From: Altererythrobacter sp.
GTDB lineage: Bacteria; Pseudomonadota; Alphaproteobacteria; Sphingomonadales; Sphingomonadaceae
Length of the DNA stretch: 64,000 bases
Direction of reading: 5' to 3'
Assembly: GCA_031178065.1 (NCBI GenBank)
Contig: JAPSJS010000010.1
Location: 1 to 64,000, forward strand
Shown: in pieces, positions 1 to 64,000 of the stretch
How positions within the stretch are numbered: the stretch's first letter is position 1
Layout: every line of letters begins with the position of its first letter
The notes under the pieces: generated by a model
What the model saw: the letters and a program-made list of their open reading frames with translations, nothing else
What the model was told of the DNA's origin: nothing
The model's database searches: none
Program-made: the position numbers and the translations under genes

Positions 1-464
1 GGCTGGACCGGATCGAAACGAGTCCTGTCGTGCGCGCGCGGGAAACCGCCGCCATCATCTCCTCGCGAACCGCAGTCCCGATGTTCGTCGCACCTGCGCT
101 GGACGAGGTCGACTTCGGCGAGTGGGAAGGGCGCCCTTATGCAGAGCTCGAGGACGATCCCCGCTGGCGCGACTGGAACGCCGCCCGCTCGGTCGCGACG
201 GCGCCCGACGGGGAAAGCATGGCGGCGGTGCAGGATCGCGCGCTAGCCCATGTCCGCGACAGCGCGAGGTCCTCACCGGGTGAAGTGATCGCCATGGTCA
301 CCCATTGCGACGTCATCCGCGCGGTCGTCGCGGGCGTTCTGGGGCTCTCGCTCGACAATCTCCTGCGCTTCTCGGTCGACCCCGCCTCGGTGACGCGACT
401 CGAGGTCGGCTCGTGGGGCGCGAAGGTCTGCAGCATCAACGAGGGAGTTCCATGCATCGGTTGA
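1..464 (+). CDS. Histidine phosphatase family protein, 5' truncated by window
   Basis: The gene is cut by the window edge; the frame is open from base 3. The roughly 153 visible residues fit the C-terminal two thirds of the histidine phosphatase (phosphoglycerate-mutase-like) superfamily, cytoplasmic enzymes that work through a phospho-histidine. Seen: the acidic segment DFGEWEG and the second catalytic histidine in VTHCDVIRAV. The first catalytic His (RHG motif) would lie upstream and cannot be checked. Its stop overlaps the next gene's ATG region by 13 bases, so it heads the same transcript as the methyltransferase, inositol-phosphate synthase and oxidoreductases. An inositol- or sugar-phosphate substrate would fit these neighbours, but that is inference. 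Confidence 0.85.
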   Translation, partial: LDRIETSPVVRARETAAIISSRTAVPMFVAPALDEVDFGEWEGRPYAELEDDPRWRDWNAARSVATAPDGESMAAVQDRALAHVRDSARSSPGEVIAMVTHCDVIRAVVAGVLGLSLDNLLRFSVDPASVTRLEVGSWGAKVCSINEGVPCIG

Positions 465-1279
465 GCGCATCGGTTAGAGAAGCGGCGGACGATCGCGCCG
501 CGTACCTGAAGGCGCGCGTGGCCGAGCTGGGCCCCTGGTTTCAGAACATCGATCTCGGCGGCGGCGTGCACACGGCCGAGGATCACTTCCTCGGTGATTA
601 TCCGGCCTTCAAGTACCGCCGCTTCGCGCATGTTCTGCCGGAGGACATGGCCGGTATGTCGGTGCTCGACATAGGCTGCAATGCCGGCTTCTACGCCATC
701 GAGATGAAGCGTCGCGGAGCCGATCGGGTGCTCGGCGTCGACAGCGACGACCGCTACCTCGCGCAAGCCGAATTCGTGGCCCAGGCGCTCGGGATCGAGG
801 GGATCGAGTACCGCAAGCTGACGGTCTACGACGTCGGCAAGCTGGGCGAGCGGTTCGATCTCGTGATCTTCATGGGCGTGCTCTACCATCTCCGGCACCC
901 GCTGCTGGCGCTCGACCTGATCCGGGAGCACGTCGCGCGCGATCTCATGCTGTTCCAGACGATGCAGCAAGGCACCGACGCGGTCCTGCAGGTGCCCAGA
1001 GATCATCCATTTCATGTGCCGGGCACCACGCGCCCGCCCGACTACTTCGACAATCCCGCCTATCCGCGGCTCCATTTCATCGAGCATGCCTTTGCCGAGG
1101 ACTGGACGAACTGGTGGGCGCCGAACGCCGCGTGCAGCCAGGCGATGCTGCGCGCGTCCGGATTCTCGATCGAGGCGCAGCCCGAGCCGGAGGTCTACCT
1201 CTGCCGGGTCGCCGAGGTGCCTTACGCGCAATACGGCCCGGCGGCCGTCTATCCGGCAAGGGGGAACGACGGTGATTGA
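452..1279 (+). CDS. CmoB-like SAM-dependent methyltransferase (TIGR04290-like)
   Basis: A 275-residue class I methyltransferase. SAM-binding motif I VLDIGCNAGFYA lies near residues 71-82, an acidic loop VLGVDSDD follows, and FMGVLYHLRHP resembles the segment typical of CmoB/DUF1698 enzymes (tRNA wobble-uridine carboxymethyltransferase family). The N-terminal GPWFQNIDLGGG also fits that group. It is unlikely to be CmoB itself, because it sits in a metabolic operon: the ATG at 452 overlaps the upstream phosphatase stop, and its own stop at 1279 overlaps the GTG start of the next gene. I take it to methylate a small molecule or glycoconjugate made by this operon (inference). The start is set by overlap and by GGGAG upstream. 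Confidence 0.85.
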   Translation: MHRLSASVREAADDRAAYLKARVAELGPWFQNIDLGGGVHTAEDHFLGDYPAFKYRRFAHVLPEDMAGMSVLDIGCNAGFYAIEMKRRGADRVLGVDSDDRYLAQAEFVAQALGIEGIEYRKLTVYDVGKLGERFDLVIFMGVLYHLRHPLLALDLIREHVARDLMLFQTMQQGTDAVLQVPRDHPFHVPGTTRPPDYFDNPAYPRLHFIEHAFAEDWTNWWAPNAACSQAMLRASGFSIEAQPEPEVYLCRVAEVPYAQYGPAAVYPARGNDGD

Positions 1280-2231
1280 AGCCGCGATGATCTGGAACGA
1301 ACCCAACAACAAGTCGCACTGGAATCTGGAACTCGACCCCGACTGGTCGATCTACGCCGACACCGCGATCCGTGCGGCGCGAGCGATCGCCCAAGTCAAT
1401 CCGCAGCTGACGCGGGTGCTCGGCGGCATGTCGCCGATCGATCCCGCCTGGCTCCGGCGGATCCGCGATCTCGGGGTGCTCGACCATGTCGACGTGGTTG
1501 CGGTCCACGGTTTCCCGCTCGACTGGAATCTGTGGCCGATCCACGCCTGGCCGGAGAAGATCGCGGAGATCGAGCGGGAAGTGCCCGACATGCCGATCTG
1601 GGCGACCGAAGTCGGCGTCGGCAGCTTCGGGGCGGAGGAAGTGCAGATCTTCGGCCTCAAGACCACCGCCAAGCTCCTGCTGGACCGGGTGCCCAACGTC
1701 TACTGGTACTCGTTGTTCGACCTGCCGCACAGCTGGGGCGCGGAAACACGCCACCGGGAGGCGGAAGGGTCGAGCTACTACCGCCATTTCTACATGGGCC
1801 TGATTCGCGAGGACGGCACGCCCAAGCCTGCGCTCGACTATTACGCCCGCTGTGCCGACAGGATGGGCCTGATGCAGTGGTTCCATTTCGAGGATCCGCG
1901 GCTCGACGATGCGGTGAGTTGGATGCGGCAGCTCGGCGTGCGCAAGCTGCGCACCGGGCTTTCGTGGGCGGACAGCTTCCGGCCGGGATGGGAGGACTGG
2001 TTCGACCGGATGATGGAATCGCTGGCCGAGTTCGAGCTGCTGGTGACCTTCTGCTTCACGCCCGAGCATCTCGGGGTCGAGGCGCACCACACGAGCTGTG
2101 CCCGCGACCCCCAGGAATTCGCCGACTTCTGCGGCCGCATGGTGGAGCGCTACGCTCCCCCGGAACCGCAGAGCCGCACGCGCCATTTCATTCCCGAGGC
2201 GACAAGAGAGGCTGCACATGCGAGCTCCTGA
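1272..2231 (+). CDS. Glycosidase-like beta/alpha-barrel protein with rotated motif order
   Basis: A 319-residue protein beginning at GTG 1272, overlapping the methyltransferase stop. It resembles clan GH-A glycosidases (GH39/beta-xylosidase style). MIWNEPNNKSHW, which carries the Asn-Glu acid/base pair on strand 4, comes at the very N-terminus; IWATEVGVGSFG, a candidate strand-7 nucleophile Glu, follows near residue 115, then YWYSLFD. The C-terminal third (LGVRKLRTGLSWADSF, then FADFCGRMVERYAP) looks like the first strands of such a barrel, which normally precede the NEP motif. So the barrel appears circularly permuted, or is the hinge of a tandem pair. No signal peptide, so cytoplasmic. It may cleave or bind a glycoside intermediate of the operon; the function is not proven. 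Confidence 0.65.
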   Translation: MIEAAMIWNEPNNKSHWNLELDPDWSIYADTAIRAARAIAQVNPQLTRVLGGMSPIDPAWLRRIRDLGVLDHVDVVAVHGFPLDWNLWPIHAWPEKIAEIEREVPDMPIWATEVGVGSFGAEEVQIFGLKTTAKLLLDRVPNVYWYSLFDLPHSWGAETRHREAEGSSYYRHFYMGLIREDGTPKPALDYYARCADRMGLMQWFHFEDPRLDDAVSWMRQLGVRKLRTGLSWADSFRPGWEDWFDRMMESLAEFELLVTFCFTPEHLGVEAHHTSCARDPQEFADFCGRMVERYAPPEPQSRTRHFIPEATREAAHASS

Positions 2232-3336
2232 ACCGGCAGACATCAAGGTTGCACTGGTCGGCGTGGGCAACTGCGCCAGTTCGCTCGTGCAGGGCCTCTC
2301 CCACTATCGCGCGGGCGCGAACGATTTCACGGGGCTCATGCATCGCGAGATCGGCGGCTACGGGCCTGAGGACATCCGCGTGGTCGCCGCCTGGGACGTC
2401 GACGCGCGCAAGGTCGGGCGCGACGTGTCCGAGGCGATCTTCGCCAAGCCGAACTGCACCACGGTGTTCTGCGAACGGGTGCCCGAAAGCGGCGCACGGG
2501 TCCGGATGGGCCGGGTGCTCGACGGGGTGGCCGCGCACATGACCGAGCAGCCGGCCGACCGCGGCTTCACCGTCGCCATCGCGCCGGAGACCAGCAAGAG
2601 CGAGATCGTCGACGCCCTGCGCGAAAGCGAGGCCGACGTCCTGATGAACTACCTCCCGGTTGGTTCGCAACGTGCGAGCGAATTCTACGCCGAGTGCGCG
2701 CTCGAGGCGGGGGTGGCCTTCGTGAACAACATCCCCGTCTTCATCGCCAGCGACGCCGACTGGGCCGAGCGCTTCCGCGCGGCAGGCGTCCCGGTGATCG
2801 GCGACGATATCAAGGCCCAGCTCGGCGCGACGATCGTGCACCGCGTGCTGACCGACCTCTTCCGCAAGCGCGGTGTCAAGCTGGAGCGGACCTACCAGCT
2901 CAACACCGGTGGCAATACGGACTTCCTCAACATGCTCGAGCGTACGCGTCTCGCATCGAAGAAAGTCTCAAAGACCGAAGCGGTCCAGTCGGTCGCGGCG
3001 CAGCGGATCGCGGACGAGAACATCCATGTCGGCCCATCCGACTACGTCGCCTGGCAGAATGACAACAAGGTCTGCTTCCTGCGGATGGAGGGGCGGCTGT
3101 TCGGCGGCGTGCCGATGAACCTGGAACTGCGCCTCTCGGTCGAGGACAGCCCGAACTCCGCCGGGGTCGCGATCGATCTCATCCGCTGCGCCAAGGTCGC
3201 AAGCGACCGCGGGCTTGCCGGGCCGGTGATCCCGGCGGCAGCCTATTTCTGCAAGCACCCGCCGGAGCAGATGACCGACGACATCGCCTGGTCGGAGCTG
3301 GAGGTTTTCATCGCCGCGGAGAACGGCGCGGCATGA
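2218..3336 (+). CDS. ino1: Inositol-3-phosphate synthase (myo-inositol-1-phosphate synthase)
   Basis: A 372-residue enzyme expected to convert glucose 6-phosphate to 1D-myo-inositol 3-phosphate using tightly bound NAD. The N-terminal Rossmann motif VALVGVGNCASSLVQG, the central LMNYLPVGSQRASEFYAE and the stretch GDDIKAQLGATIVHR followed by QLNTGGNTDFLNM are hallmarks of the family. The length matches the short actinobacterial/archaeal type (about 360 residues) rather than the eukaryotic one of more than 500. ATG 2218 overlaps the upstream gene by 14 bases, and the stop overlaps the following ATG (ATGA), so translation is coupled on both sides. It fixes the operon's theme as inositol-derived metabolites or inositol lipids. 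Confidence 0.93.
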   Translation: MRAPEPADIKVALVGVGNCASSLVQGLSHYRAGANDFTGLMHREIGGYGPEDIRVVAAWDVDARKVGRDVSEAIFAKPNCTTVFCERVPESGARVRMGRVLDGVAAHMTEQPADRGFTVAIAPETSKSEIVDALRESEADVLMNYLPVGSQRASEFYAECALEAGVAFVNNIPVFIASDADWAERFRAAGVPVIGDDIKAQLGATIVHRVLTDLFRKRGVKLERTYQLNTGGNTDFLNMLERTRLASKKVSKTEAVQSVAAQRIADENIHVGPSDYVAWQNDNKVCFLRMEGRLFGGVPMNLELRLSVEDSPNSAGVAIDLIRCAKVASDRGLAGPVIPAAAYFCKHPPEQMTDDIAWSELEVFIAAENGAA

Positions 3337-4304
3337 GCGCTTCGGCTGCGATCCGGGCGGCGGTGGTCCGCGGGCCCGGCGAGGTGTCCGTCGAAGTGGT
3401 CGAAGCGCCCGTGCCCGGCCCCGGCGAAGTCCGCGTGCGGCTGGAGGGGTGCGGCGTCTGCGCCTCGAACCTGGGCCCATGGTCCGGCCCCGAGTGGCAA
3501 CAGTTTCCGCTCGAACCGGGCGAACTCGGGCACGAGGGCTGGGGCGTGATCGACGCCGTCGGACCCGGCGTGCAAGGCCTACTGCCAGGCGATCGGGTCG
3601 CAACGCTGTCCCACCGCTCGTACCGCGAGATGGACATTGCCCCGGCCGATGCGCTGGTGAAGCTGCCGCCGGCGCTCGAGGGCATGCCGTTCCCGGGCGA
3701 GCCGCTCGGCTGCGCATTCAACATCTTCGAGCGGAGCGACATTCGCGCCGCCCAGACCGTGGCGATCATCGGCATCGGCTTTCTCGGGGCGGTGCTCACC
3801 CGTCTCGCCAGCGAGGCCGGAGCGCACGTCATCGCCATCTCGCGCCGGCCGGAATCGCTGCAACTCGCCCGCGATCTCGGCGCGGAGTTCACGCTGCAGG
3901 CGGGCGACGATGCGGCGGTCGCAAACCGGGTCGGCGAACTGACCGGCGGCGAGATGTGCCCGCGCGTCATCGAATGCGTCGGCGATCAGCGCACACTGAC
4001 GCTCGCAGGCGAGCTCGTCGGGATGGGCGGCCGGCTCGTGATCGCCGGCTACCATCAGGACGGGCCGCGGCAGGTCGACATGCAGGCCTGGAACTGGAAG
4101 GGGATAGACGTCGTCAACGCTCACGAGCGCGATCTCGGCCGGCAGAAGGCGGGTATCGAACGGGCGATCGAGGCGGTCGCCGGCGGGCTGCTCGATCCGG
4201 CGCACCTCTTCACGCATCGTTACCCGCTGGAACGGCTGGACGAAGCGCTCGACGCCACGCGCGACAAGCCGCAGGGCTTCGTCAAGGCGCTGATTCTCTA
4301 CTGA
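3333..4304 (+). CDS. Medium-chain (zinc-type) dehydrogenase
   Basis: A 323-residue MDR-superfamily oxidoreductase. The N-terminal GroES-like half has GCGVCASNL, with a candidate catalytic-zinc Cys near residue 40, and GELGHEGWG with the second zinc-site His. The Rossmann half has VAIIGIGFLGAV. The four-cysteine structural zinc lobe is absent, and the protein is shorter than classical alcohol dehydrogenases (350-390), as in many sugar or polyol dehydrogenase-like members. ATG 3333 overlaps the ino1 stop (ATGA) and the next gene starts 2 bases after its stop. With ino1 and a Gfo/Idh protein beside it, oxidation of an inositol or sugar hydroxyl is likely, though the exact substrate cannot be told. 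Confidence 0.85.
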   Translation: MSASAAIRAAVVRGPGEVSVEVVEAPVPGPGEVRVRLEGCGVCASNLGPWSGPEWQQFPLEPGELGHEGWGVIDAVGPGVQGLLPGDRVATLSHRSYREMDIAPADALVKLPPALEGMPFPGEPLGCAFNIFERSDIRAAQTVAIIGIGFLGAVLTRLASEAGAHVIAISRRPESLQLARDLGAEFTLQAGDDAAVANRVGELTGGEMCPRVIECVGDQRTLTLAGELVGMGGRLVIAGYHQDGPRQVDMQAWNWKGIDVVNAHERDLGRQKAGIERAIEAVAGGLLDPAHLFTHRYPLERLDEALDATRDKPQGFVKALILY

Positions 4305-4306
4305 CG

Positions 4307-5293
4307 ATGCGGCCGCGGACGGGATTTCTCGGCACGGGCTGGATCGGCCGGCATCGCATGGAAGCGCTGATCGCTGCCGGCGCGGTAGACCCCGTCGCCT
4401 TCGTCGAGCCGGACGAGGAAGCCGCCCGTGCGGCCCAGGCCGCCGCCCCCGGCGCGCAGCACGTGCCGGATCTCGAGGCGCTGCTCGATGCCGGGCTCGA
4501 CGGGCTGGTGATCGCGACGCCAAGCGCGATGCATGCAGAGCAGGCGATCGCGGCGCTCGAACGCGGCGTCGCCGTGTTCTGCCAGAAGCCGCTCGCCCGC
4601 GACGGGGCGGAAACGCGCGCCGTCGTCGAGGCGGCGCGGCGGGCGGACCGGCTGCTGGCGGTCGACTTCTCCTATCGCTTCACGCGGGCCGTCGAGGCGA
4701 TTGCGCCAATCGTCCGCTCGGGCGAACTGGGGCGCCTGTTCGGGGCCGAGCTGGTCTTTCACAACGCCTATGGGCCGGACAAGGCGTGGTTCCGCGACCG
4801 GGTGCTCTCCGGCGGAGGGTGCGTGATCGATCTCGGAATTCACCTCGTCGACCTGCTCCTGTGGATGTTCGACTTCCCCGAGGTGCAGGCGATCGACTCC
4901 CGCCTCTTCGCGGGCGGCGAACGGCTCCCGCCGTCGCCGGAGGCGGTCGAGGACTACGCCATGGCGACGATCGAACTCGCTGGCGGCGTCGTCGCGCGGA
5001 TGGACTGCTCGTGGAACCACCACGCGGGGCGCGACGCCGACATTCGTTTTGCCGTGTTCGGCACGGAGGGTTCGGTTGCGGTCGAGAACGTGGGCGGCAG
5101 CTTCTACGACTTTGCCGCATACCGGCGCGACGGGACCCGCACGCAAACCCTGGTGGAGCCGCCCGACGATTGGGGCGGGAAGGCCGCGATCGACTGGGCG
5201 CAGCGCCTTGCCGCGGACAACCGCTTCGACGAGCGCTGCCGCGACATGGTGGCCGTGGCGGACATCCTGGACCGGATCTATCGCGGCAACTGA
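4307..5293 (+). CDS. Gfo/Idh/MocA family oxidoreductase
   Basis: A 328-residue NAD(P)-dependent oxidoreductase. The N-terminal dinucleotide-binding motif is TGFLGTGWIGRHRM, the family's Lys-Pro motif appears in VFCQKPLARDG near residue 93, and the substrate-domain segment GGGCVIDLGIHLVDLL carries the conserved Asp and His. Members oxidise or reduce sugar and inositol hydroxyls (inositol 2-dehydrogenase belongs here). It starts 2 bases after the MDR dehydrogenase stop and ends the plus-strand operon; a strong hairpin follows at 5322. Two consecutive oxidoreductases after inositol-phosphate synthase suggest stepwise modification of an inositol ring or attached sugar (inference). Confidence 0.9.
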   Translation: MRPRTGFLGTGWIGRHRMEALIAAGAVDPVAFVEPDEEAARAAQAAAPGAQHVPDLEALLDAGLDGLVIATPSAMHAEQAIAALERGVAVFCQKPLARDGAETRAVVEAARRADRLLAVDFSYRFTRAVEAIAPIVRSGELGRLFGAELVFHNAYGPDKAWFRDRVLSGGGCVIDLGIHLVDLLLWMFDFPEVQAIDSRLFAGGERLPPSPEAVEDYAMATIELAGGVVARMDCSWNHHAGRDADIRFAVFGTEGSVAVENVGGSFYDFAAYRRDGTRTQTLVEPPDDWGGKAAIDWAQRLAADNRFDERCRDMVAVADILDRIYRGN

Positions 5294-5321
5294 GCGCGCG
5301 CCGCTGTTCCGAAAGGGAAAC

Positions 5322-5361
5322 CCCGCCCGGCGGCAACGCGGCCAACTTGCCGCCGGGCGGG
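5322..5361. terminator. 15-bp perfect hairpin between convergent genes
   Basis: A perfect 15-bp inverted repeat (5322-5336 and 5347-5361) with a 10-base loop lies between the end of the inositol operon and the convergent small gene at 5474. The stem is GC-rich (CCCGCCCGGCGG then CAA). Neither side has a T-tract, so it is not a textbook intrinsic terminator; it may block 3' exonucleases or serve as a two-way terminator helped by Rho. Confidence 0.5.
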
Positions 5362-5473
5362 AGGCGGCGAACCGATCGTGAGAGGAGCGTCGGCTCGCCC
5401 GGGGGACATCGTCGGCCAGGAACAATCCTGCGGCCCTTCTACCGCCTGCCTGCCGAGGCCGCGCTATACTGGA

Positions 5474-5731
5474 TCAGACCGAACGCGATTCCGTCTCGCT
5501 TGCGCGGCGGCTGACCGGATCGTCCGGCCGGTCGACGATCCAGAGTCCTTCGGTAGTGGCCGTGCGGCGCAGGGTCGCGATGTAGTTTCCACTGCGGGAA
5601 AGCTCGGCGCGCCGCCCCGGGCGTTCGTTGGCCAGGTGCGGGAGGGCGTCGGCAGGGCTTCGTCCCTCGAATTCAACGTACTTCGCGGCGCCCAGATGGT
5701 CGTCGTGGAACGTCAGACGGTAGGTAATCAT
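5474..5731 (-). CDS. Small protein of unknown function
   Basis: I do not recognise this 85-residue soluble protein. It starts MITYRLTFHDDHLG and has no signal peptide or membrane segment. Residues 10-65 look like a small alpha/beta fold with the central stretch GNYIATLRRT and an acidic/basic C-terminal tail (DRPDDPVSRRASE). The start is placed at 5731, 16 bases after the stop of the CBS-domain gene on the same strand, which suggests one transcript. Codon use and amino-acid make-up are like the neighbours, while the longer open frame upstream of this ATG reads as low-complexity Ser/Arg and was left out. The link with a CBS protein and stress genes hints at a stress role (weak inference). Confidence 0.6.
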   Translation of the reverse strand: MITYRLTFHDDHLGAAKYVEFEGRSPADALPHLANERPGRRAELSRSGNYIATLRRTATTEGLWIVDRPDDPVSRRASETESRSV

Positions 5732-5747
5732 TCGTGCCCCGGTCGCG

Positions 5748-6164
5748 TCAGGCGGCGATGACGTTGATGTGGCTGCCGATCTCGTCCGCAAAGACGGAAT
5801 GCGCCCGGCGGATCTGGTCAACGGTGACCATGCCGACGACCCGGTCGCGGGCGTCGAGCAGCGGGATCGTGTCAAGCTTCGCGTCGACCATTGCCAGCAG
5901 GATGCTCTCGGGATCGTCGTCCACGCGGCAGCACAGCGCGGGCGCGGTCATGAACTCGCGGACGCGGGTGAGCCAGCCGTCCAAACCTTCCGCAACCATG
6001 CGGATCACAATGTCGCGGTCGCTGATCGTACCGACGAACTTGCCGTCCTGGGTCACGGGAAGGACCCTGGCGCCCGTATCCCGCATCATCCGGGCCGCGG
6101 CCTCCAGCGTGTCGAGGTGCCTGAGGCAGGGCACGTCCTGCGAGGCGGCTGGGGAAGGTCTCAT
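5748..6164 (-). CDS. CBS-domain protein
   Basis: A 138-residue protein made of two CBS motifs, at about residues 10-70 and 75-132. Typical strands are seen in ARVLPVTQDGKFVGTISDRD and DTIPLLDARDRVVGMVTVDQ. Paired CBS motifs bind adenine nucleotides and usually sense energy state; no catalytic domain is attached. The start at 6164 is preferred over an upstream in-frame ATG at 6230 because GAGAGGAG lies 7-8 bases before it. It is the first gene of a two-gene minus-strand unit with the 85-residue protein. In alphaproteobacteria, stand-alone CBS proteins like this are often part of the general stress or oxygen-limitation response; the nearby Crp/Fnr gene agrees, but no operator was recognised. 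Confidence 0.88.
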   Translation of the reverse strand: MRPSPAASQDVPCLRHLDTLEAAARMMRDTGARVLPVTQDGKFVGTISDRDIVIRMVAEGLDGWLTRVREFMTAPALCCRVDDDPESILLAMVDAKLDTIPLLDARDRVVGMVTVDQIRRAHSVFADEIGSHINVIAA

Positions 6165-6302
6165 CGGATGCTCCTCTCGGTGGAGAGGTATTTGAAACCT
6201 TGAGGAAAACCGCGCACTAAACTGCCTCAATTAAAAGAATGGAATCCGACGAGCGGTGCCGAGGGAGCGACGGGTTGCCAGCCACCTTGTCGGCCTTGCG
6301 GA

Positions 6303-7490
6303 TCACTGCCCCGCTTCCATGCCGGGTTTCAGCACGACCTTGGTCCAGGTGTTCTGCTCGTCGCGGAAGCAGCGATAGCCGCGCGGTCCCTCTTCGAGGG
6401 GAAGCGTGTGGCTGATGAGGAAAGTGGTATCGATCACCCCCTCCTCGATCATCGCGAGCAGCCGATCGGTGTACCGCTGCACGTGCGTCTGGCCGGCGCG
6501 GACCGTGATGCTCTTCTCCATCAGTGCGCCGAGGGGGAACTTGTCGGTCATCCCGCCATAGACGCCCGGAACCGAGAGACGCCCGCCGGGGCGGACCGCG
6601 AGCAGCGCCTGCTTGAACACGCTTGCGCGGTCGGCGCCGATGCCAACCTTCTGCTTCACCACGTCGATCATGTTGTCGATCGCGAAGCCGTGGGCTTCCA
6701 TGCCGACGGCATCGATCGCGGCGTCGACCCCGATGCCGCCGGTCATTTCGAGCAGCGCCTCGCGCACGTGCGTTTCGCGGAAATTGATCGTCTCCGCGCC
6801 GAGCTTATGCGCAAGCTCCAGGCGGTGCGGATAGTGATCGATGGCGATCACCCGCGCGGCGCCCATCGCCAGCGCCGCCTGAACGGCGAACAGACCGACC
6901 GGGCCGCAGCCCCATACGGCCACCGTATCGTCCGGCTGGATCTCCGCATTCTCTGCCGCCATCCATCCGGTGGGAAAAATGTCGGAGAGGAACAGGACCT
7001 TCTCGTCCTCCAGATGGTCGGGCACCACGATCGGCCCGACGTCGGAGAACGGCACGCGGACGTATTCGGCCTGCCCGCCCGAGTATCCTCCGGTCATATG
7101 CGAGTATCCGAACAGGCCCGCCATGGGGTGGCCGTAGAGCGTTGCCGAAGCGTCCTGCTTCTCGACCGGGTTGGAGTTCTCGCACGCCGAATACTGCTCG
7201 ATCCGGCAGTGGAAGCAGCCGCCGCAGCTTATGGTGAAAGGCACCACCACGCGCTGCCCCTTCTGCAAGGTGCTGCGGGGGCCCGTCTCGACGACTTCGC
7301 CCATGAATTCATGGCCGAGGATGTCGCCTGCCATCATTCCGGGAATGACGCCGTCGTAGAGATGGAGGTCCGATCCGCAGATCGCCGTGCTCGACACCTT
7401 GATGATGGCATCGCGCGGGTTGACGATCTCCGGATCATCGACCGTTTCGACCCGCACGTCCTTGGTTCCGTGCCATGTCAGCGCTCGCAT
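6303..7490 (-). CDS. Zinc-dependent alcohol/formaldehyde dehydrogenase-like protein
   Basis: A 395-residue MDR enzyme with both zinc sites. The catalytic-zinc residues lie in STAICGSDLHLY and DILGHEFMGEVV; the structural lobe is CGGCFHCRIEQYSAC; the NAD site is VAVWGCGPVGLFAV near residue 190. The length and the insert after the structural lobe match glutathione-independent formaldehyde dehydrogenase-like proteins rather than classical ADH. Expected role: NAD-dependent oxidation of short alcohols or aldehydes in the cytosol. Its ATG (7488-7490) shares one base with the stop of the upstream SRPBCC gene (TGATG), so the pair is translationally coupled. The next gene downstream (CBS) starts about 140 bases away. 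Confidence 0.9.
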   Translation of the reverse strand: MRALTWHGTKDVRVETVDDPEIVNPRDAIIKVSSTAICGSDLHLYDGVIPGMMAGDILGHEFMGEVVETGPRSTLQKGQRVVVPFTISCGGCFHCRIEQYSACENSNPVEKQDASATLYGHPMAGLFGYSHMTGGYSGGQAEYVRVPFSDVGPIVVPDHLEDEKVLFLSDIFPTGWMAAENAEIQPDDTVAVWGCGPVGLFAVQAALAMGAARVIAIDHYPHRLELAHKLGAETINFRETHVREALLEMTGGIGVDAAIDAVGMEAHGFAIDNMIDVVKQKVGIGADRASVFKQALLAVRPGGRLSVPGVYGGMTDKFPLGALMEKSITVRAGQTHVQRYTDRLLAMIEEGVIDTTFLISHTLPLEEGPRGYRCFRDEQNTWTKVVLKPGMEAGQ

Positions 7491-8146
7491 CAGGCATTCT
7501 CCATCTGGGCCGCGCGCGCCGCATCCTTGCGGCGCGCAGAGGTGGCGATTTCGCCGGTTTCCATCAGCATCTTGAAGCGCTTGAGATCGTGCCGCGCCTG
7601 AACCTCCGGTTCGCGCCGGAACAGCTTGGCGGCCGCACGGCCCGCCTCTCCCATCGGGGGAACATAGGCGATGATCAGGCCGACCCGCGTGCCGCGCTGG
7701 CCTGGCGCGTCTTCGAACGTCACCCGGCCCTCGGTGTCAATGTCGGAGCCTTCGACCGAGCGCCACGCGATGAGTGCGCCGTCCACTTCCCGGGCGATGC
7801 GGGTCTCGACCTGGACCGACTTGCCGGCAGGGCCGCGGATGGTCCAGACCGAATGCCCGTCGGTGCCGGCGGGGGAAACCTCGATCAGGTTCTCCATGAA
7901 CTGCGCGAGATTGCTGAAGTCGCGCCAAAAGGCGAATAGCTCGGTGCGCGGACGGGCGATCGTCACGCTCCGCCCGACGACTTCGTAGCGGCCGAAGTCG
8001 CGCCGGGCGGTGAAGCCCGGGGCATCGTCCGCCGGGTGGTCCCGGTGCCGCCGCCTGTTCTGCTGCTTCAGTGCGAGGGCGATCGCGCCCGCCGCAAGCG
8101 CTATGCCGGCGGCAAGCGCGCCGTGGGTCCGTCCATGTGAAGTCAT
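7490..8146 (-). CDS. Membrane-anchored SRPBCC (polyketide cyclase/dehydrase-like) protein
   Basis: A 218-residue protein. One N-terminal hydrophobic helix (about residues 6-24, ALAAGIALAAGAIALAL) is followed by an Arg/His-rich stretch and an SRPBCC lipid/ligand-pocket domain with the family-typical RPRTELFAFWRDFSNLAQF and YVPPMGEAGRAAAKLF. Such coenzyme-Q-binding or cyclase-like domains bind hydrophobic ligands; the anchor suggests work at the inner membrane. Start: ATG 8146 preceded by GCGGGA; an in-frame GTG at 8170 is an alternative. The stop overlaps the ADH start, so the two are made together. This pairing with a formaldehyde-dehydrogenase-like ADH is common in stress clusters of sphingomonads as far as I recall; its ligand is unknown. 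Confidence 0.82.
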   Translation of the reverse strand: MTSHGRTHGALAAGIALAAGAIALALKQQNRRRHRDHPADDAPGFTARRDFGRYEVVGRSVTIARPRTELFAFWRDFSNLAQFMENLIEVSPAGTDGHSVWTIRGPAGKSVQVETRIAREVDGALIAWRSVEGSDIDTEGRVTFEDAPGQRGTRVGLIIAYVPPMGEAGRAAAKLFRREPEVQARHDLKRFKMLMETGEIATSARRKDAARAAQMENA

Positions 8147-8299
8147 CGCCTGAATTCCCGCTGTTTCCACGGGATCAACGGGCGCAGAGGGTTTCGTTTC
8201 TCGGACGTCGGCAGGTTCGTCCCGCAGGGAGAACGGTCTATCTAAACTCCTGAATATTATGCGTGAATAATAACATGAGTTAAGGTAAATCGCTCGCCT
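8147..8299 (-). promoter_or_regulatory. Intergenic region upstream of SRPBCC-ADH operon
   Basis: About 150 bases between the Crp/Fnr gene and the SRPBCC gene, both on the minus strand. It holds an AT-rich patch (about 8244-8285) with short inverted repeats such as ATTAT-N6-ATAAT, unusual for this GC-rich window. I see no clear FNR box (TTGAT-N4-ATCAA) and no convincing sigma-factor consensus, so a promoter is likely but not pinned down. Confidence 0.35.
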
Positions 8300-9025
8300 T
8301 CAGCCTGTGTCCCGCTGGAGGCGATTGCGCTTGCGGCCAAGGTTCCGCGCCAGGGCGGCAGGGTCGTGCAGCGTCACGCGGCCGCTCCGCCACGAGAGAT
8401 CGCCACTCCTGCGGCAGGCCTGCAGCGTGCGGTTCAGGTGAACCGGCGTAAGCCCCAGCGCGTCGGCGAAGCACTCCTGCGTCAGCGGCATCGCGAACGT
8501 ATTGCCTTCCGCCTCGCCCGAGCGCTGAAGCCGTTCGAGAAGCTCGAGCAGCAGGTCGCAGACGCGCTCGCGGGCATCCATGCGCCCGAGCCGGGTGACG
8601 TTGTCGATCAGCTGCAGGCGGTGCGCCAGCCGCTCCTTCTCGTATGCGAGCGAGAGGCCCGAGCCCGGCTCGGCTTCCGGCGCCGTGCACAGGACGACGT
8701 TGTCCAGCGCGACCTGGGACGTCAGCGCGCAATCCTGGCAGCTCCAGCTCCGCCCGAAGAGTTCGCCCGCAAGGGTGAAGCCGACGATCTGCCGGCGGCC
8801 GTCGGGCAGGATGCGCTGATGCGCGACCCAGCCGCGCAGCAGCAAGGTCGGCCTGGCCGGCTCGGCGCCTTCACGGACGATCTCGGTCCGCCCGGGGAAA
8901 TAGCGTGCGTCGGCCGCGGCATCCGCGATCTTGCGCAGGTCCGTTTCGCTAAGCCGGGCAAGCGAACCAAGGCGGCGCACCGCCGTCTGTTCGGGCTGCG
9001 AGACGGCGTAGGTCCGGCTCAGCAT
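8300..9025 (-). CDS. Crp/Fnr-family transcriptional regulator
   Basis: A 241-residue regulator: a cyclic-nucleotide-type sensor barrel at about residues 20-130 (ILPDGRRQIVGFTLAGELFG is the beta-roll signature region), a long dimer helix, and a winged HTH near residues 180-225 (PLTQECFADALGLTPVHLNR). The N-terminus lacks the four-cysteine cluster of true FNR; the CQDC pair near residue 96 lies inside the barrel. Its start overlaps the end of the receiver gene by 7 bases, giving a coupled trio kinase-receiver-Crp regulator. Output targets may include the SRPBCC-ADH and CBS genes downstream (inference). The effector cannot be told from sequence. Confidence 0.88.
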   Translation of the reverse strand: MLSRTYAVSQPEQTAVRRLGSLARLSETDLRKIADAAADARYFPGRTEIVREGAEPARPTLLLRGWVAHQRILPDGRRQIVGFTLAGELFGRSWSCQDCALTSQVALDNVVLCTAPEAEPGSGLSLAYEKERLAHRLQLIDNVTRLGRMDARERVCDLLLELLERLQRSGEAEGNTFAMPLTQECFADALGLTPVHLNRTLQACRRSGDLSWRSGRVTLHDPAALARNLGRKRNRLQRDTG

Positions 9026-9393
9026 GGTGCGCTCCGGATCATCTCTTGAAGGGCAGAGATCAGCTCCTTGTCGCCCGCCGGCTTGGTGAGCCGCGGCTGC
9101 GAAAGATAGGGTTCCGGCAAGTGCCAGCCGTCGTAGCCGGTCACGAACAGCACCGGCACCCGCTCCTCCATCAGGCGGTCGGCCAGCCCGTAGGACGTCT
9201 TGCTTCCCAGCTCGATGTCGAGAATGGCTGCGTCCGGCGCCTGATCGGCAAGGCTCTGGTTCGCTTCGTCCACACTGGCGACCGGACCGATCACGATCAT
9301 CTGGTCGCGCTGCAGCGCCCGCGTCATGTCGGCGGCGATGAAGTAGTCGTCCTCGACCACCAGTATGCGTTTGCCCTTCAGTCGGTCACGCAT
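9019..9393 (-). CDS. Single-domain response regulator (receiver only)
   Basis: A 124-residue stand-alone receiver. ILVVEDDYF gives the acidic pair (about residues 14-15), the phosphoacceptor is Asp near 59 in AAILDIELG, VLFVTGYDG supplies the Thr, and LTKPA the Lys. There is no output domain. Receivers of this kind downstream of HWE kinases (FixJ/CheY-like, 'AAILDIEL' type) act as phosphate sinks or partner-switch components. Start 9393 lies inside the end of the HWE kinase gene (8-base overlap), and its own end overlaps the Crp/Fnr gene, so kinase, receiver and regulator are coupled. An upstream in-frame ATG at 9468 would add only a Pro/Arg-rich tail and was rejected. Confidence 0.92.
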   Translation of the reverse strand: MRDRLKGKRILVVEDDYFIAADMTRALQRDQMIVIGPVASVDEANQSLADQAPDAAILDIELGSKTSYGLADRLMEERVPVLFVTGYDGWHLPEPYLSQPRLTKPAGDKELISALQEMIRSAPC

Positions 9394-10627
9394 CGGGCGC
9401 CTCCATGGCGGCCGCGGTCTCGCGGGTCTCGATTGGCGTGGAGATGAAGCATCGCACTCCGCCGCCATGGATATCGAGCCGGGTCTCGGCTCCCAGGCGG
9501 TAAGGAAGTGCCTTTTCGATCAGTTCTTTACCGAATCCGTCTCGTTGTCCCACCACTGGCACGATCGGTACTCCTGTTTCGATCCAACGTAAGTCCAAGA
9601 TCGGGCGCGTGCGTTTGTCCATGTTAACCGACCAACGTATATCGAGCGTCGCGCCCGGCACTCTGAGGGCGCCGAACTTGATGGCGTTCATCGTCAACTC
9701 GTGAATGGCGAGGCCGATGTTCTCCGCGGCGACGGTGTCGAGCTGGACGGGGGGCCCGTCGATGATCAGCGTGGCACCGTCGCCCTGGCCGACGCTGAGG
9801 AGCTCGTCGCGGATCATGACTTCGAGGTCGACCAGACCCGAGGGGCTCTGCGCGACGATCACCTGCGTCCGCGCCAGCGCATCGAGCCGGCCCTTGAAGT
9901 GCATGGACGCTTCTTCGATGTCCGCACTCGTCTCGACGGTCCGCGAGAACACGTAGCGGACGATCGAGAGCATGTTGCGCACGCGGTGCTGCAGTTCGGC
10001 CACCAGCACCTTCTGCCGTTCCATCGACTGGCGCTCGGCTTGCGCGAAGCTGTGCTGCCGCTCCTCGCGCGAGATCGCGTCCATCCGGTATGCGGCGCTC
10101 GCGAAGCGGGAGAGGGATCCCATCAGGCGCAGGTCCTCGCTGTCGAACGCGCGCCGTTCGTCGTGCGAGAGCAGCCAGATGATCCCCACCGGCCTCGCGC
10201 TATGATGGAAGGGGAACAGCAGCGCCTCGTGCACTGGCGCGCCGCCGCTCGCCTCCGAGCAGTGCAGTCCGGGCTGTTGGAGCAGGAGCGGCCGGTCCTG
10301 CATGATCGCCCGGTGGCAGGATTGCACGCCGAGCGACGGAGCGCCCCGTGCACGGCTCCACGCCCCCGCCAGCGCGACCTCGCGAAACCGCCGCCTGTCG
10401 TCACTCCCAGCCAGAATGCTAATGCCGGCCGTGTGAGCCAGGTCCGTATCGACCAGCAGATCGCACAAGTCCTGCGCCACATGCTCCGGCTGTTTGGCCA
10501 GCGCGGATGCGAGCAGCACAAGAAGTTCGGCTTCCAGCCTGTAGTCTGGCGGCCGAGATGAGCGGCACTTCAGCGACTCGATCGTTCGATCAGCACCGAG
10601 GTCCGCAGGTTCCACACTCGGCGTCAT
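9386..10627 (-). CDS. HWE-family sensor histidine kinase with GAF-like sensor
   Basis: A 413-residue soluble kinase. Residues 35-185 form a GAF-like sensor (includes AGISILAGSD and EALLFPFHHSARPVGIIWLL). The HWE/HisKA_2 domain follows: the phospho-His is about His214 in AELQHRVRNML, then the ATPase core with the N-box HELTMNAIKFGAL, the family-defining Trp-x-Glu in LRWIETG, and GFGKELIEKALPY. No transmembrane segment, so it senses a cytosolic cue. It is the first gene of the kinase-receiver-Crp unit, and the cognate receiver is most likely the overlapping gene at 9019. HWE kinases in alphaproteobacteria often feed the general stress response or light/redox sensing. A GTCAT...ATGAC inverted repeat spans its start codon (10623-10642). 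Confidence 0.92.
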   Translation of the reverse strand: MTPSVEPADLGADRTIESLKCRSSRPPDYRLEAELLVLLASALAKQPEHVAQDLCDLLVDTDLAHTAGISILAGSDDRRRFREVALAGAWSRARGAPSLGVQSCHRAIMQDRPLLLQQPGLHCSEASGGAPVHEALLFPFHHSARPVGIIWLLSHDERRAFDSEDLRLMGSLSRFASAAYRMDAISREERQHSFAQAERQSMERQKVLVAELQHRVRNMLSIVRYVFSRTVETSADIEEASMHFKGRLDALARTQVIVAQSPSGLVDLEVMIRDELLSVGQGDGATLIIDGPPVQLDTVAAENIGLAIHELTMNAIKFGALRVPGATLDIRWSVNMDKRTRPILDLRWIETGVPIVPVVGQRDGFGKELIEKALPYRLGAETRLDIHGGGVRCFISTPIETRETAAAMEAPDA

Positions 10628-10862
10628 GCCAAAAGGAATGACAGCCGGACGATGAAGTTCCCCACACGCGGGATGAACTGTTGGGCGGCTGCGCCAGATC
10701 TACTTCCATGAATTCTAACAAATATTAGAGTTGCTGTTTGGTAATGCATTTGCGGTGCCGAGCCACGGCGGAGAGCTACGGGCTAAACCCAAGAATTATT
10801 GGGGCTTGCGCCTTGCGCGGCTTACGGGGCAGATCGCCTGAGTTGCCACAGCGGATGCCGCG
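10628..10862. promoter_or_regulatory. Divergent regulatory region, HWE kinase / LuxR-type regulator
   Basis: About 235 bases between two divergently transcribed signalling units. It holds a short AT-rich inverted repeat TCTAA-N6-TTAGA at 10714-10729 and the start-codon-spanning repeat noted under the kinase. No clear -35/-10 pair was seen for either direction, and no other gene. Confidence 0.35.
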
Positions 10863-11480
10863 ATGACCACCAAGCACACTATTCTCGTCGTCGACGACCA
10901 TCCGATCACGCAAAGCGGTCTGCGTCTGCTGTTCTCGCGGCACGACAAGTACGAGATCGTCGAGGCGCTCGACCGTGGGGCCACGGCCAGCGCCTTCGTC
11001 CAGTCGCAGCCGGTCGACATCGTCATCCTCGACCTCAACATGCCCGACGTGCGCGGCGTGAACGTCCTCGCCGAGATCGTCGGTTCGCGCGACATGACGG
11101 TGATCATCCTGACCGGCGAAAGCCATTTCCAGGAAATCGACTATGCGCTGAAGCTCGGTGCGCGCGGGGTGGTGAGCAAGGCCGATCCTCCGGAGGAGAT
11201 CATCGCCGCCTGCGAGGCAGCGCTCGCCGGCGAGGTCTACGTCTCCCCGCAGATGCGGGAGGGCCTCAGCCGCCTGACGGAAGCGCCGGTCGCACTCTCC
11301 TCACGCCAGATGGCGATACTGCACTATCTTGCGCAAGGGGAAAGCAACAAGGAGATCTCCTATCGGCTGTCGATCGCACAGCCGACGGTCTCGTTCCATA
11401 TTGCCGAGCTGCGGCGCAAGCTCGACGTATCGAACAACCGCAAGATCGTGGAGCGGGCGCAGGAGCTAAACCTCCTCTGA
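10863..11480 (+). CDS. NarL/LuxR-family response regulator
   Basis: A 205-residue two-domain regulator. Receiver: ILVVDDHP, phosphoacceptor near Asp57 in IVILDLNMPDV, Thr in IILTGES and Lys in GVVSKADP. Output: a LuxR-type HTH at about residues 140-200 (LSSRQMAILHYLAQGESNK ... PTVSFHIAELRRKLDV). It binds DNA as a dimer after phosphorylation. Its 3' end overlaps the end of the convergent 7TM histidine kinase by 15 bases (11466-11480), so the two coding regions share their stop regions on opposite strands. That closeness suggests the kinase as its partner, but convergent pairs cannot be co-transcribed, so pairing is inference. Confidence 0.93.
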   Translation: MTTKHTILVVDDHPITQSGLRLLFSRHDKYEIVEALDRGATASAFVQSQPVDIVILDLNMPDVRGVNVLAEIVGSRDMTVIILTGESHFQEIDYALKLGARGVVSKADPPEEIIAACEAALAGEVYVSPQMREGLSRLTEAPVALSSRQMAILHYLAQGESNKEISYRLSIAQPTVSFHIAELRRKLDVSNNRKIVERAQELNLL

Positions 11481-13775
11481 CACCGCGGCAAGCGCCGGGT
11501 GATCGCGCATCTCGCAGCACAGTGGCTTGATCAGCATCATCCCCACGGTCTCGCTCAGCCGCCCGCGCGTGACCGTCGTATCATCGTAAGTCGCCGCCAC
11601 GACCCGCGCCTGCGGGGCCCTGGCCGACTTGAGCGCGGCACGGAACGCTTCCCGCCGGTCGAAGTCCAGCACGCGCCAGCCCGGCAGCGCGCCGTCGAGC
11701 TCGCTCGTGGTACACGGCGTGACCACGGCCTGGGCGCAGGGCAGGACAATCTGCACCCGGGTGCCCGCCGGACTCGTCGAGACGATCTCCAGCGATCCCG
11801 AGAGTCGCTCGATCAGCCGCCTGGCCGACCGGAAGCCGGAGCCGGTTCCTTGCCCCGCGCCTTCCTCGCGTGCGCGGGGCACGGCCTCGTCGGCGAGTTG
11901 CCGGACCATGGCCTGGGTCATGCCGACGCCGGTATCGGAAACTTCGATGACCGCGCGCCCTGCGTCGACCCGCAGCGAAACCGCGGCGCCCCCGGCTTCG
12001 GTATAGTGATAGCTGTTGCTCAGCAGGTTCGCGAGCGCCCGCATGAGCATCGGCCGATCGGACACGATGATCGCGTGGTCCTCCACCTCGGCGGTCAGCG
12101 TCAGGCTCTTGCCCGCGAACAGCGTCCGGAACATCATCATCAGCGGCTCGATCAGCGCCTGCCCCTTGAACGCGCTGAGTGCGATGAAGCCCGACTCGTT
12201 GCCCACGATCGCGGCGCCCGAGATGGTCGTCGAGGCGATTTCGCTCAGGTAGTTGGACGAGCTTTGCAGGATCTCGGTCAGCTCCCGGTGCGCGCCGGTC
12301 TCGTCGCTGCGCTTGAGCACATCGATCGCGCTGTTGAGCGCGAGGATCACCTGTCGGCTGTCGTGACCAGAGGCATGAAGCAGCGCGTTCTGGCTGTTCA
12401 CCGTCGCGAGCGCGAAGGCCTTTTCTTCGGCCAATTGCTTCGCCCGCTCACTGATCGCCAGCCGCTCCGCCATCGACCGGGCGTAGTTCGCATCCGCTTC
12501 CTGCTGTGCGGCCCGGATCTTCTTCAGATTGAGCCCCAGCGCCAGGGTGACCATTATGGATTCGAACAGCCCGACCGGGCCGGCGAGGTGCCAGTTGACC
12601 GGCAGCCAGCTGAACACGCCCATCGACGCGATCGCCGCGTAGATGATGAACAGGGCGAGGCTGCCCCAGCCGACCAGCAGCGGCCATAACTGGCGCCCGA
12701 TCTGGCGCATGGCGGCAAATCCGATGAACGGCAGGAACAGGGCGACGGCGACGGTGATGAACCAGGTGCCGATATGCAGCACCTCGCGGAACGCCTGATC
12801 GTAGAATGCCAGGCCCGCCTGGAGGACGATCACTGCGAGCCCGGCGGCGATCAACGTCCTGAGGACGAGGTCGCGCCGCGGGAACGTCTCGGCCGTGCGC
12901 ACGAAGCTGCGGGCGAACTGCGTCATCGCCACCGCGAAGGCGCACTTGATCGAATCCTCGATCGCCACGCCCAGCAGCGGCGCGTCGGGCAGGAAGAAGA
13001 TCGTGAAGTAGCCTTCCGAGTGGATCGTGTTGAGCGCGAAGAACGCCTCCGCCACGGCCAGCCACACGAACTCACGGTGGCCCGTGATTGAGAAGAACAT
13101 GAAGTTGAGGAAGATCAGCACGGCAACGCCGAGGACCACGCCCGACACCATCGCGATGTTCGTGCGCCGATCCTTGAAGAACGTGCCGTAGGTCTCGATC
13201 CGCAGCGGCATGTAGGTGGAGTTCTCGGACAGGAAATCGATCAGGATCGTCTTCTCCTGCCCGGGCTCGAGCGCCAGCTCGGTGCTGAAGGCCTGATAGG
13301 TCCGCAGGTTCTCGCGCGCGGCCTCCGGATCGGTGCCATCGACCAGCAGCTCCAGTCGTCCGTCCTCCACTTCGTAGAGGCGGAAATGACTCAGCGATCC
13401 GCGCCCGGTGGTAAGGATCCAGCTTCCCGCCACTGCGCCGGCGTTGCGGACTTTGAGCGCGACCGTGGTGCGATCGCCGGGTGGGCCGAAATGGACCCCG
13501 CGGCCCTCGATCCGCTTCGACGTGGCGGCGAGCACTTGGGCCGGCGGGCGGGCTGCAATGTCGCCCCCGTCGCGGGTATAGCGGACATAGGGGGCGATCG
13601 CGGGCGCGTCCTCGCCGGCGTGCAGTTGGATGACCGGAAGTTGGATGGCCGGAAGCGGGTCCTGCGCCATGGCCGCCGGCCCTGACAGCGCCGCCAGCGC
13701 GAGCAGCACCGCGGCAACGATCCACGTCCTCACCAGGTGAAACGCCCCCCGTTTCGAATCCCCTTCACCTTGCAT
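11466..13775 (-). CDS. 7TMR-DISM sensor histidine kinase with degenerate receiver tail
   Basis: A 769-residue membrane kinase. Residues 1-37 are a signal peptide (ALSGPAAMAQ at its end), 40-205 a periplasmic DISM-type jellyroll sensor, and 210-430 seven hydrophobic helices (7TM-DISM). A coiled coil (AAQQEADANYARSMAERLA) leads to the dimerisation helix, where His471 sits in HASGHDSRQVIL. ATPase motifs: N-box ANLLSNSYHY, G1 VSDTGVGM and G2 GTGSGF. The last 80 residues resemble a receiver that keeps the Lys-Pro motif (MLIKPL) but shows no clear phosphoacceptor Asp. The DISM fold often binds carbohydrates or similar external ligands. GGGGGAAAC precedes the ATG. It overlaps the LuxR-type regulator tail to tail. 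Confidence 0.9.
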   Translation of the reverse strand: MQGEGDSKRGAFHLVRTWIVAAVLLALAALSGPAAMAQDPLPAIQLPVIQLHAGEDAPAIAPYVRYTRDGGDIAARPPAQVLAATSKRIEGRGVHFGPPGDRTTVALKVRNAGAVAGSWILTTGRGSLSHFRLYEVEDGRLELLVDGTDPEAARENLRTYQAFSTELALEPGQEKTILIDFLSENSTYMPLRIETYGTFFKDRRTNIAMVSGVVLGVAVLIFLNFMFFSITGHREFVWLAVAEAFFALNTIHSEGYFTIFFLPDAPLLGVAIEDSIKCAFAVAMTQFARSFVRTAETFPRRDLVLRTLIAAGLAVIVLQAGLAFYDQAFREVLHIGTWFITVAVALFLPFIGFAAMRQIGRQLWPLLVGWGSLALFIIYAAIASMGVFSWLPVNWHLAGPVGLFESIMVTLALGLNLKKIRAAQQEADANYARSMAERLAISERAKQLAEEKAFALATVNSQNALLHASGHDSRQVILALNSAIDVLKRSDETGAHRELTEILQSSSNYLSEIASTTISGAAIVGNESGFIALSAFKGQALIEPLMMMFRTLFAGKSLTLTAEVEDHAIIVSDRPMLMRALANLLSNSYHYTEAGGAAVSLRVDAGRAVIEVSDTGVGMTQAMVRQLADEAVPRAREEGAGQGTGSGFRSARRLIERLSGSLEIVSTSPAGTRVQIVLPCAQAVVTPCTTSELDGALPGWRVLDFDRREAFRAALKSARAPQARVVAATYDDTTVTRGRLSETVGMMLIKPLCCEMRDHPALAAVSEEV

Positions 13776-13991
13776 GTCGCGGTTTCCCCCCAGAACCCCC
13801 GAATCACCCTAAAATTCATTGGGTAGACGACATGTGTTTGCGTGAATTAGCTCACCGCGACAAATTTTAACGGACCGGCACCTGTCGGTCGGGGGCGCAA
13901 CGAACAGAGCGGGCACAATGGCGGAGGCGCATCAGCGCGCTTCGGGCAGCGTTTCCGCACACGTGCACGAATTCAAGGGGAATTTCCTGCC
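13776..13991. promoter_or_regulatory. Divergent intergenic region upstream of autotransporter
   Basis: About 216 bases between the 7TM kinase and the autotransporter genes, transcribed away from each other. It contains AT-rich patches near 13810-13875 and AAGGGGAA as a Shine-Dalgarno-like sequence before ATG 13992. No clear promoter hexamer pair or operator was recognised, and no small gene was found. Confidence 0.35.
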
Positions 13992-16900
13992 ATGACCAAG
14001 TTATCCAAGTCGCACCTTCTGGCAACCAGCGCGGTCGCGGGCCTCGCCATTCTGCAACTGACGCCTGCTGCTCAGGCGCAGGACGCGCCTGGACCGCAGG
14101 TCATCACGGTGGCGGAAGGCGAGACCGCCGAAGGCGAGGTCGGAATCTACGCCGATGCGGATGTCGGCAGGATCGAGAACCACGGCACGGTCCGCGGCAC
14201 TGTGCGCGAAGGCGTCTATGCGGTGACCCCTGCCGACGCGACCCTCGAGATCGAGAATGCCGCAGGCGCCGAGATCGCCGGAGAGACGTCAGGCGTGCGG
14301 GCGGAAACCGGCGGCGTGGCGCTGACCAATGCGGGCAGCATCCGCGGCGACGGCCGGGGGGACGGCTTCAGCGCACCGCCCGATGGCGGCGTCAGCCTGT
14401 CCGGCACGAGCTCGACCATCACCAACAGCGGCGCGATTTCCGGCGCGCAGTTCGGCGTGGTGACTTATTCGGTCTACGACCCGGAAACCGATACGCTGAC
14501 CGGCACGATCGCAGACACCACCATCGTCAACAGCGGCACGATCACCGGCGAGAACGACGACGGCATTCGCCTTGCCGGCGGCGGCACGATCACCAACTCG
14601 GGCACGATCCAAGGACTGGCGCAGAACGCCTTCGGCGGCACCGATGGCATCTCGATCTTCGCGCACAACGATCAGGATCTCGCGGGCTACACGGGCACGC
14701 TGATCAACGACGAAGGCGGCGTGATCTCCGGCGTCCGCTCCGGCGCGGCGCTGTCGAGCGGCGGCACGGTGACCAACGCGGGCACGATCACCGGCGACGG
14801 GCAGGGCGTGTTCATCCAGGGCAACGCGCTCGATGGGGTGGAGCGCGAAGGACAGACCGGAACGTTGACCAATAGCGGCACGATCAGCGGTACGGGCAAT
14901 TTCGGTGGCACCATGGCCGGCGGCATGGGGGTCAGCTTCGGCAGCAATCTCGGCACCGCGACGCTGACCAACAGCGGCACGATCACCAGCGCCTTCGCCG
15001 AGGGGGTCAGCCAGGGCTCGCTCGCCGACCTGACGATCACCAACGCGGAAGGCGGTGTGATCGAAGGCGGCACCTCGGGCATCTACGGCGGCTCCAGCGG
15101 CACGATGACGATCGCCAACGCCGGCACGATCCGTGGCAACGGTGTCTACGACGGCTTCGACGCGCCGCCTGACGCGGGCGTGACCATCGCCACCGCAGGT
15201 TCGAGCGTGACCAACAGCGGCACGATCACAGGTGCGGGCAGCGGCATCACCACGGCCTATCTCTACGACGAGGAGATCGGCGACATCGTCGGCCTCGCCG
15301 TCGGCACGCAAGTGACCAACAGCGGTACGATCGTTGGCGAAAGCAACGACGGCGTGCGCCTGATCGGCGGCGGCACCGTCACCAACAGCGGCACGATCGC
15401 GGGCGAGGGCGCGCCTTTTGCCGACGGCATATCGATGTACGCCTTCACCGATCAGGCGAAGGAGGATTTCAGCGCCTCGGTCGTCAACCAGGCTGGTGGC
15501 GAGATCGACGGCGAGCGCTTCGGCGTGATCTTCTCGGGCGGCGGCTCGGTGGAGAATGCCGGCGCGATCACCGGCATTGCGGGCGGCGTTTTCCTTCAGG
15601 GCACCGCGCTTGACAGCGAGGAAGACCGCAGCGACCTGACTGCCACGGTCGTCAACAGCGGCACGATCGCAGGCACCGGCGAGTTCGGCGGCACTTATAC
15701 CAGCGGCTTCGGCGTCGGCTTCGGCAGCGATCTCGCCAGCGCGACGCTCACCAACAGCGGTACGATCACCAGCGCCTTCGCCGAGGGCGTGATGCAGGGG
15801 TCGAGCGGCGACCTCACGATCACCAACGAGGCTACCGGCGTCATCGAAGGCGCCACCTCGGGAATCTACGGCGGTGCGGACGGCGCGATGACGATCGTCA
15901 ATGCCGGCACGATTCGTGGCAAGGGCGCCTACGACGGCTTCGATGCGGCTCCCGACGCCGGGGTGACCATCGCCACCGCGGAATCGAGCGTGACCAACAG
16001 CGGCACGATCTCCGGCGCCGGGACGGGCATCACCACCGCTTACGTATTCGATGCGGACCTGAACGAACTCGTCGGCGCCGCGTTCGGCACACAGGTGACC
16101 AACAGCGGCACGATCCGGGGCGAAAGCAACGACGGGGTGCGGTTGATCGGCGGCGGTACCGTCGCCAACAGCGGCGCGATCACAGGCGAAGGCAGTGCCC
16201 TGTCTGACGGCGTCTCGATGTACAGCTTCGAAGGGCAGCCGGCTGATGGCTATGCGGCGGTGCTGACCAACGCCGCGGGCGGCGCGGTCACCGGCGCGCG
16301 CTTCGGCGCGATCCTCTCGGGCGGCGGCACGATCGAGAATGCCGGCACGATCACCGGCGAAGGCGCGGGCGGCGTGCTCATCCAGCCGCAGGGGATCGAG
16401 GGCGAGACCGGCATAACCGGGACGATCGCCAACAGCGGCACGATCACCGGCACCACCGGCTACGGGGTGGTGATCCTGGCGACCGACACGGGGACGCTCA
16501 CCAATAGCGGGGCCATTACCGGCGCGACTCTCGGCGTGGTCGTCGAAGCGGCCGAAAGCCCCACCGAAGCGACGCGGGTGGGGACGCTGACGAACAGCGG
16601 CACGATCACCGGCGTGGGCGATTTCGGCGCTGTCGTGGCCGGCTTCTTCGACGAAGCCACAGTCGACAACAGCGGCACGATCAGCGGTGCGAGCCACGGC
16701 CTGATCCTAGGCAACTTCGGCGAGGCGACGCTGGTTAACACCGGCACGATCTCGGGCGGCGAGCTGGGCGTCTGGGGCGACGGCAGCGGCCCGGTCGTCC
16801 TCGACAACGCGGGCTCGATCACAGGCGGAAGGGGGGTCGCGGTCCTGCTCGGCGGCTTCGACGACCACGTGACGCTGCGCACCGGCAGCGAGATCGTCGG

Positions 16901-19340
16901 CGCGGTCGATGCGGGCGAGGGCATCGACCGCCTCGTGCTCGACGGCGACGTCCTCGAACTGACCGAAGAGCAGCAGCTCGGGGCCTCCATCGGCTTCGAG
17001 AGCCTCGAGGTCGCCGCGGGCTACTGGACGACGGCGGGTATCGTCGGTGAATTCGCCACCGTCACGATCGGCGAGGCAGGCGCGCTCCAGGTCAACGAAG
17101 TCGACCTGGGCGAGGACGGCCTTAGCTCGCCGATCCTTACCTCCGCCGTGACCACCGACGGCCTGCTCGTCCTCAATTTCAGCGAAGATGACCTCGTCTC
17201 CCAGCTCGACACGCTGACCATCGCCGGCACCGGCGGGATCGAGCTGATCGGCGAGGCAGTGTTCACCGTCGACACCGACACGTTGACCTACACCGGCGGC
17301 ACGACCGTCTCGAACGGCGGCCTCGTCCTCACCGGCACGCTGCAGGGCGACGTCACGACCGCGGGTGATGGGTTCTTCGAACTCGGCGCGGGCGGCACCG
17401 AAGGCACGTTCAGCGGCGACATCGTCAATGACGGCCGCTTCGTGTTCAACCGCTCCGACGATTACGATTTCCTCGGCGCCTTCTCGGGCTCGGGCGTGCT
17501 CGACAAGCGCGGGGAAGGGGTGCTCGCCTTTCTGGGCGACTACGCCTTCGAGGGCGTCACCAACATCTTCGGCGGCTCCGTCCGGATCGGCGGGATCATC
17601 GATCCCGGCACCGACTTCAACCTGGGCGGCGGCACGCTCGACCTGACCGGAAACGACCAGACCATCGGCGGGCTCGAAGGCGAAGAGGAAGCCAAGGTCG
17701 AACTCGGCGAGCAGACGCTGACCGTCCATCAGGAGGAGAACACGGAATTCGCCGGCGCGATCGGCGGGCTTGGCGGGATCGTCAAGCAGGGCGAGGGCAT
17801 CCTCAACCTCACGGGCACCAACACTTACACCGGTCCAACCGAAGTCAATGGCGGCAAGCTGGCGGTCAACGGCTCGATCGTTTCGAACGTGACGGTCAAC
17901 GCGGGCGGCACGCTGGGCGGCAATGGTTCGGTTGGTGACACCCAAGTGGGCGATGACGGCACGCTGGCGCCGGGCAATTCGATCGGCAGGCTGACGGTCG
18001 CCGGCGACCTGAACTTCGCCGCCGGCTCGGTCTACGAGGTCGAAGTCAACGCCGCGGGCCAGGCCGACCGGGTCGACGCCACCGGAGAGATGACGATCGC
18101 CAGCACGGCCAGCGTCGCAGTCCTTGCTGAAGAGGGCAACTACGCGCCGCGCACCGACTACGTCATCCTGACGGGGGCGGAAGGGATTACCGGCACCTTC
18201 GGTTCGGTCACCACCGATCTCGCGTTCCTCGACCCGCTGCTCCGCTACGGCGCCAACGAAGTCACGCTCTCGCTCTACCGCAACGACGTCGACTTCGTGG
18301 ACGTCGCGGCGAACGCCAACCAAGTGGGCGTGGCCGGCGCGGTCCAGGCGCTCGGCATCGACAACCCGCTGTTCGAAGCGGTGCTCACGCAGAACGCGGC
18401 CACCGCCAGCACCACCTTCGGCGACCTGTCGGGCGAGATCAACGCCAGCACGCTGGCCGGCCTGACCGACGACAGCCGCCACCTGCGGGGCGCCCTGCTG
18501 GGCATGGCCGCACCGGAGGCTGCCGGCACGTTCATCTGGGGCTCGGCCTTCGGCGGCTGGGGCGACTTCGACGCCAGTGCGGACAGCTTCGGCATGGAGA
18601 CCGACCACAAGGGCCTCGTCGCCGGCATCGGCTTCGGCGGGGAAAGCTTCGCGGTCGCGCTCTCGGGCGGCATCGGCGGGTCGGACTTCAACCGCGACGG
18701 ACGCAGCGATGCGGCCAGTGTCGACAGCAGGTACCTCGCGGCCCATGCCACCGTCGGCGCCGCCGGCGGCTTCCACGGTGCGGCCGGCATCGCCTATGCC
18801 TGGCACGAGGTGGAGATCACCCGGACCGTCACCGGCGCTCCGCTGAGCCAGACCTTGCGGTCCGATCGCGACGCGACCACGCTGCAGGTGTTCGGCGAAC
18901 TCGGCTACGACGTGATGGCGGGCACCACCGCGATCACGCCCTTCGCCCGCCTGGCGCACGTCAGCACCGAGAGCGACGCTTTCGCCGAAACTGACGGCAC
19001 CGCGGCACTCGAAGTGGCCAAGGCGGATCAGGAGACGACCTTCCTCAGCCTCGGCGCCAAGGCTCGCTTCAACGCCGGCCAGCAGGGCTTCCAGCCCTAT
19101 CTCTCGGCGTCGTGGAACCATGCCTTCGGCGACCGCGCGGCACGGCTGTCCTCGCAGTTCGCCGCGGGTGGGCCGGTGTTCTCGGTCGTCGGCACGGCGA
19201 TCCCGAAGGACTCGGCTGAAGTCGAGGCGGGCTTCGACTACACTTCGGGCGCCTTCACCATCGGCGCGGCCTACTCCGGCACGCTCGCCTCGGATCGCAC
19301 CAGCCACGGTGCGCGGGTGACGGCGCGGTTCGTCTTCTGA
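13992..19340 (+). CDS. Giant autotransporter (type Va) with TNSGTI repeat passenger
   Basis: A 1782-residue surface protein. A Sec signal peptide ends near residue 29 (LTPAAQAQ). The passenger (about 30-1300) is built of short beta-helix turns centred on TNSGTI, organised into three tandem modules of 261-263 residues, followed by a less repetitive stretch and a PATR-type segment (TGTNTYTGPTEVNGGKL, about residues 1272-1300). The C-terminal 270 residues (from about 1510, FIWGSAFGGWGDFD) form the outer-membrane beta-barrel, ending in the expected aromatic residue (TARFVF). Such proteins are exported through their own barrel and act as adhesins or biofilm factors; no protease or lipase motif is seen, so adhesion is likeliest. 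A strong terminator follows. Confidence 0.93.
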   Translation: MTKLSKSHLLATSAVAGLAILQLTPAAQAQDAPGPQVITVAEGETAEGEVGIYADADVGRIENHGTVRGTVREGVYAVTPADATLEIENAAGAEIAGETSGVRAETGGVALTNAGSIRGDGRGDGFSAPPDGGVSLSGTSSTITNSGAISGAQFGVVTYSVYDPETDTLTGTIADTTIVNSGTITGENDDGIRLAGGGTITNSGTIQGLAQNAFGGTDGISIFAHNDQDLAGYTGTLINDEGGVISGVRSGAALSSGGTVTNAGTITGDGQGVFIQGNALDGVEREGQTGTLTNSGTISGTGNFGGTMAGGMGVSFGSNLGTATLTNSGTITSAFAEGVSQGSLADLTITNAEGGVIEGGTSGIYGGSSGTMTIANAGTIRGNGVYDGFDAPPDAGVTIATAGSSVTNSGTITGAGSGITTAYLYDEEIGDIVGLAVGTQVTNSGTIVGESNDGVRLIGGGTVTNSGTIAGEGAPFADGISMYAFTDQAKEDFSASVVNQAGGEIDGERFGVIFSGGGSVENAGAITGIAGGVFLQGTALDSEEDRSDLTATVVNSGTIAGTGEFGGTYTSGFGVGFGSDLASATLTNSGTITSAFAEGVMQGSSGDLTITNEATGVIEGATSGIYGGADGAMTIVNAGTIRGKGAYDGFDAAPDAGVTIATAESSVTNSGTISGAGTGITTAYVFDADLNELVGAAFGTQVTNSGTIRGESNDGVRLIGGGTVANSGAITGEGSALSDGVSMYSFEGQPADGYAAVLTNAAGGAVTGARFGAILSGGGTIENAGTITGEGAGGVLIQPQGIEGETGITGTIANSGTITGTTGYGVVILATDTGTLTNSGAITGATLGVVVEAAESPTEATRVGTLTNSGTITGVGDFGAVVAGFFDEATVDNSGTISGASHGLILGNFGEATLVNTGTISGGELGVWGDGSGPVVLDNAGSITGGRGVAVLLGGFDDHVTLRTGSEIVGAVDAGEGIDRLVLDGDVLELTEEQQLGASIGFESLEVAAGYWTTAGIVGEFATVTIGEAGALQVNEVDLGEDGLSSPILTSAVTTDGLLVLNFSEDDLVSQLDTLTIAGTGGIELIGEAVFTVDTDTLTYTGGTTVSNGGLVLTGTLQGDVTTAGDGFFELGAGGTEGTFSGDIVNDGRFVFNRSDDYDFLGAFSGSGVLDKRGEGVLAFLGDYAFEGVTNIFGGSVRIGGIIDPGTDFNLGGGTLDLTGNDQTIGGLEGEEEAKVELGEQTLTVHQEENTEFAGAIGGLGGIVKQGEGILNLTGTNTYTGPTEVNGGKLAVNGSIVSNVTVNAGGTLGGNGSVGDTQVGDDGTLAPGNSIGRLTVAGDLNFAAGSVYEVEVNAAGQADRVDATGEMTIASTASVAVLAEEGNYAPRTDYVILTGAEGITGTFGSVTTDLAFLDPLLRYGANEVTLSLYRNDVDFVDVAANANQVGVAGAVQALGIDNPLFEAVLTQNAATASTTFGDLSGEINASTLAGLTDDSRHLRGALLGMAAPEAAGTFIWGSAFGGWGDFDASADSFGMETDHKGLVAGIGFGGESFAVALSGGIGGSDFNRDGRSDAASVDSRYLAAHATVGAAGGFHGAAGIAYAWHEVEITRTVTGAPLSQTLRSDRDATTLQVFGELGYDVMAGTTAITPFARLAHVSTESDAFAETDGTAALEVAKADQETTFLSLGAKARFNAGQQGFQPYLSASWNHAFGDRAARLSSQFAAGGPVFSVVGTAIPKDSAEVEAGFDYTSGAFTIGAAYSGTLASDRTSHGARVTARFVF
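14289..16650 (+). repeat. Three tandem passenger modules (about 783-789 bp each)
   Basis: Equivalent points recur at 14418, 15207 and 15990, that is with periods of 789 and 783 bp (263 and 261 codons). Modules two and three are closest: both carry GIYGG, then YDGFDA, then GVTIATA, SNDGVRLIGGG in the same order. Within each module the 18-base unit coding TNSGTI recurs many times. The pattern marks internal duplication of the passenger and a likely site for recombination-driven length change. Confidence 0.85.
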
Positions 19341-19365
19341 TGGTCTGAACCTTGGACGGCGGAAG

Positions 19366-19397
19366 GGCCGGGGCGGCAGTGCCGCTCCGGCCTTTTT
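19366..19397 (+). terminator. Intrinsic terminator of the autotransporter gene
   Basis: A 12-bp stem with one G-T wobble (19366-19377 with 19381-19392), a 3-base loop and five T residues directly after it. It lies 26 bases past the autotransporter stop and ahead of the convergent acyl-CoA dehydrogenase gene. Confidence 0.9.
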
Positions 19398-19413
19398 CGT
19401 GCTGCCGGACCGG

Positions 19414-20583
19414 TCAGTAGCTGCGCGGCATGCCGAGCACGTGCTCGGCAAGGTAGGAGAGGATCAGGTTGGTCGAGATCGGCGCCACCTGGTAGAGGCG
19501 CGTCTCGCGGAACTTGCGCTCCACGTCGTACTCTTCCGCGAAGCCGAACCCGCCGTGCGTCTGGATGCAGGCATTGCCCGCCTCGGCCGAGGCATCGGCG
19601 GCGAGCATCTTGGCCATGTTCGCCTCTGCGCCCATCGGCTTGCCCGCTTCGTAGAGCCGCGCCGCTTCCCGCGCCATCAGCTCGGCCGCGCGCATATTGG
19701 CGTAGGCGCGGGCGATCGGGAATGCGACGCCCTGGTTCGCCCCGATCGGACGGCCGAAGACCTGCCGCTCCTTCGCATAGGCGCTCGCTCTGGCGATGAA
19801 CCACTTGGCATCGCCAACGCATTCGGCGGCGATCAGCGTCCGCTCGGCGTTCATGCCCGAGAGGATGTAGCGGAAGCCCTTGCCTTCCTCGCCCACCAGC
19901 GCGCTCGCGGGCACGCGCATGTTGTCGAAGAACACCTCGGTCGTCGCATGGTTCATCATCGTGCGGATCGGGCGGATCGTCAGCGACTTGCCCGCGACCT
20001 CGCGCATGTCGACGATGAAGGTCGACAGCCCCTCGATCTTCTTCGCCACCTGCTCACGCGGGGTCGTGCGCGCGAGCAGCAGCATCAGGTCCGAATGCTC
20101 GGCCCGGCTGGCCCAGATCTTCTGCCCGTTGACGACGTATTCGTCACCCTCGCGCACCGCGGTAGTGCGCAGCGCGGTCGTGTCGGTGCCGCTGGTCGGT
20201 TCGGTCACGCCGAAGGCCTGGAGACGCAGCTCGCCGCTGGAGATCCGGGGCAGGTATTCGCGCTTCTGCTCTTCCGACCCATGCCGCAGGATCGTGCCCA
20301 TGATGTACATCTGCGCATGGCAGGCGCCGCCGTTGCATCCCTCCGCCTGGATCGTCTCGAGGATCGCGGCCGCCGCCGAGAGGCCGAGGCCGGAGCCGCC
20401 GTATTCCTCGGGGATCAGGACCGAGAGATAGCCCGCCTCGGTCAGCGCGCGCACGAACGCGGTCGGATATTCGCGCGCCGCGTCGAGCTTGCGCCAGTAT
20501 TCGCCGGGAAACTGCGCGCAGAGCCGCCGCACCCCTTCGCGGATCTCCGGAAAGTCCTCGGTGTCGTAGGGGCTGAGGTTCAT
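19414..20583 (-). CDS. Acyl-CoA dehydrogenase
   Basis: A 389-residue FAD enzyme that introduces a 2,3 double bond into an acyl-CoA. Seen: IPEEYGGSGLG, the FAD/substrate segment FGVTEPTSGTDT, the inter-domain VVNGQKIWASRAEHSD, and NAERTLIAAE, where the catalytic base sits in isovaleryl/long-chain-type enzymes. The usual C-terminal YEGT is replaced by APISTNL, which fits that placement. C-terminal QTHGGFGFAEEYDVER is typical. Last gene of the minus-strand trio thiolase, hydrolase, dehydrogenase, with gaps of 10 and 17 bases. The chain or ring substrate cannot be told. Confidence 0.93.
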   Translation of the reverse strand: MNLSPYDTEDFPEIREGVRRLCAQFPGEYWRKLDAAREYPTAFVRALTEAGYLSVLIPEEYGGSGLGLSAAAAILETIQAEGCNGGACHAQMYIMGTILRHGSEEQKREYLPRISSGELRLQAFGVTEPTSGTDTTALRTTAVREGDEYVVNGQKIWASRAEHSDLMLLLARTTPREQVAKKIEGLSTFIVDMREVAGKSLTIRPIRTMMNHATTEVFFDNMRVPASALVGEEGKGFRYILSGMNAERTLIAAECVGDAKWFIARASAYAKERQVFGRPIGANQGVAFPIARAYANMRAAELMAREAARLYEAGKPMGAEANMAKMLAADASAEAGNACIQTHGGFGFAEEYDVERKFRETRLYQVAPISTNLILSYLAEHVLGMPRSY

Positions 20584-20600
20584 CGCGCGCGCTCCGCCGC

Positions 20601-21470
20601 TCAGAGGAATTCGCGCAGTTCCGCCAGGAAGTCGTCGAAGCGGTCGTGGTGAACCCAGTGGCCGGCGTTGTCGTAGTCGGTCACGGTGGCGGTGCGGAAC
20701 TGCGCGATGCGCCCGTCCTTCGCCGGGTTCGAGGCCCAGCTATCGTTGCCGTAGATCAGCCGCGTGGGGCATTCGATCCGGTTCCACAGCGCTTCCATCT
20801 GGCGGTAGGTCATGTCCTCGGGCGGCCAGGCGTGGACGTGCGGGTCGAACTTCCAGCTGAACGTGCCGTCCTCGTTGCGCATCACCGCGTGCTGGGTGAG
20901 GTGGAGGGCCTGCTCCGCCGAAAGGTAGCTGTTCGCCTCGTGCATGCGGCTCAGCGCATCCTCGAACGTGGCGTAGCGGCGCGGCTGGCGAGCGGCCGCC
21001 TCGCGCTTCTTCTCGAAATAGTCGCCCCATATCTCCTCCGGCCCCATCGCCTCGCGCTCCGCCTGCCGTTCGGGCGAGGAGCCGAGCCCTTCGATCGCGA
21101 CCAGCTTGCGCACTTTGTCCGGATAGAGGCCAGTGAAGCGCAGCGCGACGTTGCCGCCCAGCGAGTGCGCCACGATTGCGACCGGCGCCAGATCGTTGAG
21201 CAGCACCAGTTGCAGCAGATCGAAGACGTAACCCATCACCTGGTAATGGCCGGTGCGGCTCCATCCGCTGTCGCCGTGGCCGCGCAAGTCGGGGCAGATC
21301 ACGTGCCAGTCGCCCCGCAGCGCCTTCGCCGTCCAGTCCCAGCTCCGGCAATGATCGCGCCCACCGTGCAGCAGGATCAGCGGCGGCGCCTCGGGGTTGC
21401 CCCAGTCGGCGTAATGCAGCTTGGTGCGCTGCGAGATATAGCTGCGCGAGACGGGGCCGATCAGGTCCAT
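20601..21470 (-). CDS. Alpha/beta-fold hydrolase
   Basis: A 289-residue alpha/beta hydrolase. The oxyanion region is LILLHGGRDHCRSWDW, the nucleophile Ser lies in VAHSLGGNVAL near residue 105, a likely acid is in LIYGNDSWAS, and the catalytic His is in NAGHWVHHDRFDDF near the C-terminus. No signal peptide, so cytosolic. Between a thiolase and an acyl-CoA dehydrogenase it could hydrolyse an ester, a ring-cleaved intermediate or an acyl-CoA thioester. Family members also include haloalkane dehalogenase-like and epoxide hydrolase-like enzymes; I cannot separate these from sequence alone. Confidence 0.88.
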   Translation of the reverse strand: MDLIGPVSRSYISQRTKLHYADWGNPEAPPLILLHGGRDHCRSWDWTAKALRGDWHVICPDLRGHGDSGWSRTGHYQVMGYVFDLLQLVLLNDLAPVAIVAHSLGGNVALRFTGLYPDKVRKLVAIEGLGSSPERQAEREAMGPEEIWGDYFEKKREAAARQPRRYATFEDALSRMHEANSYLSAEQALHLTQHAVMRNEDGTFSWKFDPHVHAWPPEDMTYRQMEALWNRIECPTRLIYGNDSWASNPAKDGRIAQFRTATVTDYDNAGHWVHHDRFDDFLAELREFL

Positions 21471-21480
21471 GTGCGCCCCC

Positions 21481-22749
21481 TCAGTCCACGAAATCTTCGA
21501 CGCGCTCGATCACGATCGCTGGCGCCATGCCGCCCGCCGCGCACATCGTCACCAGCGCATAGCGCCCGCCCGTGCGCTCCAGCTCGTCGAGCGCGGTGCC
21601 GATCAGGATCGACCCCGTGGCGCCGATCGGGTGGCCCAGCGCGATCGCGCCGCCGTTCACGTTCACCTTGTCTTCGGGAAGATCGAGATCGCGGACGAAC
21701 TTCGCCGCCACCACGGCGAAGGCCTCGTTGATCTCCCACAGATCGATGTCGTCCTTGGTCAGGCCGGCCTTCGCGAGCACTTTCTTCGCCGCCGGAACCG
21801 GGGCGTTGAGCATCAGCGTCGGGTCGTCGCCCTGATTGGCCGTGGCAACGATCCGCGCGCGCGGCTTGAGGCCGTGGCTCTGCGCATAGTCCTTGCTCGC
21901 CAGAAGAACCGCCGCCGCGCCGTCGACCACGCCGGAGCTGTTGCCCGCATGGTGGAAGTGCTTGATCTCGAGGTCGGGGTACTTCTGCGTGACCAGCCCG
22001 GCAAACGTCGTGCCCTTGTCGTCGAGCGGCGTGCTGGCGATCCTGGCGAAACTGGGCTGAAGCTCCGCGAGCCCCTCCTCCGTCGTCTGCGGACGCGGGA
22101 ATTCCTCGCGGTCGAGCACGACATTGCCCTGATCGTCCACCACTGGGACAAGCGACTTGTCGAACCGGCCCTCCTCGATCGCGCGCGCGGCGTTCTTCTG
22201 GCTGCGCAGCGCGAGTGCGTCGAGCTCCTCGCGGGTGAAGCCCTCGATCGTCGCGATCGCGTCGCCGCACACGCCCTGATGGCTCTGCGGGTGTACCTGA
22301 CGCAGCCGCTCGTTGCCCGAACCCATGCCCAGCGGCATGATCCCCACCTGCATCTCCTCCTGCGTGGAGGAGGCGGTATAGCTCATCATCTCGGTGCCGC
22401 CGGCGACGACGAGATCGGCCATGCCGCTCATCACCTGCGCCGCGGCGAGGTTCACGCTGGTGATCCCGCCGCCGCAGAAGCGGTCGAGCGTCATGCCCGA
22501 GCTCGTGATGTCGTAACCCGCGTCGAGCGCCGCCATCCGCCCCAGGTCGCCGCCCTGCTTGCCCTTCTGCGTGCTGGTCGACCAGATCACGTCGTCGACG
22601 TCTTTCGTGTCGAGCGAATTGCGCTCCGCAATGGCCTTGAGCACCGTCGCGGCGAGGTGCTGCGGGTGCATGTGCGCGAGAGCGCCCTTGCCGACTTTGC
22701 CGATGCCCCGGGGGGTGCGCACCGCGTCGATGATATATGCTTCGGCCAT
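21481..22749 (-). CDS. Acetyl-CoA C-acyltransferase (thiolase)
   Basis: A 422-residue thiolase that cleaves 3-oxoacyl-CoA with CoA. The acylated Cys lies in MTLDRFCGGGITSVN near residue 90; the catalytic His is in ALGHPIGATGS and the second Cys in MCAAGGMAPA near the C-terminus; WEINEAFAVVAAKF holds the Asn-Glu-Ala-Phe motif. Start 22749 (MAEAYIID) is chosen because GGAGAG lies about 10 bases before it; an open frame continues upstream to 22818 without a ribosome site. First gene of the minus-strand operon, divergent from the crotonase operon. Full-length for the degradative class (about 390-430 residues). Confidence 0.93.
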   Translation of the reverse strand: MAEAYIIDAVRTPRGIGKVGKGALAHMHPQHLAATVLKAIAERNSLDTKDVDDVIWSTSTQKGKQGGDLGRMAALDAGYDITSSGMTLDRFCGGGITSVNLAAAQVMSGMADLVVAGGTEMMSYTASSTQEEMQVGIMPLGMGSGNERLRQVHPQSHQGVCGDAIATIEGFTREELDALALRSQKNAARAIEEGRFDKSLVPVVDDQGNVVLDREEFPRPQTTEEGLAELQPSFARIASTPLDDKGTTFAGLVTQKYPDLEIKHFHHAGNSSGVVDGAAAVLLASKDYAQSHGLKPRARIVATANQGDDPTLMLNAPVPAAKKVLAKAGLTKDDIDLWEINEAFAVVAAKFVRDLDLPEDKVNVNGGAIALGHPIGATGSILIGTALDELERTGGRYALVTMCAAGGMAPAIVIERVEDFVD

Positions 22750-22783
22750 CGCGGCAATTCTCTCCATAGCTACCGGAATCAGG

Positions 22784-22799
22784 TTGACGCATGCGTAAG
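22784..22799. promoter_or_regulatory. Palindromic operator candidate between divergent acyl-CoA operons
   Basis: TTGACGCATGCGTAAG contains the perfect 10-bp palindrome ACGCATGCGT (22787-22796) and lies between the thiolase start (22749) and the crotonase start (22852). Its place midway between two divergent catabolic operons is what one expects for a TetR/FadR-type operator acting on both. The regulator is not in the window next to it. Confidence 0.45.
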
Positions 22800-22851
22800 G
22801 CTTGGCCAGCAAGGGCACAAGAACAGTTTCAATAGAAAATGGAGTGGATGG

Positions 22852-23628
22852 ATGAGCGAGGAGGTGCTGCCCCCGGAACTGCTTACCGAGGTGCGCGACG
22901 GCGTGCTGATCGTCACGATCAATCGCCCCGAGGCGAAGAACGCGATGAACAAGGCAGCGGCGGAGGCGATCGCGGCCGCGATGGACCGGCTCGATGCCGA
23001 GGATGACTTGAGGGTCGGAATCCTCACCGGCGCGGGCGGCACGTTCTGCTCGGGGATGGACCTCAAGGGCTTCCTGCGCGGTGAATCGCCGATGATCGAG
23101 GGGCGCGGTTTCGGGGGCGTGGTTCAGGCTCCGCCGAAGAAGCCGCTGATCGCCGCTGTGGAGGGCTATGCGCTGGCCGGGGGGCTCGAGCTGATGATCG
23201 CTTGCGACCTGGTGGTTGCGAACGACAAGGCGAAGTTCGGCATTCCCGAAGTGAAGCGCGGGTTGGTCGCGGGCGCGGGCGGCGTCATGATGCTGCCCGA
23301 CCAGATCCCCGAACGGATCGCGATGGAACTGGCGCTGACCGGCGATTTTATCGACGCGGCGCGCGCCTACGAGCTCGGCCTGATCAACCGCGTGGTCGAC
23401 GGTTCGGCGCTCGACGGCGCGCTCGAACTGGCGAGCCGGATCGCCGAGAACGGCCCGCTCGCGGTGCGTCTTTCCAAGCAGATCATCCGCGAATCCCGCG
23501 CCTGGCCGATGGACGAGCGTTACGATCGGCAGGGGCCACTGATCGGACAGGTCTTCGTCAGCGAGGACGCGCGCGAAGGCGCCGCCGCCTTCGCCGAGAA
23601 GCGCAAGCCGAACTGGAAAGGCAAGTAA
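22852..23628 (+). CDS. Enoyl-CoA hydratase/isomerase (crotonase family)
   Basis: A 258-residue crotonase. Oxyanion-hole segments TFCSGMDLKGF and GYALAGGLELMIACD are present, with a Glu in the second (GLELM) and FGIPEVKRGLVAGAG further on, in the positions used by hydratases. Expected reaction: addition of water to a trans-2-enoyl-CoA, or isomerisation. Start is ATG 22852 after TGGA; a nearby ATG at 22848 is out of frame. The stop shares a base with the next start (TAATG), coupling it to the CoA-transferase gene. It opens a plus-strand operon crotonase, CaiB-type protein, acyl-CoA dehydrogenase. Confidence 0.92.
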   Translation: MSEEVLPPELLTEVRDGVLIVTINRPEAKNAMNKAAAEAIAAAMDRLDAEDDLRVGILTGAGGTFCSGMDLKGFLRGESPMIEGRGFGGVVQAPPKKPLIAAVEGYALAGGLELMIACDLVVANDKAKFGIPEVKRGLVAGAGGVMMLPDQIPERIAMELALTGDFIDAARAYELGLINRVVDGSALDGALELASRIAENGPLAVRLSKQIIRESRAWPMDERYDRQGPLIGQVFVSEDAREGAAAFAEKRKPNWKGK

Positions 23629-24779
23629 TGGCCGGAGGGCCGCTCGCCGGGTTGCGCATCGTCGAATTCGCCGGGATCGGACCGGGGCCGTTCTGCGGGA
23701 TGATGCTCGCCGACCACGGCGCCGAAGTGATCCGCATCGACCGCGCCGGCAGCGGGCGCGGCGGGTCTCAGCCGGTGGCGCCAGGCGATGCGCTGGCCCG
23801 CGGGCGCAAGTCGATCGCGCTGAACCTCAAGAGCGCCGAAGGCGTAGCGCTCGCGCGCAAGCTGGCGGCGAGCGCGGACGGGATCATCGAGGGCTTCCGC
23901 CCGGGGGTGATGGAGCGGCTCGGGCTCGGGCCCGACGTGCTGCTGCAGGACAACCCCAGGCTCGTCTATGGCCGCATGACCGGCTGGGGGCAGACCGGCC
24001 CCTACGCTCCTTATGCCGGGCACGACATCAACTACATCGCGCTCGCCGGGGCGCTAGCGCACTACGGCCGCGCGGGCGGCAAGCCGACCCCCCCGATCAA
24101 CATGGTCGGCGACTTCGGGGGCGGGGGGATGATGCTCGCCTTCGGCATGGTCTCCGCGCTGCTCAACGTCGCCCGCGGCGGAAAGGGGCAAGTGATCGAT
24201 GCGGCCATGACCGACGGTACCGCGGTGCTCATGGCGATGATCCACGGCATGAAGAACATGGGGGTCTGGTCGGAGGAGTTGGGCGCCAACATGCTCGATA
24301 CCGGCGCGCACTTCTACGACACCTACGAGACCAGCGACGGCAAGTTCGTCTCGATCGGTAGCATCGAGCCGCAGTTCTACGCCGAGCTGCGCCGCCTCCT
24401 CGGCCTGGAGGACGACCGCGACTTCGACGCCCAGCACGACCGGGCGAAGTGGGGCATGCTCAAGGACAAGCTCGCCGCGCTGTTCAGGACCAGGACCCGC
24501 GACGAGTGGGACGCGCTGCTGGAACACACCGACGTCTGCTACGCGCCGGTCCTGACCATGAGCGAGGCCGCAAACCATCCACATAATATTGCGCGCGAAA
24601 CCTTCGTCGAGGTCGGCGGCGATACGCAGCCCGCACCCGCGCCACGTTATTCCGCGACGGCCGCCGGCAAACCCCGCCCCGCCCCGATGCCCGGAGACGA
24701 CAGCGACGCGATCCTCGCTGGGCTGGGAATGGATACGAACGAGATAGCCGCCCTGCGCGAAGCGGGCACGGTAGCCTGA
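23628..24779 (+). CDS. CaiB/BaiF (class III) CoA-transferase or alpha-methylacyl-CoA racemase-like
   Basis: A 383-residue family III protein. N-terminal IVEFAGIGPGPFCGMMLADH and the segment EVIRIDRAG are typical; GAHFYDTYETSDGKFVSIG matches the alpha-methylacyl-CoA racemase branch better than formyl-CoA transferase. Reaction: either CoA transfer between acids or racemisation of a 2-methylacyl-CoA. The racemase reading would suit degradation of branched or terpenoid/steroid side chains together with the flanking dehydrogenases, but this is inference. It overlaps the crotonase gene by one base and is followed after 26 bases by an acyl-CoA dehydrogenase. Cytosolic. Confidence 0.88.
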   Translation: MAGGPLAGLRIVEFAGIGPGPFCGMMLADHGAEVIRIDRAGSGRGGSQPVAPGDALARGRKSIALNLKSAEGVALARKLAASADGIIEGFRPGVMERLGLGPDVLLQDNPRLVYGRMTGWGQTGPYAPYAGHDINYIALAGALAHYGRAGGKPTPPINMVGDFGGGGMMLAFGMVSALLNVARGGKGQVIDAAMTDGTAVLMAMIHGMKNMGVWSEELGANMLDTGAHFYDTYETSDGKFVSIGSIEPQFYAELRRLLGLEDDRDFDAQHDRAKWGMLKDKLAALFRTRTRDEWDALLEHTDVCYAPVLTMSEAANHPHNIARETFVEVGGDTQPAPAPRYSATAAGKPRPAPMPGDDSDAILAGLGMDTNEIAALREAGTVA

Positions 24780-24805
24780 CAGAACAACCGGAGAGGAACA
24801 CTTCC

Positions 24806-25969
24806 ATGCCCGTTATCGACGTCCCCGACCCAGAGTTCATGCAGGACGAAGAGATCGCGGTCTTCAGGGACGCGGTCGGCAAATTCTTCGAGCAGCACGC
24901 GCCGGAAAAGCGGGTCGAGAAGTGGCGCGAAGACGGCATGGTCGAGCGCGGGTTCTGGACCGAGGCGGGCGCGGCGGGCCTTCTCGGAATGACCGTACCG
25001 ACCGAGTACGGCGGCCACGGCGGTGACTTCCGGCATGACCTGGTCGTGCTCGATCAGCAGGCGGAGAAGGGCGTCGACGGCTTCGCCAGCTTGCTCCACA
25101 ACGTCATTATCCTCCCGTACATCGTCCGCCACGGCACCGAGGAACAGAAGCAGCGCTGGCTGCCGCGGCTCGTTTCGGGCGAGCTGATCTCGGCCATCGC
25201 GATGACCGAGCCGGGCGTGGGTTCCGACCTGCAGAACGTCGCCACCACTGCGGTGAAGGACGGCAACGGCTACCGCCTCAACGGCGCCAAGACCTTCATA
25301 TCCAGCGGACAGCTTGCGAACTTCATCGTCGTGGTCGCCAAGACCAACCCGAACGAGCGCGCCAAGGGCATCAGCCTGATGTGCCTGGAAACCGAAGGGG
25401 CGGACGGCTTCCGGCGGGGCAAGAAGCTCGACAAGATCGGAATGGATGCCGCCGATACCAGCGAGCTGTTCTTCGACGACGTCTTCATTCCGGCCGAGAA
25501 CGTGCTCGGCGGCCAGGAAGGGCGCGGATTCTACCAGCTCATGGGCGAACTGCCGCAGGAGCGGCTGGTGATCGCCGTCGGCGCCATGAGCACGATCGAG
25601 AAGGCGCTCGACACGACGGTCGAATACGTCAAGCAGCGCAAGGCCTTCGGGCAGACGATCTGGGACTTCCAGAACACGCAATTCGTGCTCGCCGACCTCA
25701 AGGCGCGCGGCACGGCGGCCAAGGTCTTCCTCAACGACTGCATCGCCAAGCTGCTGAAGGGCGAGCTCGACGTCACCACTGCTTCGATTGCCAAGTACTG
25801 GCTGACCGAGCTGCAGGGGGAGGTCGTCGACAAGTGCCTCCAGCTCCATGGAGGCTGGGGCTACATAAACGAATACCCGATCGCGAAGATGTTCCGCGAC
25901 AGCCGGGTGACGCGGATCTTCGGCGGCTCGAACGAGATCATGAAAATGCTGATCGCCCGCTCCATGTGA
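24806..25969 (+). CDS. Acyl-CoA dehydrogenase, long-chain/isovaleryl type
   Basis: A 387-residue FAD-dependent dehydrogenase. TVPTEYGGHGGDF, IAMTEPGVGSDLQN and LNGAKTFISSGQLANF mark the N-terminal and middle domains. MGELPQERLVIA with YVKQRKAFGQTIWDFQNTQ is the pattern of long-chain and isovaleryl-type enzymes, whose catalytic Glu is in the first segment; in keeping with that, the C-terminus has FGGSNEIMKMLIAR rather than YEGT. A good ribosome site GGAGAGGAA precedes ATG 24806. Last gene of the crotonase operon; its end is 13 bases from the convergent ribB. Electrons go to ETF and the respiratory chain. Confidence 0.93.
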   Translation: MPVIDVPDPEFMQDEEIAVFRDAVGKFFEQHAPEKRVEKWREDGMVERGFWTEAGAAGLLGMTVPTEYGGHGGDFRHDLVVLDQQAEKGVDGFASLLHNVIILPYIVRHGTEEQKQRWLPRLVSGELISAIAMTEPGVGSDLQNVATTAVKDGNGYRLNGAKTFISSGQLANFIVVVAKTNPNERAKGISLMCLETEGADGFRRGKKLDKIGMDAADTSELFFDDVFIPAENVLGGQEGRGFYQLMGELPQERLVIAVGAMSTIEKALDTTVEYVKQRKAFGQTIWDFQNTQFVLADLKARGTAAKVFLNDCIAKLLKGELDVTTASIAKYWLTELQGEVVDKCLQLHGGWGYINEYPIAKMFRDSRVTRIFGGSNEIMKMLIARSM

Positions 25970-25982
25970 GCGGGCGGCCGGT

Positions 25983-27278
25983 TCAATCCTCGAACGGGCG
26001 GTTGCCGACGATCGACAGGCCGTAGCCTTCGAGCGCCACCAGCGAGTGGTGCGAGTTGCTGAGCAGTTCCATGTCATGGACGCCGAGCTCGGCCAGGATC
26101 TGCGCGCCCACGCCGTAGTCGCGGAATTCCTCGATATCCTGCTCGATGGGCTCGCCGCGGTGCAGGCGGGTGATTGCCGTCATGTCCTTGCCCGCCGACT
26201 TGTTGATCACGACGATCACGCCGGCGCCTTCTGCGGCGATGATCTCCATCGACTTCTGCAGCAGGCCGCCGCGCGGCGAATCCTCGCCGAAGATGTCGGC
26301 GAACGGGTTGAGCAGGTGCATGCGCACGAGCGTCGGCTTTCCCGGATCGATCCGGCCGAGGACGAGCGCCAGCGTGTCGTCGCCGGTCGCCTTGTTGTGG
26401 AAGCCGATCGCGTTCCACGCGCCGCCGAAACGGCTGGCGAAGCGGGTTTCGGCCCGCTTCTCGACCATGTGGTCGTGCTTGCGCCGATAGGCGATGAGAT
26501 CGCGGATCGTGCCGATCTTGAGATCGTGGCGGCGGGCGAAGGCGATCAGATCCTCCAGCCGGGCCATCGTGCCGTCGTCGTTCATGATTTCGCAGATCAC
26601 GCCCGAGGGGTTGAGACCGGCGAGCCGCGAGATGTCGACCGCCGCCTCGGTATGCCCGGCGCGAACCAGCACGCCGCCGTCGCGCGCCACGAGCGGGAAG
26701 ACGTGCCCGGGGGTGACGATGTCGTCCGGCCCGTGCGAAGCGTCGATCGCGACGCTGATCGTGCGTGCGCGGTCGGCCGCGCTGATCCCGGTGGTCACGC
26801 CCTCACGCGCCTCGATCGATGTGGTGAAGGCAGTTTCGTGCCGCGTGCGATTGTTGCGGCTCATCGGTTCGAGGCGAAGCTGGTCGCAGCGGGCCTTGGT
26901 CATCGACAGGCAGATCAGGCCCTTGCCGTGGGTCGCCATGAAGTTGATCGCGGCGGGGGTCGCCATCTGGGCGGGGATCACCAGATCGCCTTCGTTCTCG
27001 CGGTCCTCGTCGTCGACCAGTACGAACATGCGCCCGTTGCGCGCCTCGTCGATGATCTCCTCGATCGTGGCGAGCACCGGGCGGTCGTCGTTCGCCTTGA
27101 GGAACGCGGCAAGCTTCTCCAGCGTGTCCGCCGTCGGGTTCCAACCCTCGTCGCTGCAATCGCGCAAGGTGTTGGCATGTAGCCCCGCTGCGCGCGCGAT
27201 GCCGGCGCGCGACATCTTGCCGGCGTCGACGAGGGACTGGATCTTCTGCTTGATGGCTGCTGTGCTGAGTTCGGTCAT
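25983..27278 (-). CDS. ribB: RibB with N-terminal HTH and decayed GTP cyclohydrolase II domain (RibBX-like)
   Basis: A 431-residue fusion. Residues 1-66 form a Cro/XRE-like helix-turn-helix (MSRAGIARAAGLHANTLRD, then NPTADTLEKLAAFL). Residues 70-270 are 3,4-dihydroxy-2-butanone 4-phosphate synthase, which makes the four-carbon unit of riboflavin from ribulose 5-phosphate: LVDDEDRENEGDLVIPA and VRAGHTEAAVDI are present. Residues 275-430 align with GTP cyclohydrolase II, but the Cys-rich zinc segment is replaced by DIFGEDSPRGGLLQKS, so that activity should be lost, as described for RibBX proteins. Start could also be ATG 27287; neither has a strong ribosome site. A palindrome over TATAAT lies upstream, suggesting that the HTH regulates its own gene (inference). 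Confidence 0.92.
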   Translation of the reverse strand: MTELSTAAIKQKIQSLVDAGKMSRAGIARAAGLHANTLRDCSDEGWNPTADTLEKLAAFLKANDDRPVLATIEEIIDEARNGRMFVLVDDEDRENEGDLVIPAQMATPAAINFMATHGKGLICLSMTKARCDQLRLEPMSRNNRTRHETAFTTSIEAREGVTTGISAADRARTISVAIDASHGPDDIVTPGHVFPLVARDGGVLVRAGHTEAAVDISRLAGLNPSGVICEIMNDDGTMARLEDLIAFARRHDLKIGTIRDLIAYRRKHDHMVEKRAETRFASRFGGAWNAIGFHNKATGDDTLALVLGRIDPGKPTLVRMHLLNPFADIFGEDSPRGGLLQKSMEIIAAEGAGVIVVINKSAGKDMTAITRLHRGEPIEQDIEEFRDYGVGAQILAELGVHDMELLSNSHHSLVALEGYGLSIVGNRPFED

Positions 27279-27296
27279 GCGCCGCATTTAAACAGC

Positions 27297-27337
27297 ATCA
27301 TGTGATTTTGCAACGGTTGATCACATTATAATGTGAT
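27297..27337 (-). promoter_or_regulatory. Promoter and operator of ribB: 18-bp palindrome over TATAAT
   Basis: ATCACATTATAATGTGAT at 27320-27337 is a perfect 18-bp palindrome and contains the -10 consensus TATAAT. A second copy of its half site, ATCACATGAT (27297-27306 read on the minus strand), lies 31 bases further along, about three helix turns. Both are immediately upstream of the HTH-RibB gene. No good -35 is visible; it would fall within the end of the Crp/Fnr gene. Confidence 0.65.
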
Positions 27338-27347
27338 TAGCTCGATC

Positions 27348-28115
27348 TCACTCTTGCGTGTTCAGAAGATTGCCGATGTGCAGCGCCCCCGGACCATAGA
27401 GGTAGGTCGGATCGAAGTCACCGTGTTCCTCGAGCTTGGCGCGATCGGCGAAGCTCAGTGTTCCGCGACGGAAGTCCGCGATCCCGAGCCGGCGCAATTC
27501 TCCGATCGCGCGGTTCATGTGCACTGCCGTGGTCCCGCTCATGTCCGCAAGATCAGTCTGGGTCAGCGGAGAGCGAAAGCCGTCGGTCCTGGAAAGGCCC
27601 ACCATGTCGAGGCGGTGCCAGATCTCCGCCAGCAGATGCGCGACCCGGCGGTTAGCCTTGAGCTGCTCGAGCTTGAGCAGCCATTGCCGGTGCAGGGCGG
27701 CGTCGAGCAGCGTTGAGAACCAGAGCACGCGCGACAGATGCGGCTCGGTGGCCATCAATTCGATGAGGCGCTCGTGCATCACCGTGCCGACTTTGGCCGG
27801 CCCGATGGTCACCACGTCGTGGTCGAGCCGCTTCAGCGCGAAGGCGTGGAGGTCGACGAAGTCGCCCGGCACCTGCATCCCGACGATATAGCGCCGGTCG
27901 TTCTCGTGGATTGCCCGCACGATGAAACCGTCGATCAACATCGTGCTTCGTTCACACACTTCACCGCGTGCCAGGAGGCAGTGGCCATCATCGTATTCGC
28001 GCACGTCGGTGATCGAGCTTTCGAGAACTTCCTTCTCGCGGTCCGACATCGCCTGACGCAAGCGTCCCATCAGGAACCGGCCGGTCAACGGATAGCGCTC
28101 GAGTTCGCCTTTCAT
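27348..28115 (-). CDS. Crp/Fnr-family transcriptional regulator
   Basis: A 255-residue regulator. The sensor barrel spans about residues 25-125, with MQVPGDFVDLHAFAL in the beta-roll position. A long helix (LDAALHRQWLLKLEQLKANR) leads to a winged HTH at about residues 178-225 (SPLTQTDLADMSGTTAVHMNR). It lacks the N-terminal cysteines of oxygen-sensing FNR. This subtype is abundant in sphingomonads and often acts on stress genes. It lies upstream of ribB on the same strand with 60-70 bases between, in which the palindrome sits. It is divergent from the OmpR-type regulator at 28231. The half site TGTGA in the palindrome resembles Crp/Fnr sites, so this protein is an alternative candidate to bind it. 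Confidence 0.88.
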   Translation of the reverse strand: MKGELERYPLTGRFLMGRLRQAMSDREKEVLESSITDVREYDDGHCLLARGEVCERSTMLIDGFIVRAIHENDRRYIVGMQVPGDFVDLHAFALKRLDHDVVTIGPAKVGTVMHERLIELMATEPHLSRVLWFSTLLDAALHRQWLLKLEQLKANRRVAHLLAEIWHRLDMVGLSRTDGFRSPLTQTDLADMSGTTAVHMNRAIGELRRLGIADFRRGTLSFADRAKLEEHGDFDPTYLYGPGALHIGNLLNTQE

Positions 28116-28171
28116 CGTAGCGACTACGCGCCGTCACCGCCGCGGTTCCTAGCGGGAGGTTCGACATTCCC

Positions 28172-28189
28172 CTGTCACCAACCCGTCAC
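28172..28189 (+). promoter_or_regulatory. Pho-box-like direct repeat A
   Basis: CTGTCAC-CAAC-CCGTCAC: two 7-mers 11 bases apart, the layout of the PhoB-binding site (CTGTCAT-N4-CTGTCAT). It lies 41 bases upstream of the GTG of the OmpR/PhoB-type regulator. No clear -10 follows at the usual distance, so binding is likely but promoter action is uncertain. Confidence 0.5.
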
Positions 28190-28230
28190 AAGCGCGGGGC
28201 AAGCCGAAAGCGACAAGGGGACTTGCCGCT

Positions 28231-28905
28231 GTGGACGCGATCAACATCTTCCTGACCGACGAGCTTGCAGAGACGCTCGAAGGTTTCGAGCAGGCCGGTA
28301 CGCGGTTTGCTTTCGCGCGCCTCTATCCGGAGGGGCCGCGACAACTCGTGGACGGGCCGATCTGGGCTTTCGTCGACTGGGTGATGGACGATCTCGCGGG
28401 GCTCGAGATGTGCCGCCGCCTGCGCGCCGATCCCCGGACCGCGGCCGCGCACGTCACGATGGTGCTCGAAAGCGACGATATGGAGGATCGCCGGCGTGCG
28501 CTGCGCGCCGGGGCCGACGACTACATGATCGGTCCGCTCGACCGGACGGCCGTGCTCGACCGCGTGCTCGCGCTCCATTCGCATCAGCGCAAGCGGCATC
28601 ACGCGCAGCGCATCGATCTGGGCGAACTGGCGATCGATCTGGCGGCGCAACAGGCGCGCTGGAGCGGTAAGCCAATCTCGCTGCGGCCGAACGAGCTCCG
28701 CCTGTTGCGCTTCTTTGCTGAGAATCCGAACCAGGTCCTCTCGCGCGGAGAGCTCATCGCCGGGCTCGGCAAAGTGGACCCGCCGATCGACGAGCGCACG
28801 GTGGACGTATGGATCGGCCGCCTGCGCCGTGCGCTTAAGACCGCCGGGGCTGACAGCCTGCTGCGCACCGTCCGCTCACTGGGCTACGTGCTCGACGCAC
28901 CCTGA
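28231..28905 (+). CDS. OmpR/PhoB-type DNA-binding protein with atypical receiver
   Basis: A 224-residue protein starting with GTG 28231. Residues 1-118 have a receiver shape: a candidate Asp near 49 in FVDWVMDDLAG and the helix GADDYMIGPLDR, but the usual Thr/Ser-Ala segment reads VLESDD and the Lys before Pro is replaced (MIGP), so normal phosphorylation switching is doubtful. Residues 128-222 are a winged helix of the OmpR/PhoB class (ISLRPNELRLLRFFAENPN ... DERTVDVWIGRLRRAL, LRTVRSLGYVLD). A Pho-box-like repeat lies upstream. It may act as a phosphorylation-independent or dimer-partner regulator of phosphate genes (inference). No kinase gene adjoins it; a terminator hairpin follows. Confidence 0.88.
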   Translation: MDAINIFLTDELAETLEGFEQAGTRFAFARLYPEGPRQLVDGPIWAFVDWVMDDLAGLEMCRRLRADPRTAAAHVTMVLESDDMEDRRRALRAGADDYMIGPLDRTAVLDRVLALHSHQRKRHHAQRIDLGELAIDLAAQQARWSGKPISLRPNELRLLRFFAENPNQVLSRGELIAGLGKVDPPIDERTVDVWIGRLRRALKTAGADSLLRTVRSLGYVLDAP

Positions 28906-28908
28906 GCG

Positions 28909-28939
28909 AAAAAGGAACGGGCCGCCCGAGGGCGGCCCG
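28909..28939 (-). terminator. Intrinsic terminator of the TonB receptor gene
   Basis: A perfect 9-bp stem (28918-28926 with 28931-28939) with a 4-base loop, followed on the minus strand by TTCC and five T residues (28909-28913). It lies 28 bases beyond the minus-strand receptor's stop and could also halt the convergent regulator gene. Confidence 0.85.
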
Positions 28940-28966
28940 CCAGTAGGGTGGACTAAAAAGTCGCCG

Positions 28967-31639
28967 TCAGAATTCGGTCGAGAGCGACAGCGCGAAGCTC
29001 TGCCCGACCTCGTAGCTGTTGATCTCGATCCGGTTGGTGCCGTTCGACTGATATTCGAAGTGATCGCGGCCGAAGATGTTGCGCGCCTCCAGCTTCAGCT
29101 CGATCGGACGGCGGAAGAGATCGAACTCCTGCCGGTAGACGAAGTCCACCCGCAGGCCCGGATCCTCCACGATGTCGGGAAGGTTCGAGGTGCCGCGCGC
29201 CGTCACCCGCTCGCTTGCGTAGGAGAGGAGGAAGGTGAACTGCTGCAGGCGGTCGAGATCTTCGATGCCGAGCTGCAGGTTGATGAGGTGGTCCGACTGG
29301 CCCGTCAACGGCACGCCGTCACGGAAGTAGTCGGTCGCCGGCCGCTCGCCGCTCGGGAACACCCAGGTCACGTCTCCCGGCGTAACTTTGATCTCCGACT
29401 GGGTGTAGGTGTAGTTCGCCACGGCGATCGCGCGCTTGGTGTCGAACCAGCCACCCCATCCGACGAGGTCGTGGTTGTACTGCAACTCCGCTTCTGCGCC
29501 GTAGAGCTGCGCCTTCGGGGCGTTGGCGAAGCCGCTGACCTGCACGTTGTCGGAAAAGGCGGAGAACACTTCGATCGGATTCTCGATGTCCTTGTAGAAC
29601 CCTGCCACCGACGCGCGGCTGCCGTTGCCGAAGTAGTACTCGAGCCGGCCTTCAAAGTTGGTCAGCTCGCTGTCGATCAGCATCGGGTTGCCGTTGTACT
29701 GGCGGTTGGTTTCCGGATCGTAGTAGGTCTGGAAGATCAGCTCGCGGAACTGCGGCCGCGCGATGGTCTTCGAGGCGCTGATCCGGGCCTGCAGCGCATC
29801 GGTCACTTCCCAGGTCAACGTGCCAGCAGGCAGATAGTAGTCGTTCCGCAGAAGCGTCGAGCTCCCCGAGTTGATCGGCGTAGCGAATACCTCGACCGGG
29901 TTCACACTCTGCTTCGCGTCCTCGTAGCGAACGCCGAGGTCGAGCGTAACGCCGTCCAGCGGATTGATGCGCGACTGGACATAGCCGGCCTGGATTTCCA
30001 GCCCTGCCTTGAAGGCCGGGTCGGACTGCGTCGTTTCGATTAGGCCGATGCCGTAATAGTCGATCACCGCGTCGCCGAGCAGGAGATCCGGCCTCAGGGC
30101 GCCTACGGCGTCTTCGAAGCCGGTGTCTGCGTCGAACAGGAACTCGCGCCGCTCCGAATAGCGGCTCGTATCGGTGTACGCGTAGCCAGCCGTCAGCCGC
30201 AGCCAGTCGGTGATCGGGTAGCCGACGTCGATCCCACCGTACCACAGATCCTCTTTGAGTTCGGAGAAAGCTACCGACCCGCTGCCTCGTTGGCGATCGA
30301 GGACGTTGACAAACAGGTCGCCAAGCGGATCGTTTTCATTGTTCGTCCGCACGTAGGTGAAGCTGTACTCGTAAGGCGCCTCGCGCTGCGTTTGCGCATA
30401 ACCGCCGCGCAGGTCGATATCGAGATTGCCGAACTCCAGCTCGGCCACGAGCTGGCTGTTGATGAGCTGACGCTCGTACCAGGCGGTGTCCTGCTGGAAC
30501 TCCGTATCACCGTCCTGGAAGTCCTCACCCAGGGCGAGGCGCGACTGCTTCAGGCTGTCGCGGATGTAGAGGTTCGTCCAGCGGAAGGTGTGATCGCCGA
30601 CCTCCAGGCCGAAGCCGAGAAGACCGTTCACCAGCATGCGATTGTCGGTGACGAAGTCGCGGAAATCGGTGTTCAGATCGAGGTCGGCGTTCAGCGCGGT
30701 CTGCGAAATGATGGAGCGGTTGCGCCACTTGTTGCTGATCCCGGCCGTCGCGATCACGCCGAACTCCCCGTCGGCAAAGACGGGGAAGGAGGTGCCGGCG
30801 GTCAGTCCGGCAGACCAGTTGACCGGCAGCGAGTCGATCCGCTGGGTGAGGACCAGGTTCGGGTTGCCGAGCTGCCTGGCGATCTTCTGCTGGTCGACCT
30901 CGAGATCGGTCATCCGGCGGCCGCTGTCGAAGAACTCCTGCAGGGCAGGCGGCGCATCCCGCGTGCCGTCGTCGAAGCCGAACCAGTCGAAATCCGACCC
31001 ATAGTGATCTATGCCGCCGGAGAACGTCGTCTGCTCGTCCCCGCTGATCCCGGCGCTGATCTCAAAGAAGCTCTCATCGGGAATGGCGCGGGTGGTGAGA
31101 TTGATCACACCGCCGCCGAATTCGCCGGGGAAGTTGGCGGAGTAGGTCTTCTGCACCAGGCTGGAGGCGACCACGTCCGTTGGGAAGATGTCGAGCGGGA
31201 CGACGCGGCTAAGCGGCTGCGGGCTTGGCAGCGGCAGGCCGTTGAGAAGGGCGAGCGAGTAGCGGTCGCCCAGGCCGCGGACGTAGACGAATCCCTGGCC
31301 CTGGATGGAGAGGCCCGTCACGCGGCTCAGCGCGCCGGCGATATCGCCTTCGCCCGTGCGCGCGATCTGCTCGCTGGTGAGGACCGAGACAACCTGCGTC
31401 GAGCTGCGGGTAATGTCCTGCGTGCGACGGCCGGTGACGATGATCTCGCCGCCGCCACCGGGGATGGAGATCTCCGCTTCCTGCTCCGCGGCGGCATCCT
31501 GCTCGTTCTGCGGATCAGGGGGCGTGCCCTCCGCGCCGGTATCGGGCGTGCTAGCCGTTCCCTGCGCGAGCGCGACGCCGGGAAGCGTGAGAGCTGTGGT
31601 GAGCAGGAGCAGCCCCGCCAACTGCTTGCCGGTGGACAT
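28967..31639 (-). CDS. TonB-dependent outer-membrane receptor, partner of lipoprotein
   Basis: An 890-residue receptor. Signal peptide about residues 1-26 (TALTLPGVALAQ). A Gly-rich linker leads to the TonB box/plug EIIVTGRRTQDITRS, plug motifs YVRGLGDRYSLALLNGLPL and FGGGVINLTTR, and then the 22-strand barrel (about 280-890), ending in Phe (ALSLSTEF). It imports a large or scarce ligand using proton motive force through TonB. Start 31639 is set by GAAGGGGG before the ATG. The gene follows the lipoprotein gene on the same strand, with an intrinsic-terminator-like hairpin between them. A Pho-box-like site before the lipoprotein gene suggests a phosphate-containing ligand (inference). Confidence 0.93.
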   Translation of the reverse strand: MSTGKQLAGLLLLTTALTLPGVALAQGTASTPDTGAEGTPPDPQNEQDAAAEQEAEISIPGGGGEIIVTGRRTQDITRSSTQVVSVLTSEQIARTGEGDIAGALSRVTGLSIQGQGFVYVRGLGDRYSLALLNGLPLPSPQPLSRVVPLDIFPTDVVASSLVQKTYSANFPGEFGGGVINLTTRAIPDESFFEISAGISGDEQTTFSGGIDHYGSDFDWFGFDDGTRDAPPALQEFFDSGRRMTDLEVDQQKIARQLGNPNLVLTQRIDSLPVNWSAGLTAGTSFPVFADGEFGVIATAGISNKWRNRSIISQTALNADLDLNTDFRDFVTDNRMLVNGLLGFGLEVGDHTFRWTNLYIRDSLKQSRLALGEDFQDGDTEFQQDTAWYERQLINSQLVAELEFGNLDIDLRGGYAQTQREAPYEYSFTYVRTNNENDPLGDLFVNVLDRQRGSGSVAFSELKEDLWYGGIDVGYPITDWLRLTAGYAYTDTSRYSERREFLFDADTGFEDAVGALRPDLLLGDAVIDYYGIGLIETTQSDPAFKAGLEIQAGYVQSRINPLDGVTLDLGVRYEDAKQSVNPVEVFATPINSGSSTLLRNDYYLPAGTLTWEVTDALQARISASKTIARPQFRELIFQTYYDPETNRQYNGNPMLIDSELTNFEGRLEYYFGNGSRASVAGFYKDIENPIEVFSAFSDNVQVSGFANAPKAQLYGAEAELQYNHDLVGWGGWFDTKRAIAVANYTYTQSEIKVTPGDVTWVFPSGERPATDYFRDGVPLTGQSDHLINLQLGIEDLDRLQQFTFLLSYASERVTARGTSNLPDIVEDPGLRVDFVYRQEFDLFRRPIELKLEARNIFGRDHFEYQSNGTNRIEINSYEVGQSFALSLSTEF

Positions 31640-31697
31640 GGTGGAAGACCCCCTTCGTCTCGAAAATCGGAGAAAATGCCGCGGGCCGAAGGCCCTG

Positions 31698-31739
31698 AAA
31701 AAGGTGGGAGGCGGCCCGCCGAGAAGCGGGTCGCCTCCC
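31698..31739 (-). terminator. Intercistronic hairpin with T-tract between lipoprotein and TonB receptor
   Basis: On the minus strand an outer 8-bp stem GGGAGGCG/CGCCTCCC (31706-31713 with 31732-31739), extended inward by a mismatch and five more pairs, is followed by ACC and five T residues. It sits 14 bases after the lipoprotein stop and before the receptor start, so it probably reduces read-through and gives more lipoprotein than receptor. Confidence 0.7.
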
Positions 31740-31752
31740 CTTCTGTTGCTCG

Positions 31753-33312
31753 TTACGACGAGTAGATCGGCAGCGAGGTGCAATCGCCGGCGGTGTCGCC
31801 GAAGTTGGCCGTCGCCGAGTTGCAGGTCCAACCCGCATACCAGGTGTCCGAAGCGTCGCGGACGGCGCCGATGTAATCTACATCGTCGAAGAAGCTCGAC
31901 AGCGCGGTCGGATCGAAAGCCGTGACGGCATTTTCGTTCGAACCGTTGATGAACAGCCCGGTCAGCGTGCTGGTGTAGCCGGCGTTGTTGTTCGAACCGC
32001 TTTCGAAGATGTTCTGCGTCTGGTCCGCGGTCACGCTACCGCCGTTGCGGAACGCGGTCGCGCAATCCATGACGAAGGAGTTGAACACCGGGGGGCCCGC
32101 GTCGTTGGCGCTGGTGGCCGCGATCGTTTCGGCGTCGTCGATGCGAAGGCACGGCGTGCCGTTCGTGGCATCGACGAGGATCGAATTCACAATCGCATAG
32201 TCGGCACCGCCGCGGATGCGGATCGCCTGCTCACGGGTCGCGCCATTATAGACGAAAGTGGCGTTCGAGATCTGCGTGTTCTGACGTGGAAGGTTCCCGA
32301 TCAACGTGTTGGTCGAGTCCGCCTCGATGATCGTGTCGCCCGCGTTCGCGCGGCTAGCAACGATCACATACTGGAGGTTCGCTTGAACGCCTGTGTCGGT
32401 GTCGAGCGCATCATCCTCCGCGCCTACAACGATGAGGTTCTTGACGTTGGCATGACCACCGAAGAACTCGACGCCGTCATCGGAGCTGTTGTAGCTCATG
32501 ATGTGGCTGAGGTTGGTGCCCGTGCCGGTGCCGCCGGTGGTCAGCGATTGCAGCTCGTTGTTACCAGACAATACGAAACCCGAATAGCGGATCTGGACAT
32601 ACTGCATGGTGCCTGAGCTGTCGTCGTCCGTTTCCCCGCCAAAACGTGCCGGGTCCGCGGCACCTTCAACCTGGCGTTCGCAGTTGATCGTGCCCGGCGC
32701 GGCGTTGGGTGCGGCACAATCTGTCACCGGCGCACGTCCGGCAAGGACGACACCGCCCCACTGGCCCGACGAATCCTCATCGTTCAGGCCGAGCACGTTG
32801 TCGCGGCTGGTGAAGACGATCGGCATTTCCGCAGTGCCGACGGCGTTGATCTGATTGCCGCGATTGACCATCAGGAACGAGGAGCCGCTGGCGTATAGCG
32901 TCGCGCCCGGCTCGATCGTGAGAGTGACGCTGGGCTCGTCGTCGATGGGGACGGGGCCGCCATCGGTGCCCACGTCGACACGGCCGTTGAGCCTGTAGAG
33001 CAGGCCTTGGACGTAAGGCAGGGTCGAAGAGGCGGTGACACGCGCAGGCAACGCACAGACGCGATATTCACCGGTTGGCCCGGTGATCGTACCTTCATCG
33101 GTGAGACCCGGGGTGGCTGCGATCGTCGGACAGCCGGCGGCCGGCGAGACCGTCGCAGGCGGCGGAGGCGGCGGTGGGGGCGGGGGCGGGCTCGTCGGCG
33201 GGTTGACGATGATATTGCCGCCCGTGCCGGGCGAACTGATTTCGTCGGCGCCGCAGCCGGTCAGAACGACCAGGCCGCAGCCGAGCATGATGGATCGTTG
33301 GAGCATTTTCAC
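31753..33312 (-). CDS. Outer-membrane lipoprotein with right-handed beta-helix
   Basis: A 519-residue lipoprotein. The lipobox is LVVLTGC, with the lipidated Cys near residue 21; Gly follows Cys, so outer-membrane sorting is expected. Then comes a Pro-rich tether with 11 consecutive prolines (about residues 46-57) and a beta-helix made of short Gly/Asn/Asp turns (GSSFLMVNRGNQINAVGTAE, DDGVEFFGGHANVKNLIVVG). Cys residues near the end (ACS-like WTCNSA and GDCTS) may form disulfides. Start GTG 33312 fits GAGGGGA 9 bases before; ATG 33306 is the alternative. No catalytic motif is evident. Immediately upstream of the TonB receptor, it is most likely its ligand-binding or surface partner, under a Pho-box-like control site. 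Confidence 0.85.
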   Translation of the reverse strand: MKMLQRSIMLGCGLVVLTGCGADEISSPGTGGNIIVNPPTSPPPPPPPPPPPATVSPAAGCPTIAATPGLTDEGTITGPTGEYRVCALPARVTASSTLPYVQGLLYRLNGRVDVGTDGGPVPIDDEPSVTLTIEPGATLYASGSSFLMVNRGNQINAVGTAEMPIVFTSRDNVLGLNDEDSSGQWGGVVLAGRAPVTDCAAPNAAPGTINCERQVEGAADPARFGGETDDDSSGTMQYVQIRYSGFVLSGNNELQSLTTGGTGTGTNLSHIMSYNSSDDGVEFFGGHANVKNLIVVGAEDDALDTDTGVQANLQYVIVASRANAGDTIIEADSTNTLIGNLPRQNTQISNATFVYNGATREQAIRIRGGADYAIVNSILVDATNGTPCLRIDDAETIAATSANDAGPPVFNSFVMDCATAFRNGGSVTADQTQNIFESGSNNNAGYTSTLTGLFINGSNENAVTAFDPTALSSFFDDVDYIGAVRDASDTWYAGWTCNSATANFGDTAGDCTSLPIYSS

Positions 33313-33379
33313 AGCGAGCGGTCCCCTCAAAAAACCGAAGAATCGACAGATGCGAAATCGAGATCGCGACTCGCGAGGT

Positions 33380-33443
33380 AGGACCGTCCCGTGACAGTTT
33401 CTTTGCAGAAAAAACTATTAGTTATACGACAGTAATATGACAG
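33380..33443 (-). promoter_or_regulatory. Pho-box-like direct repeat B and secondary half sites
   Basis: Read on the minus strand, CTGTCAT-ATTA-CTGTCGT (33443 to 33426) matches the PhoB box layout in 13 of 14 half-site bases. A weaker copy CTGTCAC-GGGA-CGGTCCT lies at 33397 to 33380. The sequence just downstream of the first box holds TAATAG in an AT-rich run, a possible -10. The site is 114 bases before the lipoprotein start and points at the lipoprotein-receptor genes. Confidence 0.65.
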
Positions 33444-33490
33444 TTAATAGTCAATTATGACAAGTGTGAGTGGCTGCCGAAAAAGCGATT

Positions 33491-33513
33491 TTGTTACATA
33501 ACAATGACATTGT
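33491..33513. promoter_or_regulatory. Two overlapping palindromes in an AT-rich control region
   Basis: TTGTTA-CA-TAACAA (33491-33504) and ACAATG-A-CATTGT (33501-33513) overlap by four bases. The stretch 33399-33560 is far more AT-rich than the rest of the window. It separates the lipoprotein/TonB unit (leftward) from the TPR gene (rightward) and is probably bound by a regulator other than the Pho-box protein. Confidence 0.45.
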
Positions 33514-33586
33514 TTCATTTATGTTGCAGACGAGGAAGCCGTATGCGAAATTCATGCCGGTACGAAGAAGCATTGGGAGAAGAGAA

Positions 33587-33946
33587 ATGAGTATTCTAGC
33601 TGGAGCCGCAGTGCTCATGCTGGCTCAGAGCGGTGCCCCGATGGACGTCGCTTCCGAGGAACTCATGGCCGAGCGCAACGAAGTCGCGATCGAGCGGATC
33701 GAGGCGAACGACCGGCTCGACCGTGATGACCCGGCTCGCCTTATCAACCTTGGAATCGCGCACGCGCGCGAGGGGCGTGTGCAGGAAGCGCGGCAGATGT
33801 TCCGTGAAGTTGCCGGCAGCGACGCCGCGATGCGGCTCGAGCTCGCAGGGGGCGAGTGGGTCGATTCGCGCGACCTCGCCCGCCGCGCGCTGCGGATGCT
33901 CGACCGCGGAGAGTTTGCGAACCACAGCCGGATGACCATGCGCTGA
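33587..33946 (+). CDS. Small exported TPR-like protein
   Basis: A 119-residue protein. An N-terminal hydrophobic segment (SILAGAAVLMLAQSGAP) may be a signal peptide or anchor. The rest is helical, with one clear TPR motif at about residues 50-80 (ARLINLGIAHAREGRVQEAR) and a partial one after it. A good ribosome site GGGAGAAGAG lies 3 bases before ATG 33587; the longer open frame upstream was not used for that reason. It lies alone between the divergent lipoprotein/TonB unit and the secretion operon. TPR proteins mediate protein contacts; periplasmic location and function are inferred only. Confidence 0.75.
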   Translation: MSILAGAAVLMLAQSGAPMDVASEELMAERNEVAIERIEANDRLDRDDPARLINLGIAHAREGRVQEARQMFREVAGSDAAMRLELAGGEWVDSRDLARRALRMLDRGEFANHSRMTMR

Positions 33947-34065
33947 TATCGCGGCGCCGTTAGGGGGCGGGATTCGCGGCTCTTCCGCCGCCCGCGGGGC
34001 GATTTGCCGGCCGACAGCGGCAGCCCGGCGAACCCGCTTCACTCTGTCCGATCGCGTGCAACTTG

Positions 34066-34083
34066 CTGTCACCAGCTTGTCAT
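34066..34083 (+). promoter_or_regulatory. Pho-box-like direct repeat C, upstream of virB operon
   Basis: CTGTCAC-CAGC-TTGTCAT: two 7-mers 11 bases apart, pointing at the virB1 ATG 35 bases further on. It is the third such site in 6 kb. AAGGAGGTCGG after it supplies ribosome-binding sequence. No consensus -10 is obvious at 10 bases downstream; TAGTGT directly after the box is the best candidate. Confidence 0.55.
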
Positions 34084-34117
34084 GTAGTGTGCGCAAGGAG
34101 GTCGGACGGAGGGTTCG

Positions 34118-34726
34118 ATGATTCTCAAAGGGTTGCCATGTCTGGCGCTTGTGGCGGGCATTGCCTTGATGCCAATGCCCGCGCAGGCGGACGTCATGGA
34201 AATTGGCGCTGACGGCGCGCGCTGGGTCGCGGGCGGCCAGGCGGCGGCGGAGGCCGATGCGATCGAACTTTCCGCAGACTACGCCATACCCGCCGAGGCC
34301 GTGGCCATGCCTTCGCAGCATGCGTCCATCGTGCCCGGTCTCTATGTGGTCAAGGTGCAGGAGCTCGCCCGCCGCTTTGATCTCAGCCCCGCGCTGATCG
34401 AAGCGCTGGTCTGGCAGGAAAGCCGCTGGCGCGCGAACGCGGTCTCGCCTGTCGGCGCGCGGGGCCTTGCACAACTCATGCCGGCCACGGCGCGCGAACT
34501 CGGCGTCGACCCGGCCGATCCCTTTGCCAATCTCGAGGGCGGCGCCCGCTACCTGCGCGCGCAGCTCGACCGTTTCGGCGGCGATCTGGAGAAGGCGCTC
34601 GCCGCCTACAACGCCGGCCCGGGGCGGGTCGAGCGCGCCGGCGGTGTGCCCGAGATTCGAGAGACCAAGACTTATGTCGCGGCCATCATGGGCCGCCTTT
34701 CCAACCATTCCCGCGAGGTTCACTAA
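34118..34726 (+). CDS. virB1: VirB1-like lytic transglycosylase
   Basis: A 202-residue exported muramidase that opens the peptidoglycan layer for a type IV secretion channel. Signal peptide about residues 1-24 (LMPMPAQADV). SLT domain at about residues 80-195: the catalytic Glu is in ALVWQESRWRANA near residue 108, then VGARGLAQLMPATA, YLRAQLDRFGG and AAYNAGPGRVE. First gene of the virB operon; the next gene begins 3 bases after its stop. A Pho-box-like repeat and AGGAGG lie upstream. Confidence 0.92.
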   Translation: MILKGLPCLALVAGIALMPMPAQADVMEIGADGARWVAGGQAAAEADAIELSADYAIPAEAVAMPSQHASIVPGLYVVKVQELARRFDLSPALIEALVWQESRWRANAVSPVGARGLAQLMPATARELGVDPADPFANLEGGARYLRAQLDRFGGDLEKALAAYNAGPGRVERAGGVPEIRETKTYVAAIMGRLSNHSREVH

Positions 34727-34729
34727 CTC

Positions 34730-35032
34730 ATGCGTTCGATCGTCCGTCTTTCGGCCCTGGCCGCACTTTTCGCTCCGACCGCGGCGTACGCGCAGGCTGC
34801 CGCCGATCCGCAGGGATCGGGCCCGATCGTCGCGGCGCTAGGCTGGCTTCAAGGGACGCTGCTCGGCAATGTCGCGACCGCGGTTGCGGTCATGGCGGTC
34901 GCGGCGGTCGGATTCCTGATGCTGACCGGCCGTATGAACTGGCGCTTCGGTGCGACGGTGATCATCGGCTGCTTCGTCCTGTTCGGCGCCGCCTCCATCG
35001 TCGCCGGCATTCAGCAGGCGGCGGGAGGCTGA
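34730..35032 (+). CDS. virB2: VirB2/TrbC-family pilin
   Basis: A 100-residue protein with a signal peptide (about 1-22, PTAAYAQA) and two hydrophobic helices (about 45-65 and 72-92: VATAVAVMAVAAVGFLML, ATVIIGCFVLFGAASIVAG) joined by the basic loop GRMNWRFG. This is the layout of VirB2/TrbC major pilins, which form the extracellular pilus of type IV secretion. Position after virB1 and before virB3 agrees. Length is usual for the family (about 100-120). The next gene starts at GTG two bases after this stop. Confidence 0.92.
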   Translation: MRSIVRLSALAALFAPTAAYAQAAADPQGSGPIVAALGWLQGTLLGNVATAVAVMAVAAVGFLMLTGRMNWRFGATVIIGCFVLFGAASIVAGIQQAAGG

Positions 35033-35033
35033 G

Positions 35034-35318
35034 GTGGATCAGCTCGTCCGCCATCCCGTGCACCGTGCGCTTACCCGGCCGCAGATGTTCGCGGGTGTGA
35101 CGTACAACTTCTTCATCATCAATGCGGCGGTGACGACCGAGCTGTTCCTGATCACGGGCAGCTTCCTCGCGCTGCCCGCCGCTGCCGTCATTCACGGCAT
35201 CGGCTATTTCGCGTGCCTGCGCGAGCCGCGCGTGTTCGACCTGTGGATGACCAAGGTTTCGAAGTGTCCCCGGGTGAAGAACTGGAAGCGCTGGGGCTGC
35301 AACAGCTACGCCGCGTGA
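35034..35318 (+). CDS. virB3: VirB3-family inner-membrane protein
   Basis: A 94-residue protein beginning at GTG 35034, one base after the virB2 stop. N-terminal HPVHRALTRPQMFAGV is the characteristic VirB3 motif; one or two membrane helices follow (about residues 23-60), then FACLREPRVFDLW, also conserved in the family. VirB3 works with VirB4 at the inner membrane during pilus assembly. It is separate from VirB4 here, unlike in some systems with a VirB3-VirB4 fusion. Confidence 0.93.
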   Translation: MDQLVRHPVHRALTRPQMFAGVTYNFFIINAAVTTELFLITGSFLALPAAAVIHGIGYFACLREPRVFDLWMTKVSKCPRVKNWKRWGCNSYAA

Positions 35319-35343
35319 CGGACCTGAAAGGGGTCGAAAGGTT

Positions 35344-37773
35344 ATGAGCAAGTGGATCGGAGCCGCAGCCTGGAGTGCGAGGGAAACTCGCGCCGGCGAC
35401 CGGCTGCCCTATGCCGGCCTGATCGACGCGGGCACGATGCTGCTGCGCGACGGATCGGTCATGGCGGCGATTCAGGTGCCCGGCCTGCTGTTCGAAACCG
35501 AGGATAGCGATGCGCTGAACGCGCATGCTGCCACGCGTGAGGTCATGCTGCGCTCGACGCTCGATGCGCGGTTCGTGATGTACCACCACGTCATCCGGCG
35601 CCGGGTGGAGATCGAGCTTGAGGCGGAATTCGACGATCTGCTCAGCCGCCACATCGATGCGCGATGGAAGGAGCGGCTCGGCTCGGGTGCGCTGTTCGTC
35701 AACGACCAGTTCGTCACGCTGATTCGGCGGCCCGCCAGGGGGAAGGCCGGGCTCGCCGAACGCGCGGCGCGCTTGTGGAACCGCCGCGGGCGTAAGGAGA
35801 TTGAGGCCGACCCGAAGGACATCCGTTCGCTCAAGGCGGCGGTGACCGGGCTCGTTGCCGCGCTCCAACCTTACGGCGCGGCGGTTCTCGGCGACTACGA
35901 GGGGCCGCAGGGGAAGGTCAACAATGAGCTGCTCGAGCTCCTCTCCGCCCTCTATAACGGCGAGATGCGCCCCGTGCGCCGGCCGCACGAGGACAGCGAT
36001 GTCGGCCACATGCTGCCCTATCGCCGGGCAAGCTTCGGGCTCGACGCGATGGAACTGCGCGGCTCGGGCGAGCCCGATTTCGCAGCGCTGCTGAGCCTCA
36101 AGGACTATCCCGACGCGACGTCGCCCGGCCTGCTCGATGGCTTGCTGCGGCTGCCTTACGAGATGGTCGTGTCCGAAAGCTACGCACCCGCCGAACGGCA
36201 GACCGCACGCGAGCGGATGGATCTGGCGCTGCGCCGCCTGCGCTCCGCCGACGAGGAAGCCGCTGCCGAGCGCGCCGACATGCTTGCCGCCCGCGATGCG
36301 CTCGGCAACGGAGCGGTGGGCTTCGGGGATCATCACCTGACCGTGCTGGTGCGCGAGCGCAATCTCGGTCGGCTCGACGAGGCGACCGCCGCTTGTGCCG
36401 CCGCCCTTGCCGACACCGGCGCAATCGCGGTGCGCGAGGATACCAATCTCGAACCGGCTTTCTGGGCGCAGTTCCCCGGCAACGAGCAGTACATCGTGCG
36501 CCGCGCGATGATCTCCTCGGCCAACATGGCGAGCTTCGGCAGCCTGCACGGCATGGCGCTGGGTCAGGCGCAGGGTAATCACTGGGGCGAGGCGGTCACG
36601 CTACTGCAGACCACCAGCTCGACCCCGTTCTTCTTCAATTTCCACCACGGCGATCTGGGCAACTTCTCGGTCATCGGCCCGTCGGGCTCGGGCAAGACCG
36701 TGGTGATGAACTTCCTCGCCGCGCAGGCGCAAAAGTTCAAACCGCGCACGATCCTGTTCGACAAGGATCGCGGCGCCGAGCTCTTCGTGCGCGGGATCGG
36801 CGGGCGCTACGACCGGATCAGCGCAGGTGAGCCGACAGGCTTCAATCCGCTCGCGCTCCCCGACACGGCGGTGAACCGCGCCTTCCTGCGCGACTGGCTC
36901 GGCGTGCTGCTCAATGCCGAAGGGCCGGAGGAGCTGGCCACCGTCAGTCAGGCGGTCGACGCTGCTTATGGCAACGACGGTTCGCTGCGCCGCCTGCGGC
37001 ATTTCAAGGAACTGCTCTCGGGCGCCCGGCGCCCGGAGGCCGGCGACCTCGCCGATCGACTGTCCGCATGGATCGGGCAGGGCGAGCATGGCTGGCTGTT
37101 CGACAATCCCGACGATCGGCTCGACCTCTCGAACCGCGTGCTCGGCTTCGACATGACCGCACTGCTGGAGAATCCCAAGCTGCGTACGCCGGTCATGATG
37201 TACCTCTTCCACCGGATCGAGGAGCGGCTCGACGGCCAGCCGACGATGATCCTGATCGATGAGGGCTGGAAGGCGCTCGACGACGCGGTCTTCGCCGCGC
37301 GTATCCGTGACTGGCTGAAGACGCTGCGTAAACGCAACGCGCTGGTCGGTTTCGCGACGCAGAGCGCGCGCGACGCGCTCGAGAGTCGTATTTCGACCGC
37401 GCTGGTGGAGCAGACCGCGACGATGGTCTTCATGCCCAACTCGCGCGCGCGGCCGGAGGATTACTGCGACGGCTTCGGCCTCACCGCGCACGAACTGGCC
37501 GTCATTCGGAGCCTGCCGGCACACAGCCGCTGCTTCCTCGTCCGCCAGCCCGATGCAAGCGTCGTAGTGCGCCTCGATCTCTCCAATGCGCCCGAGGTGT
37601 TGACCATTCTGTCGGGCCGCGAGAGCTCGGTCCGCCGGCTCGATCTGCTCCGCGCTGCGGTCGGCGATGAGCCGGCCGAATGGTATCCCGCTCTCACCGG
37701 CCACGGTTGGCCGGCAGCGCTCAATGACGAGGGGGAGGGTGAAGTGGTGCCTTTCCGCCAGGCTGCCGAATGA
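35344..37773 (+). CDS. virB4: VirB4 family ATPase (type IV secretion)
   Basis: An 809-residue ATPase that powers pilus assembly and substrate transport at the inner membrane. The N-terminal CagE/TrbE/VirB domain covers about residues 180-400. Walker A is GPSGSGKT near residues 445-452, and Walker B is MILIDEGWKAL near 632-642; GFATQSARD follows as the sensor segment. Length is normal for VirB4 (about 790-830). The start is ATG 35344 after AAAGGT. The last four bases overlap the virB6 start (ATGA). No frameshift or missing motif, so it should be active. Confidence 0.95.
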   Translation: MSKWIGAAAWSARETRAGDRLPYAGLIDAGTMLLRDGSVMAAIQVPGLLFETEDSDALNAHAATREVMLRSTLDARFVMYHHVIRRRVEIELEAEFDDLLSRHIDARWKERLGSGALFVNDQFVTLIRRPARGKAGLAERAARLWNRRGRKEIEADPKDIRSLKAAVTGLVAALQPYGAAVLGDYEGPQGKVNNELLELLSALYNGEMRPVRRPHEDSDVGHMLPYRRASFGLDAMELRGSGEPDFAALLSLKDYPDATSPGLLDGLLRLPYEMVVSESYAPAERQTARERMDLALRRLRSADEEAAAERADMLAARDALGNGAVGFGDHHLTVLVRERNLGRLDEATAACAAALADTGAIAVREDTNLEPAFWAQFPGNEQYIVRRAMISSANMASFGSLHGMALGQAQGNHWGEAVTLLQTTSSTPFFFNFHHGDLGNFSVIGPSGSGKTVVMNFLAAQAQKFKPRTILFDKDRGAELFVRGIGGRYDRISAGEPTGFNPLALPDTAVNRAFLRDWLGVLLNAEGPEELATVSQAVDAAYGNDGSLRRLRHFKELLSGARRPEAGDLADRLSAWIGQGEHGWLFDNPDDRLDLSNRVLGFDMTALLENPKLRTPVMMYLFHRIEERLDGQPTMILIDEGWKALDDAVFAARIRDWLKTLRKRNALVGFATQSARDALESRISTALVEQTATMVFMPNSRARPEDYCDGFGLTAHELAVIRSLPAHSRCFLVRQPDASVVVRLDLSNAPEVLTILSGRESSVRRLDLLRAAVGDEPAEWYPALTGHGWPAALNDEGEGEVVPFRQAAE

Positions 37774-38939
37774 GCGTCGCCTGCCAGGCCGCCGCCGCCG
37801 AGGTGGGCAACGGCGTCGCAGCGGCACTGCGGGCGGTCGACTGCACGGCAGGTGAATTCACTGCGCAGGCGTTCGGTCGTCTTTTCGCTCCCGGTGGTGC
37901 GCTCACCCCGGTGCTGACCATTGCGCTGACGCTGTTCGTCGCGTTCTTCGCGATCTCTCTCCTGCTGGGCCGCTCAAGCATCGGCGTTCGTTCGGTAACT
38001 CCGCGCATGATCACGCTGGGCCTGGTTGTCACCTTCGCGACGAGCTGGGTCGCGTATCAGAGCGTCGTGTGGAACCTCGCGCTCTCCGCACCGGACTGGC
38101 TTGCCACCGTGCTCGGCGGAACGGAAGGCTCGGCCACCCAGGTCTTCGCCCAGAAGATCGACGTCGTCTTCCTTGCCGTCCAGGAAGCGACCAAGGGGCA
38201 GGAGGACATAGGCGCGTTCTCGCCCGCCGGCATCCTGTGGCTCGGGGCGATGCTGTTCCTGCTCGGGACCGTGGGCGTGCTGGTTACCGCGCGGATCGGG
38301 CTGGCCGTGCTCGTCGCGCTCGGTCCGATCTTCGTCGTCATGGCGCTATTCAACGGGACGCGCGGGCTCTTTACCGGTTGGCTCAAGGGCGTGGTCCTGC
38401 TCGCGCTGACGCCGCTTTTCGCGGTGCTGGGCGGCGGCGTCATGCTCGAACTCGCGGTCCCGATCCTCGCTGCGCTCTCGGCGACGCCAGGCATGGTCGA
38501 TCCGCAGGCGGCGGTGGCCTTCTTCATGATCGGGGCGGTTCACGTGGCCTTGATGGCGATGGCGCTCAAGGTAGCGGGAACGATGGTGGCCGGTTGGCGT
38601 GTGTTCGGCCTCGTCCGGAGCGACGAGGACCGGCAGTCCTACAGCGACCGAACCTCCGTGCCGCCTGCTGCACAGCGCGTTGCCGCAGCCGCGCAGGGCC
38701 AGGCGTCCTCGTCCGGGGCGACGCAGCGCCGCATTGCGGTGAGCGCGGTCACGCCTGGCGTGGCTGCGAACGACGCGGGCCCCGGCGGGCAAGGTTCCAC
38801 CCGACGAGAAACCCGCATCGTCTCGGCCACGCAGGGCGGTTCGCAAGTGCAGCCGCTCAGCTCCTCGACTTCGCGCACCAGTGGCATCGGCAGCCGCTTT
38901 CGTGCGCCGCAGAAACGCACATCGGAGACGTTGAAATGA
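37770..38939 (+). CDS. virB6: VirB6/TrbL-family channel protein
   Basis: A 389-residue polytopic inner-membrane protein with about six hydrophobic helices between residues 45 and 275 (for example TIALTLFVAFFAISLLL, ILWLGAMLFLLGTVGVLV, AVAFFMIGAVHVALMAMAL). A hydrophilic Ser/Gln/Thr-rich tail of about 100 residues follows. This is the VirB6 layout; it forms part of the inner-membrane path for substrates. It overlaps virB4 upstream and virB9 downstream by ATGA junctions. There is no VirB5 gene between VirB4 and VirB6 and no VirB7 or VirB8 gene after it, which is unusual. Confidence 0.9.
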   Translation: MSVACQAAAAEVGNGVAAALRAVDCTAGEFTAQAFGRLFAPGGALTPVLTIALTLFVAFFAISLLLGRSSIGVRSVTPRMITLGLVVTFATSWVAYQSVVWNLALSAPDWLATVLGGTEGSATQVFAQKIDVVFLAVQEATKGQEDIGAFSPAGILWLGAMLFLLGTVGVLVTARIGLAVLVALGPIFVVMALFNGTRGLFTGWLKGVVLLALTPLFAVLGGGVMLELAVPILAALSATPGMVDPQAAVAFFMIGAVHVALMAMALKVAGTMVAGWRVFGLVRSDEDRQSYSDRTSVPPAAQRVAAAAQGQASSSGATQRRIAVSAVTPGVAANDAGPGGQGSTRRETRIVSATQGGSQVQPLSSSTSRTSGIGSRFRAPQKRTSETLK

Positions 38940-39709
38940 ACCGCGTGGTCTTTCCCGCGCTTGCCCTCGCACTCGTTGCAGCCCCTGCCGCAGCGGAGGA
39001 CCCTCGCTTGGTCGAGCGGCTGTATAATCCCGCCCAGGTGGTGAAGATCGAAGGCCGGACCAAGGTACAGGCGACGATTCAATTTGGCGAAGACGAGGCG
39101 ATCGAGAACGTCGCGATCGGCGATTCCGAAGCCTGGCAGGTGACACCCAACAAGCGCGCCGACCTCCTGTTCGTAAAGCCGCTCGCGCCTACGGCTGCGA
39201 CCAACATGACGGTGGTGACCAACAAGCGGACTTATCTGTTCGACCTCGTCGCAAGTCCGCGTGCCAGGCCGCTCTACGTGCTGAAGTTCACCTACCCGGA
39301 TGAGCCGGAGGAGGAAGAGCCGAAGCTGGCCCAGGCGCCGAACGCGGTAGAAGTCGCAGCGGCGACGGATCCTTACGCCGTGGTCGATCCGGCGGAGCTT
39401 AACTTCGCTTGGGCCGCCCAGGGCGACGCCGAGCTGCTGCCGACCCGCACGTACGACGACGGTGACGCGACTTTCCTAACCTGGCCCGCCGGACGCACGG
39501 TGCCGGCAATCCTGGTCAAGAACCACGAGGGGACCGAAGGCCCAGTGAACTTCACCGTGCGCGGCGATACGATCGTGGTCGACGGCGTCCCGCGCGAGAT
39601 CGTGCTACGCGCCGGGGACGACAGCGCCGTCCTCACCAACACGGGGCCGGAACGGCCTTCGCCGGAGCGCGCCCAGGCCGCGTTCGCTCAGGCAGGGGAG
39701 AAACGATAA
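38936..39709 (+). CDS. virB9: VirB9-family outer-membrane core protein
   Basis: A 257-residue periplasmic protein with a signal peptide ending near residue 21 (LVAAPAAAED). N-terminal beta domain about 22-120 (VVKIEGRTKVQATIQFGEDE, TNMTVVTNKRTYLFDL) and a C-terminal CagX/VirB9 domain about 165-235 (NFAWAAQGDAELLPTRTYDDG, TFLTWPAG, VDGVPREIVLR). VirB9 with VirB10 (and usually VirB7) builds the core complex. No VirB7 lipoprotein was found, so this core may lack it. ATGA overlap with virB6; TAATG overlap with virB10. Confidence 0.93.
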   Translation: MNRVVFPALALALVAAPAAAEDPRLVERLYNPAQVVKIEGRTKVQATIQFGEDEAIENVAIGDSEAWQVTPNKRADLLFVKPLAPTAATNMTVVTNKRTYLFDLVASPRARPLYVLKFTYPDEPEEEEPKLAQAPNAVEVAAATDPYAVVDPAELNFAWAAQGDAELLPTRTYDDGDATFLTWPAGRTVPAILVKNHEGTEGPVNFTVRGDTIVVDGVPREIVLRAGDDSAVLTNTGPERPSPERAQAAFAQAGEKR

Positions 39710-40836
39710 TGCGCCTCGCCATGCGTCTGCCGGCCCGCAAGAGCGGGGAAAGCGCGAATGACGTCGACCCGCGTGAGCAGGAATCGGCCGAGATCATCGA
39801 TCTCGCAAGCCGCAACGCCTTCCCCGCGGTAACCCAGCGCAAGGGCAAATCGGACACGCTCGGGCTCGCCGCCGGTGTCGCCATCGTGGCCCTGCTCGGC
39901 GCCGCGACCTTCATCGGGATGGATTCGACCCATCTTGGAGAGCCCGAGGGCATAGGGGGGGCGCAGGCTCCGCAGGCGCCGGTGCAGCAGCCTGCTCCCC
40001 AGCCGGTGCCATCTGCCGTTGCACCCGCACCGGCCGCGGCGGGACTTGTGCAGCCCGATCCCGCCCCGGCGCCGGTCCTCGCGGCCGATCCTGGCACATC
40101 GCCAGCAACCATGGGCAATCCCTACGCCAGCCCGACCGTCGTGTTCGACGCGAGCGCGGCGGCGGCACCCGCGGGCGTCGTCGGGCCTGTCGGGGCCGAA
40201 GGCGGGGCCGCCGTCACCGGCAGTTCGGCTTCCGACTTCGCCAGCCGCATAGGCGGTGTCGGCGGCGCGCCCGCACAGGCCAAGGCGATGGTCAATCCGC
40301 AAACCACCGTCACTCAGGGCACGCTCATCCCGGCCGTCCTCGAGACAGCGATCAACACCGACGTTCCGGGATATGTTCGTGCCGTGGTGAGCCAGGACGT
40401 GCGGAGTTTCGACGGCACGCGTGTGCTCGTACCCCGCAGCAGCCGCCTGATCGGCCAGTATCAGTCCGGACTGCAAGGCGGACAGAAGCGCGCTTACGTG
40501 ATCTGGACACGGCTGATCCGGCCGGACGGTGCGTCGGTCAACCTCGGCTCCCCGGCGATCGGGTTTGATGGAACGACGGGCCTTGCGGGCGAAGTCGACA
40601 GCCACTTCTTCAGGCGCTTCGGTTCGGCGATGCTGCTGTCCGTCATCGGTGGGCTTTCGGCGATCGGCAGTGGTGGCGCCTCGGTCATACTGGGCGGCGC
40701 GGGGCAGTCGGCAGCGGGCGTTGCCGCGCAGCAGGACAGCCAGATCGGCCCGACGGTCCGCGTCCGCCAGGGCGAGCCGATCCGTGTGTTCACCGCGCGC
40801 GACCTCGACTTCTCGCAAGTTCCCGCCGTCAAGTAG
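39709..40836 (+). CDS. virB10: VirB10-family core channel protein
   Basis: A 375-residue protein spanning both membranes. Cytosolic N-terminus (1-50), one inner-membrane helix at about 51-70 (LGLAAGVAIVALLGAATFI), a Pro/Ala-rich periplasmic linker (about 80-130), and the C-terminal TrbI/VirB10 beta-barrel domain (about 190-370: GTLIPAVLETAINTDVPGYV, SSRLIGQYQSGLQ, GEPIRVFTARDLDFS). It gates substrate passage through the outer membrane. One-base overlap with virB9; virB11 follows after 9 bases. Length is in the normal range. Confidence 0.95.
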   Translation: MRLAMRLPARKSGESANDVDPREQESAEIIDLASRNAFPAVTQRKGKSDTLGLAAGVAIVALLGAATFIGMDSTHLGEPEGIGGAQAPQAPVQQPAPQPVPSAVAPAPAAAGLVQPDPAPAPVLAADPGTSPATMGNPYASPTVVFDASAAAAPAGVVGPVGAEGGAAVTGSSASDFASRIGGVGGAPAQAKAMVNPQTTVTQGTLIPAVLETAINTDVPGYVRAVVSQDVRSFDGTRVLVPRSSRLIGQYQSGLQGGQKRAYVIWTRLIRPDGASVNLGSPAIGFDGTTGLAGEVDSHFFRRFGSAMLLSVIGGLSAIGSGGASVILGGAGQSAAGVAAQQDSQIGPTVRVRQGEPIRVFTARDLDFSQVPAVK

Positions 40837-40845
40837 GGCAGGGCG

Positions 40846-41850
40846 ATGGCGGCCGACATCCACTCGCTCAAGTCCGAAGCCGACGGGGAGCGCAGCGTCT
40901 ATCTCGACGCTTATCTGGCACCGTTCCGCGAATGGCTCGACCGCGACACGGTGACCGAGATCCTCGTCAACCGTCCGGGTGAGGTGTGGGTGGAAGACGC
41001 CGCCGAGCCCGGCATGCAGCGGATCGAGACGCCGCACATCGACGATATGCTGATCCAGCGCCTGGCCGAGCAGGTGGCGCGCGTCAGCCATCAGGGCATC
41101 AATCGCGAACATCCGCTGCTCGGCGCGACCCTGCCCGTCAGGGAATGGGGCGGCGCGCGCGTCCAGTTCTGCGGGCCGCCAGCCGCGCGGCGCCACTGGG
41201 CGATGGCGATCCGCCGTCACCGCCGGCTCGACCTGCCGCTCGACGCTTACGACACCGGCCCGCTAGTGCCGCCGAAGCTGCCGCCGATGCCCGACGCTCA
41301 GGCCGAGCCGATCGCATTCCTGCGCGAGGCGATCCGTCAGCGGAGCACGATCCTGATCTCGGGCGGTACGAGCACCGGCAAGACGACCTTCCTCAACGCC
41401 ATGCTTGGCGAGATCCCGCGTCACGAGCGCGTAGTGCTGGTGGAGGACACGCCCGAACTGCGCCTGCCCGGCGAGAACGGCGTCGGCCTGGTCGCCGTCA
41501 AGGGCGAGTTGGGCGAAGCCAAGGTGACCGCCAACGAACTGCTCCAGGCCGCGCTGCGCTTGCGGCCCGACCGCATCGTGCTCGGCGAACTGCGCGGCGC
41601 CGAGAGCGTCAGCTTTCTGCGCGCGATCAATACCGGCCATCCGGGCAGTTTCTCGACCATTCACGCCAACTCGCTGCGCGGGGCGCTCGAGCAGCTGGCG
41701 CTTATGGTGATGCAGACCGGCATCGGGCTCACCCGGTCCGACACGATCGCCTATGCCGCCTCGGTCATCGACGTGATCGTGCAACTGGGCCGGAGCGCCG
41801 ACGGCAAACGCGGCATCACGCAGATCGCGAAAACCTCCTCCTTGCTGTGA
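40846..41850 (+). CDS. virB11: VirB11-family traffic ATPase
   Basis: A 334-residue hexameric ATPase of the VirB11/GspE superfamily acting at the inner-membrane face. The N-terminal domain has VTEILVNRPGEVWVE. Walker A is GGTSTGKTT near residues 173-181, the Asp box is LVEDTPEL, Walker B region DRIVLGELRGAE, and the His box NTGHPGSFSTIHAN. It switches the system between pilus building and transport. Last recognisable gene of the operon. No VirD4 coupling protein or relaxase lies in the window, so conjugation cannot be concluded. Confidence 0.95.
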   Translation: MAADIHSLKSEADGERSVYLDAYLAPFREWLDRDTVTEILVNRPGEVWVEDAAEPGMQRIETPHIDDMLIQRLAEQVARVSHQGINREHPLLGATLPVREWGGARVQFCGPPAARRHWAMAIRRHRRLDLPLDAYDTGPLVPPKLPPMPDAQAEPIAFLREAIRQRSTILISGGTSTGKTTFLNAMLGEIPRHERVVLVEDTPELRLPGENGVGLVAVKGELGEAKVTANELLQAALRLRPDRIVLGELRGAESVSFLRAINTGHPGSFSTIHANSLRGALEQLALMVMQTGIGLTRSDTIAYAASVIDVIVQLGRSADGKRGITQIAKTSSLL

Positions 41851-42111
41851 GTCTCTCGCGAATTGGGGCGGGCGTTAGTCTCCCGAGTGCAACAACGGTG
41901 AATAAAATCGCACGGAGCCGCTGGTGCTGTGCAAGACGTTTTGACGTAGGGGAATGCTGCATTCTGCGGCTTCTGCGATGCAATCGTATTCGGAAATTTC
42001 CGGGCTGCCGAGTGGCTCTACTGGGCAACCCTATTGCCAGAAACGCTTATCCTGATTTACTTTCCTTGCAGTTCAAGTCGCATCAGACGACTGGACAAGA
42101 GGAGAGGACGA
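41851..42111 (+). promoter_or_regulatory. Intergenic region before second TonB receptor, with GAATGC palindrome
   Basis: About 260 bases without a gene. GAATGC-T-GCATTC at 41952-41964 is a perfect inverted repeat around one base, preceded by TTGACG at 41941, a fair -35 hexamer, so the repeat would overlap the promoter spacer. No matching -10 is clear. AGAGGAGAGGAC just before 42112 is the receptor's ribosome site. There is no sign of a T-tract terminator after virB11. Confidence 0.45.
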
Positions 42112-45018
42112 ATGAGGGGCAAGGCTACCCTGCTTGCCGGCATTTGTGCCGGTGTGCTCGCATTTCCCGTTAACGCTCAGGAGACTGACGCAGATGAAGG
42201 CGTCGCCGCTGCGACCGGCGGCCCTGTTATCGTCGTCACTGCCCAGCGCCAGAACCAGAGTCTTCAGGAAGTCCCGATCGCGGTCAGCGCGTTCACTGCC
42301 GAAGCGCTCGAGGCGCAGCAGATCGAGAACGCGAGCGACCTGCAACTGACGCTTCCGAACGTCTCGTTCACCAAGAGCAACTTTACCGGCGCAAGCTTCA
42401 CGATCCGCGGGATCGGCGATCTGTGCGTCGGCGTGAGCTGCGACAGCGCGACGGCGATCCACACCAACGGCGCGCCCCTGTTCGGCACACGCCTGTTCGA
42501 GACCGAATACTTCGATCTCGAGCGGGTCGAAGTGCTGCGCGGCCCGCAGGGCACCCTGTTCGGCCGCAACGCGACCTCGGGCGTGGTCAACGTCGTGACC
42601 GCCAAGCCCGATCTCTCGGGCGTCGCCGCCGCGGCGGAGCTCGAATACGGCAACTACAACAGCATCAAGGCCAAGGGCATGATCAATCTGCCCATCGGCG
42701 ACGTTCTGGGCGTGCGGCTCGCGGGCTTCTATCTCAACCGCGACGGCTACACCCGCAACCTCTACGACGACAGCCGGATCGACGACCGCGACATGTACGC
42801 GATCCGCGGCAGCCTGCGCTTCGAGCCGGGGCCTGACACCACGATCGATCTCATGGGTTACTACTTCCGCGAGAACGACAATCGGCTGCGCATCCAGAAG
42901 CAGGCTTGTCAGCGCGACCCAACCGGCGTTCTGGGCTGTCTCAATGCCCGGCTCGATTTCGATAAGACCAATGCGGACTCGACGCTTGCCTCGGTACTGA
43001 GTTCCCAAGAACTCTTTGCCATTCAGGGCATTCCGATCGGTATCCTCCCCCTCGGACTTGGCAGCATCTACCCCGATGACGGCGACGGGTACTCGAACTT
43101 CGACGAGCCTGACGACGTGCGCACGGTCCGCACCGCATTCACGCCTGAATATTTCGCCGACGAACTGCAGGTGCAGGCGCGCCTTGAGCAGCGGTTTGGT
43201 AATCTAAACCTGTCGGTTGGCGGGATCTATCAGGAAACCTCGGTCGATTCTCGGCAAGACTACAATCTCGGCGTGCTAGACCGTTCGGGGTACTTAGCCG
43301 CGCTGAGTACACTGGCTTTCCTCGCACAGAACGGCACCGGCGCCCCTGGGTCGAGCGCCTATTTCGCACCAATCGCCGAGGCGCTGATCCCGAACGGACC
43401 CACCGGCGAACTGTGCACCTCGAACAATCGCCAGGAAAGCCAGGGCGCCTACGAAGGACACGCGATCTGTTCGGACGTGCCGCTCGCGTTCGACCGGTCG
43501 AACGGCGATCAGAAATCATGGTCGGCGGAAGCCATCCTGAGCAGCGACTTCGACGGGGCGTTCAACTTCCTGGTCGGCGGCATCTATGCGAACAGCAGGG
43601 TGTCGGAGAACAGCTACTACGTGAACTCGTTCGGTCTCGACTACGCCACGGGCATTCTCGGCACTTTCTCTGCCTCCGCGAACGGCGCCCCGCCAGCGTA
43701 TCTCGCAACTTCAATGTACCGCAACAACACGCGAGACTTCGAACTCAACAGCTATGGCATCTTCGGTGAGGTCTACTTCGACATCAGCGATCGGCTTAAG
43801 TTCACCGGCGGCTTGCGCTACAACAACGATGAGAAGTCAATTGTCGCTCGCAATACGCTGGCGAGCTTCCTCAATCCGTTCAGTAACGACGGCGACCCCT
43901 TCGATTCACCGTTCGTAGGTTCCTACGACGCAGACCCGGGCACGGACGGAAACCAGATCGTGCAGGAGCGCTCGGTTTCGTTTGACGAAATCACCGGGCG
44001 CGCGGTGCTCGACTTCCAGGCGACACCGGACAACCTGTTCTATGCCTCCTATTCCCGGGGCTACAAGTCGGGCGGTATCAACCCGCCGCTTTCGCCTGCC
44101 TTCGAGGTGCCCGAAAGCTTCGGGTCGGAGTCGATCGACGCGTTCGAAATCGGAACCAAGAACACGTTCGCCAATGGAGCCCTGCAGCTCAATGCAACGG
44201 CATTTTATTACAAATACAAGGATCTGCAGCTCAGCCGCATCGTCGCGCGGACATCTGTCAACGACTCGATCGACGCAAACATCTGGGGCTTTGAGATCGA
44301 AGGCGTCATCCGCCCGAGCCCACGATGGCTGATCAATGCGAACTTCAGCTATCTCAATGCCGAGGTCGCAGGCGATCAGTTCTTCTCCAATCCTCGCGAT
44401 CCGGGCGGGGGCGATCCCGATGCGGTGATCATCAAGGACATCTCAAACGGTTCCCTCTGCGCGGTTACCGGCCCCGCGCCCGGTGCGGCGGCGGCTTTCG
44501 TCACAGCAGTTAATACCGGCCTAGGCTTGCGCGCGCCGGAGGCTTTCCCGTCCGACAGCGGGATCGCCTCGACCGGCGCGTTTGGCATCTGCTCGGTGCT
44601 GCAGGCCAACGCGCCGGCGGGCTTCTCCGTCCTAAGCCCAGGCGTCCAGGTGAACATCAAGGGCAACAAGCTGCCCCAGGCGCCGGAAATGAAGGCATCG
44701 GTAGGCGTTCAGTACACTGCCGAGTTCGCCAATGGCATGACGCTCATACCGCGCTTCGATATTGCCCTGACTGGCGAGCAGTACGGCAATGTCTTCAACG
44801 GCAACGTCAACCGGATCGAACCCTTCGTCCAGGCGAATGCGCAGATCCAGCTCAATGGTCCGGACGAGCGCTGGTACGTGCGCGGGTTCGTCCAGAACAT
44901 CTTCGACAGCTCGTCGATGACGGGCCTTTACGTGACCGACGCCACGTCGGGGAACTTCACCAACATCTTTACGCTCGATCCGCGCCGCTACGGCGTGGCG
45001 GTCGGCGCGAGGTTCTGA
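42112..45018 (+). CDS. TonB-dependent outer-membrane receptor
   Basis: A 968-residue receptor. Signal peptide about residues 1-23 (CAGVLAFPVNAQ). TonB box/plug start IVVTAQRQNQSLQEVPIAV, then TIRGIGDLCVGVS, the plug signature VEVLRGPQGTLFGRNATSG, and a barrel of about 700 residues ending PRRYGVAVGARF. Plug cysteines (LCVGVSCDSA) could form a disulfide. The class (sphingomonad TonB receptors with RGPQGTLFGRN plug) imports varied substrates, from iron chelates to plant- or lignin-derived compounds; no neighbouring gene narrows it. Start 42112 is fixed by AGAGGAGAGGAC. It follows the virB operon by 261 bases and has its own terminator. Confidence 0.93.
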   Translation: MRGKATLLAGICAGVLAFPVNAQETDADEGVAAATGGPVIVVTAQRQNQSLQEVPIAVSAFTAEALEAQQIENASDLQLTLPNVSFTKSNFTGASFTIRGIGDLCVGVSCDSATAIHTNGAPLFGTRLFETEYFDLERVEVLRGPQGTLFGRNATSGVVNVVTAKPDLSGVAAAAELEYGNYNSIKAKGMINLPIGDVLGVRLAGFYLNRDGYTRNLYDDSRIDDRDMYAIRGSLRFEPGPDTTIDLMGYYFRENDNRLRIQKQACQRDPTGVLGCLNARLDFDKTNADSTLASVLSSQELFAIQGIPIGILPLGLGSIYPDDGDGYSNFDEPDDVRTVRTAFTPEYFADELQVQARLEQRFGNLNLSVGGIYQETSVDSRQDYNLGVLDRSGYLAALSTLAFLAQNGTGAPGSSAYFAPIAEALIPNGPTGELCTSNNRQESQGAYEGHAICSDVPLAFDRSNGDQKSWSAEAILSSDFDGAFNFLVGGIYANSRVSENSYYVNSFGLDYATGILGTFSASANGAPPAYLATSMYRNNTRDFELNSYGIFGEVYFDISDRLKFTGGLRYNNDEKSIVARNTLASFLNPFSNDGDPFDSPFVGSYDADPGTDGNQIVQERSVSFDEITGRAVLDFQATPDNLFYASYSRGYKSGGINPPLSPAFEVPESFGSESIDAFEIGTKNTFANGALQLNATAFYYKYKDLQLSRIVARTSVNDSIDANIWGFEIEGVIRPSPRWLINANFSYLNAEVAGDQFFSNPRDPGGGDPDAVIIKDISNGSLCAVTGPAPGAAAAFVTAVNTGLGLRAPEAFPSDSGIASTGAFGICSVLQANAPAGFSVLSPGVQVNIKGNKLPQAPEMKASVGVQYTAEFANGMTLIPRFDIALTGEQYGNVFNGNVNRIEPFVQANAQIQLNGPDERWYVRGFVQNIFDSSSMTGLYVTDATSGNFTNIFTLDPRRYGVAVGARF

Positions 45019-45046
45019 CCGGAACGACGGTTGGGGGAGAGGGGAA

Positions 45047-45080
45047 GGGGCCGGTCCTTTGCGGGGCCGGCTCCTTTTTT
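45047..45080 (+). terminator. Intrinsic terminator of second TonB receptor
   Basis: An 8-bp stem GGGGCCGG/CCGGCTCC (45047-45054 with 45067-45074, one G-T pair), a 12-base loop and six T residues. It follows the receptor stop by 28 bases; the T-tract touches the stop region of the convergent transporter gene. Confidence 0.88.
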
Positions 45081-45825
45081 ACCCCCGCTGCGCAGTTCCA
45101 GCGAACGGCGAGAAGTTCGTTTCGGTGTCGTAGATATCGATCCCCTCACGCCGCTTGAGCGCGCCGACGACCAGATAAGTCACCGGCGTCAGCAATGCCT
45201 CCCACGCCGTCTTGATCAGCCACTGCGACAGCACGACTTGCCACAGCAGTTCGACCGGCCATCCTGCAAGACCCCAGAATGCGAGGGGGTAGAAAATCAG
45301 GCTGTCGAGCCCCTGGCCGATGGCGGTCGAGCCGATCGTCCGCGCCCACAGCGCCTTGCCCGCGGTCCAGACCTTCATCTTCGCGAGCACGAAGCTGTTG
45401 GCGAACTCGCCGGCCCAGAACGCCACCATCGAGGCGATCACGATGCGCCACGAATTGCCGAACACGAACTCGTAGGCTTCCTGCCCCGGCCATCCGTCTG
45501 CCGGGGGCAAAGCGACGACGATCCAGGCCATGACCGCCATGAAGGCGAGCGCCGCGAAACCGGTCCAGATGACCCGCCGCGCCCGGGCATAGCCGTAGAC
45601 CTCCGTAAGCACGTCGCCGATGATGTAGCTGATCGGAAAGAACAGCACGCCGGCGCCGAACGACCATTCTGTGCCTCCCGGCAGCGTCACGTAGGATGGC
45701 TTGGAGGCCCCGATGATGTTCGACAGCAGCAGGATCGCGACGAAGGCCGCCATGACCAGATCGTAGTAACGGAAGGCCGGCGGCGGGCCTCGCCCCGTCT
45801 CGATGCGCTGCGGTGTCTCGTCCAT
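45079..45825 (-). CDS. yhhQ: Queuosine precursor transporter (VUT/YhhQ family)
   Basis: A 248-residue inner-membrane protein with about six helices. Family hallmarks: LLLSNIIGASKPSY near the N-terminus, FPISYIIGDVLTEVYGY, ASMVAFWAGEFANSFVLAKMK and IGSTAIGQGLDSLIFYPL. YhhQ-type proteins take up queuosine precursors (preQ0/preQ1) for tRNA wobble modification. Length is a little above the E. coli protein (221) because of an N-terminal hydrophilic tail. Single gene on the minus strand, convergent with the TonB receptor, next to a tRNA gene. No preQ1 riboswitch was recognised upstream (45826-45882 is only 57 bases). Confidence 0.9.
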   Translation of the reverse strand: MDETPQRIETGRGPPPAFRYYDLVMAAFVAILLLSNIIGASKPSYVTLPGGTEWSFGAGVLFFPISYIIGDVLTEVYGYARARRVIWTGFAALAFMAVMAWIVVALPPADGWPGQEAYEFVFGNSWRIVIASMVAFWAGEFANSFVLAKMKVWTAGKALWARTIGSTAIGQGLDSLIFYPLAFWGLAGWPVELLWQVVLSQWLIKTAWEALLTPVTYLVVGALKRREGIDIYDTETNFSPFAGTAQRG

Positions 45826-45882
45826 GGCGCTGCCTATCGCGATTTGCGCGTCCGGAAAAGCGCGCTATGGCGCATGGCGTGC

Positions 45883-45959
45883 GCGCCCGTAGCTCATCTG
45901 GATAGAGCGCGAGACTTCTAATCTTGAGGTAGCAGGTTCGAGTCCTGCCGGGCGCGCCA
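45883..45959 (+). tRNA. tRNA-Arg (anticodon TCT)
   Basis: A complete 77-base cloverleaf with encoded CCA. Acceptor GCGCCCG pairs with CGGGCGC; D stem GCTC/GAGC; anticodon stem CGAGA/TCTTG (one G-T pair) with loop CTTCTAA, anticodon TCT reading AGA; T stem GCAGG/CCTGC with loop TTCGAGT. tRNA-Arg genes are frequent integration sites, but no integrase or repeated tRNA end is visible in the window. Confidence 0.96.
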
Positions 45960-46221
45960 CCTCCTCAAAGCTGTCCAATTTCGGGCCCTCACGTTTGTGA
46001 TCCCGTCGACCCCGACGGACGGTCCGGGTGACAGGATCGCCACGGGATGAAATCAGGGGAAGCCAAACGGGTGCCGATCGTGTATGGAGCCGCCGTCGCC
46101 ATTGAGGCGACCGGCCGGCGAAGCGGCCGCAATTTCCATGACCGAGCCCGCAGGGACCGCTTGCCGGGAACATCCCTCCGCTCCGCCGTTCTTATGGCGG
46201 CTTGGTCCATTAGTGAGCATC
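45960..46221 (+). promoter_or_regulatory. Leader region of the DEAD-box helicase gene
   Basis: About 260 bases between tRNA-Arg and the helicase. An open frame runs through the last 140 bases in phase with the helicase but reads as low-complexity sequence. A long untranslated leader, as in cold-induced helicase genes, is possible. No promoter or riboswitch was recognised. Confidence 0.3.
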
Positions 46222-47964
46222 ATGACCTTTTCCACTCTCCCGCCAATGCTTGGCGAAGCACTCGCCGAGCGCGGCTATGCCGAGCTGACTGCCGTCCAGA
46301 CGGCCGTTCTCGCACCCGAGGCTGCCGGCCGCGACCTCATCGTCTCGGCGCAGACCGGTTCGGGCAAGACCGTCGCGTTCGGCCTTTCCATGGCCTGCGA
46401 CCTGCTCGACGGCCTCGGGGCGCCAACCCAGTCGCCGCTCGCACTGGTGATCGCGCCGACGCGTGAACTGGCCCTGCAGGTCAGCCGCGAACTGGCTTGG
46501 CTCTATGCCAAGGCCGGCGCTCGCATCGCGACCTGTGTCGGCGGCATGGACGCATCGAAGGAACGGCGCGCGCTGCGGGCCGGTCCGCATGTCGTCGTCG
46601 GAACGCCGGGACGACTGCGCGACCATCTCGAGCGGGGGGCGCTCGATTTGTCGAACCTCCGGGAAGTCGTGCTCGACGAAGCGGACGAGATGCTCGACAT
46701 GGGCTTCCGCGAGGATCTCGAGGAGATCCTCGACGCGACCCCCGCAGAGCGGCGCACGCTACTGTTTTCCGCCACGATGCCCAAACCGATCGTGGCGCTG
46801 GCCGAGCGCTACCAGCGAGGCGCCCTGCGGATATCGACCGCGGGCGACGATCGCGGCCACGGCGACATCGCCTTCCAGGTGATCACGGTCTCGCCAGCGG
46901 AAGTCGAGGCGGCGGCGGTCAATCTGCTGCGTTTCCACGAAGCGGAGACGGCCATTCTTTTCTGCGCCACCCGCGACAATGTCCGGCGGCTCCACGCGAC
47001 GCTGCAGGAGCGCGGCTTCGCGGTCGTCGCGCTGTCGGGCGAGCATTCGCAATCGGAGCGCAACCAGGCTCTTCAGGCCCTGCGCGACCGGCGCGCGCGC
47101 GTCTGCGTCGCCACCGACGTCGCGGCGCGGGGAATCGATCTGCCGAGCCTCAGCCTTGTCGTCCATGTCGACCTTCCGCGAGATGCGGAAACGCTCCAGC
47201 ACCGCTCGGGCCGGACCGGCCGCGCGGGAAAGAAGGGCACTGCGGTGCTGATCGTGCCGTTCCCCCGGCGCAAGCGTGTGGAATCGATGCTGCGCGGCGC
47301 CAAGATCAAGGCCGACTGGATCGATGCGCCGACCCCGGATGCGATCCGCACGCGGGACCGCGAGCGCCTGCTCGCGGCGCTCCTGCAGCCGGCCGAATTC
47401 GACGACGAGGACCGCGCTCTCGCCCAGCGTCTGCTGGCCGAGCGCTCGCCGGAGGATATCGCCGCCGCGCTGGTGCGCGCGCATCGCGCGGCGATGCCGC
47501 AGCCGGAAGAAATGCTGGAGAACACGCCCGAGGCGCAGCGTGCCGCGCAGCAGGACCGGCACCGTCCGGGGTTCGACGATACTGTCTGGTTCCGTATGGA
47601 TATCGGGCGCCGGCAGAATGCCGACCCGCGCTGGATACTGCCGCTGCTATGCCGCCGCGGTCACATCACCCGCAACGAGGTCGGGGCGATCCGCATCGGC
47701 GCCAACGAGACCCACTTCCAGATACCGCGTGCCATTGCCGAGAAGTTCGGTGCCGCGCTCGAACGCACGGCACGGGACGAGAGCGACGACGAAGGCGTGC
47801 GGATCGAACCATCGGAAGGCCCGCGCCAGGCTGCCCACGTCAACCGTAGCGCCAAGCCGAACAAGTTTTCGCACAAGGGTGGCCGGAAGCCAGGGCCGAG
47901 CGCTCCCAAAGGGCGACCGGGCGCAAAGCACAAGCCTCGCGGCCGCCAGGAGCGGAATGTGTGA
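46222..47964 (+). CDS. DEAD-box RNA helicase (DeaD/CsdA type)
   Basis: A 580-residue ATP-dependent RNA helicase. Motifs in order: Q-motif region ELTAVQTAVL, I AQTGSGKT, Ia PTREL, Ib TPGRL, II DEAD, III SAT, IV ILFCATRDNV, V VATDVAARGID, VI HRSGRTGRAG. After the helicase core (about 1-360), residues 430-530 contain a DbpA-type RNA-binding domain (ADPRWILPLLCRRGHITRNE, then ANETHFQIPRAIAEKF), followed by a basic tail. This is the layout of CsdA/DeaD, which helps ribosome assembly and mRNA decay in the cold. Start ATG 46222 is preferred; GTG 46213 is possible. Confidence 0.93.
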   Translation: MTFSTLPPMLGEALAERGYAELTAVQTAVLAPEAAGRDLIVSAQTGSGKTVAFGLSMACDLLDGLGAPTQSPLALVIAPTRELALQVSRELAWLYAKAGARIATCVGGMDASKERRALRAGPHVVVGTPGRLRDHLERGALDLSNLREVVLDEADEMLDMGFREDLEEILDATPAERRTLLFSATMPKPIVALAERYQRGALRISTAGDDRGHGDIAFQVITVSPAEVEAAAVNLLRFHEAETAILFCATRDNVRRLHATLQERGFAVVALSGEHSQSERNQALQALRDRRARVCVATDVAARGIDLPSLSLVVHVDLPRDAETLQHRSGRTGRAGKKGTAVLIVPFPRRKRVESMLRGAKIKADWIDAPTPDAIRTRDRERLLAALLQPAEFDDEDRALAQRLLAERSPEDIAAALVRAHRAAMPQPEEMLENTPEAQRAAQQDRHRPGFDDTVWFRMDIGRRQNADPRWILPLLCRRGHITRNEVGAIRIGANETHFQIPRAIAEKFGAALERTARDESDDEGVRIEPSEGPRQAAHVNRSAKPNKFSHKGGRKPGPSAPKGRPGAKHKPRGRQERNV

Positions 47965-47985
47965 CGACGCTGTCCGGCGCAATCG

Positions 47986-48759
47986 CTAGCCGCGGCTGAG
48001 ACCCTGCAGGCGCTCGCGAGTGACGGGGTAGCCGGCATCGTCGGGAATGCAGATCCAGCCTTCGCCGTCGTGCTCCTCGAAGAAGGGGGTGATCATGCGT
48101 GGGGGGTAGGCGGCGCAGTCGCTGAGGGCGGCGTCGAAATCGTCGAACTGTGCTAGGCGTTCAAGGTTGCGGCGGGTGGGGAAGATCACGCTGATTTCTC
48201 CGCGGTCGGCGGCGGCGAGCGCGTCGCGTGCGGTGACCCAGAACAGGCGCGTGTTCTCCGTCGCGTCGACCGCGATGTCGACGGCGCCGGTGCCGAGGTC
48301 GGCGAGATAGAAGCGCGTGTCGAACACCCGCGGCAGGCGCTCGTTCTTGGGGAACCAGCGGGCGAAGGGCACGATCGCCTCGAGATCGAGCGACCAGTCC
48401 ATCATCTCGAGCACGGGTGCGAGAGCGTCCCTCTCGTGGAGGATCCGGCGCGCCTCGGCCGCGCGCTCCGCGTCGATGTCGCCGACCAGCCCGATCGCGA
48501 GTCCGGTTTCCTCCAGCGTCTCGCGGATCGCGGCGATGCGGTGGGCGGCTTCGTCCGCATTCCCGATTCCGCTCAGGCCTGCCGCGAGATCCCGATCCGC
48601 CTGATCGACCCGGCCGCCGGGGAAGACGGCGGCGCCGGCGGCGAACTTCATGAAGTTTGCGCGTGTGACCATTAGGAGTTCGGGGGGACCGCCCCCGGGG
48701 CCGCGGCGGAAGATCACGAGGGTGGCGGCGGGGATGCCGTCTGCGGGGGTGTCGCTCAT
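47986..48759 (-). CDS. Nudix hydrolase (NUDT19/CoA-pyrophosphatase-like)
   Basis: A 257-residue Nudix protein. Early segment KFAAGAAVFPGGRVDQADRD holds the Gly start of the Nudix box; after an insertion comes AAIRETLEETGLAIG, the REXXEEXG core that binds metal. The long spacing inside the box and the C-terminal IVPFARWFPKNERLPRVFDT match the NUDT19/acyl-CoA-type subfamily. Likely reaction: hydrolysis of a nucleoside diphosphate linked to another moiety such as CoA. Start 48759 (MSDTPADG) is chosen by homology-like N-terminus; no strong ribosome site. Convergent with the helicase gene, 21 bases apart. Confidence 0.88.
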   Translation of the reverse strand: MSDTPADGIPAATLVIFRRGPGGGPPELLMVTRANFMKFAAGAAVFPGGRVDQADRDLAAGLSGIGNADEAAHRIAAIRETLEETGLAIGLVGDIDAERAAEARRILHERDALAPVLEMMDWSLDLEAIVPFARWFPKNERLPRVFDTRFYLADLGTGAVDIAVDATENTRLFWVTARDALAAADRGEISVIFPTRRNLERLAQFDDFDAALSDCAAYPPRMITPFFEEHDGEGWICIPDDAGYPVTRERLQGLSRG

Positions 48760-48795
48760 CGGAGGGACTGTGGAGCCGCGCGGGCGGGATGCCAA

Positions 48796-48976
48796 GAGGG
48801 TGTCGGGATTTCTGACACCCGGGGCGCAGGGTTAATGCGGCTTCACCTTCGTCGCCCGCCGTTCCGCGCCATTCTGCCGAACTGGCACGGGGGATGCATC
48901 GCAGGCCGCACCCACAGTGGTCTTCGAACGAGGCGGCGCCACCCCCCAGTCTCCCGGCGCCGTCTCCCCGCAAGCG
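48796..48976. other. Intergenic stretch without recognised content
   Basis: About 180 bases between the Nudix start and the hairpin after grxD. It probably carries the Nudix promoter. Nothing else was recognised. Confidence 0.3.
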
Positions 48977-49010
48977 AAAGGGCCCGCCCGAGAAATCGGA
49001 CGGGCCCTTT
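48977..49010. terminator. Bidirectional intrinsic terminator downstream of grxD
   Basis: AAAGGGCCCG (48977-48986) and CGGGCCCTTT (49001-49010) form a 10-bp stem, extended inward by CCGA/TCGG after one mismatch. A and T runs at both edges give short T-tracts on either strand. It lies 21 bases past the grxD stop. Confidence 0.75.
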
Positions 49011-49031
49011 CTGCATCCGCCAGGCGGAACG

Positions 49032-49358
49032 TCAGGCCTTGGCGACCTGCTTTTCGGTGAGAAGTTCCTGAAGTTCGCCGGCTTCGAACATCTCCATCAT
49101 GATGTCGCTGCCGCCGACGAATTCGCCCTTCACATAGAGCTGCGGAATGGTCGGCCAGTCGGAGAAAGCCTTGATCCCCTGCCGGACCTCCATGTCCTGC
49201 AGCACGTCCACGCTCTCGTAAGAGACGCCGCAGTGCTCGAGGATTGCCACCGCACGGCTGGAGAAGCCGCACTGCGGGAACAGCGGCGTGCCCTTCATGA
49301 AGAGGACCACATCGTTCTCGCCGACGATGCCGGAAATGCGTTCATTGGTATCGGACAT
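49032..49358 (-). CDS. grxD: Monothiol glutaredoxin Grx4 (CGFS type)
   Basis: A 108-residue monothiol glutaredoxin. The active site is CGFS in [12 protein letters not shown] near residues 33-36; glutathione-binding [18 protein letters not shown] follows. It carries a [2Fe-2S] cluster with glutathione and works with BolA proteins in iron-sulfur trafficking and iron regulation. The bolA gene lies 38 bases upstream on the same strand, and DUF1476 before that, so DUF1476-bolA-grxD is one operon. Start 49358 has GGAAG about 9 bases ahead; an upstream in-frame ATG at 49373 lacks one. Confidence 0.96.
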
Positions 49359-49396
49359 GGGAAAAACTTCCACTCAGGTATTTCAAGTCGTGGGAG

Positions 49397-49630
49397 TCAG
49401 GTGGGCGCTTGCGTGGTGAGTTGCAAGGCGTGAAGCACGCCGCCCATCTTCCCGCCGAGCGCCTCGTAGACCATCTTGTGCTGCTGCACCCGGCTCTTTC
49501 CGGTGAAGGCGGGGGAGACGACGTGCGCCGCATAGTGGTCGCCGTCGCCCGCAAGATCGCGGATCTCGACTTCGGCATCGGGCAGGGCGGACTTGATCAT
49601 CCCTTCGATTTCGGCAGCGCTCATCGGCAT
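49397..49630 (-). CDS. bolA: BolA-family protein
   Basis: A 77-residue BolA-like protein (alpha-beta KH-like fold). Seen: IKSALPDAEVEIRDLAGDGDH at the start (positions about 12-31), VVSPAFTGKSRVQQHKMVYEAL with the conserved His of QHKMVY, and GVLHALQLTTQ at the end. It pairs with monothiol glutaredoxin through a shared [2Fe-2S] cluster, using His and Cys ligands. Gene order DUF1476, bolA, grxD supports this pairing. ATG 49630 has AGGA 7 bases before; ATG 49624 is possible. Confidence 0.94.
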   Translation of the reverse strand: MPMSAAEIEGMIKSALPDAEVEIRDLAGDGDHYAAHVVSPAFTGKSRVQQHKMVYEALGGKMGGVLHALQLTTQAPT

Positions 49631-49652
49631 GGCAGGTTCCTCGGTGCGCCGA

Positions 49653-49976
49653 TCAGCTTTCGCTCATCAACTGGCGGCGGGCCTCGATGGCCTTCTCATC
49701 GAGCTTGGCACGGATGTCGGCTTCGCTGACGTCGCATTCGGCGGCGGTGAGATCGCCGAGCAGCTTGCGGATCACGTCCTCGTCGCCCGCTTCCTCGAAG
49801 TCGGCCTGGACGACGGCCTTCTTGTAGGCATCGGCTTCCTCGGCGGTGAGGCCCATCAGGCCGGCGGCCCATTCGCCCAGCAGACGGTTGCGCCGCGCCG
49901 CAACGCGAAACGCGGTTTCCCCGTCCATCGCAAACTTGGCTTCTTCCGCGCGCTCGCGATCCTTGAAATCGGTCAT
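49653..49976 (-). CDS. DUF1476 protein, F-ATPase inhibitor zeta subunit-like
   Basis: A 107-residue helical protein. MTDFKDRERAEEAKFAMDGE at the N-terminus is the family's inhibitory segment; FRVAARRNRLLGEWAA and DEDVIRKLLGDLTAA follow. In Paracoccus denitrificans the zeta subunit of this family blocks reverse rotation of F1FO-ATP synthase (established for that organism); other alphaproteobacterial versions are weaker inhibitors. Here it is first in an operon with bolA and grxD, 22 bases before bolA. Start 49976 is supported by GAGAGGACTCC just upstream. Confidence 0.92.
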   Translation of the reverse strand: MTDFKDRERAEEAKFAMDGETAFRVAARRNRLLGEWAAGLMGLTAEEADAYKKAVVQADFEEAGDEDVIRKLLGDLTAAECDVSEADIRAKLDEKAIEARRQLMSES

Positions 49977-50062
49977 GGAGTCCTCTCGGGTTGGTTTGGT
50001 CGCCGAAATAGGCCGACGCCGCCGCCCGGGCAAGCGCGCAGTGACCGGGCCGGTCCCGGCCG

Positions 50063-51061
50063 TCAGTCCATCGTCACCACGAGCTTGCCGACCGCCTGCC
50101 GGTTCTCCAGCTTGGCGATCGCCTCCCCGCCGCGTTCGAGCGGGAACGTCTCGGAGATCAGCGGGTCGATCCGGCCGGTCTTCAGCAGGTCGAACAGCTC
50201 GTCCACCTGAGCGCGGAACCGCTCGGGCTCGCGCGCGGTGAAAGCGCCCCAGAACACGCCGCAGATGTCGCACGACTTCAGCAGCGTGAGGTTGAGCGGC
50301 ATCTTCGCGATGCCCGCCGGGAAGCCGACCACCAGGAAGCGCCCCTCCCACGCGATCGCGCGCAGCGCCGGCTCCGAATACTGACCGCCGACGACGTCGT
50401 AGACGATGTTCGCGCCTTCCGGCCCGCAGGCAGCCTTGAACGCGCTGGCGAGATCCTTGCTGGCCGCCTTGTCCATCTCGCCCTTGGGATAGATGACCAC
50501 CTCGTCCGCCCCGGCCCGGCGGGCGACTTCGCCCTTCTCCTCGCTGGAGACGGCGGCAATCACCCGCGCGCCGTAGGCCTTGCCGAGCTCGACCGCAGAG
50601 AGACCGACGCCCCCCGCCGCGCCGAGCACGAGCAGCACGTCGCCTTCCTTGATGTGGCCGCGATCCTTGAGGCCGTGGATCGTCGTGCCGTAAGTCATCA
50701 TCAGCGAGGCGGCTTTTTCGAACGGCACCCCTTCGGGCACTGCGAACATGCGCGCGGCCGGCACGCAGACTTTCTCCGCCAGTCCGCCGTTGCCGATCCC
50801 CGCGAGCACGCGGTCGCCGACCTGCCAGCCTTCGACGCCTTCACCGACCGCCTCGATCACGCCCGCGATCTCGCCGCCGGGCGCGTAGGGCCGCTCCGGC
50901 TTGAACTGGTAGAGGTCGCGGATCATCAGCGTGTCGGGAAAGTTGATCGCGCAGGCCTTCACGTCGACCAGCACCTGCCCCTTGGCCGGCTGCGGCACCT
51001 CCACTTCATCCAGCGTGAGGGTGTCGGGTCCGCCGACGGCGTGGGTGCGCAGTGCTTTCAT
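50063..51061 (-). CDS. NADPH:quinone oxidoreductase family (zinc-free MDR) protein
   Basis: A 332-residue MDR protein. N-terminal [20 protein letters not shown] and [17 protein letters not shown] are typical of QOR-type enzymes; the cofactor motif is [17 protein letters not shown] near residue 145. No zinc ligands. It would reduce quinones or enones with NADPH in the cytosol; NADPH:acrylate/enoyl-type reductases share this profile. Its ATG overlaps the leuD stop by 4 bases (ATGA), making it the last gene of the leuC-leuD transcript. DUF1476 follows 86 bases later and probably has its own promoter. Confidence 0.9.
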
Positions 51062-51660
51062 GCAGCTCTCTCCATAGGTTTTGCCAGCCAGGGCAGTTCC
51101 TGCGCCTGGCGCTTCTCGTAATCTGCGATTGCCGTGTCACGGGTAAGCGTGAGCCCGACTTCGTCGAGCCCTTCCAGCAGGCAGTGCTTACGGAACGGAT
51201 CGATTTCGAACGTGAAGCGATCCTGGAAGGGCGTGGTGACGGTCTGGTTCTCGAGATCGATCGAGACCGGGTGCTCGCGCGCGACTTCGAGCAGGCGGTC
51301 GACCTGATCCTGCGGCAGGGCCACGGTCAGGATGCCGTTCTTGAACGCATTGCCGCTGAAAATGTCGGAGAAGCTGGGCGCGATCACCGCGCGAATGCCG
51401 AGGTCCAGGATCGCCCAGGCGGCATGCTCGCGGCTCGACCCGCAGCCGAAGTTGTCGCCGGCGATCAGGATCGGGGCACCCGCGAACTCGGGATCGTCGA
51501 ACACGTTGCCGGGCTGTGCCCGCACCGTCTCGAACGCGCCGCGCCCCAGACCGTCGCGGGTTACCGTCTTGAGCCAGTGCGCCGGGATGATCACGTCGGT
51601 GTCGACGTTCTTGGCGCCGAACGGAATCGCGCGCCCCTCGATGGTCGAGACCGGCTCCAT
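51058..51660 (-). CDS. leuD: 3-isopropylmalate dehydratase small subunit
   Basis: A 200-residue subunit of isopropylmalate isomerase in leucine synthesis, which converts 2-isopropylmalate to 3-isopropylmalate together with LeuC. Seen: [14 protein letters not shown], the substrate-binding [14 protein letters not shown], and [12 protein letters not shown]. Length is normal (about 200). ATG 51660 shares a base with the stop of the 56-residue membrane protein (TGATG), so translation is coupled. LeuC is 2 kb upstream in the same direction, with four other genes in between. Confidence 0.96.
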
Positions 51661-51830
51661 CAATCGGTCTCCGGCTTTTCGCCGGACGGGATCGGGCCGG
51701 GCTGGGTGGGCGCGTTCTTCGGCTTGCGCTTGGAGGCGTAGAGCATGGCGGCGGCAATGGCCGCAGATCCGATCGCGGCGCCCGCGAGAGCGGCCTTTCC
51801 GCCGAGCGAACTGGGGAGTTTCTTGGTCAT
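51660..51830 (-). CDS. 56-residue membrane protein coupled to leuD
   Basis: A small gene found by reading the gap. Its product starts [15 protein letters not shown], has one hydrophobic, Ala-rich helix (about residues 13-31) with [10 protein letters not shown] at its end, and a Pro-rich charged tail ([12 protein letters not shown]). Predicted topology is a single-pass inner-membrane protein. The stop overlaps the leuD start (TGATG), and it follows the glycosylase gene by 39 bases. I do not recognise the family. The role may be local (membrane) or simply to couple translation into leuD. Confidence 0.75.
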
Positions 51831-51869
51831 CGGGCTTTCATGCGAGGCCCGCGGATTCTTGGCAAGGGG

Positions 51870-52358
51870 TCAGGCGAGGAAATCGGCTAGACGCGCCCAA
51901 AGGCGCTCTTTCTCGGCCAGCGGCATGGCGGCGTAGGCGGGGGAGGAGGAAGGCAGGTCGATCAGCGCCAGATCGCTGCCGGCGAGTTGCGGCCGCCCGA
52001 TCGCGGCGCTCTTGCGGCCATTGAAGGCGACGGCGCGCAGGGCCGGCAGCGTGGCGAGGAGTTCGGCCAGCGGCGCGTGCTCCGCCTCGCGGATCGCCGC
52101 GTCGCCGCTGCCGATGCGTTTGGCGGACGCCACCGTATCCCACAGGGCAATCCGGTGCGCCTTCAGCGTGGCCAGCCGATCATCATAATCCAGTGCCGCC
52201 AGATCCGTGCCGATCGCGCGGCCGACGAGATGCCAGAACCGGTTCTGCGGATGCGCGTAGTATCGCCGGGCGGCGAGCGAGGCTTCGCCCGGCAGGCTGC
52301 CGAGGATCAGCACCCGCGCATCGGGCGCGGCGACCGCGGCGAAGGCGGACTTGCGCAC
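51870..52358 (-). CDS. DNA-deoxyinosine glycosylase (uracil-DNA glycosylase superfamily, family 6)
   Basis: A 162-residue base-excision repair enzyme. LILGSLPGEASL carries the catalytic-side motif of the HDG branch (GSLPG), QNRFWHLV the base-pocket segment, ALWDTVASAKRIGSGD the middle, and LPSSSPAYAAMP the C-terminal motif near residue 136. Family 6 members remove hypoxanthine (deaminated adenine) from DNA. Start is GTG 52358, two bases after the stop of the lactonase-like gene, so they are co-transcribed. Nothing links it to leucine synthesis. Confidence 0.9.
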   Translation of the reverse strand: MRKSAFAAVAAPDARVLILGSLPGEASLAARRYYAHPQNRFWHLVGRAIGTDLAALDYDDRLATLKAHRIALWDTVASAKRIGSGDAAIREAEHAPLAELLATLPALRAVAFNGRKSAAIGRPQLAGSDLALIDLPSSSPAYAAMPLAEKERLWARLADFLA

Positions 52359-52360
52359 GG

Positions 52361-53182
52361 TCAGCGGGCAGCCTCCGGGAAGGCGGGCAGTTTGGCGACA
52401 TCGGCCGGTTCGTGCTGGATGATTACTTTCGCGCCGAGGTTCTTCGCCATCTTCTTGAACCGGTCGAACGAGGCGAGGGTGTCGGCGCGGTCGGTGTTGA
52501 ACGTTGGCACCCCTTCGCGTTCGTAGTTCTCGGCGAAGTGCGCGAGGTCACCGGTAAGGAGGACCGGCCCGGTCTCGGGTAGGCGGACGAGCAGCGAATG
52601 GTGCCCGGGCGTGTGGCCGGGCATGGCTAGGATGCGCACGCTGCCGTCGCCGAACACGTCCTTGTCGCCGGCAAATGCCTCGACCTTCGCCTGGCCCGAG
52701 ACCCAGGCGGGAAAGTCCGCCGGGTTGGCATTGCCGAGCGGCGGATCGTGCGTGATCGCCTGCCAGTCCTCCTCGCCGATCAGCAGGGTCGCCTGCGGAA
52801 AGGCCTTGGCTTGGCCGGTATGGTCGTAGTGGTAGTGGCTCACGCCGACGAACTCGACGTCCGCCGGAGCCACGCCGAGCTGCGCCAGTTGTTCGACGAG
52901 AGTCCGGTCGAGCAGAAAGCCGCCGTCTGGGTCGCCGCTGGTGGCCGGGTCGATGCCCGTGTCCCAGATCATCAGCCGCTCGCCGTGCCGGATGAGATAG
53001 CACGATCCGACGATCGCCTTCTTCAGATCGGCCGCGCCGCCGGTGTCGTCGAATGCGTTGAGCGGCCACGGCTCGGTCGCGCGCCCGCAGTCGAGCCGGG
53101 TGAGGCTTACGTCGGGCGCCTGCTCGGCCGCGGTGGCCGCCACAGGCGCGCAGGCGAGTGCGATTGCCAGAAGTCGTTTCAT
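52361..53182 (-). CDS. Exported metallo-beta-lactamase-fold hydrolase (N-acyl homoserine lactonase-like)
   Basis: A 273-residue protein. Signal peptide about residues 1-18 (ACAPVAATAAEQ), so periplasmic. The zinc-binding motif is HYHYDH in GVSHYHYDHTGQA near residue 117; further ligands are the His in MPGHTPGHHSLL, the Asp in LLTGDLAHF, and a late His in VIIQHEP. The overall pattern fits AHL-lactonase-type MBL proteins (MIWDTGIDP). True quorum-quenching lactonases are mostly cytosolic, so an exported form is notable; it may act on lactones or esters in general. In the leuC-leuD operon, 56 bases after the GFA gene. Confidence 0.88.
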   Translation of the reverse strand: MKRLLAIALACAPVAATAAEQAPDVSLTRLDCGRATEPWPLNAFDDTGGAADLKKAIVGSCYLIRHGERLMIWDTGIDPATSGDPDGGFLLDRTLVEQLAQLGVAPADVEFVGVSHYHYDHTGQAKAFPQATLLIGEEDWQAITHDPPLGNANPADFPAWVSGQAKVEAFAGDKDVFGDGSVRILAMPGHTPGHHSLLVRLPETGPVLLTGDLAHFAENYEREGVPTFNTDRADTLASFDRFKKMAKNLGAKVIIQHEPADVAKLPAFPEAAR

Positions 53183-53238
53183 CGTCTTGTCCTCCCCGCC
53201 CGCGGTTGTGCGGCGTGGGGGGCGCAGGGGTCAAGCGT

Positions 53239-53643
53239 TCAGAAGGCCTTGCCGTCGCCGATGTGGCCGGTGCCGGTCTCGATGAATTCGTCGTCCTCGT
53301 CGAATACGCAGCGGCCGTCCTGATAGCTGACCTCGACCCCGTCCAGCTCGTCCTGCACGAACAGCCGGGTATTGACGCCGATGCGGTCCAGCGGATGCGC
53401 GCCGCTGGCGGTATAATGCGTGGTCGCGCCGCAGCGCGGGCAGAAATGGAGCACGAGCCAGGGGTCGTCGAGGTCTTCCCGCGAATAGTCCGAAACCTCG
53501 CCATCGACCTTTACCTCGGCCGGATCGAAATAGCCCCAGGCCGCGCCCGAACTGCGGCACAGGCGGCAATTGCAGATGCCGATCTGATCCGGCGTGCCGG
53601 GGACCTCGATCCGCACGCGGCGGCAGAGGCAGTGCCCGATCAC
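53239..53643 (-). CDS. GFA-family (glutathione-dependent formaldehyde-activating-like) zinc protein
   Basis: A 134-residue member of the CENP-V/GFA family. Three cysteine pairs form its two zinc sites: [19 protein letters not shown] and [11 protein letters not shown]. The name-giving member was proposed to bind S-hydroxymethylglutathione, but most homologues have no proven activity. The GTG start at 53643 overlaps the leuC stop as GTGA, so the gene is translated in tandem with leuC. Soluble, cytosolic. Its C-terminus is acidic ([12 protein letters not shown]). Confidence 0.9.
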
Positions 53644-55070
53644 GTCAGCTCGCGCACGTCCGTGAGCCGGCCGGTCACCGCGGCCGCCGCCGCCATGGCC
53701 GGGCTCATCAGGTGAGTGCGGGCGCCGGGGCCCTGTCGGCCGACGAAGTTGCGGTTGCTGGTGGAGGCGCAGCGCTCGCCCGCGGGGACTTTGTCGGGGT
53801 TCATCGCGAGGCAGGCCGAGCAGCCCGGCTCGCGCCATTCGAAGCCGGCGTCGGTGAAGACCTTGTCCAGTCCCTCGGCCTCGGCCTGGTGCTTCACCAG
53901 CCCCGATCCCGGGACGACGATCGCCCACCGGACGCCGTCGGCCTTGTGCCGCCCGCGCAGGACCGCGGCGGCGGCGCGCAGGTCCTCGATCCGGCTGTTG
54001 GTGCAGCTGCCGATGAAGACGTTCTCGATCGCCACATCGGCGAGACGCTGCCCGGGTTCGAGGCCCATGTAGGCGAGGCTCTTGCGCGCGGCCTCCTGTT
54101 TGGAGGGGTCGGCGAAGCTCTCGGGGGCAGGGATGGTGCCGCCGATCGGGGCGACGTCCTCCGGGCTGGTGCCCCAGGTGACGGTCGGCGCGACGTCGCG
54201 GGCGTCGATCACCACCGACTTGTCGAACACGGCGCCCTCGTCGGTGTGCAGCGTGCGCCACCAGGCGACGGCCCGGTCCCACTCCTCGCCCTTGGGGGCG
54301 TAGGGACGGCCCTTCAGGTAGGCGAAGGTCGTCTCGTCCGGCGCGATCAGGCCGGCGCGGGCGCCGCCCTCGATGCTCATGTTGCAGACGGTGAGGCGGC
54401 CTTCGACGCTCATCTGCTCGAACACGCGGCCGCGGTATTCGATCACGTGGCCGGTGCCGCCGGCGGTGCCGATCACGCCGATCACGTGCAGGATCAGGTC
54501 TTTGGGGGTGATGCCGGGGCCGAGATCGCCTTCGACGCGGACTTCCATCGCCTTCGATCGCTTGAGCAGCAGGGTCTGCGTGGCGAGCACGTGCTCGACC
54601 TCGCTGGTGCCGATGCCGAAGGCGAGTGCGCCGATCCCGCCATGCGCCGCGGTGTGACTATCGCCGCAGACGATCGTCGCGCCGGGGAGGGAGAAGCCCT
54701 GCTCGGGCCCGACGACGTGGACGATACCCTGCTCGGGCGCGGTCGCGCCGATGTAGCGGATGCCGAATTCGGGCGCGTTGCGCTCAAGCGCAGCGAGCTG
54801 GGCGGCGCTCTGCGGGTCGGCGATCGGGATCGCCTTGCCGGCCGCGTCGAGGCGCGCGGTCGTCGGCAGGTTGTGATCGGGCACGGCGAGCGTGAGGTCC
54901 GGACGGCGGACAGTGCGGCCGCCGGCGCGCAGCGCTTCGAAGGCCTGCGGGCTGGTGACTTCGTGGACCAGGTGGCGATCGATGAAGATCAGGCTGGTGC
55001 CGTCGTCGCGGGTTTCGACGACGTGGGCATCCCAGATCTTCTCGTAGAGCGTGCGAGGGGCGTTGGACAT
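53640..55070 (-). CDS. leuC: 3-isopropylmalate dehydratase large subunit
   Basis: A 476-residue aconitase-family enzyme of leucine synthesis. The [4Fe-4S] ligands are the Cys in FIGSCTNSR and the pair in [12 protein letters not shown]; other hallmarks are [20 protein letters not shown] and [11 protein letters not shown]. Length is normal (about 470). Start 55070 (MSNAPRTL) is chosen over an in-frame ATG at 55106. First gene of a minus-strand operon leuC, GFA, lactonase-like, glycosylase, small membrane protein, leuD, qor-like. In many sphingomonads leuC and leuD are close but not always adjacent; four genes lie between them here. Confidence 0.96.
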
Positions 55071-55208
55071 GACTGCGGGGCTATGCCTGCAGCCGGCGTC
55101 CGACAAGATGGGAAAACTTGATCGCGCTCAAGGATCCGCGTGGCGCACGGGGCGTTTTACCCTGAGATTTGCAATGCAATTGCAACGGAATTCTGATAGC
55201 TTACAGGT
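55071..55208. promoter_or_regulatory. Divergent leuC / thioesterase promoter region
   Basis: A 138-base divergent gap. TTGCAATGCAATTGCAA (55173-55189 region) contains the palindrome TGCAATTGCA, a possible operator; AT content is higher here than in the flanks. GATAGCTTACAGGT lies just before the plus-strand ATG. No attenuator-like leader peptide rich in leucine was seen for leuC. Confidence 0.35.
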
Positions 55209-55610
55209 ATGTCAGCAAGGTCATTCGCATTTCCGATCAAGGTCCAGCCGGCCGATATCGATTTCATGGGGCACGTGAACAACGCGCGCTATCTCGGCTG
55301 GGTGCAGGACGCGGTGCTCGCGCACTGGCGCAAGCTCGCCCCGTCGGACGAGGTGGCGAGCAAGGCCTGGGTCGCGCTCAAGCACGAGATCACCTACCGC
55401 AAGCCCGCCTTCCTGGAGGACGACGTGATCGCGCGCACCGTGCTCGAGAGCATCAAGGGCGCGCGGGCGTTCTACTCCACCGTGATCCACCGCGGGGAGG
55501 AAGTGCTGGCCGAAGTGAAATCGAGCTGGTGCTGCATCGATGCCGAGACCCTGCGCCCGGCGCGGATCGGCGAGGAAGTCTCGCGGTTCTTCTTTCCCAA
55601 GGACGACTAA
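55209..55610 (+). CDS. Acyl-CoA thioesterase, hotdog fold (4HBT)
   Basis: A 133-residue hotdog-fold thioesterase. The catalytic Asp is in DIDFMGHVNNARYLGW near residue 18 (the 4HBT pattern D-x3-H-x-NN), and the long helix QDAVLAHWRKLAP follows. Other strands: ITYRKPAFLEDDVIAR and FYSTVIHRGEEVLAEVKSSW. It would hydrolyse short or aryl acyl-CoA thioesters in the cytosol. The crtZ gene starts 18 bases after its stop, suggesting co-transcription; no functional link is known. Confidence 0.92.
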   Translation: MSARSFAFPIKVQPADIDFMGHVNNARYLGWVQDAVLAHWRKLAPSDEVASKAWVALKHEITYRKPAFLEDDVIARTVLESIKGARAFYSTVIHRGEEVLAEVKSSWCCIDAETLRPARIGEEVSRFFFPKDD

Positions 55611-55628
55611 GGTATAGTCTCGCTCGTC

Positions 55629-56162
55629 ATGAGCGTGATCGTGCCCGCCCTGATCGTCCCAACCCTTATCGTCGTCACCACCGTGATCGCGATGGAGGGG
55701 ATCGCGTGGGCGAGCCACAAGTACGTCATGCACGGGTTCGGCTGGGCCTGGCACCGCGATCATCACGAGCCGCACGGCAAGGTGCTGGAGAAGAACGACC
55801 GCTTCGCCATCGTCGGCGCGGCGCTGAGCATCGCTATGTTCGCGCTCGGCAGCCCGCTGGTGATGGGCGCGGGTGCGTGGTGGCCGGGGACATGGATCGG
55901 GCTCGGCGTGCTGATCTACGGCGTGATCTACACACTGGTGCATGACGGGCTGGTCCACCAACGCTATTTTCGGTGGGTGCCGAAGCGCGGCTATGCCCGG
56001 CGGCTGGTCCAGGCGCACAAGCTCCACCACGCGACCGTGGGCAAGGAAGGCGGGGTGAGCTTCGGCTTCGTCTTCGCGCGCGATCCGGCCAAGCTGAAGG
56101 CGGAGCTGAGACAACAGCGCGAGGCAGGACTGGTAACGCTGCGTCAAAGCGCCGGAGGTTGA
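55629..56162 (+). CDS. crtZ: Beta-carotene hydroxylase
   Basis: A 177-residue membrane di-iron hydroxylase that adds 3-hydroxyl groups to beta-ionone rings, giving zeaxanthin and related yellow carotenoids. The four histidine motifs are present: HKYVMHGF, HRDHHEPH, HDGLVHQRY and HKLHHA. About four hydrophobic helices surround them. Length is usual for bacterial CrtZ (about 160-175). It fits a pigmented sphingomonad. No other crt gene is in the window, so the carotenoid pathway is dispersed. Convergent with an outer-membrane protein gene 3 bases away. Confidence 0.93.
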   Translation: MSVIVPALIVPTLIVVTTVIAMEGIAWASHKYVMHGFGWAWHRDHHEPHGKVLEKNDRFAIVGAALSIAMFALGSPLVMGAGAWWPGTWIGLGVLIYGVIYTLVHDGLVHQRYFRWVPKRGYARRLVQAHKLHHATVGKEGGVSFGFVFARDPAKLKAELRQQREAGLVTLRQSAGG

Positions 56163-56165
56163 GCG

Positions 56166-56987
56166 TCAGTCCAGCCGCACGCCCAGACTGACGCCCGCGC
56201 CGATGTCCGTCGGGCCGTTCACCCCCGCAGAACCGTACACACCGAGCGACAGCCCGCTCCCCAGCGCGGTGTTGACCCCACCGAAGACGCGCTGCTGATC
56301 GTCGACAAGGCCGCTGGCGTTCTCCTCGTAGCTGTATCCGACATGGGCCGAGGCGGACCTGCCGAGGCGCACCGCGGCGCCTGCATGGCCGGCGAGCGTG
56401 TTCTCCAGATCGTAGTCCGCCGGATCGCCGACTTTGGTGTAGCTCACCCCCGCGAACGGCGTCACGGCCCCGACCGTCTTGGAGAGATCGGCGCCGACGC
56501 GGTAATCGGTCTTGCCGGTGCCGAGGCCCTTCTCGGTCGAGGCGGTGGGAAGCTTCACGCCGCCGCTCAGCGAGGCGTTCAGGCCGGGGATCGGAAGCTG
56601 GTAGGCCGCATCGACCCGCAGGTCGCCGATCCCCTCGCGCGTGCTGATTTCGGGCGGACCGGCCGGATCGACGAGGATGGGGAGACCGAGCGGGCCGCTC
56701 GGCACCACAACGTCTCCGGGCGCCTTCACGCGCATGTAGGGAAGCTGGGCCGTGAGGCGCACACGCCCGGCCGTCACTTGCGCGGCGACGGGTATCGAGA
56801 ACTTCTCGACCTTGCGCCCGTCGTTCAGCTCGATCTCCTGATATTCTGCGCCGGAGAAGAATTCCACCGCAGTGTTGTCGCCTTCGGAGGCGGCCTCGGG
56901 TTTCACTTCCTCGCGCTGCTGTGCGGCGAGCGGCACGGTGAGGGCGAGCAAGGACAAGGGCAGCAAGCAGGCGCGAAGGTAAGGCAA
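56166..56987 (-). CDS. Predicted outer-membrane beta-barrel protein
   Basis: A 273-residue exported protein: signal peptide about residues 1-22 (LTVPLAAQQ), then alternating strands typical of a small beta-barrel (KFSIPVAAQVTAGRVRLTAQ, DLRVDAAYQLPIPG, GYGS-like turns, VSLGVRLD at the end). It resembles transporter-like outer-membrane proteins related to the phenol-degradation MetA family. No lipobox. Substrate unknown. Single gene, convergent with crtZ. The final residue is Asp rather than the usual Phe, which is unusual for Bam-assembled barrels. Confidence 0.75.
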   Translation of the reverse strand: MPYLRACLLPLSLLALTVPLAAQQREEVKPEAASEGDNTAVEFFSGAEYQEIELNDGRKVEKFSIPVAAQVTAGRVRLTAQLPYMRVKAPGDVVVPSGPLGLPILVDPAGPPEISTREGIGDLRVDAAYQLPIPGLNASLSGGVKLPTASTEKGLGTGKTDYRVGADLSKTVGAVTPFAGVSYTKVGDPADYDLENTLAGHAGAAVRLGRSASAHVGYSYEENASGLVDDQQRVFGGVNTALGSGLSLGVYGSAGVNGPTDIGAGVSLGVRLD

Positions 56988-57072
56988 GTCATCGTCTCCG
57001 ATCGGCAGAACAGGTTCCGATCGGACAACGGATGGCAGCCGCGGTTTAATCCGTGCGGCTCGCCTCGTTGCG

Positions 57073-57420
57073 CTATTCGTTGCGGGTGGCGATCCAGCTG
57101 CCGGCGACCACGAGGATTGCGATCGAGATCCAGTACCAGGGATGGCCGAGCGTGTACCAGGTGAACACCGCGCCGATGGTCATCGCGCCGATCGCCAGGG
57201 TCTTGGCCCGGCGCGAGATCGCGCGCCGCTCGCGCCAGTCGCGCACCTGCGGCCCCCAGTGCGGGTGGTCGAGGATGCGCTGCTCCCATTCGGGATTGCT
57301 GCGCGCGAAGCAATAGACCGCCAGCAGCAGAAACGGCACTGTCGGCATGATCGGCAGGAAGGCGCCGATCGCGCCGAGCCCGACCGCGAGGATGCCGCCC
57401 GCCAGATAGAGGCGGCGCAT
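57073..57420 (-). CDS. DUF454 (YbaN-like) inner-membrane protein
   Basis: A 115-residue protein. Two helices at the N-terminus (LAGGILAVGLGAIGAFLPIM then VPFLLLAVYCFARSN), the family motif HPHWGPQVRDWRERRAIS, and two more helices (MTIGAVFTWYTLGH, ISIAILVVAGSWIATR). This is the DUF454/YbaN layout; function unknown. It follows sufE with one base between stop and start, so the two are one unit. Whether this pair belongs to the psp operon upstream is unclear, because an inverted repeat intervenes at 57851. Confidence 0.9.
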   Translation of the reverse strand: MRRLYLAGGILAVGLGAIGAFLPIMPTVPFLLLAVYCFARSNPEWEQRILDHPHWGPQVRDWRERRAISRRAKTLAIGAMTIGAVFTWYTLGHPWYWISIAILVVAGSWIATRNE

Positions 57421-57421
57421 G

Positions 57422-57829
57422 TCAGCCGGTCGCGATCCGCGCCGCGTGATCCTTCACCAGCGCGATCATGTTGGGCACGCCTTGGGTGCGGTTGGAACTA
57501 AGCTGGTTCTTCAGGTCGAACGGCGCGAGCGCGGCGGTCACGTCCATCGCAGCGACTTCGTCGGCCGGCTTGTCCTGTACTGCGGCGATCACCAGCGCGA
57601 CGATCCCCTTGGTAATTGCGGCGTTGCTGTCGGCGAGGAAGTGCAGTTCGCCGTCCCGCTCGGTCGGGTAGACCCAGACCGCGGCCGAGCAGCCGCGCAC
57701 CAGCGTGGCGTCGGTCTTGAGCGCCTCGGGCATGGGGTCGAGGTCGCGGCCGAGCTCGATCAACAGGCGATAGCGTTCGTCGCCTTCGAGGAATTCATAC
57801 TCTTCGCGGATATCGTCGAGGGTTCGCAT
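57422..57829 (-). CDS. sufE: SufE-family sulfur acceptor
   Basis: A 135-residue protein. SufE accepts persulfide sulfur from a cysteine desulfurase (SufS) for iron-sulfur cluster assembly. The active Cys is in LVRGCSAAVWVYP near residue 46; DLDPMPEALKTD before and FDLKNQLSSNRTQGVPNM after are family features. Start 57829 (MRTLDDI) is chosen; an open frame runs upstream to 57982 but only because it crosses the inverted repeat, giving a false N-terminus. The rest of the suf genes are outside the window. Confidence 0.93.
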   Translation of the reverse strand: MRTLDDIREEYEFLEGDERYRLLIELGRDLDPMPEALKTDATLVRGCSAAVWVYPTERDGELHFLADSNAAITKGIVALVIAAVQDKPADEVAAMDVTAALAPFDLKNQLSSNRTQGVPNMIALVKDHAARIATG

Positions 57830-57850
57830 AGCCGCGGCGGTTATCAGTAT

Positions 57851-57931
57851 CGTCATCCCAGCGAAAGCTGGGATCGCGTGCAGCAATGCGCGACCTGGCG
57901 GACAGCGATCCCAGCTTTCGCTGGGATGACG
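57851..57931. repeat. Inverted pair of 26-bp hairpin units (REP/BIME-like)
   Basis: A 26-bp sequence at 57851-57876 is repeated exactly in inverted order at 57906-57931, 29 bases apart. Each unit is itself a hairpin (GATCCCAGC, loop TTTC, GCTGGGAT). This is the look of a BIME-type pair of REP elements. It separates the psp block from sufE-DUF454 and could end transcription or protect mRNA 3' ends. No second copy was found in the window. Confidence 0.8.
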
Positions 57932-58000
57932 GGTGTTGGGGAAAGGGGAGCACGCGAGCCCGGCGTCAGTGGGATGACGCATTCTTGCCGGCGTAAGGGC

Positions 58001-58240
58001 TTACAAATCCACGCCGCTGGCAATTGCTTCCAGCTTGCGGATGCGTTCCTTGAGATCGGCGATTTCGATCCGGGCCGCGCCCAGCGGTGCGCCGCCTTCG
58101 ATCTCCCGCAGTGGGTGGCCGACGCGTTCGAGCTCGCGTTCCTTGAGCGCCAGCCATCCCTGCCAGCCGCGCAGCATGACCAGCGCGACGATCCCGATGG
58201 CGGCGAGCGCTGCGGCGGCGATGATGATCTGGTCGCTCAT
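58001..58240 (-). CDS. PspB-like small membrane protein 5
   Basis: A 79-residue protein: one N-terminal membrane helix (IIIAAAALAAIGIVALVML, about residues 5-23) and a C-terminal coiled coil with LKERIRKLEAIASGVDL, a shortened form of the motif shared by this gene row. Start 58240 is preferred (AGGAAGGAG 8 bases ahead) over ATG 58246. It is the last of five PspB-like genes following pspC; the gap to the previous one is 39 bases. E. coli PspB has the same helix plus coiled-coil layout. Function beyond envelope-stress sensing is unknown. Confidence 0.8.
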   Translation of the reverse strand: MSDQIIIAAAALAAIGIVALVMLRGWQGWLALKERELERVGHPLREIEGGAPLGAARIEIADLKERIRKLEAIASGVDL

Positions 58241-58279
58241 ATGCATTGCTCCTTCCTGCGATTCCCTTTGGGCCCCGGC

Positions 58280-58534
58280 CTACCTGTCGCGCAGCCGCTC
58301 GATCTCGTCGGCGATCGCCTTCGCCTCGCGCCCGTCGACAGTGATCTGTTCCAGCACCTTTACCCGTTCACGGAGTTCCTCCAACTCGCGCTGGGTGCCG
58401 GGATCGGGCTGAGGCGCGGCGAGATCGGTCCCCGGCTCGCCATGCCGGTGCCTGCGGCGTGCCTGCCGCGCAGTCACAATCTGCACGAAGCCCCAGATGG
58501 CGACGATCACGACCAAAGCGGTCCAGAAGCTCAT
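58280..58534 (-). CDS. PspB-like small membrane protein 4
   Basis: An 84-residue protein: membrane helix about residues 3-20 (FWTALVVIVAIWGFVQIV), a basic stretch (RQARRRHRH), then a coiled coil with LRERVKVLEQITVDGREA and DEIERLRDR at the end. The motif matches the C-terminus of PspB (RIQALESIL in E. coli). ATGA overlap with the preceding gene at 58531-58534 shows coupling. Unrecognised as a separate family; classed here by layout, motif and position. Confidence 0.8.
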   Translation of the reverse strand: MSFWTALVVIVAIWGFVQIVTARQARRRHRHGEPGTDLAAPQPDPGTQRELEELRERVKVLEQITVDGREAKAIADEIERLRDR

Positions 58535-58818
58535 TGCAGTTTCTCCCCGATGTCGGCCTGGTCGCGAAGATCTTCGATCTCCATCGCGAGATCGGCGCCG
58601 CGGTCGGTCGCGATCCGCTCGAGCACGCGGACGCGCTGCTCCAGCTTCTCCGCCCGGGTCGCATATTGCGCTGCCTGTTCGGCGGTCTTGTTTGCCATGA
58701 GCTCCATGTGCCGCTCTTTATGGCGCAGCCAGCGGTGCAGCATGTCGTTGCCGATGCCGAGCACCACGGCCGTGATCACGACCACGAAAATGAGAATGGC
58801 GATCAGTTGGACGGACAT
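58531..58818 (-). CDS. PspB-like small membrane protein 3
   Basis: A 95-residue protein: membrane helix about residues 4-24 (LIAILIFVVVITAVVLGIG), a basic juxtamembrane part (HRWLRHKERHME) and a coiled coil with TAEQAAQYATRAEKLEQRV, then VLERIATDRGADLAMEIEDL. The segment TAEQAAQY-x-x-R is shared with protein 1 of the row, showing recent duplication. Its start shares one base with the stop of the preceding gene, and its end overlaps the next start by ATGA. Confidence 0.85.
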   Translation of the reverse strand: MSVQLIAILIFVVVITAVVLGIGNDMLHRWLRHKERHMELMANKTAEQAAQYATRAEKLEQRVRVLERIATDRGADLAMEIEDLRDQADIGEKLQ

Positions 58819-59174
58819 TAGTTGACGCCTTCCTTGTCGGCGGGACGGATGTCATGCAGCCGGTTGATCTCATGCGTGAGCTGATAGCCGCTGTCGGTGA
58901 CGATCCGCTCCACATTGGCAAGCCGGTCCTTCATCGACCCCATTTCGGCGCGCAGTTCGGCGTTCTCCTGCGTCAGCAGCCTGATCCGCTCGGCCGCCTG
59001 GGCGTCGGTGCTCGGCTTGAGCGACTGGCCCCACATGCCTTCCAGCGGGTAGCCGTGCTTGATCCGCAGCCGCGTGGTGTGGATCCACCCGAACACGCCC
59101 GCCAGACCCACCGCGGTCGCGCCGCCGATGATCCAGGGCAGGTAGGGGAGGAGTTCGATGCCTTGCACTTGCAT
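58818..59174 (-). CDS. PspB-like small membrane protein 2
   Basis: A 118-residue protein: membrane helix about residues 9-30 (YLPWIIGGATAVGLAGVFGW), a longer middle part (IKHGYPLEGMWGQSLKP) and a coiled coil LTQENAELRAEMGSMKDRLA leading to NVERIVTDSGYQLTHEINRL. It differs from the other members by the extra middle segment. Start ATG 59174 overlaps the preceding stop (TGATG); GTG 59177 is the alternative. AAGGAG lies 8 bases before the ATG. Confidence 0.85.
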   Translation of the reverse strand: MQVQGIELLPYLPWIIGGATAVGLAGVFGWIHTTRLRIKHGYPLEGMWGQSLKPSTDAQAAERIRLLTQENAELRAEMGSMKDRLANVERIVTDSGYQLTHEINRLHDIRPADKEGVN

Positions 59175-59479
59175 CACGCGTTCTCCTTGTTCGGCATGCG
59201 CAGCGGCACGCCGGTGTCGCGTTCCTCGACCTCGCGCTTGTCGCGCAGGGCCTCGATCTGGGTGGCGATGTCGTAGCCGCGGTCGGTGACGATGCGTTCG
59301 AGCACCTGGACCCGCTGTTCGAGTTCCGCGACGCGGCTGGAGTACTGTGCGGCCTGTTCGGCGGTCTGGCTGGCGGTGGCGGCGATGCGCTTCTCCTCCA
59401 GCTTGCTGTGCTTCACGATCCAGACGATGCCGAGCACCATCAGGAAGGGCGCCAGCGGTACGAGAATTCCAAGCTCCAT
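59174..59479 (-). CDS. PspB-like small membrane protein 1
   Basis: A 101-residue protein: membrane helix about residues 4-23 (GILVPLAPFLMVLGIVWIV), charged linker (KHSKLEEKRIAA), and a coiled coil TAEQAAQYSSRVAELEQRV followed by VLERIVTDRGYDIATQIEAL. It is the clearest example of the shared motif. It follows pspC after 28 bases. Closest relative in the row is protein 3. Likely binds PspC/PspA or forms mixed oligomers with PspB (inference). Confidence 0.87.
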   Translation of the reverse strand: MELGILVPLAPFLMVLGIVWIVKHSKLEEKRIAATASQTAEQAAQYSSRVAELEQRVQVLERIVTDRGYDIATQIEALRDKREVEERDTGVPLRMPNKENA

Positions 59480-59507
59480 TTCGTTTCCCCTTCCTTGGCG
59501 GGTGCTG

Positions 59508-59885
59508 TCAGCGCAGGCGCTCGATCTCGGCGGTCAGGCGCGGGTTGCTGGAGACGTAGTAAGTCTCGACTTCGGCCAGGCGGCGATCGATGTCGCGCAT
59601 CCGGGCGCGGATCTCGCGCGCGGTGCGCTTCGGGCTCTGCCGCACGCGCTGCCAGTACTGTTGCTCCTCGCGATCTACGTAGAGGTGCGGGGGTTTCTTG
59701 TTCAGCAGCAGGCCCGCGATGAAATAGAACGGTATGGTGCCGCCGCCGGCTACGAACGTCAGCCCGATGAAGCCGAGCCGGACCCAGAGCGCGTTGACCC
59801 CGGTGTAGTCGGCGATCCCGGCGCAGACGCCCATCAGCTTGGCGTTCTGCTTGTCGCGATAAAGCGTTGTGCGCGGGCTGTTCAC
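59508..59885 (-). CDS. pspC: Phage shock protein C
   Basis: A 125-residue envelope stress protein. The PspC domain (about residues 5-62) has LYRDKQNAKLMGVCAGIADY and TGVNALWVRLGFIGL, with one long membrane segment (about 40-60). The C-terminal half is soluble and ends with a short coiled coil (AEVETYYVSSNPRLTAEIER), which echoes the motif of the PspB-like proteins. PspB and PspC at the inner membrane release PspA from PspF when the membrane is damaged. ATGA overlap with pspB. Confidence 0.93.
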   Translation of the reverse strand: MNSPRTTLYRDKQNAKLMGVCAGIADYTGVNALWVRLGFIGLTFVAGGGTIPFYFIAGLLLNKKPPHLYVDREEQQYWQRVRQSPKRTAREIRARMRDIDRRLAEVETYYVSSNPRLTAEIERLR

Positions 59886-60178
59886 TGGTGGGCTCCCTTC
59901 TTCTCGGCGAGCATGCGGTCGAGCTCGCGCAACTTTTCGTTATCGATTTCGCGGTCGTGCATCAGCCGGGCAGGCTTGAAGTCCGGATTGTCGGAGGCCA
60001 CCAGCCGCTCGACCGTGTCCATCCGCTCGTCGAGCCGCTTGGCGAGGCTGTAGAGCTCCTCGAGCAGGGCCTCGTCGTCGGTAGTGATCGTGGCAGAGGT
60101 CTTCCACTTGGTGACGTAGTGGAGAATGATCCACGGAAGCGCGATGAAGATCGCGACGATTGCCAGTACCTCTTCCAT
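59882..60178 (-). CDS. pspB: Phage shock protein B
   Basis: A 98-residue protein: membrane helix about residues 3-22 (VLAIVAIFIALPWIILHYV), then a coiled coil LYSLAKRLDERMDTVERLVA with SDNPDFKPARL, matching PspB (E. coli: ERIQALESIL then HPNW). It partners PspC in stress sensing. Gaps: 3 bases after pspA, ATGA into pspC. A C-terminal extension (about residues 70-98) is longer than in E. coli PspB (74). Confidence 0.92.
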   Translation of the reverse strand: MEEVLAIVAIFIALPWIILHYVTKWKTSATITTDDEALLEELYSLAKRLDERMDTVERLVASDNPDFKPARLMHDREIDNEKLRELDRMLAEKKGAHQ

Positions 60179-60181
60179 GGA

Positions 60182-60874
60182 TCAGTCCCCCTTGTTTGCG
60201 GCGTCGCCCTTGCCGAGCGCGCGCTTCATCGCTTCCAGTTCCTCGTCGACCCGGTCCGAATCCTCGAGCGAGGCGATCTCGTCGGCGAGCGAGAGCTGGC
60301 CGCTTCCGTCGGACAGCGAGAGCGCGTCGGCGCGCCCTTCGGCGTAATCGACGCGGCGTTCGAGCTGGTCGAAGCGCGCCAGCGCCTCATCGGTGCGCTC
60401 GGTGCTCATCAGCGTGCGCAGCTTGACGCGGTTCTCAGCGCTTTCGAGGCGCGCGGCAATCGCGGTCTGCCGGCTGCGGGCCTCGCGCAGGCGCTGCTGC
60501 AGCTTGGCGATGTCCTGCTCGTAGGCGCGCAGCGCATCGTCGAGCACCGCGATTTCCTGCTTGAGCTGCTCGGCCATGTCGGCCGCCTTCTTCTTCTCGA
60601 CCAGCGCGGCGCGGGCGAGATCCTCGCGATCCTTGCTGAGCGCGAGCTGGGCCTTCTCGCCCCAGTCCGCCTGAAGCCGGTCGAGCTTGACGGTATGGCG
60701 ATGCATCTCCTTCTGATCGGCGATGGTGCGCGCGGCGCTCGCGCGGACCTCGACCAGCGTCTCCTCCATCTCGAGGATGATCATGCGGATCATCTTGGCC
60801 GGGTCGTCGGCCTTGTCGAGCATGTCGTTGAAGTTCGCGGCGATGATGTCGCGGGTACGGCTGAAAATTCCCAT
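60182..60874 (-). CDS. pspA: Phage shock protein A
   Basis: A 230-residue PspA/IM30 (ESCRT-III-like) protein. N-terminal MGIFSRTRDIIAANFNDML is the amphipathic helix 0, followed by ADDPAKMIRMIILEMEETLV and long coiled-coil helices to about residue 215. It binds damaged inner membrane and also inhibits PspF. Start 60874 is preferred because GGAGTG lies 8 bases before and all known PspA begin here. The frame, however, stays open for another 80 codons upstream to a GTG overlapping the previous gene's stop (see next entry), so a longer form is possible. Confidence 0.95.
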   Translation of the reverse strand: MGIFSRTRDIIAANFNDMLDKADDPAKMIRMIILEMEETLVEVRASAARTIADQKEMHRHTVKLDRLQADWGEKAQLALSKDREDLARAALVEKKKAADMAEQLKQEIAVLDDALRAYEQDIAKLQQRLREARSRQTAIAARLESAENRVKLRTLMSTERTDEALARFDQLERRVDYAEGRADALSLSDGSGQLSLADEIASLEDSDRVDEELEAMKRALGKGDAANKGD

Positions 60875-61114
60875 CAGGGGCACTCCGTTGAAATTGAACT
60901 CGCTCGACCAGCCGCTGCCTGCGCGTGCGTGCGACCGGCCCTGCGTCGGCCTCCCCTGCGTCGGGGTGGGGCTGGTGCGCAGGCGCTCGACTTCCTCATC
61001 GAGGCGCGACAGGCGGCTATGGGCCGAAGCGCGGTCGGCGCGCTCCTTGGCGCCGCGGGACTGGGGGGGCTCGCGCTCCGGCCCAAACGGGTCGAGATCG
61101 GTCGGCTTGGTCAC
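60875..61114 (-). other. In-frame open extension between small peptide gene and pspA
   Basis: A GTG at 61114 overlaps the stop of the 50-residue gene (GTGA) and opens a frame of 80 codons that runs into pspA without a stop. It reads VTKPTDLDPFGPEREPPQ at first, then a helical stretch LSRLDEEVERLR (a PspB-motif-like coiled coil), then a low-complexity part with PTQGRPTQGR. It could encode a small coiled-coil protein that has lost its own stop codon, giving a PspA of about 310 residues, or be non-coding spacer. Confidence 0.5.
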
Positions 61115-61263
61115 GCCAGTTCGACCTGTTGGCATCCGACCGTCGCGGCCATGGCCGGCGAGGCGTGCATCTGGCCGCTCAGCGCCACGAACAGGGCCAT
61201 CGCGGTGACGCTGGCGAGGGCGGCCTGTCCCAGCTTGGTCTGAAAGAAGCGGCGGTCGTACAT
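61111..61263 (-). CDS. 50-residue membrane/exported peptide, first gene of psp operon
   Basis: A small gene found by reading the region after the sigma-54 promoter. The product begins MYDRRFFQTKLGQAALASV, has one hydrophobic helix (about residues 12-31, ending in FVALSGQM) and a short tail SPAMAATVGCQQVELA. It looks like a signal-anchored or exported peptide. CGGGAGGACC lies about 7 bases before ATG 61263. Its stop forms GTGA with the next possible start. I recall similar peptides ending in VELA in front of pspA in other sphingomonads, but have no way to confirm it here. Confidence 0.75.
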   Translation of the reverse strand: MYDRRFFQTKLGQAALASVTAMALFVALSGQMHASPAMAATVGCQQVELA

Positions 61264-61303
61264 TGTGTGGGTCCTCCCGGAACTCGGTTACGGGAACAGT
61301 TTC

Positions 61304-61318
61304 GCAAGAGGTGTGCCA
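61304..61318 (-). promoter_or_regulatory. Sigma-54 promoter of the psp operon
   Basis: On the minus strand TTGGCACACCTCTTGC fits the -24/-12 consensus TGGCAC-N5-TTGC exactly, with GG and GC in place (61318 to 61304). Transcription would start near 61292, 29 bases before the 50-residue gene. PspF, the expected activator, is encoded divergently 100 bases away. Confidence 0.92.
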
Positions 61319-61371
61319 AAATCAGAAAGTCGTGAAAATTCAACTGCTTCGTCCCATCCGATCGTGCGAGC

Positions 61372-61390
61372 GTTGGTTTCTGTTGCCAAC
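61372..61390. promoter_or_regulatory. PspF upstream activating site candidate
   Basis: GTTGG-TTTCTGTTG-CCAAC: a 5-bp inverted repeat with a 9-base centre, 54-72 bases upstream of the -24 element. Its distance and symmetry fit an enhancer for a dimeric bEBP. It also overlaps the -35 region of the pspF promoter candidate, which would allow autogenous repression. Confidence 0.45.
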
Positions 61391-61412
61391 AATCGGCGAA
61401 TTTCACTATAGA
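61383..61412 (+). promoter_or_regulatory. Candidate sigma-70-type promoter of pspF
   Basis: TTGCCA (61383-61388), an 18-base spacer, and TATAGA (61407-61412). The expected start point is about 61419-61420, one or two bases before the pspF ATG at 61421, so the message would be almost leaderless. Confidence 0.5.
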
Positions 61413-61420
61413 TTGGGGTC

Positions 61421-62461
61421 ATGGATCGCGACAACCAGTTCATCGGTCAATCGAGCGCGTTTCTCGACGCGGTCGAGCGCGCCAGCCGCGCGGCTCCGAT
61501 GCGCAGGCCGGTGCTGGTGATCGGCGAGCGGGGGACCGGCAAGGAACTGATCGCCGAACGCCTCCACCGCCTCTCGACCCGCTGGGACGAGCCGCTCGTG
61601 ACGATGAACTGCGCCGCGCTGCCCGAAACGCTGATCGAGGCGGAGCTGTTCGGCCACGAGGCCGGAGCATTCACCGGTGCTACCAGAGTGCGCGCGGGAA
61701 GGTTCGAGGAAGCCGACAAAGGGACGCTATTCCTCGACGAACTGGGCACGCTGTCGATGGCGGCGCAGGAGCGGCTGCTGCGCGCGGTCGAATATGGCGA
61801 GGTCACGCGGATTGGTTCGAGTCGCCCGATCCGGGTCGACGTGCGGATCGTCGCCGCGACCAACGAGAACCTGCCCGAGCTGGCCGAGCGCGGCGAGTTC
61901 CGCGCCGACCTGCTCGACCGGCTGAGCTTCGAAGTCATCACCCTGCCGCCGTTGCGCGTGCGGGAGGGCGATATCGAGGTGCTCGCCGAATACTTTGGCC
62001 GCCGCATGGCCGCGGAACTGCACTGGGACGGCTGGCCGGGCTTCGCCGAGCACGTCGCGCGCCAGCTTGAGGAGCATTCCTGGCCGGGCAATGTCCGCGA
62101 GCTGCGCAACGTGGTCGAGCGGGCGGTCTATCGCTGGGACAGCTGGCGCGAGCCGATCGGGCACGTGCAGTTCGACCCGTTCGATTCGCCGTGGAAGCCG
62201 TTCTCGCCGCCCACGCGCAAGGCTCAGGGCGGCGCGGCCGCCCCGGCAGCGCCCGCACGGCCGGGCGGGCTCGATCTCGATGCGGTCGAGGACTTGCGCG
62301 CCGAAGTCGACGCGCACGAGCGCCGCATCGTCGAGCATGCCCTCGGCAAGCACCGCTGGAACCAGCGCCAGACGGCGCGGGCGCTCGGCCTCACCTACGA
62401 TCAGCTACGGCATTGCATCCGAAAGCACGGCCTGGCCGAGCGCGGCGACGGCGAGAGCTGA
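61421..62461 (+). CDS. pspF: Phage shock operon transcriptional activator (sigma-54-dependent)
   Basis: A 346-residue bacterial enhancer-binding protein without receiver domain. AAA+ core about residues 5-235: Walker A GERGTGKE, the sigma-54 contact loop GAFTGA near residues 84-89, Walker B GTLFLDELG, R-finger region FRADLLDRLSFE. A linker follows and then a Fis-type HTH at about residues 305-335 (WNQRQTARALGLTYDQLR). It is inhibited by PspA and drives the psp promoter at 61304. Divergent from the psp operon, as in E. coli. Ends 7 bases from the convergent rnk. Confidence 0.95.
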   Translation: MDRDNQFIGQSSAFLDAVERASRAAPMRRPVLVIGERGTGKELIAERLHRLSTRWDEPLVTMNCAALPETLIEAELFGHEAGAFTGATRVRAGRFEEADKGTLFLDELGTLSMAAQERLLRAVEYGEVTRIGSSRPIRVDVRIVAATNENLPELAERGEFRADLLDRLSFEVITLPPLRVREGDIEVLAEYFGRRMAAELHWDGWPGFAEHVARQLEEHSWPGNVRELRNVVERAVYRWDSWREPIGHVQFDPFDSPWKPFSPPTRKAQGGAAAPAAPARPGGLDLDAVEDLRAEVDAHERRIVEHALGKHRWNQRQTARALGLTYDQLRHCIRKHGLAERGDGES

Positions 62462-62468
62462 CGGCGCT

Positions 62469-62873
62469 CTAGCCGGGCCGCGTGACGTTCTCGATCGTCA
62501 GCAGGCGTTCCTCGCCGTTGCGGTCGGGCCAGCTTATCGACTGCCCCACGCGCAGGCCGATCAGGCCGGCGCCGACGGGGGTGAGGATCGAAAGCCGCCC
62601 CTCGGCGATATCCGCATCCTTCGGGTAGACGAGTTTGACTGTCCGGCGTTCGCTGGTCTTCTGGACGACGAACTCGACCGTCGAGCCCATGGTCACCACG
62701 TTCCCCGGCACCTCTTCGGCGGGCAGGGTCTCGGCCCGGTCGATCTCCTCCAGCAGCATGCGGCTGACGTTCGGATGGCGGGTGCGGATACCGAAGGCGA
62801 GATCGGCGAGCGCATCGGCTTCGCTTTCGACGAGGGTGATGGGAGGCCGTTCTGCGGCCTGCTGGGCGGTCAT
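62469..62873 (-). CDS. rnk: GreA/Rnk-family RNA polymerase-binding protein
   Basis: A 134-residue protein with a short N-terminal coiled coil (about 1-50) and a GreA/GreB-type C-terminal FKBP-like domain (about 55-132: MGSTVEFVVQKTSERRTVKL, LSILTPVGAGLIGLRVGQSI). The long finger of GreA is missing, as in Rnk (nucleoside diphosphate kinase regulator), which binds the secondary channel of RNA polymerase. Single gene, convergent with pspF. Length agrees with Rnk (136 in E. coli). Confidence 0.9.
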   Translation of the reverse strand: MTAQQAAERPPITLVESEADALADLAFGIRTRHPNVSRMLLEEIDRAETLPAEEVPGNVVTMGSTVEFVVQKTSERRTVKLVYPKDADIAEGRLSILTPVGAGLIGLRVGQSISWPDRNGEERLLTIENVTRPG

Positions 62874-63231
62874 GGATCGAATCTTTCGAGGAAGGTTTGG
62901 GAATCCGCGCGTCGCGCGTCAGAAGACGGAATGCTCGCCCCGGGTACGGGGCGTGCGCGCACCGGACCCGGGGCTAGATGCCCGCGAGAAGTTGTCCCCC
63001 GTGATGTCGAAAGTGCGCTGTCGTCATCGCGCGAAGCTGTCACCTTGGTGGCCCGGTGTCAAATGGATGCGGTGCCGGCTGTAGCGGTGAGTCGAATGCG
63101 GTTGCAAATGCGGTCGGCCGAGTCTATCTGCGCATCAATCCCGACATTGTCGCGACACTGGAGGGGCTGGCGCCGAAAGGGGCCGGCACGAAACCTGCTT
63201 GTCGCATCCGTCGTGTAAACCTGGAGACCGA
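62874..63231 (+). promoter_or_regulatory. Leader region of rimP-nusA operon
   Basis: A 358-base divergent gap between rnk and rimP. It should hold both promoters. A GC hairpin GGCGCC...GGGGCCGGC lies at about 63169-63187, in what would be the rimP leader. Short open frames in it have no coding character. No clear -35/-10 was fixed. Confidence 0.35.
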
Positions 63232-63792
63232 ATGGCCGATCTGGCGCGCCTGACCGAGATTATCGAGCCCGAAGCGAACGCGCTCGGCTTCGATCTCGTG
63301 CGCGTGAAGATGATCGCCTCGGAAGCCGGGGACGGCGGGCAGGCGCTGCAGGTCATGGCCGAGGACCCGGCGACCGGGCAGCTCGTGCTCGACCAGTGCG
63401 CTGCGCTCTCGCGCCGCATCTCGGAAAAGCTCGATGAGCTCGAGGAACAGGGCACGGTGCTGGTCGAAGGCGCCTATCACCTGGAAGTCAGCTCCCCCGG
63501 AATCGACCGGCCGCTCACCCGGCCGAAGGATTTCGAGAACTGGGCCGGACACGAGGCCAAGATCGCGCTTGCGGAGAAGATCGACGGACTGCGCAATCTG
63601 CGCGGCGCCCTGGGTGGTCTCGAAGACGGCAAAGTGCTGATCGAGGACCGCAAGGCGGGCGCCATCGCGGTGCCGCTCGATGCAGTTCATTCGGCGAAAC
63701 TCGTCCTGACCGACGAACTCATCGCCGCCACCAGACCGATCGACGCCAGCGGCGCCGAAGATATTGTCGAAGAAGAGAAGGCTAACGACTGA
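63232..63792 (+). CDS. rimP: Ribosome maturation factor RimP
   Basis: A 186-residue factor needed for 30S subunit maturation. The N-terminal RimP domain has IIEPEANALGFDLVRVKM, then LVLDQCAALSRRISEKLDEL and HLEVSSPGIDRPLTRPKDFE, the conserved family segment near residues 83-102. The C-terminal Sm-like domain ends with an acidic tail (EDIVEEEKAND). CTGGAGACC lies 2 bases before ATG 63232; an upstream in-frame ATG at 63199 was not used. TGATG junction into nusA, the classic rimP-nusA order. Confidence 0.96.
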   Translation: MADLARLTEIIEPEANALGFDLVRVKMIASEAGDGGQALQVMAEDPATGQLVLDQCAALSRRISEKLDELEEQGTVLVEGAYHLEVSSPGIDRPLTRPKDFENWAGHEAKIALAEKIDGLRNLRGALGGLEDGKVLIEDRKAGAIAVPLDAVHSAKLVLTDELIAATRPIDASGAEDIVEEEKAND

Positions 63793-64000
63793 TGGCCAGT
63801 GCAATTTCCGCCAATAAGGCCGAGCTGCTCGCGATTGCGAATGCGGTCGCCTCCGAGAAGATGATCGACAAGGCGATCGTCATCGAGGCGATGGAAGAAG
63901 CAATCCAGAAGAGCGCGCGCAACCGCTACGGCGCCGAGAACGACATTCGCGCCAAGCTCGACCCGCTGACCGGCGACCTGCGCCTGTGGCGCGTCGTCGA
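63792..64000 (+). CDS. nusA: Transcription termination/antitermination factor NusA, N-terminal part
   Basis: The first 69 codons of nusA; the gene runs off the window. NKAELLAIANAVASEKMIDK, then VIEAMEEAIQKSARNRYGAE and DIRAKLDPLTGDLRLWR are the start of the RNA-polymerase-binding NusA N-terminal domain. The ATG shares a base with the rimP stop. S1 and KH domains lie outside. Confidence 0.95.
   Translation, partial: MASAISANKAELLAIANAVASEKMIDKAIVIEAMEEAIQKSARNRYGAENDIRAKLDPLTGDLRLWRVV

What the first reader, a model, noticed from the sequence alone, without database searches (positions are those of the whole stretch)
58001..60178. Row of five extra PspB-like proteins after pspA-pspB-pspC
Five consecutive coupled genes each encode one N-terminal membrane helix and a coiled coil ending in a common pattern (L-x-x-R-V-x-V-L-E-R-I-x-T-D-x-G). 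PspB carries the same pattern (TVERLVASDNP) and PspC ends with an echo of it. E. coli has one PspB. The expansion may give graded or multi-signal membrane stress sensing, or a scaffold for PspA.
Basis: partly seen in the sequence, partly recalled or inferred. Interest (0 to 1): 0.7.

Follow-up and report, generated by a model that had tools for sequence, protein, structure and literature searches.

The report
Variable array of PspB/PspC-tail membrane proteins
Right behind the three classic membrane-stress genes, this marine bacterium and most sampled relatives carry a row of small membrane proteins that resemble extra copies of the part of PspC (and of PspB) that deals with PspA; the last two genes of the row are mostly kept, while the others are swapped in and out between close relatives.

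Summary
The row is real. Behind pspA-pspB-pspC (a Pelagerythrobacter) lie five genes, X1-X5, each one N-terminal helix (N-out, C-in by charge) plus a cytoplasmic helix. Of 113 psp loci examined in the family, 112 carry such genes (477 in all, 0-8 per locus). Four classes: alpha (X1, X3) and beta (X2) vary in number; gamma (X4, 107 loci) and delta (X5, 102 loci, always last) are near-constant. 'PspB-like' is half right: X1 just passes Pfam's PspB cut-off, but X2's closest relative is the PspC tail, which in Yersinia binds PspA; X5 links only to its siblings. One sigma-54-like site precedes the operon. Between close relatives PspA/B/C stay nearly identical while alpha/beta genes are replaced. 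Elsewhere an unnamed, unlinked homologue occurs only with PspA (27 of 27 genomes at E<=1e-4; background 57 of 379, uncorrected for descent). Best reading: extra membrane-anchored partners of the PspBC-PspA switch, with exchangeable input and conserved output. 'PspB duplicates' are in print in one clause (PMC11237479); the classes, exchange, and PspA-linked stand-alone family did not appear in my limited paper searches. No binding or expression data exist here.

The parts
61304..61318 (-). sigma-54 (-24/-12) promoter-like site TGGCACACCTCTTGC, upstream of the whole operon
   Evidence: only exact match to TGGCACN5TTGC in the 64-kb window, 0.12 expected; sites scoring >=14 of 15 upstream of pspA in 97 of 112 loci
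61111..61263 (-). micro-ORF X0 (50 aa, one hydrophobic stretch), first conserved reading frame of the operon
   Evidence: homologues in 46 of 112 upstream regions, a sigma-54-like site (>=13 of 15) ahead of it in 46 of 46; no Pfam family over cut-off, no NCBIfam match
60182..60874 (-). pspA
   Evidence: TIGR02977 275 bits, over cut-off
59882..60178 (-). pspB
   Evidence: PF06667 74 bits, TIGR02976 91.5 bits, both over cut-off
59508..59885 (-). pspC; its C-terminal tail (about residues 91-125) is the segment shared with the X proteins
   Evidence: TIGR02978 127 bits over cut-off; hhalign beta vs PspC columns 91-126, 96%, 95% with smaller alignments
59174..59479 (-). X1, class alpha (101 aa)
   Evidence: PF06667 26.0 bits vs cut-off 25.6; class by clustering
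58818..59174 (-). X2, class beta (118 aa), juxtamembrane GYPLExxWG motif
   Evidence: TIGR02978 PspC tail positions 79-121, E 6e-4; AlphaFold2 helices 6-40 and 58-113, mean pLDDT 82
58531..58818 (-). X3, class alpha, placed apart from X1 within alpha (95 aa)
   Evidence: PF06667 18.1 bits, below cut-off; tree
58280..58534 (-). X4, class gamma (84 aa), near-constant member
   Evidence: class in 107 of 113 loci
58001..58246 (-). X5, class delta (81 aa), ends ARIEIADLKERIRKLEAIASGVDL, always last
   Evidence: 102 of 113 loci, last in 102 of 102
61421..62461 (+). pspF, divergent activator
   Evidence: TIGR02974 474 bits over cut-off

Best explanation
X1-X5 are single-pass inner-membrane proteins (N-terminus outside, helix inside) whose cytoplasmic helix is a divergent copy of the module that PspC carries as its C-terminal tail and PspB as its cytoplasmic part. 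They are most likely made together with PspA, PspB and PspC from one PspF/sigma-54 promoter and work as extra partners in the PspBC-PspA switch: they pair through the helix with PspB, PspC and one another and so set when, and on how many membrane sites, PspA is held or released from PspF. Gamma and delta are the constant part of this extra layer; alpha and beta are exchangeable anchors with diverse membrane helices and a conserved helix, which suggests different inputs feeding one output. Shown here: homology, topology by charge, class structure and order, common upstream promoter-like site, purifying selection, gene replacement between close relatives, co-occurrence of the stand-alone homologue with PspA. 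Inferred: co-transcription, protein contacts, PspA binding, signal diversity.
For: Homology among alpha, beta, gamma (hhalign 99%) and to the PspC tail and PspB; reversed controls at most 12.4%, the PspA coiled coil as decoy at most 6.2%. Six of six stand-alone homologues scanned match both TIGR02976 and TIGR02978 (E 9e-6 to 6e-3, all below cut-off), the PspC match reaching the model's last position in six of six. Topology: 473 of 475 proteins have more K/R after the membrane helix than before, none the reverse. Operon: 450 of 477 gaps are 60 nt or less; sigma-54-like site of >=14/15 upstream of pspA in 97 of 112 loci, best score inside any row 13. Order: 97 of 113 rows end gamma-delta. Exchange. 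PspA link: 27 of 27 genomes with a match at E<=1e-4 have PspA over cut-off, against 57 of 379 sampled genomes beyond the 19 family members; also 16 of 16 genomes whose stand-alone loci were read (14 of these are among the 27). Known biology: in the on state the PspC C-terminal cytoplasmic domain binds PspA, which releases PspF (passage in PMC5596341); E. coli PspC leucine-zipper mutants fail to interact with PspA (passages in PMC3068692).
Against: No interaction, expression or phenotype data. PspB-X pairs are not significant one to one, and the PspB and PspC profiles themselves match each other at only 20%, so the wider grouping leans on the X and stand-alone proteins as links. X5 shows no direct profile link to PspB or PspC. 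In the tree alpha, gamma and the stand-alone set are not each one clade (3, 3 and 7 changes). The stand-alone homologues show no sigma-54 site as a group: 2 of 16 upstream regions at shuffle p<0.05. The AlphaFold2 model of PspC is poor (pLDDT 62), so the tails could not be compared in structure. Co-occurrence counts are not corrected for relatedness (27 genomes in 7 families); at E<=1e-3 it is 29 of 33.
Confidence: 0.6

Rival explanations
1. Scaffold: the row mainly supplies many membrane docking sites for PspA. Copy number, not signal identity, matters; variation in alpha/beta is drift among interchangeable anchors.
For: In alpha the conserved part is the helix, while the first half is poorly conserved (mean pair identity per sixth 0.23, 0.25, 0.39, then 0.63, 0.62, 0.30); the number of genes varies from 0 to 8.
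Against: Old, distinct types are kept side by side: of 163 genes with a same-class sibling in the row, only 1 is closest to that sibling; X5 lacks the T-D pattern; delta is always last. Drift alone does not need this.
Confidence: 0.2
2. Effectors, not regulators: PspF-induced small membrane proteins (as PspG or PspD are thought of in enterobacteria) that act on the membrane themselves and merely inherited the PspB/PspC helix.
For: Small, single-pass, co-located, with a common promoter-like site; PspB and PspC themselves protect against secretin toxicity without PspA in Yersinia (passages in PMC3467454).
Against: The best-conserved part is the cytoplasmic helix shared with the PspC tail; the stand-alone homologue tracks PspA presence.
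Confidence: 0.15
3. Chance resemblance of membrane-anchored coiled coils; the row has nothing to do with PspB or PspC beyond being next to them.
For: Coiled coils give spurious matches; PspB-X pairwise scores are at chance; X4 and X5 match no family over a cut-off; weak matches to spanins and other coiled coils occur too.
Against: Reversed profiles and the PspA coiled-coil decoy stay at or below 12.4%; PspC tail-X2 z 9.9; the beta match runs through the end EIExLR of PspC; a row member follows pspC in 112 of 113 loci.
Confidence: 0.05

Closest known systems
C-terminal cytoplasmic tail of PspC (TIGR02978 positions about 72-121)
   Same: Helical segment with R-[LVI]-x-x-[VL]-E and a later L-x-x-E-I-x-x-L-R; same operon; best profile match of beta and gamma among Psp proteins
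   Different: No PspC domain (PF04024) match in any X protein; a single N-terminal membrane helix of its own; many copies
PspB (PF06667, TIGR02976)
   Same: One N-terminal membrane helix, cytoplasmic helix with L-x-x-R-x-x-x-[VL]-E-R; X1 over the Pfam cut-off; same operon
   Different: None of the five reaches the NCBIfam equivalog cut-off (51.7 bits); X2, X4, X5 not matched; separate classes next to a bona fide PspB
'PspB duplicates' in psp operons, one clause in PMC11237479 (2024), example AOL22920.1
   Same: Extra PspB-like genes inside a pspABC operon; the same paper also notes PspC fused to a divergent C-terminal PspB (passages)
   Different: No classes, copy-number range, order, gene exchange, delta type or stand-alone family in the passages read; its tables and web app were not seen, and whether the example is from this clade was not checked
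PspD and PspG (enterobacterial small Psp proteins)
   Same: Small proteins of the Psp response
   Different: No PspD or PspG family appears among the Pfam or NCBIfam matches of X1-X5

Membership tests
PspB (PF06667 / TIGR02976) | Pfam gathering score 25.6 bits | tested here: inconclusive
   X1 26.0 met; X3 18.1 not met; X2, X4, X5 no match. Met by 1 of 5.
PspB (PF06667 / TIGR02976) | NCBIfam equivalog cut-off 51.7 bits | tested here: not met
   X1 34.6, X3 14.3, X2, X4, X5 not listed; the operon's PspB 91.5. So none is filed as PspB in the strict sense.
PspB (PF06667 / TIGR02976) | single N-out membrane helix followed by a cytoplasmic helix | tested here: met
   K/R 0.06 before vs 3.9 after the helix on average, 473 of 475 (charge rule only); AlphaFold2 of X2 two helices
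PspB (PF06667 / TIGR02976) | binds PspC and takes part in stress-dependent induction | not testable with these tools
   needs two-hybrid, pull-down and reporter assays
PspC (PF04024 / TIGR02978) | PspC domain | tested here: not met
   no PF04024 match in X1-X5 at E<=1
PspC (PF04024 / TIGR02978) | homologous C-terminal tail | tested here: met
   hhalign 96% beta, 89% gamma, 78% alpha; 0.3% delta, i.e. not met for X5
PspB/PspC-tail group (this report's wider grouping) | membrane helix + module homologous to PspB helix and PspC tail | tested here: met
   alpha, beta, gamma and stand-alone homologues; delta only through alpha, gamma and the stand-alone set (92, 94, 95%); PspB-PspC directly only 20%
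psp operon member | co-transcription with pspABC under PspF/sigma-54 | tested here: inconclusive
   short gaps, one good sigma-54-like site, none as good inside the rows; no RNA data

The most novel reading that the evidence does not exclude
The row is an exchangeable receptor bank plugged into a frozen stress switch: alpha/beta cassettes, drawn from a family-wide pool of old subtypes, give each strain its own set of membrane inputs (for example to pore-formers, phage or antibiotics), while gamma/delta and the PspABC core turn any of them into PspF release; and the unlinked homologue in other Proteobacteria is an overlooked Psp partner that follows PspA across the phylum.
Probability: 0.3. Interest if true: 0.82.

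Novelty: new variant of a known kind. Interest (0 to 1): 0.6.

Why it matters
How PspB and PspC sense membrane damage is an open question. Here nature has put PspC-type tails on separate anchors and varied them many times over while the core stayed constant, which gives a ready-made set of natural swaps for asking what the anchors sense and what the tail binds. The stand-alone homologue that tracks PspA, under no family cut-off in Pfam or NCBIfam in the six examples scanned, would be a new candidate Psp component in other Proteobacteria.

Tried and rejected
Rejected: five plain PspBs (equivalog cut-off met by none of five; PspC tail closer for X2). Rejected: recent tandem duplication in this strain (X1 and X3 sit in different parts of alpha; 1 of 163 genes closest to its own sibling). 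Rejected: row specific to this genus; for delta, 109 of the 114 matching genomes of the order scan are in the family and the other five are weak, E 1e-5 to 2e-4. Phage or plasmid origin not supported as far as tested: no match of X2 in 50,697 phage records or of X1 in 72,556 plasmid records at E<=0.01, none of one stand-alone homologue in the phages; PHROGs gives only weak matches, some to spanins.

Led nowhere: Foldseek of the X2 model against PDB, no match; PDB sequence search with PspB one match at E 0.18 and with PspC none; AlphaFold2 of PspC too poor to compare tails; sigma-54 sites before stand-alone homologues mostly at chance, two of the 16 regions with a start off by a few bases; the Novosphingobium paper gave one table header. 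Two Yersinia papers on PspB/PspC cytoplasmic domains are not held, so their content is cited only through passages of other papers.

Weak points of my counts: the row model was seeded with ORFs that passed a motif filter; the motif-only counts were superseded. 10 of 119 genomes had no PspC over cut-off (8 of them no match) and were not examined for rows. Some loci run into contig edges (L069, L086, L142 among them). 20 of the 29 close locus pairs come from the seven Pelagerythrobacter loci and are not independent. The class and phylum scans scored at most 14 and 12 candidates per genome, so absences there are soft. The 379 background genomes are the 398 sampled minus the 19 family members listed. 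Dropped before a count: proteins under 60 aa in the topology count (2 of 477) and class alignments; one stand-alone row (L290b).
Full report
WHAT IS THERE. On the minus strand, behind a divergent pspF (61421-62461, +), lie pspA (60182-60874), pspB (59882-60178) and pspC (59508-59885), each over its NCBIfam equivalog cut-off. Five short genes follow: X1 59174-59479, X2 58818-59174, X3 58531-58818, X4 58280-58534, X5 58001-58246. Gaps are +28, -1, -1, -4 and +33 nt. An exact sigma-54 -24/-12 core (TGGCACACCTCTTGC) at 61304-61318 is the only one in the window, 0.12 expected. On the minus strand of 57300-61500 no sigma-70-like site lies inside the row, and the terminator-like hits are one inside pspC (59744-59728) and one beyond X5 (57330-57318); five hits on both strands against 2.7 (sd 1.9) in shuffles. 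The genome is a Pelagerythrobacter: same-genus contigs have the lengths of P. rhizovicinus NZ_SDPV01000001 and P. marinus NZ_WTYO01000001. The GTDB family is, by the names, that of Erythrobacter and Novosphingobium (Sphingomonadaceae; GTDB label recalled).

IS THE LIKENESS REAL? With the cytoplasmic parts alone and 400 shuffles each, all ten X-X pairs are at p<=0.028 (seven with no shuffle as high), and PspC tail-X2 scores z 9.9; PspC-X3 p 0.005, PspC-X1 p 0.03, PspB-PspC p 0.013; PspC-X4, PspC-X5 and all five PspB-X pairs are not significant. Profiles reach further: Pfam PspB finds X1 at 26.0 bits (cut-off 25.6) and X3 at 18.1; NCBIfam TIGR02976 finds X1 at 34.6 (cut-off 51.7); the PspC model TIGR02978 finds X2 by positions 79-121 and X1 by 72-120, E about 1e-3. 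Of 16 members each of alpha and beta and 15 of gamma scanned singly, TIGR02976 matches 4, 2 and 3 and TIGR02978 matches 4, 5 and 1 at E<=0.01; of 16 delta members none matches a Psp family in Pfam at E<=0.01.

FAMILY-WIDE SURVEY. PspC over cut-off was found in 109 of 119 genomes of the family. I took 112 psp loci (108 of those genomes plus four same-genus ones) and the window: 113 loci. pspC was found in 113, pspA, pspB and pspF in 112 each (L069, which lacks pspA and pspB, starts at a contig edge). A model seeded with motif-bearing ORFs found 477 row members: 0 (1 locus), 1 (6), 2 (7), 3 (13), 4 (37), 5 (32), 6 (10), 7 (6), 8 (1). Clustering gave alpha 118 genes in 85 loci, beta 140 in 89, gamma 110 in 107, delta 102 in 102, and 7 others. 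Delta is last in 102 of 102 and 97 of 113 rows end gamma-delta; 38 different class strings occur, the empty one included. A tree of 119 rows on 85 columns keeps beta (support 91), delta and PspB (99) each together and puts X1 and X3 in different parts of alpha; alpha, gamma and the stand-alone set need 3, 3 and 7 changes, and many forks are unresolved. By charge 473 of 475 proteins are N-out, C-in. Of 477 gaps, 141 are <=0, 309 are 1-60 nt, 27 longer; 97 of 112 loci have a sigma-54-like site of >=14/15 upstream of pspA, while the best score inside the rows is 10-13. A 50-aa micro-ORF lies between that site and pspA in 46 of 112.

WHAT THE MODULE IS. hhalign on the family alignments: alpha-beta, alpha-gamma, beta-gamma 99%; beta-PspC 96% (36 columns, PspC 91-126 to its end), gamma-PspC 89%, alpha-PspC 78%; beta-PspB 88%, alpha-PspB 77%, gamma-PspB 35%; delta-gamma 94%, delta-alpha 92%, delta-beta 66%, delta-PspB 1.2%, delta-PspC 0.3%; PspB-PspC 20%; reversed controls at most 12.4%. 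Smaller alignments gave 95% (beta-PspC) and 80% (alpha-PspB). PspA, a true coiled coil, as decoy: at most 6.2%. The AlphaFold2 model of X2 is a membrane helix (6-40), a loose link carrying GYPLExxWG, and one long helix (58-113), mean pLDDT 82; Foldseek found no PDB match. The PspC model was too poor to use.

FROZEN CORE, CHANGING ROW. Within the genus PspA, PspB and PspC hardly differ, but the row does. Window against P. rhizovicinus (L173), position by position: DNA identity pspA 96, pspB 95, pspC 93, X1 67, X2 51, X3 54, X4 76, X5 81% (its row reads alpha-beta-beta-gamma-delta; the best class-matched proteins are 50 and 44% for X1 and X3, 69% for X2); against L171 only X3 is replaced (58%) between X2 (87%) and X4 (88%); against L172 all five are 87-98%. 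Clear orthologues (window against L172 and L171) have dN/dS 0.03-0.15. Over 29 locus pairs with PspA >=93% identical, median protein identities are PspA 0.95, PspB 0.90, PspC 0.94, alpha 0.50, beta 0.66, gamma 0.71, delta 0.84, and the best match is under 60% for alpha in 32 of 51, beta 7 of 35, gamma 1 of 29, delta 0 of 29; 20 of the 29 pairs come from one genus. Of 163 genes with a same-class sibling in their row, 1 is closer to that sibling than to genes of other genomes, also when only loci with PspA under 85% identity are allowed. So the paralogues are old and their sets are reshuffled; recombination and differential loss both fit.

OUTSIDE THE FAMILY. Delta: 114 of 196 genomes of the order match; the five outside the family are weak, E 1e-5 to 2e-4. 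Gamma: 12 of 385 genomes of the class, seven outside the family, one of them strong (G327, 5e-18). Beta: 52 of 398 of the phylum. I read 20 regions (4.5-7 kb) from 16 genomes outside the family: each holds a stand-alone TM-plus-module gene (three regions have two in a row); none has an ORF matching PspA, and the only PspB or PspC matches are weak ones of the module genes themselves and one in L293. All 16 genomes have PspA over cut-off elsewhere. Six scanned stand-alone proteins match TIGR02976 and TIGR02978, all far under the cut-offs, the PspC match reaching its last position in six of six; Pfam lists PspB for four of the six, below cut-off, beside other coiled-coil families. As a set (17 rows) they match gamma 99.6%, alpha 99.5%, beta 99.3%, delta 95%, PspB 90%, PspC 68%. 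A plasmid-collection search with one of them finds relatives (33-37% identity) on large replicons of Vibrio, Pseudoalteromonas and Photobacterium, one annotated 'hypothetical protein'. Presence follows PspA: outside the family 27 genomes have a match at E<=1e-4 and all 27 have PspA over cut-off, against 57 of 379 (Fisher 9e-26); at E<=1e-3 it is 29 of 33, the four exceptions being weak matches in frames of 322-930 codons. By the coordinates each of the 27 has a match on another contig than pspA or about 80 kb or more away; neighbourhoods were read for 14 of the 27. The counts are not corrected for descent; the 27 fall in 7 families, in this class and beyond it.

HOW IT PROBABLY WORKS. In Yersinia the PspC C-terminal cytoplasmic domain binds PspA in the on state and thereby releases PspF (passage in PMC5596341); in E. 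coli the PspC leucine zipper, in the same tail, is needed for PspA interaction (passages in PMC3068692; there the tail's side of the membrane was still debated). A separate anchor with such a tail, made in the same message, is most simply an additional partner of that switch. Conserved gamma/delta and replaceable alpha/beta suggest constant output and variable input. All contacts are inferred.

WHAT IS IN PRINT. PMC11237479 (2024; [quoted passage not shown] PMC9239133 (passages) treats PspA and PspC paralogues. Searches for PspB or phage shock with paralogue, alphaproteobacteria, Sphingomonas, Novosphingobium, sphingomonad, Erythrobacter, and for PspB-like/paralogue/duplicate phrases listed no paper on such a row by title and start of abstract; two searches showed only 12 of 89 and 12 of 310 papers, the library holds open-licence papers only, and supplements could not be read.

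Noticed in passing
window 61111-61263 (-): A conserved 50-aa micro-ORF (MYDRRFFQTKLGQAA...) between the sigma-54 site and pspA; homologues in 46 of 112 loci, always after the sigma-54-like site. A candidate first gene of the operon without a named family.
   Followed up: partly
L281-L300 (20 regions, 16 genomes outside the family): Stand-alone membrane protein with the same module, unlinked to psp; in the phylum sample it occurs only with PspA at E<=1e-4.
   Followed up: partly
window 57853-57929: Inverted pair of TCATCCCAGCGAAAGCTGGGA, itself nearly palindromic, between X5 and the next gene; looks like a REP-type element, only these two copies in the window.
   Followed up: no
after delta in L066, L071, L073, L077, L080, L103, L129, L135: A conserved small ORF of 58-63 aa (...AGIGLGSAIAVAISWSLHxSI...YVIYYAxTRPGG...) right behind the row, met in 8 of 113 loci by the gene walk.
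   Followed up: no
L169 (G025) and L147 (G134): A second, short PspC-domain match directly before pspC on the same strand (coordinates).
   Followed up: no
own genome, contig C76:21739-21927: A short PspC-domain match (one stop inside) away from the psp operon; similar second matches are listed for many family genomes.
   Followed up: no
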